A stretch of 27,193 bases of DNA from positions 1 to 27,193 of IMG/VR virus record IMGVR_UViG_3300030012_001565; one strand, given 5' to 3'. The notes beneath the pieces are model-generated. The model was not told where the DNA came from. It saw only the letters and a list, made by a program, of their open reading frames with translations, and made no database searches. This document shows positions 1 to 27,193 of this stretch, piece by piece. Numbering within the stretch: position 1 is the first letter of the stretch; every line of letters begins with the position of its first letter. The position numbers were made by a program, and so were the translations under genes. The stretch is from a virus.

Positions 1-2956
1 CGTAGCAGTTACCAAAGTCAGTAACAACAATCGCATCCTGTGTAGCATTTTGGTTTTGACCCCCACCTGCAGCGGGTGACCCGTTATGGAATCCTGTCGC
101 TTGGTCAATAGCATATGAGTCAGCACCCTCAAACCATACATCAGGTAATGCATCACTAGGCTCAGTCTCAAATACTATAGTGTTGTCGGCTTTAATTATT
201 TCCCAACGAACACTCATTGTTGACCTTCTCTTATTTGAGGGTCCATAAGAAATCCAACCATTCATTGCAAACACGCAGTTGTTGGGTGAGGAGGCATCAG
301 GTATTGCCCATCTATATGAAACCTGCCCTATCAATGACCAAGGTGGAGAACTAGGAGGCCCTAAGTCAGGCATTCTCGAAAAACCTGTGAAGGGGGTATT
401 ATCAAAAGAACCTACAGCTAAATTATTAAATACAGTTTCTATGTTATTGTCATTAAACCAATCAATAATGTTATTGTAATTATTAGGTGAAATAAATTCA
501 CCCTCTAAAGAAAAAGATGCTTCAGGTACGGTTCCTACAACCGTAATAAGCCCTCCCCTTCTGTTTGCTTTTATACTTACCCTTATTCTACTATTTCGAG
601 GTATATCTCCATTTAAGCCAAAATAACTTATTAAAGGAACATCTCCGATATTGTTTTCTTCACGAGATTCACGTCCCGGACTAACAACACTGCTAGGCCC
701 GATATCTGCTGCAAAATCATTTGCAAGGATTTTCATATATGTTCCTGCCGGAACTGTTACAGGGGGAACAGAAGTAATAAAATCTTCACCATATGATTTC
801 TTTTCAAGTACAGTAGCATATCTACAACTAGATAAAGGCCCGTTAGCATCAGCTTTGACAATAAGCCTTGTTCCCTCTTCTACCTTCTGAGCGTTCTCCC
901 CCTCTATAAGAAAGAATGTGTTTGATGTAAGCGAATCTACAAAATATATGTTTGAGTATATAGTATCATACCCCTCCCTATCAGGTTTAATACAAAACTT
1001 ATATCGTGTTGCAAAGGATGGAGCCAACTGTTGAGGTGGTATTTTTACCTTAATTATATTTTTAAAAACTGAATCTCCACAAGGAATGTTAACAGAATTA
1101 AATTCACTAACTAACGCTGTGGTTGACCTGTTAAACTCATCCATATATATAATGCCAACCTCATAGTTTCTATTGCTATGAAGACTTAATGCCGATGGAG
1201 ATGAGGCAATAGTTGCGGATGCTCCTTCTATTTTAAAATATTCATATGCTGTTTTGGTAGCAGGGTCTGTAGGATTAAGAACATCAGTTTTTCTTTCTAC
1301 TGCAAGTATAGTAATGTCAAGTTGATTGCTAGCTGCAGATGAACCTATTAACATAGACTGACCTACAGCAGTTCTACCTGAAGCAAACTTTGTCCAAGTT
1401 GTAGAAGATGCCGCATCAAGAACATTAGGAATCGCACAATTAAAATTGTCTGTAAATGTTGTTCCACTACAAGATGTAGGATTTGTAGCATCATACACAG
1501 GCTTTATATTACCTGAAGGCAAAGATGTTCCAACTCTATTTATGAAGTCAGCACTTGTTGCTAAATCATTAATTGTAGCAAAGTTTTGCGGTAAAACATA
1601 GGAAAAAGCAACAAAAAATTCTCCTGAATCTTCATTAGGAACATCAGAAGGAGGTGTCTTGTTGGTGAATTTAGAATGTTTTATAGAAAATTCAATAAAT
1701 ATTTCACTCCCTGCATTAAGCTCTACACCGGCAAAATCAATTTCAAGTTTACTGTCATCAATAACCTCAGCAGGACTTAAGTCAAGTTCAAAACTAGCAC
1801 TTGCTAAATTAGTTGATAGTGTATCAATGCTAATCTCACTAGATGACAACTCAGTTTGATACTCTAATCTTGTTGGACTACCGTTCTTATCCTTTAGGTC
1901 ATATCCATCAACGTAGTTACCATATACCAACCTATTACCCATTATTGTCTGTGCCTGAGCAAATCGTGGTACGTTGTCAAACAATCGTAGTAGCTGTGAG
2001 TCGGGTAATACTGTAAATATCTTATTACTATTAAAAGCAAAGGTGTAATCAGTATTATCTGCAAGACCCTCCTCTTGCTTGTCAAGCTTCTGTATTACCT
2101 TTATGATACTATTACCTGACTCCTTGAATAGTAGGTCTACACCAACAACGAGTGGGCCACCTGAGTTGTATGTTATTATGGCTTGATTCTTTGAGTTCAC
2201 CATACCCTCATTAAGATATGACTCTGATGATAAATCAAAAGGTTTAGGTGCGAATGCAGGCTCAGAGAACTGTGAGGTCGCTGAGTATTGGTTGTCTGCA
2301 TACCGATACCTGTATCCAAAGCATATGAATCTCTCCTCTAGGTAGTCCTCCTCCCCCGGAGTAAGGTTCAATGTAAATGTCGGTGCCTCTACAGGTGGCT
2401 TCTTAATTACAAGAAGTTCCTCAGCAGTAAATTGGTCTACGTTTGCAACAGGGTTTGCATAGTTTCTCTTAACATTTATAACTCTAGGTGGATTAAAGTC
2501 ATCGGTAAAGAACAGTTGGTCTTCAACCAAGTCAATGCCTGTAACTAAATATGTTGGATTAAAGTTTAGTGTTGTATCTGTTGTTGTACCATTACGCACA
2601 CTAATAACGTGATAAACCAATGCATCAGTCTTCAAGTCTATTGATACAATTAAGTCTAGCTTCTTTGGTGTTGTAGCAGAAAAAGAAGGGTCGTGTACTA
2701 GCCAATACAATGTCTCGTTAGCACTATCATCAAGGACACCTATACACTTAGCACTATTACTCAAGGCTGTTCCGTTATACTCTAGTGTTGTCACCTGAGT
2801 GTTACCCTTTGAGTTCTCAACTGAGCCTATCTCTGATGCCTCAGTAGAACCAAGTCTTACATTCAATGCATCAATATATTCACCGTTAGGCACAAGTCTT
2901 TCGTCTACAGACTTGTTCATCTTGCCTGATATAAAGTGTCTCTTTAAATTCGCCAT
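1..2956 (-). CDS. Tail nozzle / tail tubular protein B-like structural protein (partial, C-terminus cut by window edge)
   Basis: An open frame of about 985 codons runs leftward from ATG at 2956 to the window edge; I checked the left two thirds (up to about 1900) for in-frame stops and found none, and the start-proximal part reads open as well. The N-terminus reads MANLKRHFISGKMNKSVDER and is followed by LVPNGEYIDALNV. A short N-terminal NGEY(I/R)DA(L/M)N-type motif is typical of podovirus tail-tube/nozzle proteins (T7 gp12-like) and of crAss-like muzzle proteins. The rest is Asn/Thr/Ser-rich and beta-like. The start directly abuts the stop codon of the upstream ring/adaptor gene, so the two are translationally linked and probably assemble next to each other below the portal. 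Naming rests on motif, size and position. It could alternatively be another large tail hub protein. Confidence 0.72.
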   Translation of the reverse strand, partial: MANLKRHFISGKMNKSVDERLVPNGEYIDALNVRLGSTEASEIGSVENSKGNTQVTTLEYNGTALSNSAKCIGVLDDSANETLYWLVHDPSFSATTPKKLDLIVSIDLKTDALVYHVISVRNGTTTDTTLNFNPTYLVTGIDLVEDQLFFTDDFNPPRVINVKRNYANPVANVDQFTAEELLVIKKPPVEAPTFTLNLTPGEEDYLEERFICFGYRYRYADNQYSATSQFSEPAFAPKPFDLSSESYLNEGMVNSKNQAIITYNSGGPLVVGVDLLFKESGNSIIKVIQKLDKQEEGLADNTDYTFAFNSNKIFTVLPDSQLLRLFDNVPRFAQAQTIMGNRLVYGNYVDGYDLKDKNGSPTRLEYQTELSSSEISIDTLSTNLASASFELDLSPAEVIDDSKLEIDFAGVELNAGSEIFIEFSIKHSKFTNKTPPSDVPNEDSGEFFVAFSYVLPQNFATINDLATSADFINRVGTSLPSGNIKPVYDATNPTSCSGTTFTDNFNCAIPNVLDAASSTTWTKFASGRTAVGQSMLIGSSAASNQLDITILAVERKTDVLNPTDPATKTAYEYFKIEGASATIASSPSALSLHSNRNYEVGIIYMDEFNRSTTALVSEFNSVNIPCGDSVFKNIIKVKIPPQQLAPSFATRYKFCIKPDREGYDTIYSNIYFVDSLTSNTFFLIEGENAQKVEEGTRLIVKADANGPLSSCRYATVLEKKSYGEDFITSVPPVTVPAGTYMKILANDFAADIGPSSVVSPGRESREENNIGDVPLISYFGLNGDIPRNSRIRVSIKANRRGGLITVVGTVPEASFSLEGEFISPNNYNNIIDWFNDNNIETVFNNLAVGSFDNTPFTGFSRMPDLGPPSSPPWSLIGQVSYRWAIPDASSPNNCVFAMNGWISYGPSNKRRSTMSVRWEIIKADNTIVFETEPSDALPDVWFEGADSYAIDQATGFHNGSPAAGGGQNQNATQDAIVVTDFGNCY

Positions 2957-3880
2957 TTACTTCATCCATTTGTCCCGACCTCTTAGGTTCTGTAGTAACC
3001 TACCGGGATGAATATTACTCATTCTAATCTTTGCATTACGTAGCAGTGCTGTCTTATTTCTTCTAGCCCTATTAATCATATACTCCTGAACACCATACTT
3101 GGAGTTCTGTAGTGCATATGTTATGTATGCATAGATATAATCCTCAAAAAGTTTATTAACACTTACCTGTGTGTCATCACCATTCTCCATACCATCAGAT
3201 ACATACTCAAGTATGCACTTCTCGTCAGACATTGATGAGTCAAAATTTATTACGCCTGCCTGTCTATCTATCCTAAAGGTAGGGTTAGCATTAGCTGTCT
3301 CCGTGTTAAGCCCGTAGAAGGCTCCTATACCGTAATCAAAGTACCAATAACCATCGTAGTTGTATCCCAACATACCATTAAACTGACTAGCCTCATTAAG
3401 ATATATACTCTTTTTGGTTCCGCTAATTCTATCTAGGTCTAGGTTTGAATACTCCGGCTTCAATATATTACCGTCTTGGTCAAAAAGAATCTTGCAGTCA
3501 TTGTCCTGCAGGTATGAACCTGCACTATTTATTTGAATATTCTCAGTCATTGGTCTTAACACACCATCCTTGTACAGGGATATGCGAACCCAATTAACAA
3601 AGTCAGGAGGTAATACAAACCTAAGGTTGTCACATACATCCAACTCCAAAACTTTTATCTCTTTGAAGGCATCATAGTTTAGCTCTTGTATACCACGCTT
3701 AGCGTGAAACAAGACCTTGTATCTCTCCTCGTTATTAATCATAGAATGGTTACCCGTATACATCAACATATAGTTGTTCACTATATCGTATAGGCTAACG
3801 TACTGATATGAACCCCAATTAGCATCCTCAGGAGTCTTTCCGTTATTCTCGTAGTATTCGTATTGTGATATATATGCCAT
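2957..3880 (-). CDS. Neck/tail adaptor (tail tubular protein A-like) structural protein
   Basis: 307 residues. The N-terminal third is helical with a central LPPDFVNWVRIS segment, which resembles the helical-bundle plus beta-strand layout of podovirus head-tail adaptors (T7 gp11-like, crAss-like ring proteins). The C-terminal 60 residues are basic and helical (residues near YMINRARRNKTALLRNAKIR), as expected of a protein at the portal or DNA exit. Its ATG shares one base with the stop of the upstream 314-residue gene (TAATG) and its stop abuts the nozzle gene start. The order capsid, unknown, unknown, ring, adaptor, nozzle supports a connector role. Function is inferred from position and general architecture, not from a diagnostic motif. 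Confidence 0.6.
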   Translation of the reverse strand: MAYISQYEYYENNGKTPEDANWGSYQYVSLYDIVNNYMLMYTGNHSMINNEERYKVLFHAKRGIQELNYDAFKEIKVLELDVCDNLRFVLPPDFVNWVRISLYKDGVLRPMTENIQINSAGSYLQDNDCKILFDQDGNILKPEYSNLDLDRISGTKKSIYLNEASQFNGMLGYNYDGYWYFDYGIGAFYGLNTETANANPTFRIDRQAGVINFDSSMSDEKCILEYVSDGMENGDDTQVSVNKLFEDYIYAYITYALQNSKYGVQEYMINRARRNKTALLRNAKIRMSNIHPGRLLQNLRGRDKWMK

Positions 3881-4824
3881 TATTTTTCTTGTTGGTCGTT
3901 ATACTGCTCCTCTGCCTTGCCAAACTGTACCGCCTGAATCTCTCTGATAGACATCCCTGCGTACTGAAGTATCTTAGTTACTAATTCAACTTGGTCATCT
4001 AGGCTAAGCTCAAAGTCTTGGAAGTCTGTCTGACTTGAATCAAACACAGGCTCACCATTTGTTAGTGTTACATATGTCCACTTAGGGTCCTTAGGATATC
4101 TTATGTACTGACAGAGTAAACCTGCATCTATGCTTGATGGGTAAGCTGTTAATAAATTACCCTCCTGAGTATATGCAGGAAATAATCTATTCGGTGCTGT
4201 AAGCATTGAGTTACCCAACATAGTTATCTTGCTATGCGTAACCTTCTCAAGCTCGTTCTGCTTAGGTCTAAATATAACATAATTAGAAGGTACGACAGTA
4301 AATATTGAAGATGATATTGCAAGTGTAGTCTGATTACTTACATTTGTAACCGTAGCAATTGTATCGGGTATAGTTCTCGTATTGCATACAATGTCTCCAA
4401 CAGCAACGCCATCATTTACAAACGTAGCATTTGCATCATTTAAGGATAGTGGATTCGTTGCGGTAGTAGCACCTGTAGTAACAATATCTTGATATGCTAA
4501 TACCTTATTAATAAGATAGTAATCATCACCCGTTGTTGTTGAAGATGGTAAAGAAAAAACACTAGGGTTTGATTGTAAGTTAAGAAACTTTGTTTCTGAA
4601 AAAATTTCAATAACCTCTTCGTAGCCCTTTTTAATATCAGCATAGCCGGTTCCTGATTGTCTAGCGTTCTCCTTATTTATCTGATAGTTATAATTGAAAA
4701 AGTAATTATCAAATATATCTAGCTGTGCCTGCTTTGCAAACAGGTTAAAGTCTGATGGAGAGATGTATCCGTAGTTGTTCTTGTTCAGTATAGATAGAAC
4801 TGTATTTCTTACTGAGTTAATCAT
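3880..4824 (-). CDS. Probable neck/ring structural protein with an inserted beta module
   Basis: 314 residues. Residues 1-90 are helical and Asn/Tyr-rich; residues about 125-175 form a Thr/Val-rich beta module containing NDGVAVGDIV and ATVTNVSNQTTL; the remainder is mixed and ends in a charged helix. The same module style occurs in the spike-base-like protein at 16814-17284 (TNGVNVGDIV), which suggests a virion-exposed domain. The gene follows a terminator and a TAnnTTTG box, so it heads its own transcription unit and is coupled by a one-base TAATG overlap to the adaptor gene. A ring or neck role is inferred from its place between capsid and nozzle genes. I see no catalytic motif. Confidence 0.55.
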   Translation of the reverse strand: MINSVRNTVLSILNKNNYGYISPSDFNLFAKQAQLDIFDNYFFNYNYQINKENARQSGTGYADIKKGYEEVIEIFSETKFLNLQSNPSVFSLPSSTTTGDDYYLINKVLAYQDIVTTGATTATNPLSLNDANATFVNDGVAVGDIVCNTRTIPDTIATVTNVSNQTTLAISSSIFTVVPSNYVIFRPKQNELEKVTHSKITMLGNSMLTAPNRLFPAYTQEGNLLTAYPSSIDAGLLCQYIRYPKDPKWTYVTLTNGEPVFDSSQTDFQDFELSLDDQVELVTKILQYAGMSIREIQAVQFGKAEEQYNDQQEK

Positions 4825-4841
4825 TCGTTATCTTCTTTACA

Positions 4842-4849
4842 CAAAGATA
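4842..4849 (-). promoter_or_regulatory. TAnnTTTG -7 promoter box (TATCTTTG)
   Basis: On the minus strand TATCTTTG lies 18 bases before the start codon at 4824, directly after the T-run of the terminator at 4852-4883. It matches the -7 element TAnnTTTG of the primary sigma factor of Bacteroidota. The -33 TTTG is not obvious; at the usual spacing it would fall inside the terminator stem. Confidence 0.6.
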
Positions 4850-4851
4850 AG

Positions 4852-4883
4852 CAAAAAAAAAGAGGGCTCCTTAAAAGCCCTCT
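4852..4883 (-). terminator. Rho-independent terminator after the 107-residue gene
   Basis: On the minus strand an 8-bp perfect stem AGAGGGCT/AGCCCTCT with a 7-base loop is followed by nine T residues. It lies 26 bases after the stop codon at 4909 and closes the transcript before the next promoter box at 4842-4849. Confidence 0.9.
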
Positions 4884-4908
4884 AATGTTACTTTAATACT
4901 TAATTGTA

Positions 4909-5232
4909 TTAAGCGATAGCAATTCCTGTAATAGTTACTGCTGCTCCTGAATTAACTGTTAATCCCGAAAAGCTTACATCATACTTTGGATTTGTCCAAG
5001 AAGTCTGAAGTGCTGCAATTACAGAGTCCTGAATACGGTCTCTAACACTTACATCATTAGAAGCCATAGCAGCACCTATAGTCAATGTAACAACATCCTG
5101 TGCCGCTGCACCTCCGTAAGTAATAGTAACCGTAGTAGAGCTAGCTTGCTCGATTAAAACAATACCATCAACAGCAATTAGCTGTGATGTTTCTCCTGTC
5201 GCTGTGATAGGAATAGATAAAAACTTTTGCAT
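4909..5232 (-). CDS. Small beta-rich structural protein candidate
   Basis: 107 residues from ATG at 5232 (MQKFLSIPITATGETSQLIA). A longer frame back to 5274 exists, but its start would fall inside the TATCTTTG promoter box and palindrome, so the internal start is preferred. The sequence is Thr/Val/Ala-rich with alternating hydrophobic residues and almost no charge in the second half, typical of a capsid decoration or fibre-like domain. It stands as its own transcription unit: promoter box at 5274-5281, a perfect 14-bp palindrome at 5257-5270 and a strong terminator at 4852-4883. A separate unit between capsid and neck genes would suit a protein needed in many copies. No family is recognised. 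Confidence 0.7.
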   Translation of the reverse strand: MQKFLSIPITATGETSQLIAVDGIVLIEQASSTTVTITYGGAAAQDVVTLTIGAAMASNDVSVRDRIQDSVIAALQTSWTNPKYDVSFSGLTVNSGAAVTITGIAIA

Positions 5233-5256
5233 AGTAAAAAAAATTAGCAAATTATG

Positions 5257-5270
5257 TGAGAATATTCTCA
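5257..5270. promoter_or_regulatory. Perfect 14-bp palindrome, operator candidate
   Basis: TGAGAATATTCTCA is its own reverse complement and begins 3 bases downstream of the TATCTTTG box on the minus strand. It therefore covers the expected transcription start of the 107-residue gene. That position suits a repressor operator; a hairpin at the very 5' end of the transcript is the alternative. Confidence 0.45.
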
Positions 5271-5273
5271 GCA

Positions 5274-5281
5274 CAAAGATA
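5274..5281 (-). promoter_or_regulatory. TAnnTTTG -7 promoter box (TATCTTTG)
   Basis: Minus-strand TATCTTTG, 42 bases upstream of the ATG at 5232, the longest leader among the boxes in this window. It sits just after the stop codon of the 248-residue gene at 5288. Confidence 0.55.
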
Positions 5282-5287
5282 CTGAAA

Positions 5288-6034
5288 TTAATCTAGCAGT
5301 TTCTCTAGTACCTTTAGCGATTCAACACCATCGTCAGTCTGAAGGTAGCTAGCCACTGTAGACACACCATCATCTCCAAATGGAACCACTAACATACGCT
5401 TCTTGTTTGTTGGAGTGTTGTACCAAACCTCTTTGCGGTTCTTTCTATATGTAAGCAAGCCACTGTCAAAGAACTTATTAACCTTAGCTTGAAGCTTTAG
5501 CATTGGGTCATCAATGATATCTAAAAACTCTTCAGGATAGTTTCTAGCATATACTAGAATATCCCTCTTCATCTCTGCGGTAGAAATCTTTGATACATCA
5601 ATACCAAACAACACAGAGCATACGCTCTCAAGCTGCTCTAGTGAAAGGCTACGTGCCTGTATCAATGCGTCTACCTCTAGGTTTAATACCTCAATATCTT
5701 CTGAAGCATCCTTCTCATCGTTAATCTCTATGAATGACTTCCCATACATAGGATGTAGATTTAAGAACTGCTGAAGAACTTGGTTTTGTTTTCCCACGTG
5801 TAAGAACCCATCCTCAAATATGATAGGCTCAACGATAGCATTACCGTCCTGCTCATCCTCGAATGGTGTCTTTTGATTTACGGCATAACGTAAAGGTCTA
5901 TTTATTCCTTTATCATCATCAAACCATAGTAGTGGGTATCTCTTAGTGTTACGTGATGGTAACATAAACGTAAGCGGTGCTACGTCTCTTGTAAGCCTAT
6001 AACTTTTGCTTACGAATCTTTCTTTTGTTTTCAT
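5288..6034 (-). CDS. Conserved-looking phage protein downstream of the capsid gene, function unknown
   Basis: 248 residues. The N-terminus is basic (MKTKERFVSKSYRLTRDVAP); the middle is acidic and helical; the C-terminal third is mixed, with residues such as KKRMLVVPFGDDG. There is no signal peptide, membrane segment or recognisable catalytic motif. It is separated from the capsid gene by a terminator-like hairpin at 6050-6082 and lies before the small beta-rich gene. The position just after the capsid gene suggests a head completion, assembly or minor virion role, which is inference only. Confidence 0.72.
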   Translation of the reverse strand: MKTKERFVSKSYRLTRDVAPLTFMLPSRNTKRYPLLWFDDDKGINRPLRYAVNQKTPFEDEQDGNAIVEPIIFEDGFLHVGKQNQVLQQFLNLHPMYGKSFIEINDEKDASEDIEVLNLEVDALIQARSLSLEQLESVCSVLFGIDVSKISTAEMKRDILVYARNYPEEFLDIIDDPMLKLQAKVNKFFDSGLLTYRKNRKEVWYNTPTNKKRMLVVPFGDDGVSTVASYLQTDDGVESLKVLEKLLD

Positions 6035-6049
6035 TTGATATAATTTAAA

Positions 6050-6082
6050 ATTTAAAATAAAGGGGTGCCCTAAGACACCCCT
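6050..6082 (-). terminator. Rho-independent terminator after the major capsid gene
   Basis: On the minus strand a 7-bp perfect stem AGGGGTG/CACCCCT with an 8-base loop is followed by TTATTTT. It begins 20 bases after the capsid stop codon at 6102 and could attenuate rather than fully stop transcription, since no TAnnTTTG box is visible before the next gene. Confidence 0.8.
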
Positions 6083-6101
6083 CTTGGTTTTATAACTATT
6101 C

Positions 6102-7538
6102 TTACTCTTGGAATAAGAAGAAGTTGTTTGCTCCTAGAGTACATACCGCTCTCTCAGAAAGGAAGTTAACCTCCATTGCATCTAAGTCAGAAGTACGTGC
6201 CCCTCCTGCTGAACCTGTAATCCAAGTCTTGTATCGTCTGTCTTCAGTCTCTGAAGCTCTGTAACGTACGTGTAGGAATGGACGCTTAGCGTTCTTTCCA
6301 AGGATTTGGTCATATACAGTAGTTGAACCTGCAGGAACCAATAGACCGTTTACACGACCTGAACCTGCTCCTGTTGGTAAACCACCTCGCATTGTTGGGT
6401 CGTTTAGGTATTTCCAATCAGACTTGTAGAAGTCATAACCTCTTCGGAATCCTGTGAATCCTAAGTTAAGTGCCATCTCCTCGTCATTGTCAAACAATCC
6501 GTAAGATGTACCACCCGCTCCGTAAGAGTTCTGAGCTGCTAACATATCGTCAATGTCAAAACCAAACTGTCGGTCTAGGAAGATAACATTCTCCTCGATA
6601 GAACCTTGCTTGTCAAGACGTGAGATGATAGCATCAAAGTCTGCCAAAGCTACAGGGTTACCACCTGACCATACGTTACCTCTGTTCTCTACAGAGTAGA
6701 AGATACCTTCTGAACCTTTGAAACCTGCTGCGATTGCACCACCTGCTGCTTCTGCAGGAACTGCTTCAATCATTGCAGTCTCTAAGTAATCATCGAAACG
6801 TAGACGAGTCTCGTGCTCAGACTTCAAGTACCATAGGTATCCGTTAGCACCGTTCTCAGTTGTTACTTCAACCCATCCAATCTGTGCCATATCAGAACCT
6901 GATACTGCATACTTATCTTTCAAGATAATTGGAGAGTTGTCGAAAATCATATCGTCTGCCTCTAAAGAACCTGACATTCCGTTTGTTCCTTTCTTGAACT
7001 CAGAACCGTAGATGAATACAGAAACGTCTGCGTTACCTACTCCTGTTCCTGCTGTAACAAGACCACCTGCTTCATAGAAAGCTACAGTGAAAGTGTTTGC
7101 AGTTGGAACCGCTGTTACGATACCTTTGTTGCTACCTGTTCCTCCGTTCTGAACAACCATAACTGTCTGTCCTACTCGGATAGCAATAGATGGTGTACCT
7201 AAAGCTCCTGCTGTAGAACCTGCAGGCTGTAAGTTGTCGTTTACTTGGAATGTAGCGTTATCAGCATTTACTAATGCTGCTGTTCCTACGTTTACATACT
7301 TAGTATGTAATCTTCCCTGCTCTGCCCATTTGATAAGGTCTGAGTTAGAAGGCATCTCTGCACCTACTAATCGTAGGAAGGATGCGATTGTTCTATTACC
7401 ATAACGCTCAAATTCTTTCTCATATGTATCAGGAAGATACTGATTCAAGAAATCAAAGTTGGTAATGTAGTTTGTTGCTGTGGGAATCTGCGTTGCAGAT
7501 GGCTGCAAGTCGAATCCCGGTGTTGCTTGTACTGCCAT
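6102..7538 (-). CDS. Major capsid protein (HK97-fold candidate)
   Basis: 478 residues. The gene follows portal and an acidic scaffold-like gene, and is followed by a strong terminator, which is the classical place of the major capsid protein. The N-terminal 90 residues are helical (TYEKEFERYGNRTIASFLRL); residues about 90-170 are a Gly/Thr/Val-rich beta insertion (GIVTAVPTANTFTVAFYEAG); the C-terminal half alternates helix and strand, with many aromatic and Gly residues. Codons are very regular and the stretch is among the most GC-balanced in the window, fitting high expression. The HK97 fold cannot be proven from the primary sequence here; order and size are the main evidence. It is the most likely client of the phage chaperonin. 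Confidence 0.82.
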   Translation of the reverse strand: MAVQATPGFDLQPSATQIPTATNYITNFDFLNQYLPDTYEKEFERYGNRTIASFLRLVGAEMPSNSDLIKWAEQGRLHTKYVNVGTAALVNADNATFQVNDNLQPAGSTAGALGTPSIAIRVGQTVMVVQNGGTGSNKGIVTAVPTANTFTVAFYEAGGLVTAGTGVGNADVSVFIYGSEFKKGTNGMSGSLEADDMIFDNSPIILKDKYAVSGSDMAQIGWVEVTTENGANGYLWYLKSEHETRLRFDDYLETAMIEAVPAEAAGGAIAAGFKGSEGIFYSVENRGNVWSGGNPVALADFDAIISRLDKQGSIEENVIFLDRQFGFDIDDMLAAQNSYGAGGTSYGLFDNDEEMALNLGFTGFRRGYDFYKSDWKYLNDPTMRGGLPTGAGSGRVNGLLVPAGSTTVYDQILGKNAKRPFLHVRYRASETEDRRYKTWITGSAGGARTSDLDAMEVNFLSERAVCTLGANNFFLFQE

Positions 7539-7553
7539 TTTTCTTTTTGTTTT

Positions 7554-8690
7554 TTATTTCTTTTTAATACTTCTAATTTTCAAGCCCTTCCCCGAGTCAG
7601 GGTTTATAGCTCGAATTTGCATCCCGCCCTTTGTAGAAACCTCAGGTGCATTCCGTGTAGACATATCAATGTTTTTCATCTTACGGGTCACATCCTCAGT
7701 TGCTGAAGCCTTGCCTTGTTCGTAAAAGAACTGAGCAAACTTCTCAGGGTTTGATGCTACTGCTATCGCCTTATGGTAGCCCTCTGCATCAGCTATTAAA
7801 CCGTCATCATTCATAAACCTATTTAAGAAGTTCATAACGTCAGACTGTTTAGTCTTTAGCTCTTCAGCAGATTGCGGTGAGTATAGTACAGCTTTATCAT
7901 CAACGGAAAATTCAAAACCTTTGAACTCCCCTCCGAACACCTCGTTGGTTTTTTCAGTAAACCAATTTCGTCTACGCTCGCCTAGCTCCTGTTGGGTCTT
8001 AGCAGACTCTGTATATCGCTTATATGCCTCTAGCTCCTCGGAGTCTATTCCCGAACTCTCACCACCACTTGACTCAAGTGGTAGCTTGTATTGTTCCTTC
8101 ATATCCTCAAAGTACCCTTTGGCCTTTGCAATCACTTTCTTTTTTGCTAACTTAATTTTTTTTACTTCAGTCTCGTCATCCAAGTCCTCATCATAGTCGA
8201 ACTCGCTTAGCATAATATCTATATCATCATCATCAAGGCCCGTCTCTGTAGCCTTGTAATATTGAGTTAGCAAATAGTCAGGGTCCATCTCATCAAAGTC
8301 TTCCTGTAATCTTTGGAAGTCATTGAATCCACGCCCTGTCTCTTTTTTATATTTAAGATAGGCAGCTACATCCTCAGGTAATTCCTCTGAGGACTCTCGC
8401 TCGGACATTAACTCATCGAATGAGCTTATCTCCTTGCCATATCTCTTACCAATATATGAAAGAACGTCTTCCTCACTTAACTCTGAGGATTCTTGTGTTT
8501 CGCCTTGCGGCTGTATTTCTTCTTGTTCCGGTGTGGCGGAGGCACCCTCAGTGCTTTCTTCCACTCCTGTATCGTTAGCTTCACCTTCTGCATCCTGTAA
8601 TGATTCTTCGTGCTTCTCTAACAATTCTTTTTCTACTTCTTGCACAGATTTAGAGTCCGGAGACTCTACTGCTTTTACTTTAATTTCCAT
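7554..8690 (-). CDS. Putative capsid scaffolding protein
   Basis: 378 residues, very acidic and low in aromatics. The first 80 residues are dominated by Glu, Ser and Gln (for example EELLEKHEESLQDAEGEAND), followed by long charged helices. The C-terminal tail is basic (GLKIRSIKKK), as in scaffolds that bind the inside of the capsid shell. It lies between portal and capsid genes, the usual site of scaffold or scaffold-protease genes; no protease motif is visible. It has its own TAACTTTG promoter box 16 bases upstream of the ATG, and lies 15 bases before the capsid start, so scaffold and capsid are probably co-transcribed. Confidence 0.75.
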   Translation of the reverse strand: MEIKVKAVESPDSKSVQEVEKELLEKHEESLQDAEGEANDTGVEESTEGASATPEQEEIQPQGETQESSELSEEDVLSYIGKRYGKEISSFDELMSERESSEELPEDVAAYLKYKKETGRGFNDFQRLQEDFDEMDPDYLLTQYYKATETGLDDDDIDIMLSEFDYDEDLDDETEVKKIKLAKKKVIAKAKGYFEDMKEQYKLPLESSGGESSGIDSEELEAYKRYTESAKTQQELGERRRNWFTEKTNEVFGGEFKGFEFSVDDKAVLYSPQSAEELKTKQSDVMNFLNRFMNDDGLIADAEGYHKAIAVASNPEKFAQFFYEQGKASATEDVTRKMKNIDMSTRNAPEVSTKGGMQIRAINPDSGKGLKIRSIKKK

Positions 8691-8705
8691 TAGATTATAT
8701 TTTTA

Positions 8706-8713
8706 CAAAGTTA
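8706..8713 (-). promoter_or_regulatory. TAnnTTTG -7 promoter box (TAACTTTG)
   Basis: Minus-strand TAACTTTG lies 16 bases upstream of the scaffold ATG at 8690, in the 42-base gap after the portal stop. It probably gives an extra transcript for scaffold and capsid. Confidence 0.55.
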
Positions 8714-8732
8714 GTTATTTTTTTTAAGCTTT

Positions 8733-11168
8733 TTAACGGGGTTCAAACTCTGCCATATCAAAACCATCAAGACTATCCTCATTAGACTCAAAGGTCTGTG
8801 GAGGAAGATTATTCTTTCTTTGGTTGATAAGCTTAGACTGCTCACTGTTCTGCTGACTGATACGGTCTGATTTAGCTTTCTCCCTTTGAGTTTCTCTGCT
8901 TTGTAAAGCATTCTCACTCATATCTCTAAGCTGCATATTAAAATCAAATTCAGTCTGCATAAGCTGTCTCTTGAGCTCTGCCTCGTTCTTGAGTTTCTCA
9001 ATCTCAAAGGCAATCTCTGCCTGCTTAATCTGCATCTTACTATTTGTCTCTGCTTGTATCTTCTGCATAGCAGTCTGTGCGGCAAGCTCCTGAGATTGCA
9101 ACTGCTGCTGAGATTGCATTGCCTGCATCTGCATTTGTTCTTGCTGCTCCCTATCTTGTTTCTGCTTACGCTTAAGCTTTAACAACTGATTAGCCATTTT
9201 AAGATTTCTAATCTCACGGATGTCAATAGCATCCTCAAGACTAATATCTTTCTGTGACAATGCCATCTGAATGTTCTGTTCTAGCTGTGCCTTCTCCTCC
9301 TCATCAGGACTAACCTCGATAAAGATTCCAAAGTCATATATGTATAGGTCTGATATATCTCCAAGGATACTCACATTGTACTTACCTATCTTATTTATAA
9401 AGTCATCCTTAAAGTCTGAATATTCTAGTATATCAGCAACTCTATATGTTAAAGCCTCTGCTAGTGTTCTATATATATAAAGACTACTGTCAAGTATATG
9501 TCTAGTTGCGGTATTAGAACTTAGTGCTGCAAGCTTCTGTATACCTACCAAAGCATCTGAGTTTGGCGTAGAACCATCCCTAGCCTCGTTCAACCCTGTG
9601 ACGGCTCTAATCATATCTAAGTAATGGTTATAGTTGTATATCAGCATCTGTGATTTACTAGCACCTGATGATGACTGAAGCTCTTTGATAGGAACCTTGC
9701 CCTGATTGTACTCACCATCCTGAGTATAGCTTCTACCAATAACACTACCTGTTTGGAAATACAATCTTAATGCATCCTCAGGGTTATATGCTGAGCCTGT
9801 ACCTAAATCAACCTCATTTAATCCATCGGCATCTATATAAACACCATCAGGTACCACTCGTGATATTACCTGCTGAAGTTTTAAATGTGTCATCTGAATT
9901 AAATCAGCAAAAGGAATCATCCTTCTTACCAATGACTCAATCACACCCTTATACATTCGTGGTGCTGAGGCTACATAGTTTGGTAGTGCGTGCTGACTTG
10001 CAGACTTTGGACGTACCATATTCCTAGCCATCTCCCACTTAAGTAAGATGTTTGTACCCATAACCATAACGCCATCATACCATACATCAATAGTCTTCTC
10101 AATCTTTTCAAATCTACCTTCCTCCATCATATCTACAGGAGGATTGAATTGGTCATCCTTCTCAATAACCTTAGAGCCACCACCCTCAAGCATCTTCTTT
10201 TTATAGACTACCTTCTTAGTGGTCTTATAGTTGAAGTACATAACAGTACAGGTATCCCTATAGAATATATCGTTCTCATAATACTGAGCAGTATTATAGT
10301 AGTCATACCAACTCTGACTATACTGACTTATCTCCTCTAGGTCCTCCCTAGTTAGTGATGGGTCAATCTTTACAAGCTCAGTTATTGGTATAGTCTTTAT
10401 CTCTCCCCAATAGAAGCAGTCCTTAAACTGTGGGTCTTCGGTATAGCTGTATACAATATTTGCAGGGTCTACATATGATATCTTTACTCCCGACCCCGGT
10501 AAGAACTCGTGCTTGGCACAAGATATTCCTAGAACCATTTGGTCGTAATCTAATCTCTTTCTTATATCCTGATAATGATTCTCATCAAAAATAGTATTGA
10601 TAGCCTCCTCCTCTGCTATCTCAATAGCAGGCTTGTAGTTTAGATTCATATATAGCTGAAGCTCCTCATCTGACTCAGGTAGGTTAGCGGGGTCCATAGC
10701 GAATGGGTCTACACCCGACTTCTCTTGAATAATAGATAGCACCTCTTTAGACACCATCTGTCCCTCTATCATATCCTGATACTTACTACGCTTAGCCTGA
10801 GACATTGCATCCTGAGCATAGGTGTCTACCTTAAACAATCTATCGCTCATACCGTTTACAACGATATCAACAAACTTAGGTATAATAGGAACAGGTGTCC
10901 AATCAAGGTTCAAGTAAGATAGGTCTCCATCTATAGCTAGCTCAGCTTTGTATTTACCAATAGACTGCTCGCCTCTTGCATACAGTCTTAATCTATTAAA
11001 GTCTCTCCATTGGCTATAGTACCTACAAGATTGTCCGTCCTTTCTAAACCACTCATACTGAATAGCTTGACCAATCTGTAATCCGAACTCATCTGTTGCT
11101 TTCTCAGCGTCAGAAACAAATTGACTTGGAAATCCTGTAGATGAAATGTTTACTTTTACGTCCTTCAT
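8733..11168 (-). CDS. Portal protein
   Basis: 811 residues, at the large end for portals and similar in size to those of crAss-like and other big podophages. The N-terminal part contains QYEWFRKDGQSCRYYSQWRD and the clip/stem-region segment VPIIPKFVDIVVNGMSDRLF, typical of portals (fixed-position helix plus membrane-free hydrophobic strands). From about residue 660 a long coiled coil begins, extremely rich in Gln and Met (DREQQEQMQMQAMQSQQQLQ), which fits the helical barrel that reaches into the capsid. The C-terminus is acidic. Its ATG overlaps the terminase stop (ATGA), so terminase and portal are co-translated. The portal forms the dodecameric DNA gate at one capsid vertex. Confidence 0.88.
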   Translation of the reverse strand: MKDVKVNISSTGFPSQFVSDAEKATDEFGLQIGQAIQYEWFRKDGQSCRYYSQWRDFNRLRLYARGEQSIGKYKAELAIDGDLSYLNLDWTPVPIIPKFVDIVVNGMSDRLFKVDTYAQDAMSQAKRSKYQDMIEGQMVSKEVLSIIQEKSGVDPFAMDPANLPESDEELQLYMNLNYKPAIEIAEEEAINTIFDENHYQDIRKRLDYDQMVLGISCAKHEFLPGSGVKISYVDPANIVYSYTEDPQFKDCFYWGEIKTIPITELVKIDPSLTREDLEEISQYSQSWYDYYNTAQYYENDIFYRDTCTVMYFNYKTTKKVVYKKKMLEGGGSKVIEKDDQFNPPVDMMEEGRFEKIEKTIDVWYDGVMVMGTNILLKWEMARNMVRPKSASQHALPNYVASAPRMYKGVIESLVRRMIPFADLIQMTHLKLQQVISRVVPDGVYIDADGLNEVDLGTGSAYNPEDALRLYFQTGSVIGRSYTQDGEYNQGKVPIKELQSSSGASKSQMLIYNYNHYLDMIRAVTGLNEARDGSTPNSDALVGIQKLAALSSNTATRHILDSSLYIYRTLAEALTYRVADILEYSDFKDDFINKIGKYNVSILGDISDLYIYDFGIFIEVSPDEEEKAQLEQNIQMALSQKDISLEDAIDIREIRNLKMANQLLKLKRKQKQDREQQEQMQMQAMQSQQQLQSQELAAQTAMQKIQAETNSKMQIKQAEIAFEIEKLKNEAELKRQLMQTEFDFNMQLRDMSENALQSRETQREKAKSDRISQQNSEQSKLINQRKNNLPPQTFESNEDSLDGFDMAEFEPR

Positions 11169-13414
11169 CTTCTAATTATTTCGCTTCTTGTACCGTTATT
11201 GGTATACCTTGCAAAGTTAATACTTATTTTCGACTCTTTTTTCTCAGGGAGATATACCTGCTTTTGGTTTGCCATAATAGCCAAACCTGAACTAATAGTG
11301 GCATCATACTTTGTTCTATTGCTTATATCAAACTTAGCCCAATCCTCAAGAGTTCTAGCGAAAGGCATAAAGCCCATCTCCTCAACATCTCTATATGTTC
11401 CCTCTAAATCTATGCCTATATATTTTTCTATATAAGATTCAATAGCTGAGGCGTGAGCCTGTTTAATATCCTCACTTGAGTTCGGAATACCTCCTAGCTC
11501 TCTCTCTGTCTTAGATAGCCTGTTATAATGTTTATCGGGTCGATTAATACTGAATCCCCTGTAACCTCTGTTCTTGAAATGATATAGTAGTCTAGGCTTA
11601 TTGTTCTCTACAAGTATAGGCATACCATAAAACACACAGGCCATTAGCACCTCCTCAAAGAATATCTCGGCAGTCTGTGGTCTAGCAACATACTCTAAAA
11701 AAAACTCATTGCTAGGTGCATCATCCATATTAAACTTTGTCATTCCGTGCAGTGCTCCGTTAGAGCCACCTCCACCTACAGTACCTGATATATCATAGGA
11801 GTCACAGCCGAATGAGCCTAGATGGTCGTTACCGGGATACTTGATACCTCTCTTGTCTACCACGCTGTTCTGTAATCCCTTCTTTGGTAGCCAACTAACT
11901 AGGAACCTACCCCTCTTGTCAGGAGACCACACAACCTTGGAGTCTATGATTCCATCCTTCCAATGAAAGCTACCCCTAGTAAGGTGGTGCTCATTTATTA
12001 AGGAGTCATTATAATCTATCTGCTGATACAGCTTTGTTAGATTAAAAAGAGATTGCTTGCTTTCATCCCTAAATGCGTGAGACTCGGTACGTGGAAACTG
12101 ACGATAGAACTCGTTCAATGCATCAGGGTCATTCTTTAATGACTCTACCTCTGCCTCCCAATAGTCAATGGCACCATTGTCAATCATCTCACCATCAACA
12201 CCACGTATAGGTTTAGCAGGTTTTCGGAATACCGGCATTCCATATATGTCTATGAATCCCTCCATATTCCACTCCATAGGAATAAACAAAGAATACATAC
12301 CACTTTTGGTTTGACCGTTAGCATTTCTTTTAGTTACATCCGAGTCATTGTATAGCTTCTTAAACTCTTCACCACCCTTTGCCAAGGCATTGGAGGTTGA
12401 GCCCATCATACACTTACCTATAATCTTACTACCTAATCGAAGACAGGTCTTTGTTACACGCCAATTGTTTAATATATTATTTGGTTTTAGCCACTTACCA
12501 CTCTCATCATGAACCAATAGTAATAGCTTCTCACCATCATAGCTGTTGTCATCAGTGTTCTTCCAATCTATTGTTGTATCCAACCCCATCAAATCATCGG
12601 TGGCGGTGTCGTACATATTCTTCTTTGTAATCTTTGCTGCAGGAATCCTAAAGGCTAGCTCAGTCTTTGGTTTGTCCATACCATCCATAATGGGCTTGAA
12701 GAAGAATGGTAGTCTGCTATTGATAGGTACAACCTTGTCGGTAAACATCTTCTTCGCATCAGCACCGGTCTTAGATAGTATACCTACCCTAGAATCTTTT
12801 GCCAATGTTCCGGTGTTGACACATTCAGATGAGCTCATAAATGAAAACCCTGAACGTCTTATCTTTAGGTAGTCCATTCCAAAACTTCGCTTGTCAGCCT
12901 TACACGCCTCCCAATATATATATAGTATCCGGTTAGCCTCCCTGTAGTCAGGATACCCTACATCAATACTTGTCCATTGTAGATACATATAGTGAGGCCC
13001 TGTAATGTAGTTAGGTTTACCATTATTCATAAACCAATATCCTATCTCACGCTTATCAAACTCTCCCTCTATATAGTCTACCCATAGATTCTTAAAGTCG
13101 GTAGGCTTCTCATTCCATTGGAATATAGATGTAATCTTTTCTAGTGGCTTAGGTATTTCGTTACGCTCCCAATACTGCTCAGATGATGTTTTACTTCTTT
13201 TATAAACATCCTTAGGGGCCGCAGGAAGTGCAATCACTAATCCCCTGATATTTATAATATCTCCAATCATTCCTGTCTTAGAGATAATTATCATATCATA
13301 TTTAGAGTCATAGCCATACAACCAACTCTTGTTTCTGTTCTTGTTGGTTACAACATTAGAAGGTACATAACCCTCTAACACTTTGTATAAACTACCTTGA
13401 CCTTCTTTCTGCAA
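11165..13414 (-). CDS. terL: Terminase large subunit (DNA-packaging ATPase/nuclease)
   Basis: 749 residues. The ATPase half shows a Walker A-like stretch RRSGFS at about 186-191 that lacks the usual GK(T/S), Walker B LLLLVHDE at 297-304 with Asp303-Glu304, and a coupling motif GSTSN at 338-342. The C-terminal nuclease half has the acidic motif FGCDSYDISGTVGGGGSNGA, a middle VENNKPRLLYHF motif and the final KYDATISSGLA, the RNase H-like triad layout of TerL. The start is probably TTG at 13414: a stop lies in frame six codons upstream, and the first in-frame ATG is 40 codons in and would remove the plausible N-terminal SWLYGYDSKYD region. The start overlaps the preceding small gene by 23 bases. 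It pumps DNA through the portal and cuts the concatemer. Confidence 0.9.
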   Translation of the reverse strand: MQKEGQGSLYKVLEGYVPSNVVTNKNRNKSWLYGYDSKYDMIIISKTGMIGDIINIRGLVIALPAAPKDVYKRSKTSSEQYWERNEIPKPLEKITSIFQWNEKPTDFKNLWVDYIEGEFDKREIGYWFMNNGKPNYITGPHYMYLQWTSIDVGYPDYREANRILYIYWEACKADKRSFGMDYLKIRRSGFSFMSSSECVNTGTLAKDSRVGILSKTGADAKKMFTDKVVPINSRLPFFFKPIMDGMDKPKTELAFRIPAAKITKKNMYDTATDDLMGLDTTIDWKNTDDNSYDGEKLLLLVHDESGKWLKPNNILNNWRVTKTCLRLGSKIIGKCMMGSTSNALAKGGEEFKKLYNDSDVTKRNANGQTKSGMYSLFIPMEWNMEGFIDIYGMPVFRKPAKPIRGVDGEMIDNGAIDYWEAEVESLKNDPDALNEFYRQFPRTESHAFRDESKQSLFNLTKLYQQIDYNDSLINEHHLTRGSFHWKDGIIDSKVVWSPDKRGRFLVSWLPKKGLQNSVVDKRGIKYPGNDHLGSFGCDSYDISGTVGGGGSNGALHGMTKFNMDDAPSNEFFLEYVARPQTAEIFFEEVLMACVFYGMPILVENNKPRLLYHFKNRGYRGFSINRPDKHYNRLSKTERELGGIPNSSEDIKQAHASAIESYIEKYIGIDLEGTYRDVEEMGFMPFARTLEDWAKFDISNRTKYDATISSGLAIMANQKQVYLPEKKESKISINFARYTNNGTRSEIIRR

Positions 13415-13673
13415 ATCCTTGTTTTGTGTCTACCCTTGACGGACCCTTGTCGGCTATATCTATGTCGGCCCTTTCATTCTCAATCTTTGTAAGTATCTCG
13501 AATGCATCGAATATAGCTAATTTTTTTGTAGCTGCAGCATTTTTTAATCTATCTGCCGCTAATTCATCTTCAGGGTCTATCTTTATAATATCCTCCTTAG
13601 CTACTTTTATAAGCTGCTCAACAGCCTTCATTCCCGCATCTATAATCCTAAGCTTTATATCTTTAGTATCCAT
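13392..13673 (-). CDS. Putative terminase small subunit
   Basis: 93 residues, almost entirely helical, with a charged N-terminal helix (AVEQLIKVAKEDIIKI), a second helix (ADRLKNAAATKKLAIFDAFE) and an Arg-rich tail (FAERRSR). It lies directly before terL and overlaps it by 23 bases; its own start overlaps the stop of the upstream gene. A small helical protein immediately before terL is the usual position of the small terminase, which recognises the packaging site. No helix-turn-helix signature is certain, so the assignment rests on position, size and composition. Confidence 0.6.
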   Translation of the reverse strand: MDTKDIKLRIIDAGMKAVEQLIKVAKEDIIKIDPEDELAADRLKNAAATKKLAIFDAFEILTKIENERADIDIADKGPSRVDTKQGFAERRSR

Positions 13674-14236
13674 TATATCTTTATTGTTATCTGATGGTCA
13701 TACATCCTATACAACTTCTCACCGTCCACCTCAAACTCATACTCACTGTCAGGTTTAAAGCATACCGTGTCTCCACTAGATATACCCTTAGACTTTAGAT
13801 AATCATTAGGATATTTCATAATACCTACTAAGGGCTCCTCGCTAAAAGGCTTAAATATATACGAGTCTGATGTAGGCACAGGTTTTACAAAGCAGTACCT
13901 GTCGTATGAATGCCACTCTCCATCCTGCTTATACATAAAGAACTGCTCCTCATCTATAAAGAATAAGTCATCCTTGAAGAAGCTTTTGCCACTCTGCTGT
14001 ATACCCTTCATATCGTTGTAGAACTTAAAGACGTTATGGTGAACTAATAATGTATCTCCTACTTTTATAGGTCCTTCATATCCTAGTGGTGTCTCTATTA
14101 CTTCAGCATATCTATTAGATACTTTATGGTCTTCCTCCGATGTGCTAGTAATAAAATCAATACCGCCTATAGACTTGACGTTATCATATCGCCTTCCGTT
14201 GTAAGGTTTTGTTATGAAATAAAATGGTGATTTCAT
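13673..14236 (-). CDS. Tandem GroES-like (Cpn10-like) co-chaperonin candidate
   Basis: 187 residues that read as two Cpn10-like halves. In half one, residues 21-31 are KSIGGIDFITS, closely like the GroES mobile loop KSAGGIVLTGS, followed by RYAEVIETP and IKVGDTLLVHHNVF at 57-70, corresponding to GroES GEVLAVG and VKVGDIVIF. In half two, RYCFVKPV at 113-120 is followed by SSGDTVCFKP (153-162) and a GEKLYRMYDHQITIKI tail that resembles the GroES end (NEEVLIMSESDILAIV). The similarity is my own reading of short motifs and needs profile confirmation. The gene sits between a small beta protein and terS/terL, far from the groEL-groES operon. A role as a specialised lid for the phage or host GroEL is inference; a plain virion protein with a related beta fold is the alternative. 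Confidence 0.55.
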   Translation of the reverse strand: MKSPFYFITKPYNGRRYDNVKSIGGIDFITSTSEEDHKVSNRYAEVIETPLGYEGPIKVGDTLLVHHNVFKFYNDMKGIQQSGKSFFKDDLFFIDEEQFFMYKQDGEWHSYDRYCFVKPVPTSDSYIFKPFSEEPLVGIMKYPNDYLKSKGISSGDTVCFKPDSEYEFEVDGEKLYRMYDHQITIKI

Positions 14237-14252
14237 ATTGAGATATGAAATT

Positions 14253-14477
14253 TTAGAAGTTTATATTGTACTCAATAGATACAGGCATTGTATTTGTAAA
14301 GCTTTTCCAAAGCACAACCTCATCATCTTGCTCAATCCAAATCTTTATACTACCATCTTCCTTGTCTTGACGTATAAGATGTATAGTGTATTGATTGTTT
14401 AAGATATTCTGTCCTACAATATAATGCATAGCACCACTCTTGTAGTCAGGACCTATTGCTATCTTTCTAATATCCAT
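14253..14477 (-). CDS. Small beta-rich phage protein, function unknown
   Basis: 74 residues (MDIRKIAIGPDYKSGAMHYI...), a mix of strands with no Cys, no membrane segment and no signal peptide. It ends MPVSIEYNINF. It is packed 16 bases upstream of the tandem GroES-like gene and 4 bases after the fibre-like gene, so it is surely part of the same transcript. I do not recognise a family; the compact beta layout and location among virion genes suggest a minor structural or assembly protein. Confidence 0.75.
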   Translation of the reverse strand: MDIRKIAIGPDYKSGAMHYIVGQNILNNQYTIHLIRQDKEDGSIKIWIEQDDEVVLWKSFTNTMPVSIEYNINF

Positions 14478-14481
14478 TTAA

Positions 14482-15174
14482 TTATACTGCTCTTTCTTCT
14501 CCTGACAAATACCAAATATCAGTCTGTGTTTTTACAAGATTCATAACTGCATACTGAGCTGCGGATTTTATCTTTCCTCCCGAAGCATTTATAGTTGTTG
14601 CACCGGAGCCTTGAACTGTAACTTGTCCTGCTCCCTCTTGAATAATTGTAACTGTAGTTCCTATAGGAATAGCAGTTAAAGCATTTGGAACTATATCTAT
14701 AGTTACGGGACTTGAGTTAGTTGCTACTATAACACCATTAGCATCACTTGAAGCTAATTGATAAGAAGTTATTGATGAACCAAGATTATTAACAGCTTTA
14801 CCACTCACTCTATCTTGCCAAGTAACTTGACCACTTGCATCTGAAACAAGTATCTTATCATTAGTGCCTAATGTGCCACTATAGTCTTTTACCGTACCGC
14901 CTAAAGTTATAGCTCCACCGGATTGCGTTAAGTTACCCGTTATGCCAAAATCCCCTGTCTGAGTGATAGCACCTGTCAACACAATACTCTGTGTTGCGGT
15001 GTTGCCCGCATCAAGCACATTCTGCAAAGTTATGCTGCTCTGAAACAATGAAAGGAGGTCGCTAACTAAAAAGTTTTTAGTGGCGTTAGCAGGTGTACCT
15101 GCAGTATTTGTTCCTATCATCTTGTCCGTTAATAGAACAGGACTTGAATTTGCATATGTACTAATCTTTGACAT
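14482..15174 (-). CDS. Fibre-like structural protein
   Basis: 230 residues, low in charge and rich in Thr, Ser, Gly, Ala and Val. Residues 1-60 include LLTDKMIGTNTAGTPANATK, a common start of phage fibre proteins; the middle has short repeats of the form LTGAITQTGDFGITGNLTQS, expected of a trimeric beta fibre; the C-terminus (VTIIQEGAGQVTVQGSGATT, then INASGG) resembles the beta-sandwich tip found in many head or tail fibre proteins. It ends with WYLSGEERAV. It lies between the coiled-coil gene at 15177 and small virion-type genes. Whether it decorates the head or the tail is not visible. Confidence 0.65.
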   Translation of the reverse strand: MSKISTYANSSPVLLTDKMIGTNTAGTPANATKNFLVSDLLSLFQSSITLQNVLDAGNTATQSIVLTGAITQTGDFGITGNLTQSGGAITLGGTVKDYSGTLGTNDKILVSDASGQVTWQDRVSGKAVNNLGSSITSYQLASSDANGVIVATNSSPVTIDIVPNALTAIPIGTTVTIIQEGAGQVTVQGSGATTINASGGKIKSAAQYAVMNLVKTQTDIWYLSGEERAV

Positions 15175-15176
15175 CT

Positions 15177-15404
15177 CTATTTTTTGTTTTCAGTTACCTC
15201 TCCCGTCTGAACATTTATAACGGAGTCGGCTCCATATTTATCTATAAGCTTCTGTTCGTGCTTACCGAAGTCCTTCTTCAAGACATCAATGGTCTTTAGA
15301 AGTTGGTGCTTGTTAAGCTCTAAATCTGCTAAGGCAAGTTTTGCCTTTTGAAACTCTCCCTGCATCTCACGGATAGTCTCTAATTCTTTTTCATCAAGTT
15401 TCAT
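15177..15404 (-). CDS. Small coiled-coil protein
   Basis: 75 residues, a single long heptad-rich helix from about 5 to 55 (KELETIREMQGEFQKAKLAL) followed by a short tail. No membrane segment. It has its own TATCTTTG promoter box 22 bases upstream and lies 2 bases before the fibre-like gene. It could be a fibre chaperone or scaffold-type helper; function is unknown. Confidence 0.72.
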   Translation of the reverse strand: MKLDEKELETIREMQGEFQKAKLALADLELNKHQLLKTIDVLKKDFGKHEQKLIDKYGADSVINVQTGEVTENKK

Positions 15405-15425
15405 TATATTAAATTTTATTTCCTA

Positions 15426-15433
15426 CAAAGATA
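15426..15433 (-). promoter_or_regulatory. TAnnTTTG -7 promoter box (TATCTTTG)
   Basis: Minus-strand TATCTTTG, 22 bases upstream of the ATG at 15404 and just after the holin stop at 15438. It would start the unit containing fibre, tandem GroES-like and terminase genes. Confidence 0.6.
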
Positions 15434-15437
15434 GGAA

Positions 15438-15833
15438 TTATTTCTTTCTTGTCTTCTCAACCGTTCTACCACCAAAATATGCAGCTATAACTGTAAGTAA
15501 AAGAATCTGTAATAGGTCTACCCAATTATCCTCTACCTTAAAATTAATTTGCCCTGCATCAATAAATATTAACAACATAGTGTTGAAAATTAAAAACATC
15601 AACACCAATGGTCTTACATTCTTTGATAGCCAAGAATCTGAAGTCATATCTGACCTCCACCTCTCGGTGACGTTCTTTTGCATATCTGCCTCCGCATTGA
15701 TGAGTATCTCTGTCATCTCCTTTTCAAACTGAGCCTTTTCTTCTTTAGTTCTAACAAATCTGTCAACAACTCCGCCGACCTGCTCAACAATGCCCGAACC
15801 CTTTCCAAATAACCTTGCTAATATTTCTTTCAT
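15438..15833 (-). CDS. Holin (3TM-type holin family candidate)
   Basis: 131 residues. The N-terminal half is an amphipathic charged region (EEKAQFEKEMTEILINAEAD). Then comes the conserved-looking SWLSKNVRPLVLMFLIFNTM with a membrane segment at about 74-91, and a second at 105-120 ending in YFGGRTVEKTRKK. This layout, helix plus SWLSKNVRPL before the first membrane segment and GGR at the end, fits the GTA/3TM holin family. It overlaps the upstream amidase stop (ATGA), forming a lysis cassette in which the holin permits the amidase to reach the peptidoglycan. Confidence 0.8.
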   Translation of the reverse strand: MKEILARLFGKGSGIVEQVGGVVDRFVRTKEEKAQFEKEMTEILINAEADMQKNVTERWRSDMTSDSWLSKNVRPLVLMFLIFNTMLLIFIDAGQINFKVEDNWVDLLQILLLTVIAAYFGGRTVEKTRKK

Positions 15834-16489
15834 TCGTTCTCGATTTTATTTATCATTTCAATGTGAGCCTTCGCAATACGGTCTCTACCCACCTCGCTCA
15901 ATAGGTATCTCTTGCATTCCTTTTCGTTTGTCATAAAGAAGTTCTCCGACAGTATAGCGGGCATAGCTGTGTGTATAAGAACATAGAAGTTTGACTCTTT
16001 GTCTACATCACCATCGCTTGTATCTTTACGCATTCTTATCAAAGGGAACTCTTTCTCAACCTCTTTGTACAATACTGTTGCTATATGGTCTGACTGAGTT
16101 TCTCCCGGAGAAGTAAATACCTCCCAACCATTTGCCGACTCATCACTAAATCCATTGGCGTGTATGCTTACATATATACAAGGCTTGTCTGACTCACGAT
16201 AAACTTCATTAGCCATCTTTACTCTCGTAGATAGAGAAACATCCTCATTGGTGTCTACTAGGTTTATGTACTCAATATTGTTTTCATCACAATACTTAGC
16301 AATACGTTTTACTATAGCACGATTAAACTCACCCTCGAAGAGCTGAGTACCATCTGCCCAAATAGGGCTACGCTTTCCGGATGTCTGATAGACACCATCA
16401 ATAATTCCACCGTGACCATTATCAAGAATCCAAAGATACTTTGAATCGCTCTTGATTTCTTGACCACAGCATCTACATACTTTTGCCAT
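15830..16489 (-). CDS. N-acetylmuramoyl-L-alanine amidase (endolysin, Amidase_3 type)
   Basis: 219 residues. The zinc-dependent amidase motifs are in order: ILDNGHGG with His26, LFEGEFN with Glu54, YVSIHANG with His110, and ILSENFFMTN with catalytic Glu182. These match the LytC/AmiC fold that cleaves the amide between MurNAc and L-Ala. The first residues (VCRCCGQEIKSD) hold a CxCC cluster resembling half a zinc ribbon, which is unusual for the family. There is no signal peptide, so release depends on a holin, and the holin gene follows with an ATGA overlap. A membrane-anchored coiled-coil gene precedes it. It acts as the endolysin at the end of infection. Confidence 0.92.
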   Translation of the reverse strand: MAKVCRCCGQEIKSDSKYLWILDNGHGGIIDGVYQTSGKRSPIWADGTQLFEGEFNRAIVKRIAKYCDENNIEYINLVDTNEDVSLSTRVKMANEVYRESDKPCIYVSIHANGFSDESANGWEVFTSPGETQSDHIATVLYKEVEKEFPLIRMRKDTSDGDVDKESNFYVLIHTAMPAILSENFFMTNEKECKRYLLSEVGRDRIAKAHIEMINKIENE

Positions 16490-16495
16490 AATTTA

Positions 16496-16759
16496 CTATT
16501 GAAGTTCATAGAGACGATTCTCCATAGTCTGAAGTTGTCCCTTAATCTCTGTGATTTCCTCCTTGATAAATGTAAGTTCATTAGAGGTTTTTATTACCGC
16601 CTCCCTGACCTCTTGGTCTTGGGCAGGTAATGTCTTAGCTTCCTCAATCTGAGATTGGAGAGTGAAGTACATACTTACAAAAGTCCCTATTAAACCTGCA
16701 ATAAAAATAAAGTTCCTTGGTGAAAGATTTATTTTTGTGTCCTCACTAATCGTTTCCAT
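16496..16759 (-). CDS. Membrane-anchored coiled-coil protein, possible spanin or lysis accessory
   Basis: 87 residues: a short N-terminal cytoplasmic stretch, one membrane segment at about 16-34 (NFIFIAGLIGTFVSMYFTLQ), then a predicted coiled coil to the end (EITEIKGQLQTMENRLYELQ). N-in with a periplasmic coiled coil is the design of inner-membrane spanins, and the gene lies six bases before the amidase. A holin accessory or unrelated membrane tether is equally possible, and no outer-membrane lipoprotein partner is seen nearby. Confidence 0.65.
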   Translation of the reverse strand: METISEDTKINLSPRNFIFIAGLIGTFVSMYFTLQSQIEEAKTLPAQDQEVREAVIKTSNELTFIKEEITEIKGQLQTMENRLYELQ

Positions 16760-16813
16760 CTCTAATTATTTCATAATTTATTTTTACATCTACCGATACA
16801 GTAGAATAGAATC

Positions 16814-17284
16814 TTACCATAATGCAACAATATCTGTAGCTGTGGTTGCTGAGCTTGCAAAAACTCTAACTACTTGAACAGGAATAAAGCTACCTGCAAG
16901 AACACCTATAAATGTAACGTCATCACCACCTGCTGTAGTTACCTTAATTTTCCCCGCTCCACCAACATAAAGAACGCATCCGTTGTTTGGTGCTTCTGAA
17001 GTATTATATATAGAATAAGGGTCTCCCGAGCCTATTACCCCTGTAACGGTTAGTGTTGTTGCATTATCTATAGCAGTTACCGTCATAGCAACAGCACCTG
17101 TATATACAATGTCACCGACATTTACTCCATTTGTAGTAAAGTCCTGTGTATTGTCTATGAGCTTTGTTGGTGCATTTGAAGTAGTGGTACTACTCACCGC
17201 AAGCATCGCAGGATTTGGAATATCTATAGTGTTACTTGGTATTACTTCTAAGGCTCTGTAAGCCTGTAATTTTTGATAAGCCAT
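16814..17284 (-). CDS. Head spike base-like virion protein
   Basis: 156 residues. The C-terminal third (CVLYVGGAGKIKVTTAGGDD, then VTFIGVLAGSFIPVQVVRV and TTATDIVALW) strongly resembles the spike-base protein family of gene transfer agents and phages (RCAP_rcc01079-like), which sits on the capsid surface. Residues 41-84 (TNGVNVGDIV and TVTAIDNATTLTV) form a beta module shared in style with the neck protein at 3880-4824. A TATCTTTG box lies 22 bases upstream of the ATG. The protein is nearly neutral and has no signal peptide. The family assignment is from memory of the C-terminal pattern. Confidence 0.68.
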   Translation of the reverse strand: MAYQKLQAYRALEVIPSNTIDIPNPAMLAVSSTTTSNAPTKLIDNTQDFTTNGVNVGDIVYTGAVAMTVTAIDNATTLTVTGVIGSGDPYSIYNTSEAPNNGCVLYVGGAGKIKVTTAGGDDVTFIGVLAGSFIPVQVVRVFASSATTATDIVALW

Positions 17285-17305
17285 CTTTGTGTTTTTGTAT
17301 ATCTA

Positions 17306-17313
17306 CAAAGATA
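17306..17313 (-). promoter_or_regulatory. TAnnTTTG -7 promoter box (TATCTTTG)
   Basis: Minus-strand TATCTTTG, 22 bases upstream of the ATG at 17284, in the 63-base gap after the 85-residue gene. It would head the spike base and lysis unit. Confidence 0.6.
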
Positions 17314-17347
17314 GCATTATTTTTTTATACGTATTATTACTTATAGA

Positions 17348-17605
17348 CTAATCTACAGGCATTGGCTGCTGCCATTCAGAATTATTCATAACAACCAAAG
17401 ACTCCCTGTGAGACATAATTTGGACAGGCACAACAGTACCATCTGCTATAAACGTAGGCTCTGTGTTCCACTTAATTAAAAATTGTAATTCATCTAAAGA
17501 CTTACGGATAGTATTTTCACCTGTCTCTCCAATCTGACTAAAGTCAATCAAAGGTAAATCAGTTATATTGATTATTGCATATGTTTCTGCTTGTCGTGTA
17601 CTCAT
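17348..17605 (-). CDS. Small phage protein of unknown function
   Basis: 85 residues, starting MSTRQAETYAIINITDLPLI and containing SQIGETGENTIRKSLDELQF. It is mixed alpha/beta without membrane or signal features. It follows the LamG-type gene after 5 bases and precedes the spike base gene. Position between two surface proteins suggests a virion or assembly protein; I recognise no named family. Confidence 0.72.
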   Translation of the reverse strand: MSTRQAETYAIINITDLPLIDFSQIGETGENTIRKSLDELQFLIKWNTEPTFIADGTVVPVQIMSHRESLVVMNNSEWQQPMPVD

Positions 17606-17610
17606 ATCTT

Positions 17611-18348
17611 TTATGTTGGTACGTCTGTGGTTCTGTTAGCTTCAAGCATATTTTTGCTTTCTGCCGTATTTGTTGTACTTCCTACACTTGTTATAGTCCA
17701 AACATCATCCCCACTTGTAAAGGCGGCATTCTCTCCCATCCTAAACCAACCCACAGGAGAATAAGCGGACAGGTCTGTTGGTGTCCCACTATTGTATATG
17801 GCACTTATATTTGCACTTTGGTCGCTATCAAAAAATGCAACTTCGTCAATATTTCCGTCAGTAAATCCGTTTAATTTTTCACTACTTCCGATTCTTAGAT
17901 ATTGAGTATCGCTTGTTTGATGTCCTCCGCCATGATTAAGCGTAGCATCTTCAACACCATTGATATATATTTTATTGTCTGCTGCATTGTGAACACAAGC
18001 AATGTGATACCAAGTTCCTGCACTCAATGCAGTAGTGCTGTTTAATCCCGTACTTAATGCTCTATAAGACCAAAAACGTATCTTGCCATCTGTTCGTACT
18101 CTAAATGAGTAACCGTTACCAAAACTTGCACTTGAAGAAGTGTCTATAATGTAGTAGTTGTTTCCTATTACATCAATCTTTACCCAAGCCATAATAGTAA
18201 AGTCCCCTGTAAATTCGTAATTACTTGCATCATCTACACTAAAGGCTTCATCATTACCATCAAAATCAAATGAATATAGATTTGAAAAAGATGGACCACC
18301 ATTTGTCTCCCCCTTGATGGCATTCGATATGGATATTTGCATCGGCAT
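17611..18348 (-). CDS. LamG/concanavalin-like domain protein, candidate receptor-binding protein
   Basis: 245 residues. The core is a LamG-type jellyroll at about 25-190: YSFDFDGNDEAFSV, FTIMAWVKIDV, GKIRFWSYRA, TWYHIACVHNAADNKIYING (with the typical W-H-x-A...iYiNG pattern), LRIGSS and GNIDEVAFFD. These are classical LamG_3/jellyroll signatures of carbohydrate-binding adhesin domains. After it comes a tail with PVGWFRMGENA. No signal peptide, as expected of a virion component. It could bind host polysaccharide as a fibre tip or head decoration; which one is not visible. It lies four bases after the 63-residue gene. Confidence 0.83.
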   Translation of the reverse strand: MPMQISISNAIKGETNGGPSFSNLYSFDFDGNDEAFSVDDASNYEFTGDFTIMAWVKIDVIGNNYYIIDTSSSASFGNGYSFRVRTDGKIRFWSYRALSTGLNSTTALSAGTWYHIACVHNAADNKIYINGVEDATLNHGGGHQTSDTQYLRIGSSEKLNGFTDGNIDEVAFFDSDQSANISAIYNSGTPTDLSAYSPVGWFRMGENAAFTSGDDVWTITSVGSTTNTAESKNMLEANRTTDVPT

Positions 18349-18351
18349 ATC

Positions 18352-18543
18352 TTACTTATTTTTAAAAGGGAACACTCTGTTTAAAGAATCACGTCTGTCA
18401 TCACACCCACAATCTTCAACTCCTAATGCTTCAGAAACTTTTTTAACTGCAGTCTTTATACCTGTAGCCCTTGTAAATTTCTCTACACTATCTCCAAGCC
18501 CTCGACTCGGTTGATTGAAAGTTGGTTTCTGTTTGTATGACAT
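18352..18543 (-). CDS. Small protein with C-terminal CGCxxRRxxLNxxFPF motif
   Basis: 63 residues. The C-terminus carries CGCDDRRDSLNRVFPFKNK. A short CGCxxR(R/K)xxLNxxFP ending of this sort recurs in small phage proteins, in my recollection, but its function is unknown. The N-terminal half is basic and Pro/Gly-rich. The two close Cys residues could bind metal. The gene lies between the 132-residue basic protein and the LamG gene with gaps of only 3 bases. Confidence 0.72.
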   Translation of the reverse strand: MSYKQKPTFNQPSRGLGDSVEKFTRATGIKTAVKKVSEALGVEDCGCDDRRDSLNRVFPFKNK

Positions 18544-18546
18544 AGT

Positions 18547-18945
18547 TTATTTTTTAAATCTACCTTTCATTGTTGGACATTTTTTAGTGCCCGTTGCCTT
18601 GCACTTAGACTTATCCTTTCTTGACTTCTGTCTATCTGACTTAGCTTTCTTTAACCTACCCGCTGCCTTTGTCACTTTCATTTTAACGTCATGCCCTCTG
18701 AAAGATTTACTACCTTCTTTTTCAATCTTTCTTTGTTCCTTTTCTGCTGCCTTCTTTTTTTCATAAGCAGTCATTGTTTTATTAACCTTGGTTTTAGGAA
18801 CCCTAGTCTTACGTGGACCACCGGGAGAAACATCAAGCATCATTTCTTGCTGCTTAGTTAATCCATTCTTTTTTTTCTTCGGCTTCTTCTTGTCTCCGTT
18901 GTCAAACTGTGTAGCCGCTAAAGGCTGTGATATTCTATATGCCAT
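18547..18945 (-). CDS. Highly basic low-complexity protein
   Basis: 132 residues with extreme lysine content (stretches such as KKKPKKKKNGLTKQQ and KKAAEKEQRKIEKEG) and few hydrophobics; the C-terminus is CKATGTKKCPTMKGRFKK with two Cys. Such a protein would bind nucleic acid non-specifically; DNA compaction in the virion or interference with host RNA/DNA are options. It is the largest in the cluster of small basic genes. Confidence 0.75.
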   Translation of the reverse strand: MAYRISQPLAATQFDNGDKKKPKKKKNGLTKQQEMMLDVSPGGPRKTRVPKTKVNKTMTAYEKKKAAEKEQRKIEKEGSKSFRGHDVKMKVTKAAGRLKKAKSDRQKSRKDKSKCKATGTKKCPTMKGRFKK

Positions 18946-18947
18946 TT

Positions 18948-19055
18948 TTATACGTTTTTAAACATTAACTTGCTGATGAACTTATTCCAAGTTCTTTTGC
19001 ATAATAGTCCAAAGGAAATAATTTTATTTCCTAACCATACTAAAGATTTTCCCAT
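18948..19055 (-). CDS. 35-residue basic amphipathic peptide
   Basis: The ORF starts at ATG 19055 (MGKSLVWLGNKIISFGLLCK...) and ends at 18948. It is basic with alternating hydrophobic residues, so it could be an amphipathic helix. It fits exactly between the 53-residue gene (2 bases away) and the 132-residue gene (2 bases away), and that exact packing is the main evidence that it is real. Confidence 0.55.
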   Translation of the reverse strand: MGKSLVWLGNKIISFGLLCKRTWNKFISKLMFKNV

Positions 19056-19057
19056 AG

Positions 19058-19219
19058 TTATTTCTTTTTAGCTTTACCCTTAACCTTCTTCAGGTTAGGG
19101 TTTTTCTTTTTAGCTTTTGCAGAAGCCTTGCGACTTGCACTTGCAAGAATAGCTGAGGCTGCTTTCTTAGAGTAACCTCCTTTCTTTGCAATCTTAGCTG
19201 CAACTTTTTTGAAGCTCAT
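19058..19219 (-). CDS. Histone-tail-like Lys/Ala/Ser-rich peptide
   Basis: 53 residues, starting MSFKKVAAKIAKKGGYSKKA and ending in GKAKKK, with about 40 percent Lys and a Lys-Ala-Ser pattern like histone H1 tails. Its ATG overlaps the stop of the upstream 71-residue gene by one base (TAATG), which supports coupled translation. A DNA-compaction or virion-packaged role is inferred from composition alone. Confidence 0.68.
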   Translation of the reverse strand: MSFKKVAAKIAKKGGYSKKAASAILASASRKASAKAKKKNPNLKKVKGKAKKK

Positions 19220-19434
19220 TACTTACGGATTAACTTCCCTAAGTGCTCCTTAACTTTTCCATCCTTGATGCACTTGTGCTCATAAGACATTGAGTGGTCT
19301 CCACCGTAAGCGTGACCATAATCTTTCTTAGACATTGCCTTAGACTCATCTCTACGAGACTTCATTGACTGAGACTTCTTTCCGTGCTTCATTCCTAATG
19401 ACTCATCGAGTCTTGCGTTATATCCTTGTTTCAT
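19219..19434 (-). CDS. Small basic His/Met-rich protein
   Basis: 71 residues with charged Lys/Arg/Ser/Asp content and several His (HGKKSQSMKSRRDESKAMSK and the GHAYGGDHSMSYEHK region). No recognised family. A TATATTTG box lies 17 bases upstream of the ATG, so this gene starts its own transcript. It is followed by the Lys/Ala-rich gene with a one-base overlap. Confidence 0.7.
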   Translation of the reverse strand: MKQGYNARLDESLGMKHGKKSQSMKSRRDESKAMSKKDYGHAYGGDHSMSYEHKCIKDGKVKEHLGKLIRK

Positions 19435-19450
19435 TGTTTATTTGTTTTTA

Positions 19451-19458
19451 CAAATATA
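19451..19458 (-). promoter_or_regulatory. TAnnTTTG -7 promoter box (TATATTTG)
   Basis: Minus-strand TATATTTG, 17 bases upstream of the ATG at 19434 and abutting the stop codon of the 96-residue gene at 19459. Confidence 0.5.
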
Positions 19459-19749
19459 CTAATATTTTCCTTGACGATTTTTTGGTGAGCTCTTGGTTGA
19501 ACCACCCTTACCTGCCCATAGATTCTTACACGCCCAATAACGTGCAGTGAGCTTTGACTTTGCAGTGCCACACTTGTGGCGAGCTCTGAATGACTTACGT
19601 GCTGCAGGAGAATAGTTGTGACCATATCCCTTAGCACCAAAGTGAATTAGCTTCTCCTTGCCGCCCTCACAGGCTTTCACCATTCTCTTTTTACCGGGCC
19701 TGTCTGATGCAGTAACCCTGTTACATTTCATCTTGCTCTTGCTTGCCAT
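19459..19749 (-). CDS. Cys-containing basic phage protein (HFGAKGYGHNY / ARHKC motif)
   Basis: 96 residues. It contains KLIHFGAKGYGHNYSPAARK, then FRARHKCGTAKSKLTARYWA and CKNLW. I recall similar small proteins in many marine phage and large-virus genomes, with the order HFGAKGY, ARHKC, LTARYW, C.LW, but no known function. Four Cys and a strong positive charge suggest a zinc-stabilised nucleic-acid-binding domain; that is inference. It lies 9 bases downstream of the previous gene in the cluster. Confidence 0.72.
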   Translation of the reverse strand: MASKSKMKCNRVTASDRPGKKRMVKACEGGKEKLIHFGAKGYGHNYSPAARKSFRARHKCGTAKSKLTARYWACKNLWAGKGGSTKSSPKNRQGKY

Positions 19750-19758
19750 GTGTGTAAA

Positions 19759-19944
19759 TTAAAGTCTTTGTAATCCCTGCAATCCCTGCAATCCCTTTAT
19801 GGTTATCCTCTTTCGTTTTTTCTTAGGCTTCTTAGGTTTCTTAGGGGCTCTCTTCTCTAGGCTAGATAGTCTGTCAAGAACAGCATTACGAAATGCTATG
19901 TCATTCTTTTCCTTGTCCGTTAACTTTTTCTTCTTATCACCCAT
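19759..19944 (-). CDS. Basic protein with a lysine/proline track and a C-terminal LQG repeat
   Basis: 61 residues. A charged helix (DKKKKLTDKEKNDIAFRN) is followed by a KKP track (PKKPKKPKKKRKR) and the C-terminus GLQGLQGLQRL. The repeat is encoded by a 9-bp tandem unit at 19772-19796. Its ATG overlaps the stop of the upstream gene by one base. Pro/Lys tracks of this type bind nucleic acid in other proteins. Confidence 0.68.
   Translation of the reverse strand: MGDKKKKLTDKEKNDIAFRNAVLDRLSSLEKRAPKKPKKPKKKRKRITIKGLQGLQGLQRL
19772..19796. repeat. 9-bp tandem repeat AATCCCTGC (two full, one partial copy)
   Basis: Copies at 19772-19780 and 19781-19789 are identical; a third is truncated at 19790-19796. 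On the minus strand it encodes the GLQ repeat at the C-terminus of the 61-residue protein and is a likely slippage site. Confidence 0.85.
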
Positions 19945-20198
19945 TATCTTTTGGTATATTGTTTTGTAACCTTTCCTGCGGGAGTGTTAGCTACTACCTG
20001 CTGACCTTTGCGGCCAAATCTTTTTTTCTTTTTTGCTGTAGCTGCACGCTCAGACTTGCTCATACTCTGAGCCTTCTTTAATGGTAAGCATCTATCAGGA
20101 TTCTTTTTGTTCTTGCTTGTACCACAAGCCCCCTTGATAGAACCGTCAGTTCCTATACGAACCCACTTCTCATCTCGCCACTTCTTAAGCTCGCCCAT
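19944..20198 (-). CDS. Small basic phage protein (KWVRIGTDGSIKGACG type)
   Basis: 84 residues, starting MGELKKWRDEKWVRIGTDGS, then IKGACGTSKNKKNPDRCLP and a basic tail with RAATAKKKKRFGRKG. The pattern W.(D/E).W..I...G...(G/A)CG.........RC.P resembles a small family that I recall from marine phages and giant viruses, with no assigned function. Two Cys are spaced like a short metal or disulphide site. One base separates it from the 56-residue gene upstream. Confidence 0.72.
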   Translation of the reverse strand: MGELKKWRDEKWVRIGTDGSIKGACGTSKNKKNPDRCLPLKKAQSMSKSERAATAKKKKRFGRKGQQVVANTPAGKVTKQYTKR

Positions 20199-20199
20199 A

Positions 20200-20370
20200 T
20201 TAGTATGAGGACTTCATTTTTTTCTCCATACCATAACCGGGGTTATTCTTCATAGAGCCATTCATAGTCTTTGCAAACTCAGTAGCCTGAGCTTTACCTA
20301 CTGCATTATAAGGAAACACTTTAGTTTTCATTTTTCCTGTGTTTCCACACTTGTACTTTACGGTTGGCAT
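20200..20370 (-). CDS. Small basic protein (56 residues)
   Basis: The ORF starts at ATG 20370 (MPTVKYKCGNTGKMKTKVFP) and ends MEKKMKSSY. It fits exactly between neighbours (2 bases and 1 base away), which is why I take it as real. It is basic, has Lys and Gly/Asn turns, and carries one Cys. No family is recognised. Confidence 0.66.
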   Translation of the reverse strand: MPTVKYKCGNTGKMKTKVFPYNAVGKAQATEFAKTMNGSMKNNPGYGMEKKMKSSY

Positions 20371-20372
20371 AA

Positions 20373-20498
20373 TTACTTCTTTTTAGGTTTACTGTGCATA
20401 GATTTTAGCATTTTGTCAATCTTTGCAGCTTGACCCTTGTGCATTGCAGAAGCCTTCTTTAGCTCTGCTGAAATTGTTTTTAGTTTCTTTGCGTCCAT
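20373..20498 (-). CDS. Small Lys-rich helical peptide (41 residues)
   Basis: The ORF starts at ATG 20498 (MDAKKLKTISAELKKASAMH) and ends SKPKKK. It is one charged helix plus a basic tail. It is packed 2 bases from each neighbour. A competing 64-residue frame at 20416-20610 overlaps two better-placed genes and is rejected. Confidence 0.64.
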   Translation of the reverse strand: MDAKKLKTISAELKKASAMHKGQAAKIDKMLKSMHSKPKKK

Positions 20499-20500
20499 AG

Positions 20501-20665
20501 TTATTTCTTTTTTGACCCCTTCGCATAGTTAGGGTCTTTACAATATTTACTTGCAGCCATATTAGCATATGCTGATGGGTAGGTGTCAAAGGTTCTCTTG
20601 GCCCAAGCAATACCTGCAGGACAAATCTTATTACCCTTCTTCTTTACTCTACCACTCTTAGCCAT
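20501..20665 (-). CDS. Small Cys-containing basic protein with YPSAYANMAASKYC motif
   Basis: 54 residues: MAKSGRVKKKGNKICPAGIA, then WAKRTF.TYPSAYANMAASKYCKDPNYA. The ICPAG...AKR.F..YPSAYAN..ASKYC pattern is one I associate with very widespread small proteins of marine phages and large viruses with no known function. Two Cys and a basic surface are conserved in that pattern. Its ATG overlaps the stop of the EF-hand gene by one base. Confidence 0.75.
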   Translation of the reverse strand: MAKSGRVKKKGNKICPAGIAWAKRTFDTYPSAYANMAASKYCKDPNYAKGSKKK

Positions 20666-20865
20666 TATGAACCTGTTCCTGAGTAGTTTCCTGTACCAAC
20701 GCCCTTAAAAACTTCTTTTTTTGCTTTAGCTTTCATCTTAGCGTTAGCTCGCTGCTTTTCACTTGTGCTTAACTTACCATCTTTATTTAAGTCATATGGG
20801 CTAAAATCAGATGACTTTGTTGCAGGTAGTGGAGTATCTCCTCCGTTTCTTATGGTTTTCTTCAT
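20665..20865 (-). CDS. Small basic protein with an EF-hand-type calcium loop
   Basis: 66 residues from ATG at 20865. A longer frame could begin at a TTG at 20886, but that start lies in the promoter box, so ATG is preferred. Residues 25-36 read DLNKDGKLSTSE: Asp at 1, Asn at 3, Asp at 5, Gly at 6, a hydrophobic residue at 8 and Glu at 12, a complete EF-hand/dockerin-like calcium loop. The sequence after it is Lys/Ala-rich. Only one loop is present, so pairing, if any, would be by dimerisation. First gene of the small basic cluster, with a TAAATTTG box upstream. Confidence 0.72.
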   Translation of the reverse strand: MKKTIRNGGDTPLPATKSSDFSPYDLNKDGKLSTSEKQRANAKMKAKAKKEVFKGVGTGNYSGTGS

Positions 20866-20883
20866 AACTTTTTTATATTTACA

Positions 20884-20891
20884 CAAATTTA
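20884..20891 (-). promoter_or_regulatory. TAnnTTTG -7 promoter box (TAAATTTG), divergent region
   Basis: Minus-strand TAAATTTG lies 19 bases upstream of the EF-hand gene ATG at 20865. The gap to the divergent plus-strand winged-helix gene at 20907 is only 41 bases, so the upstream part of this promoter lies inside that gene. Confidence 0.5.
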
Positions 20892-20906
20892 CAAAATTAA
20901 AATTTA

Positions 20907-21332
20907 ATGAAATCAGATTACCTAAAGTATTGGAGGGTCATACGTCAGTTCATAAAGTCTAAGTATGGACTCACACAAGCAGACCTTGATATGTTATTGT
21001 TCCTCTACACAGAGGACTACTTCTCTAAGGATAAGTTTCAAGAGTTTAATGAGCTACTAAGTTGGGATGTGACACGCTTCGATAGGCTAAGGCGTGATAA
21101 ATGGATTGAGGTATTCAGGAGAAATATGGGAAAACGAAAGGCACTATACACACTCTCGTATAAGACCAAGCGAATGATTGACTCGCTATACAAGAAACTA
21201 AATGGTGAAGAGATACCTACCTCACCATCTAAGAATCCTATGTTCAAACGTAATGTAAAATATTCAGATAAGGTATATAGAAATTTTATCAAGGAGATGA
21301 ATGCGTCTATAAGACAACAACGACACGAATAA
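20907..21332 (+). CDS. Winged-helix DNA-binding protein, MarR-like candidate regulator
   Basis: 141 residues. The central part, YGLTQADLDMLLFLYTEDYF, DVTRFDRLRRDKWIEVFRR and KRKALYTLSYKTKRMIDSLY, follows a MarR-like winged-helix: an entry helix, a helix with LLFLYTEDYFS, a recognition helix with the DVTRFDRLRRDKW part, a beta wing with KRKALYTLS, then a dimerisation helix. The C-terminal tail is basic. This plus-strand gene is embedded in a minus-strand late region and is divergent from the EF-hand gene with 41 bases between, so it could repress or activate the small basic gene cluster; convergent with the 69-residue gene at its end. Regulator function is inferred. Confidence 0.75.
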   Translation: MKSDYLKYWRVIRQFIKSKYGLTQADLDMLLFLYTEDYFSKDKFQEFNELLSWDVTRFDRLRRDKWIEVFRRNMGKRKALYTLSYKTKRMIDSLYKKLNGEEIPTSPSKNPMFKRNVKYSDKVYRNFIKEMNASIRQQRHE

Positions 21333-21334
21333 TA

Positions 21335-21544
21335 TTACATACTATCAAGCTTCTTTTTTGTATAGTCAAAAATTTTCTTTGCTTCTTTTGCTGCTTTCTT
21401 TTCCATACGATTAGCCTTCTTAAGATTTCCTTTATCTATAGCCTTTGAATATTTATCTAGCGTCTTGCCCATCTTACTTCTATGCTTCTTCTTAAGCTTG
21501 TCAATGTCTCGGTTCCTGAAAGGGATGCTGTTGTAGTCGTTCAT
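21335..21544 (-). CDS. Small basic helical protein
   Basis: 69 residues, all helical, with lysine in most turns (KLKKKHRSKMGKTLDKYSKA and KKAAKEAKKIFDYTKKKLDS). It has its own TATCTTTG box 14 bases upstream. Convergent with the winged-helix gene, two bases apart, with no terminator visible. It belongs in kind with the cluster of basic genes but is separated from it by the winged-helix gene. Function unknown. Confidence 0.7.
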   Translation of the reverse strand: MNDYNSIPFRNRDIDKLKKKHRSKMGKTLDKYSKAIDKGNLKKANRMEKKAAKEAKKIFDYTKKKLDSM

Positions 21545-21557
21545 AATTATCTTTTTA

Positions 21558-21565
21558 CAAAGATA
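21558..21565 (-). promoter_or_regulatory. TAnnTTTG -7 promoter box (TATCTTTG)
   Basis: Minus-strand TATCTTTG, 14 bases upstream of the ATG at 21544, just after the stop of the GroES gene at 21572. Confidence 0.55.
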
Positions 21566-21571
21566 ATGAAA

Positions 21572-21829
21572 TTAAATAACCACTACCACGTCACGCTCCT
21601 GAATGATGGTGTAAGGTTTGTCGTTAATAATCATAGTGTACCCCGACCTCTTGTCGTAGTATATCATATCACCCTCACCGATAACTGATACGTCACTGCC
21701 CGGCTTTACAACCTTGCCCTTCTTATACCTGAAGCTACCCGCATCCTCTGCAGATAGCAATAACCCTGATGAGGTCTTTACCTCCTCATCAATCGTCTCA
21801 ATAACTATATTCTTTCCTATAGGTCTCAT
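21572..21829 (-). CDS. groES: Phage GroES-type co-chaperonin (Cpn10)
   Basis: 85 residues, against about 97 in E. coli. The start MRPIGKNIVIE matches the Cpn10 N-terminal strand; residues 17-28 (VKTSSGLLLSAE) are the mobile loop with the GroEL-contacting hydrophobic triplet LLL in place of IVL; KGKVVKPG and GEGDMIYYDKRSGYTMIIND match the core strands; IIQERDVVVVI is the C-terminal strand. The roof-loop region is shortened, as in other phage co-chaperonins such as T4 gp31 relatives. It is the last gene of an operon led by GroEL and caps its folding chamber. Confidence 0.85.
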   Translation of the reverse strand: MRPIGKNIVIETIDEEVKTSSGLLLSAEDAGSFRYKKGKVVKPGSDVSVIGEGDMIYYDKRSGYTMIINDKPYTIIQERDVVVVI

Positions 21830-21830
21830 A

Positions 21831-22025
21831 CTAATATCTATTTAATAACACGAACAATAATATCAAGCCTACCACACCTAGGTAGAACAGGCCACCCAAT
21901 AACGCATAGCGTAGGACGGTGTTGCGATTATACAACCTCTTCTTATACAGCTCACGAATACTTGCCCCTAGGTCAGCGTCATTTGGATATGCATCCATAA
22001 GCTTCTTGATTATACCCTCTCTCAT
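21831..22025 (-). CDS. Small single-span membrane protein in the chaperonin operon
   Basis: 64 residues. A charged cytoplasmic N-terminus (IRELYKKRLYNRNTVLRY) is followed by one strong membrane segment at about 40-61 (ALLGGLFYLGVVGLILLFVL). It lies between GroEL and GroES; the GroES start codon is one base after its stop. No known partner or family is recognised. Co-transcription with chaperonin genes may be chance or may link folding with a membrane-associated task. Confidence 0.68.
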   Translation of the reverse strand: MREGIIKKLMDAYPNDADLGASIRELYKKRLYNRNTVLRYALLGGLFYLGVVGLILLFVLLNRY

Positions 22026-22040
22026 TTCTATTTATTATTA

Positions 22041-22121
22041 TTATAAATCGTTAATTTCTATTATCATCAATGCAATATGAAACGTAGCGATAATTAATAA
22101 TATAATTCCAATAATATTCAT
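22041..22121 (-). CDS. 26-residue hydrophobic peptide overlapping the GroEL stop
   Basis: The ORF starts at ATG 22121, overlapping the GroEL stop by four bases (ATGA), and reads MNIIGIILLIIATFHIALMI before IEINDL and stop. It is a single membrane-span peptide. The tight overlap supports translation by coupling, but a 26-codon frame in AT-rich DNA can arise by chance. Confidence 0.4.
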   Translation of the reverse strand: MNIIGIILLIIATFHIALMIIEINDL

Positions 22122-23740
22122 TGTGCCTCATATGTTCTTGCCATTGTAACAATAGCGTCAGTTGATAACATCGTCACCGCAACACTTACTGCGTTCTGAA
22201 GTGCTGTACGTGTAACCTTCACCGGGTCAATGACACCCATCTTATACAGGTCCCCAAACTCACCCGTTTTAACATTGTATCCCATTGAGCCTCCAACCTT
22301 GTCAGTGTCCACCGTCTCGTGGGTAAGACCTGCGTTGTTGAATATCTGCGTCATAGGTGATAGCAGGGCACAACTTAAAATTGCGTAAGCAATTTTTTTC
22401 GAATCTGAAATGTCACTATCCTTAGCTGACAGCAGTCGCTCACACTCATCGTGGAGTGCTACCCCTGACCCCGGAAGGATGCCCTCCTCCATAGCTGACC
22501 GCACAGCACACACCGCATCATCAACCCTGTCATACAGCTCCTTCTGCTCTAGGTCAGTGTTACCACCAACATATATCACACCTATGCCTCCTGTCAAGGA
22601 TGCTATCCTCGTAAGGATAAACTCCTTCTCCTGCTTGTGTGGGTTGTTGTCGTGCTGTACCCATAGCTCAGCAACACGCTCCTCTATCTCAGCGTTGTTA
22701 CTGTCATCATCCTTGAGGATGACCGTTGAGTCCCTCCCAACTATCACCTTGGAAGCGTGACCCAAATCGCTAAAGTTAATTAGACTCAAGTCATCCCCTG
22801 TCTTCTCTGAGAAGTATGTGGCCCCAACACTCAATGCAATGTCCTGCATCAGCTCGTGCTGCTTGTACCCGAAGTTAGGCGGTGCTACATTACACATACT
22901 CAATTTACTTTTCATAACATTCGCAGCCAATGTGTTTACAACATTAGTGCTAGCAGGTGCCACAATAAGCAGCTTCTTCCCACCCTGTATGATTGGTTTC
23001 AATACGTTCTCAATCTGTAGGATGTTTGATATCTCAGCGTCACTAACCAAGATATATACGTCCTCCATTATGCACTCATCACGCTTGTGGTTGTTTATAA
23101 ACATCGGAGAGGTATATCCCCTGTCAACCTTTACACCATTAGTCACCTCTGAGTATGTCTCACTCGTCATTGACTTCTCCACCGTCACTATCCCATTCTC
23201 CCCCACCTCAGTGTGAACCCCCGCAATAATCTTTCCTATCTCCCTGTCATTGTTCGCAGAGATAGTAGCCACATCAAGAAGCCTCTGCTTGGTAACCTTC
23301 TTGCTCTTCTTCTTTAAACTAGCAACAACATCATCAGTCATTGATACCATATGCCTGAACACATCAACACGACTCACGTCAGGGTTGTCGTTCAACATAC
23401 TGATACCATTTGTAACCAATGCCTCTGTCAATACTATTGAGGTGGTGGTCCCATCACCCGCACTCGTGGCGGTCCTGTCTGCAGCCTCACGCATCATACG
23501 TACAGCTAAGTTCTCTACCGGGTCCAATAGGTCAATACTCTTGGCAACAGTTACACCATCCTTGGTTACTGTTATCCCATGTGTGTGATGAGGTGACTCA
23601 ATGAGCACAGTGTTACCACTAGGACCCAACGTGCTCTTCACAGCGTTAGCCATCTTTGTTATACCTCTGATTAATTTCTTTTGTCCTTCAGAACCGAAGT
23701 CCAAGTTCTTGGGTGTAAACCCCAACTGATTACTACTCAT
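22118..23740 (-). CDS. groEL: Phage GroEL-type chaperonin (Cpn60)
   Basis: 540 residues, against 548 in E. coli, nearly full length. ATP-site motifs are present: LGPSG at 38-42, GDGTTT at 95-100 with Asp96 (D87 in E. coli) and RVDDAV at 405-410 with Asp408 (catalytic D398). The position of D52 is Glu48, as in mitochondrial Hsp60. In the apical domain the substrate/GroES site GYLSPYF is GYTSPMF (Tyr209, Met213, Phe214), so one key aromatic is lost. The C-terminus ends ARTYEAQ without the GGM repeat tail. It forms the double-ring folding cage. A TATCTTTG box lies 25 bases upstream, and the operon continues to groES. The DNA appears more GC-rich than most neighbours, so transfer from a cellular source is possible. 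Confidence 0.93.
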   Translation of the reverse strand: MSSNQLGFTPKNLDFGSEGQKKLIRGITKMANAVKSTLGPSGNTVLIESPHHTHGITVTKDGVTVAKSIDLLDPVENLAVRMMREAADRTATSAGDGTTTSIVLTEALVTNGISMLNDNPDVSRVDVFRHMVSMTDDVVASLKKKSKKVTKQRLLDVATISANNDREIGKIIAGVHTEVGENGIVTVEKSMTSETYSEVTNGVKVDRGYTSPMFINNHKRDECIMEDVYILVSDAEISNILQIENVLKPIIQGGKKLLIVAPASTNVVNTLAANVMKSKLSMCNVAPPNFGYKQHELMQDIALSVGATYFSEKTGDDLSLINFSDLGHASKVIVGRDSTVILKDDDSNNAEIEERVAELWVQHDNNPHKQEKEFILTRIASLTGGIGVIYVGGNTDLEQKELYDRVDDAVCAVRSAMEEGILPGSGVALHDECERLLSAKDSDISDSKKIAYAILSCALLSPMTQIFNNAGLTHETVDTDKVGGSMGYNVKTGEFGDLYKMGVIDPVKVTRTALQNAVSVAVTMLSTDAIVTMARTYEAQ

Positions 23741-23764
23741 ATGATTTGATTTAATTATTTACTA

Positions 23765-23772
23765 CAAAGATA
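23765..23772 (-). promoter_or_regulatory. TAnnTTTG -7 promoter box (TATCTTTG) for the chaperonin operon
   Basis: Minus-strand TATCTTTG lies 25 bases upstream of the groEL ATG. It is in the 56-base divergent gap to the plus-strand nuclease-like gene at 23797, whose own promoter must lie here too; a plus-strand TAACTTTA near 23785 is a weak candidate. Confidence 0.6.
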
Positions 23773-23796
23773 ACATATTATTTTAACTTTACAGAT

Positions 23797-24144
23797 ATGG
23801 ATTACTGCTCAGATTTTAAATACGACCTAAAGATAGGTCAAGCAAAAGAACAAGAACTATCAAAAATATTTCACGAAAAAAGAATAGAAGTTAAGCTTGA
23901 TAGAAAGGCTCACGATACAGGAAATATATTTATTGAGTACGAGAGCCGAAACAAGCCAAGTGGTATCACAACCACTCAGGCAGAATACTACTGCATAGTT
24001 ATAAATGATATATACCACATCATAGAAACATCAAAACTAAAAGACAAGTGCCGAAGATATCTAAACACAAATAGAGATGTTGTGGGAGGAGATAACAATA
24101 CCTCCAAGGGAATACTACTTCCATCTACAGAGCTATTACAATAA
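23797..24144 (+). CDS. PD-(D/E)XK nuclease-like protein
   Basis: 115 residues. Residues 11-35 LKIGQAKEQELSKIFHEKRI then EVKLD contain a helix with Glu18/Glu20 followed by a strand with the E-x-K signature (Glu31, Lys33, Asp35). Then TGNIFIEYESRNKPSGITTT and QAEYYCIVI follow. The order E...E-V-K-x-D...TGN(I/L)xIE...R.KPSGI...A(E/D)YY resembles small phage PD-(D/E)XK endonucleases and resolvases. It is a single-domain protein without extra parts. Plus strand and divergent from groEL, so it is transcribed separately from the late genes. A role in host DNA breakdown or recombination is inferred. Confidence in the fold is moderate. Confidence 0.68.
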   Translation: MDYCSDFKYDLKIGQAKEQELSKIFHEKRIEVKLDRKAHDTGNIFIEYESRNKPSGITTTQAEYYCIVINDIYHIIETSKLKDKCRRYLNTNRDVVGGDNNTSKGILLPSTELLQ

Positions 24145-24152
24145 TGACACGA

Positions 24153-24325
24153 TGTCGAATCTTTTCTTTCCCTATCTCTCTCTCTATTCCCCTTTAACGT
24201 GTAAACTTTTTCTTGTGGTCAAATCGTTTTTGAAATCGACATTTTCGACACTACTATTGATTATCAGTTAGTTAGCTTCTTAATATCGACACTAAATCGA
24301 CATTAAAATGTCAATAATCGACACT
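24153..24325. repeat. Cluster of TCGACA(C/T)T repeats, iteron or operator candidate
   Basis: Five direct copies of TCGACAYT start at 24236, 24245, 24286, 24297 and 24318. The spacings of 9, 41, 11 and 21 bases are close to whole turns of the helix. An inverted TGTCGA lies at 24153 and an inverted TGTCA at 24309. The surrounding 24145-24350 has no gene. Phased short direct repeats are typical of replication-initiator iterons or of multi-site operators. Confidence 0.6.
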
Positions 24326-24354
24326 AATAGTATAGATATATAAAAAGTAACCAC

Positions 24355-24381
24355 AAAAAAAGACCCTCAACTAGGAGGGCC
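24355..24381 (-). terminator. Rho-independent terminator after the 76-residue gene
   Basis: On the minus strand GGCCCTC, a 6-base loop CTAGTT and GAGGGTC (one G-T pair) are followed by seven T residues. It lies 30 bases after the stop at 24411. It also faces the convergent plus-strand nuclease-like gene. Confidence 0.85.
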
Positions 24382-24410
24382 TTAATCATCAATCATCAAA
24401 TCAAAATAGA

Positions 24411-24641
24411 TTAGAACATCTTTCTCATATCTTTCATCATCTCTTTTCGCATCTCTGCTCGCTCAATTCCATTCGCAATCATCTGCTCTTGGTATGAAAC
24501 CTTTTTCATTCTTCGAAGGTTAGCTGCCTCCTGAATTCCTGTCATTCCATCCGGACGTTCATTAATCAAACGACCCTGCTTTATACTTAGACCGTCAACA
24601 TAGTTTGATGTCTTTGGGTCCCTGTTCATCTTGTCCATCAT
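24411..24641 (-). CDS. Small charged protein of unknown function
   Basis: 76 residues, many Met and charged residues; the C-terminal half is a long helix (EQMIANGIERAEMRKEMMKD). No Cys, no membrane segment. It starts with MM at 24641/24638, has a TACCTTTG promoter box 15 bases upstream and a strong terminator, so it is a single-gene unit at the right end of the minus-strand region. No family is recognised. Confidence 0.68.
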   Translation of the reverse strand: MMDKMNRDPKTSNYVDGLSIKQGRLINERPDGMTGIQEAANLRRMKKVSYQEQMIANGIERAEMRKEMMKDMRKMF

Positions 24642-24655
24642 AGTTCCTTTTTTAA

Positions 24656-24663
24656 CAAAGGTA
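24656..24663 (-). promoter_or_regulatory. TAnnTTTG -7 promoter box (TACCTTTG)
   Basis: Minus-strand TACCTTTG, 15 bases upstream of the ATG at 24641. It is the rightmost of ten such boxes in the window. Confidence 0.5.
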
Positions 24664-25043
24664 CAAAATTTTTTCAGATGCCTATAGTGTTTGGGTTCTA
24701 TATGGCTACACGTGCTGCACCCCCTCTACCGAAACGGATATTTTTGACGCACCCCCCTATGCGATTGGCTAGGCTTGGTGGGATTTTTTGGCGTTTTTCT
24801 AGGTTCACCTGCGTGAACCATACGCTATAACCCTTGCTACGTCTAGCATCCTTGCTCCATCCCTTGTCCCCTTGACCTTCCCCTTACCCTTTACCCCTAT
24901 ACCCCTTCTAATATGGGGGACATAGAGAGGGAAGGGATAACCCCTCCCCCGATTTCGTCCCCTCTAAACAATTGCTAGAGCATTGATAAAATACAAACCT
25001 TTCTATATCGTAGTATAGGCAAAGGGTACAGAGGATTAAAACT
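24664..25043. other. Gene-free divergent region between the minus-strand and plus-strand modules
   Basis: No ORF with support on either strand. It holds unusual base composition for this genome: C-rich tracts from about 24830 to 24910 (repeats of CCCTT/CCCC), followed by G-rich segments with GGGGGACATAGAGAGGGAAG and ATGGGG. ATCCCTT near 24855 is complementary to AAGGGAT near 24931, and CCCC around 24903 pairs with GGGG around 24915, so extensive folding is possible. It also contains the hairpin at 24802-24819. An origin, a regulatory hub or a non-coding RNA are all possible. Confidence 0.5.
24802..24819. repeat. Palindromic hairpin element, copy 1 (GGTTCAC-CTGC-GTGAACC)
   Basis: Perfect 7-bp inverted repeat with a 4-base loop, the same arms as at 26189 and, with one G-U pair, at 26974. 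No T-run follows, so it does not look like a terminator. Confidence 0.75.
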
Positions 25044-25060
25044 TTGGCATAGCGTTTGTA
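25044..25060 (+). promoter_or_regulatory. Sigma-54-like -24/-12 promoter, copy 1
   Basis: TTGGCATAGCGTTTGTA matches YTGGCACGRNNNTTGCW except at CG (TA) and at the -12 C (T). GG and the downstream G have the correct spacing. It ends 41 bases before the ATG at 25101. Confidence 0.5.
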
Positions 25061-25072
25061 GTATCGCTAATC

Positions 25073-25089
25073 AAATAATAATCAATTAA
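25073..25089 (+). repeat. Leader repeat AAATAATAATCAATTAA, copy 1
   Basis: The same 17-base element lies before the ATG of the gene at 25445 (25415-25431), and variants are found at 25944-25961 and 26280-26307. It lies 12 bases before the ATG here. Confidence 0.7.
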
Positions 25090-25100
25090 AAATTAAAATT

Positions 25101-25382
25101 ATGAATTATTACAATTTAGAAAACCCTGCTTATTGTGAAGCAAAAGGATTGAGCAAAGTACACGAAGCATACGCGAATGAATGTTCACGTGAAGATATAA
25201 TGGAAATCGGATTTAATGAGAATAGCGGTTATGTTTATATTGCCTTAGAGAATGGTATTTCAATCGGCTCAATGTTGGGGCAAGACGTGGAATATTTAGT
25301 AACTGACTTTGAAGATGGCACAGAATACTTTTTGGATACATACGAAGAAGCAGAAGAAAAACAAATTGATATAAACAAATAG
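25101..25382 (+). CDS. Small acidic protein, probable early gene, function unknown
   Basis: 93 residues, strongly acidic (CSREDIMEIGFNENSGYVYI and LVTDFEDGTEYFLDTYEEAE), without membrane segment. It is preceded by a sigma-54-like element and the AAATAATAATCAATTAA leader. The next sigma-54-like element begins 3 bases after its stop, so it is probably a separate transcript. Acidic small early phage proteins often mimic DNA or bind host proteins; this is only a hypothesis. Confidence 0.7.
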   Translation: MNYYNLENPAYCEAKGLSKVHEAYANECSREDIMEIGFNENSGYVYIALENGISIGSMLGQDVEYLVTDFEDGTEYFLDTYEEAEEKQIDINK

Positions 25383-25385
25383 AGT

Positions 25386-25402
25386 TTGGCATAGCGTTTG
25401 CA
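25386..25402 (+). promoter_or_regulatory. Sigma-54-like -24/-12 promoter, copy 2
   Basis: TTGGCATAGCGTTTGCA matches the consensus YTGGCACGRNNNTTGCW at all positions except CG (TA). It ends 43 bases before the ATG at 25445 and lies in a non-coding gap. Confidence 0.6.
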
Positions 25403-25414
25403 ATATGCCTAATC

Positions 25415-25431
25415 AAATAATAATCAATTAA
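25415..25431 (+). repeat. Leader repeat AAATAATAATCAATTAA, copy 2
   Basis: Identical to copy 1, 14 bases before the ATG at 25445. The two genes share upstream elements in the same order: GGCATAG element, CTAATC, then this leader. Confidence 0.7.
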
Positions 25432-25444
25432 AAAACGAATAGAT

Positions 25445-25627
25445 ATGTATAAAGTTTATAACAACATAGAAGATGAAATACTTTTTAACGGAAACGAAAG
25501 GGAGTTTATTCAATTTATGAATCTTATTAAAAGTGAAAACTATGATTATGAGATTACTATAATTGAAGTTAGTGAAGCAATAGAGTATTTAGAAAAATAT
25601 TGTGGAAACTTAGACTTGATAACGTAA
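25445..25627 (+). CDS. Small protein (60 residues), function unknown
   Basis: Acidic, with a helix-rich layout (YKVYNNIEDEILFNGNEREF and VSEAIEYLEKYCG). Preceded by sigma-54-like copy 2 and the leader repeat. The next gene starts 18 bases after its stop and probably shares the transcript. No family recognised. Confidence 0.68.
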   Translation: MYKVYNNIEDEILFNGNEREFIQFMNLIKSENYDYEITIIEVSEAIEYLEKYCGNLDLIT

Positions 25628-25645
25628 CTCACTAAAAGAACCAAC

Positions 25646-25942
25646 ATGGACAATATAAAAGTATTTAAAATTATGAATTTTAAAACCGAGTTTCCAAAAA
25701 AAGAAATAACAATAGAGACTTTTAGAAAAGTAGGTAGCCTTATTGGAGACGAGAAAGTAATTGTGCATTATAGAAATTATAGAGCTTATTTAGACAAAGT
25801 AAACCATATAACATTATCAGGAGATAAAAACGTTTGGTATGGTGTAAAAAGCGAATTTCTGTATGATACGTTAATGAATAGCGTTAAAAAAGTTTATACA
25901 GACAGCTTTGGCCGTAAAATGAAAGTTAATATATTAAGTTAA
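25646..25942 (+). CDS. Small protein (98 residues), function unknown
   Basis: Mixed alpha/beta, basic, with MDNIKVFKIMNFKTEFPKKE, then EKVIVHYRNYRAYLDKVNHI in the middle. No membrane or Cys motif. It has no sigma-54-like element before it, so it is probably in an operon with the 60-residue gene. No family recognised. Confidence 0.7.
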   Translation: MDNIKVFKIMNFKTEFPKKEITIETFRKVGSLIGDEKVIVHYRNYRAYLDKVNHITLSGDKNVWYGVKSEFLYDTLMNSVKKVYTDSFGRKMKVNILS

Positions 25943-25943
25943 A

Positions 25944-25961
25944 CAAATAATAATCAATCAA
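25944..25961 (+). repeat. Leader repeat variant, copy 3
   Basis: CAAATAATAATCAATCAA, the same element as copies 1 and 2 with one change, 12 bases before the ATG at 25974. No GGCATAG element accompanies it, which suggests that the leader has a role of its own, perhaps in translation. Confidence 0.6.
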
Positions 25962-25973
25962 CAAATATACATT

Positions 25974-26189
25974 ATGAACAAGGAATTGCATATAGGAGAT
26001 AAAATAAAAGTAAAAGGATGGGTAATGATGAAAGGTTTAAACGACAATAGGGTATACAATATAATCAAAAAAGACTCTATCAGTTATACTTTAAGATATA
26101 GAAACAACAAAGCCATAAGACATTATAAAAGTGATATTCATTTATGGATAGGAGACGAAACAAATCTTAATCACATTAAGGTGCTCTAG
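25974..26189 (+). CDS. Small beta-rich protein, SH3/KOW-like appearance
   Basis: 71 residues: MNKELHIGDKIKVKGWVMMK, then NDNRVYNIIKKDSISYTLRY. The (I/L)GDKIKVKG start followed by several short strands resembles a small SH3-like barrel, as in KOW-type RNA- or ribosome-binding domains; this is a visual resemblance only. Basic. Its stop codon overlaps the first base of the hairpin element at 26189. Confidence 0.65.
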   Translation: MNKELHIGDKIKVKGWVMMKGLNDNRVYNIIKKDSISYTLRYRNNKAIRHYKSDIHLWIGDETNLNHIKVL

Positions 26190-26232
26190 GTTCACCCGAG
26201 TGAACCATCGCCTCGCTAGGAAACTAGCGGGG
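26189..26232 (+). ncRNA. Tandem-hairpin element, copy 2 (3' end of the 71-residue gene)
   Basis: Stem 1 is GGTTCAC-CCGA-GTGAACC (26189-26206). After ATCG comes stem 2, CCTCGCTAG with the GNRA-type loop GAAA and CTAGCGGGG (26211-26232), nine pairs with one U-G. It begins in the stop codon of the upstream gene. The same arrangement, with exchanged base pairs, occurs at 26974. No T-run follows. Confidence 0.6.
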
Positions 26233-26251
26233 TTGTGGTGGTGAGAGGAGT

Positions 26252-26268
26252 TTGGCATAGTTATTGCA
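26252..26268 (+). promoter_or_regulatory. Sigma-54-like -24/-12 promoter, copy 3
   Basis: TTGGCATAGTTATTGCA matches YTGGCACGRNNNTTGCW except at CG (TA). The spacer differs from copies 1-2 while the TTGGCATAG and TTGCA blocks are kept. It ends 46 bases before the ATG at 26314. Confidence 0.6.
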
Positions 26269-26279
26269 CTATCCTCACT

Positions 26280-26307
26280 AAATAAGAATCAATTAATAAT
26301 CAATTAA
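26280..26307 (+). repeat. Leader repeat, copy 4 with an internal duplication
   Basis: AAATAAGAATCAATTAATAATCAATTAA contains two overlapping copies of the AATCAATTAA part. It lies just upstream of the start at 26314. Confidence 0.6.
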
Positions 26308-26313
26308 CGGGTG

Positions 26314-26973
26314 ATGTCCATAACCATCAAACACAAAATGAAAAATTTAAAAGGTATCAAAACAATGTTGAAAGGAAACAAGCAAATCGTAGCATTCGAG
26401 GAGGCTCGTAAAATTGAGAAACAAGCTATCAAGAAAGGCTTTGAGGATTCATGTCGTAGTGGAAAGGCGTTGGTAGATGTGGACAAGTATATAAGCAGTA
26501 AGGCGTTCAAAGATAGTCTCACAAAGCTAGAGGCTAAGATGACTAAGAAGGAATTTGTTAAGGAGGTTTTAGGAATGTCATTTGGGGGCTACACTGAGTA
26601 CATCAAAATCGGTAAAGCAAAGCCACAACAACGTGCTAACTTCCTTAAAGGTTGCGAAGCATTGGAAAAGGAAGGAAAGTCAGTTGCTCGTAGCATTAAG
26701 AACTTCTGCAAATACTTGAGTGATGTTGCAAAGAATGGTGGAGGGGAATCTGAGAAGGTTGAGGTACAAGAGAAGGAGACCTCAAACGGAATCTTTCAAC
26801 TTAAATTGACTCACGATGGGATGACTCACGATGTGCGAGTAGATTTGACTAGCAAAGGTATAAAGACTAAGAATGAAATATCGGCTATCTTAATAGCTAT
26901 GGAGGTATTCAAGGCACAATTAAAAGGTCTTGAGACTCCTAAGAAGGCACCTAAGAAGGTTGCAGTAAAATAA
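26314..26973 (+). CDS. Basic protein with HTH-like segment, probable early gene
   Basis: 219 residues from ATG at 26314; a GTG three bases earlier and an ATG at 26338 are other starts. The distance from the sigma-54-like element (46 bases) matches the other two genes (41 and 43) and supports 26314. Lys-rich, with a charged N-terminal helix region and a central stretch MTKKEFVKEVLGMSFGGYTE then YIKIGKAKPQQ, which resembles the recognition-helix part of KorB/ParB-type or adaptor proteins. The C-terminal third has a beta region (FQLKLTHDGMTHDVRVDLTS) and ends KAPKKVAVK. DNA or RNA binding is inferred. Its stop abuts the hairpin pair at 26974. Confidence 0.7.
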   Translation: MSITIKHKMKNLKGIKTMLKGNKQIVAFEEARKIEKQAIKKGFEDSCRSGKALVDVDKYISSKAFKDSLTKLEAKMTKKEFVKEVLGMSFGGYTEYIKIGKAKPQQRANFLKGCEALEKEGKSVARSIKNFCKYLSDVAKNGGGESEKVEVQEKETSNGIFQLKLTHDGMTHDVRVDLTSKGIKTKNEISAILIAMEVFKAQLKGLETPKKAPKKVAVK

Positions 26974-27022
26974 GGTTCATCCGAGTGAACCCCTATCGCC
27001 TCGCATCGTAACTGATGCGGGG
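26974..27022 (+). ncRNA. Tandem-hairpin element, copy 3 (3' end of the HTH-like gene)
   Basis: Stem 1 is GGTTCAT-CCGA-GTGAACC (26974-26991, one U-G pair). After CCTATCG comes stem 2, CCTCGCATC, loop GTAACT, GATGCGGGG (26999-27022). Compared with copy 2, the three innermost pairs of stem 2 are exchanged (U-A, A-U, G-C become A-U, U-A, C-G) with pairing kept. The segment ATCGCCTCGC is identical in both copies. Confidence 0.6.
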
Positions 27023-27054
27023 TATTGGGGGTAAAACCAATTAAATTAAGTAAA

Positions 27055-27193
27055 ATGAACGAATCAAATTTAACATCAATCCTCTTAGGTGATGAGGACA
27101 CGCACAACGCAGTAATCACCTTACACCTATCTGATGATATTGATAGTAATGATAGCGACCTAGTAAGGTACATTGACAACTACCTAGAGGGTT
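27055..27193 (+). CDS. Partial ORF running off the right edge
   Basis: ATG at 27055 opens a frame without stop to the end of the window (at least 46 codons): MNESNLTSILLGDEDTHNAV then ITLHLSDDIDSNDSDLVRYI. It is acidic at its visible end. It lies 32 bases after the second tandem-hairpin element, with an A-rich leader and no sigma-54-like element between, so it may depend on read-through past that element. Function not visible. Confidence 0.65.
   Translation, partial: MNESNLTSILLGDEDTHNAVITLHLSDDIDSNDSDLVRYIDNYLEG

Follow-up and report, generated by a model that had tools for sequence, protein, structure and literature searches.

Organization of the cassette

The window analysed here, 27,193 nt from a marine bacterial virus, is a contig from a podophage whose relatives include Elemovirus and Cellulophaga phages. 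On its minus strand, twelve small ORFs (35-132 aa) lie head to tail from 20865 to 18352 (Table 1), and the question raised by this locus is what such a run of proteins does for the phage. An earlier interpretation of the same DNA (the sequence-only reading) had described twelve packed ORFs, nearly all Lys-rich and mostly strongly basic, and this observation as a whole is confirmed: all twelve are present, with pI values of 9.6-11.2 and a K+R content of 20-38%. The lysis and structural genes downstream are mostly acidic. The sequence bears out the one-base TAATG overlaps at 20665, 19944, and 19219, and also the Cys pairs, which are invariant in the g02 and g05 families. The gaps of 1-9 bases hold with one exception, a gap of 24 bases between 19459 and 19434.

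A coding-potential caller recovers 11 of the 12 ORFs, missing the 35-aa g10. Among the called genes, the longest uninterrupted series of small basic genes numbers 13: the 11 cassette ORFs that were called, together with two neighbours, of which one is on the opposite strand. Shuffling all 44 genes 100000 times never gave so long a series, and 100000 shuffles confined to the 29 small genes gave it 43 times. Comparison with relatives reveals purifying selection in eight cassette ORFs, g02-g08 and g12 (pN/pS 0.13-0.35); g01, g09, g10, and g11 gave no value.

Table 1. Cassette genes, the divergent neighbour, and promoter-like elements (window coordinates)
Feature	Position	Strand	Description	Family members	pN/pS (pairs)	Profile match
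Divergent gene	20907..21332	+	141 aa; adjoins cassette; family recurs at this place	58
Two TAnnTTTG promoter-like elements	20884..20899	-	upstream of g01
g01	20665..20865	-	66 aa; pI 10.0; weak EF-hand-like DLNKDGKLS stretch	4
g02 (YPSAYAN, core)	20501..20665	-	54 aa; two invariant Cys	167	0.15 (132)	phrog_27331, E=5.2e-25
g03	20373..20498	-	41 aa; Lys-rich	31	0.16 (26)
g04	20200..20370	-	56 aa	39 (36 loci)	0.27 (32)
g05 (KWVRIG, core)	19944..20198	-	84 aa; two invariant Cys; AlphaFold pLDDT 74.7	167	0.25 (137)	phrog_23735, E=3.3e-28
g06	19759..19944	-	61 aa; 36% K+R	3	0.13 (2 only)
g07 (HFGAKGY, core)	19459..19749	-	96 aa; four Cys; AlphaFold pLDDT 76.1		0.18 (63)	see text
Promoter-like TATATTTG	19451..19458	-	inside the 24-base gap preceding g08
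g08	19219..19434	-	71 aa	44	0.27 (37)
g09	19058..19219	-	53 aa; 38% K+R; called coding; no relative among 243 loci			phrog_379, DNA binding protein (weak, E=0.013)
g10	18948..19055	-	35 aa; doubtful gene, uncalled; tblastn matches in 6 of 243 loci
g11	18547..18945	-	132 aa; net charge +32; called coding; no sequence relative in 243 loci
g12	18352..18543	-	63 aa; invariant CGC	75	0.35 (49)	phrog_27568, E=6.5e-4

A conserved core and its genomic settings

The assignment of several cassette motifs to widespread marine phage families was right, and a survey of their co-occurrence, which the sequence-only reading had suggested, reveals a recurring core. The YPSAYAN (g02) and KWVRIG (g05) families are found together in 137 of 152 non-redundant loci, on the same strand and in the same order in every one of the 137. 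A third partner is either HFGAKGY (g07, 64 loci) or SYCAR (55 loci), never both together. SYCAR, a DUF6321 family (42.7 bits against a cut-off of 28.5), takes the place of HFGAKGY in other phages and is missing from this cassette; a Pfam profile search for DUF6321 (PF19846) gave no match in any of the twelve ORFs. In the marine phages examined here, small genes of these core families are frequent but unexplained. Cultured phages with core genes include Pelagibacter phages HTVC027P and HTVC106P and Prochlorococcus phage P-SCSP2; elemoE 6-9C, an elemovirus of Flavobacterium sp. BAL314, has HFGAKGY alone (KNV12_gp42). An identity of YPSAYAN with DUF5872 was rejected, as Pfam gave no match. A distant nucleotide search of phages returned two records only, and tblastn for KWVRIG in phage records returned one.

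The YPSAYAN/KWVRIG pair occurs in three genomic settings. Among close relatives it lies between the portal and putative scaffold genes (11 of the 54 loci that have both), and in another lineage it lies downstream of a major head gene. The stretch that makes up the third setting also holds a ferredoxin-like moron, which counts against a connection with the head. In P-SCSP2, YPSAYAN and SYCAR are situated between the scaffold and capsid genes, and groEL/groES is a neighbour in 44 loci plus 7. The core is under selection, ordered, linked, co-directional with structural genes, and recurrent within head-gene blocks.

The locus might instead be an accessory hot spot, a site beside groES that gathers unrelated small genes whose charge reflects convergent use or composition. 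This explanation, which falls well short of an even chance and is still the strongest of the alternatives, fits the wide variation in member number and identity: in groE-type loci the number of small basic genes in a row ranges between 1 and 13, the g01, g06, g09, and g11 families have 4, 3, 1, and 1 members, and the close relative MW202828 retains just two of the twelve families, HFGAKGY and g12. It does not fit the core, whose order is kept across lineages, which is under purifying selection, and which transfers as a pair into head-gene blocks. The claim that the genes form one set is partly supported: around conserved g02, g05, and g07, the cassette gathers small basic proteins that vary among loci. 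The variable members probably have location and charge in common rather than one precise function, and g01, g06, and g09-g11 may be unrelated accessory genes.

Links to head proteins and to Tlr6F

The g07 protein matches phrog_220, annotated "minor head protein and DNA pilot" (E=6.6e-18), and phrog_7595 (E=4.2e-14). The prohead protease of Aeromonas phage 2L372X, gp101, is a fusion in which a g07-like domain at residues 82-161 is followed by Peptidase_S78_2 at 176-287. The ICP1 "capsid protease" matches both parts, and a search with the predicted g07 fold also matched ICP1 ORF125; the protease domain of the prohead proteases is missing from g07. Cyanomyoviruses have comparable modules joined in one protein. 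The phrog_727 / T4-GC119 proteins (S-RIM8 gp114, S-SM1 SSM1_115, Syn9 gp114) carry KWV-like, WPSAYAS, and SYCAR modules in a single chain, although the resemblance for KWV and WPSAYAS is moderate rather than strong. These long fused proteins adjoin terminase genes, whereas the window has separate small genes, with HFGAKGY where the fused proteins have SYCAR. The core proteins stand alone here, but as modules in other phages they are fused to each other and to head proteins. Since the conserved families are widespread, occur together among head genes, and in other viruses form fusions with head proteins, they probably act in or inside the virus head. This link gives them a specific, testable role.

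One core family also appears to be distantly related to Tlr6F, which has long been a puzzle in polinton-like and giant viruses. The g07 protein resembles DUF5754/Tlr6F (PF19058) by profile (E=1.8e-4; 21.9 bits, under the curated Pfam cut-off of 27.4), and at E<=0.01 the match extends to 35 of 50 family members, g07 and 34 of its 49 relatives (best 5.6e-5). The predicted g07 fold, a model of moderate confidence, resembles predicted folds from Tunisvirus (E=6.3e-4) and Chloriridovirus (E=2e-2). Tlr6F has been found in some phages, according to PMC4642659. A speculative extension, which we regard as improbable, is that YPSAYAN, KWVRIG, and HFGAKGY/SYCAR make up an exchangeable head-internal toolkit shared by unrelated tailed phages and, via Tlr6F, extending to polinton-like and giant viruses; its modules would be encoded separately, joined together, or attached to the prohead protease. 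HFGAKGY and SYCAR would then do the same job in different ways, for instance holding the basic cargo in the prohead or condensing DNA.

Possible presence in virions

A search of the literature found no virion proteome of a phage with free-standing core genes, and virion reports for phages with related modules are divided. For S-CREM2, the virion proteins listed from published mass spectrometry include ORF137 and ORF160, the two proteins of that phage in which modules were found; the SYCAR protein of S-SZBM1 is missing from its 30 confirmed virion proteins, and S-SM1 SSM1_115 and Syn9 gp114 bear no virion label. Thus two carriers are reported and three are not. The proposal of virion packaging draws support from the three gene settings, the prohead protease fusion, and the S-CREM2 proteome, and is weakened by the three unreported cyanophage proteins. 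A possible capsid-targeting N-terminus in S-CREM2 ORF160 was considered and set aside, as no other S-CREM2 protein has it in the pieces searched.

Those three reports would be expected if the core were used for head assembly only, acting within the core of the prohead or alongside the portal, scaffold, or protease before being degraded or expelled ahead of maturation. The adjoining portal, scaffold, and protease genes, the protease fusion, and the groEL/groES neighbour agree with such a function. Nevertheless, the two S-CREM2 proteins are present in mature virions and the strong charge is left unexplained, making an assembly-only function unlikely. DNA-filled phage heads may also hold more internal protein than standard proteomics shows, because Lys-rich proteins of 40-100 residues would yield few usable tryptic peptides.

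Possible nucleic acid binding and comparison with T4 internal proteins

The DNA-condensing or "histone-like" role raised by the sequence-only reading is a candidate to which charge alone points. None of the twelve proteins has an HU, H-NS, or histone match in Pfam at E<=1, and no DNA-binding fold or profile was found above a weak level. Sequence searches of solved structures gave nothing useful. Fold searches found no solved structure resembling g05 or g07 (best PDB E=3.7 and 0.97, respectively), and for g07 there were zero VIA matches with Z>=2. AP2-like and integrase-arm matches to g07 (E about 4) were not significant and were set aside.

Small size, Lys-richness, and Cys pairs might also recall ribosomal proteins, and RNA- or ribosome-binding proteins that adjust translation in late infection could use the cassette's own promoter-like element for separate timing. 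However, profile searches found no ribosomal or RNA-binding profile above cut-off, g05 and g07 match no solved fold, and a module joined to a head protease does not sit easily with such a role, which is the least probable of those considered.

A better comparison is provided by the internal proteins of T4. According to PMC9026906, IPI, IPII, and IPIII are packaged in the prohead core, each at about 300 copies, show DNA binding in low salt, and are wholly or partly dispensable; they have in common an N-terminal capsid-targeting sequence that is cut off by the prohead protease, and they are ejected into the host, where IPI inhibits restriction. These proteins and the cassette are alike in being small, basic, several per phage, and encoded with head genes. 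They differ in that no N-terminal targeting sequence shared by the twelve cassette proteins was seen by eye, no sequence relation was found, and packaging, established for the T4 proteins, is a prediction for those of the cassette. Furthermore, all twelve at T4-like copy numbers would be too heavy to fit, which counts against packaging.

On balance, we favour, with a probability of roughly one half, core proteins that are head-associated, probably packaged, nucleic-acid-binding cargo, resembling the T4 internal proteins in role, not in membership. Association of g02, g05, and g07 with the head is the likelier component; binding of DNA in the virion is more tentative. In this scheme the core proteins would be made late and would enter the prohead or act within it. 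Their Lys-rich surfaces could bind the packaged DNA, and the invariant Cys pairs might form disulphides or bind metal. As with the T4 internal proteins, they could in this way neutralise charge, assist head assembly, or be delivered to the next host.

Promoter-like elements and timing

Promoter-like elements of the form TAnnTTTG, which we take to be the Bacteroidota -7 element, lie upstream of g01. Timing cannot be read from them, because TAnnTTTG precedes the cassette, groEL, and structural genes alike. A sigma-70 promoter scan gave no excess (28 found versus 31.1 expected), and the longer pattern TTTG-N17-23-TAnnTTTG has 5 matches, 0 of them near the cassette.

The early host-takeover package once suggested for the cassette found no support beyond small size. 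More broadly, takeover or anti-defence peptides, injected (as is T4 IPI, a packaged example) or made early, might be expected to be small, numerous, and variable and to have their own promoter-like element, as here. Against this, the core is strongly conserved among phages of unrelated hosts, the cassette is co-directional with structural genes, and Pfam and PHROG profile searches gave no defence-related match; this explanation is accordingly quite unlikely, a little more so than assembly alone. A link to protein methylation in Cellulophaga was dropped, as the methylated phage proteins in the available part of PMC13288928 could not be tied to the cassette.

The divergent 141-aa gene matches phrog_17028 (function unknown, E=6.2e-11) and, weakly, the transcriptional regulator phrog_12817 (E=0.032). 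Where a cassette follows this gene, TAnnTTTG is present within 120 nt of the first cassette gene in 49 of 51 cases.

Gene setting of the cassette

The 27193-base virus record encodes a terminase large subunit (TerL; PHROG profile match to phrog_6681, E=9.5e-179), a portal (phrog_6547, E=8.5e-142), a head protein (phrog_13704, E=1.7e-102), an endolysin, a holin and a GroES recognised by Pfam. In a set of 50,697 phage records its TerL has 87 matches at E<=1e-10, with 68 under Flavobacterium, 15 under Cellulophaga and 4 others; the best is MW202828 (76.8%). The cassette (g01-g12) is on the minus strand and points the same way as the structural genes; a divergent plus-strand gene flanks it on one side and a LamG-domain gene on the other. 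The sequence-only reading had described twelve small, mostly basic ORFs joined by gaps of 1-9 bases or by one-base overlaps. All twelve are present and basic, and a coding-potential caller picks up 11; one gap, however, measures 24 bases and holds TATATTTG. The run is not a chance ordering, since it was reached in 0 of 100000 shuffles of the 44 genes and in 43 of 100000 when the 29 small genes were shuffled. For the eight cassette genes covered (all but g01, g09, g10 and g11), pN/pS is 0.13-0.35, the g06 value coming from only two pairs. In the titles and shown abstracts of the literature searched, which leaves out most subscription papers, no description of such a cassette was found; DUF6321 is not mentioned there, and DUF5754 and Tlr6F do occur, Tlr6F sometimes in other meanings.

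Features of the window outside the cassette
Feature	Position	Strand	Remark
GroES-like gene 1	21572-21829	-	beside GroEL
Putative GroEL gene	22118-23740		identified from sequence; supported by annotated groEL adjoining groES in relatives
GroES-like gene 2	13673-14236	-	187 aa; just upstream of terminase genes; phrog_13932, E=2.9e-24
p156	16814-17284	-	156 aa; two genes downstream of cassette; recurs with it
TAnnTTTG elements (examples)	23765-23772, 21558-21565, 8706-8713

Core families and their co-occurrence

Relatives were taken as the best 80 loci of each of three IMG/VR scans. Families were built by single linkage from 243 loci plus the window; these loci are not all independent and were selected mostly with three genes of the window itself. 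In this set the largest families are YPSAYAN (g02; 167 members), KWVRIG (g05; 167) and HFGAKGY (g07; 86), followed by g12 (75), g08 (44), g04 (39, in 36 loci) and g03 (31); g01 (4), g06 (3), g09 (1) and g11 (1) are rare. A YPSAYAN, KWVRIG or HFGAKGY gene is present in 180 entries; dropping overlapping loci leaves 151 of them, or 152 with the window. Among these best-80 loci, YPSAYAN and KWVRIG occur together in 137 of 152, always on one strand and with YPSAYAN ahead (137/137 each). HFGAKGY is found in 64 and the DUF6321 family SYCAR in 55; 18 loci (some of them truncated) have neither, and none has both. This exclusion partly follows lineage, but both families also turn up on the opposite side: by hand count, six groE- or p156-type loci (L054, L087, L094, L113, L159, L198) have SYCAR, and six loci of the other type (L037, L055, L085, L100-L102) have HFGAKGY. 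YPSAYAN, KWVRIG and SYCAR each have two invariant Cys, g12 has CGC, and HFGAKGY has four Cys, each kept at 86-92%. An HFGAKGY-family gene (87 bits) also lies at 24065-24298 of Roseobacter phage SIO1 (L248:4001-4234), where the SIO1 record annotates no gene.

AlphaFold gives small folds of moderate confidence for g07 (pLDDT 76.1) and g05 (pLDDT 74.7), and no solved structure resembles either model. Among predicted viral structures, g07 has 17 matches at E<=0.001; ICP1 ORF125 is one of them, as are an XkdF protein and a Tunisvirus protein.

Core genes among head genes

The core genes are found in three settings. In the first, to which the window belongs, the order is GroEL-GroES-divergent gene-cassette-p156-lysis genes. 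The second reads portal-YPSAYAN-KWVRIG-putative scaffold-head gene, the scaffold being named by position and acidity, as its PHROG carries no function. The pair occupies this junction in 11 of 54 non-redundant loci holding portal and scaffold. Of these 54, 21 also have a marker of the cassette site: 6 carry the pair at the junction, 3 elsewhere, 12 in neither place and 0 in both. The third comes from another lineage: a major head gene (phrog_371, E=3.4e-22) precedes the pair and a virion structural gene (phrog_2941, E=1.2e-10) follows it. As for isolates, the YPSAYAN and SYCAR genes of P-SCSP2 are flanked by those for scaffold and major capsid protein, and HTVC027P and 023Pt_psg01 cluster YPSAYAN, KWVRIG and SYCAR in that order.

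Fusions are also seen. In Aeromonas phage 2L372X, gp101, encoded between portal and head-decoration/capsid genes, joins a g07-like domain (residues 82-161) to Peptidase_S78_2 (176-287, E=2e-20). A match spanning both parts in ICP1 falls under "capsid protease", presumably gp125 given the fold match to ORF125 and the assignment of gp122-124 as coat, decoration and scaffold in the available text of PMC10945586. In cyanomyoviruses, S-RIM8 gp114, S-SM1 SSM1_115, Syn9 gp114 and an RN05-S protein, all encoded near terminase genes, carry KWV-like and WPSAYAS regions and a C-terminal SYCAR domain in one chain. For SYCAR the link is strong, with 51-82 bits for five cyanophage proteins and 99.4% by hhalign. 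The KWV and WPSAYAS links are weaker, at hhalign values of 55.8% and 36.9% with window-type alignments and 87.3% and 67.8% after addition of pelagiphage and other isolate intermediates. Other family-region combinations gave <=1.0% with intermediates; with window-type alignments they gave <=0.9%, except HFGAKGY (7.2%) and f49 (4.5%), both against the SYCAR region. With the plain YPSAYAN profile the cyanophage proteins do not rise above reversed-protein background, and with the KWVRIG profile only RN05-S does. The HTVC027P KWVRIG protein bridges phrog_23735, phrog_12753 and phrog_727.

Virion evidence from cyanophages

The available text of PMC10665884 lists 52 proteins of the S-CREM2 virion. 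Among them are ORF137, which ends with a SYCAR domain (E=3e-26), and ORF160, which bears WPSAYAS and, by its match to phrog_727 (E=9.1e-49), a KWV-like region; the KWVRIG profile gave no match to ORF160 at E<=1. These are the only carriers found in the four S-CREM2 pieces searched (~155 of 175 kb), and the chance of both being listed is ~0.06 (from 52/219 genes). Three further carriers count against this. The SYCAR protein of S-SZBM1, gp084 (taken from its number to be locus _192), is missing from the 30 confirmed virion proteins in the accessible part of PMC9146016. SSM1_115 is labelled hypothetical, while 41 proteins were detected in the S-SM1 virion (PMC3037559, as far as available), and the Syn9 gp114 record carries no virion label. 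In all, module carriers are reported in virions in 2 of 5 cases examined. For S-SCSM1, the portion of PMC9602691 available places the virion list in a figure.

Over residues 17-70, ORF160 (L257:16342-17235) matches the N-terminal part of phrog_696 ("major head protein", E=4.8e-10); no other S-CREM2 protein in the pieces searched shares this stretch. The S-SZBM1 virion list, as available, includes gp137 (taken as S-SZBM1_139; L261:6989-8362), a 457-aa protein adjoining a cytidylyltransferase, whose long Ala/Lys/Ser-rich stretch looks like a histone H1 tail.

Possible role

The best-supported reading is that the core proteins have a role associated with the head. Judging from their charge and from the T4 internal proteins, a precedent for DNA binding in the virion (300 copies each in the available text of PMC9026906), the core proteins would bind DNA there. 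One copy each of the twelve carries a net charge of +170; by arithmetic, the T4 copy number would offset ~40% of the phosphates in a genome of 60 kb. At 300 copies each, however, the set would weigh ~27 MDa, which rules out such abundance for all twelve together. Accessory genes may account for the variable members.

Other observations

The window phage has two GroES-like genes, a pattern shared by Elemovirus. The p156 family has 82 members in the 243 loci (best 80 of each scan) plus window, and the p156 C-terminus resembles a tail-fibre PHROG (phrog_12296, E=4.3e-8). TAnnTTTG elements precede the starts of 9 of the 44 window genes by 8-45 nt (random expectation 2.6% per position), which suggests a set of Bacteroidota-type promoters that would map transcription units.
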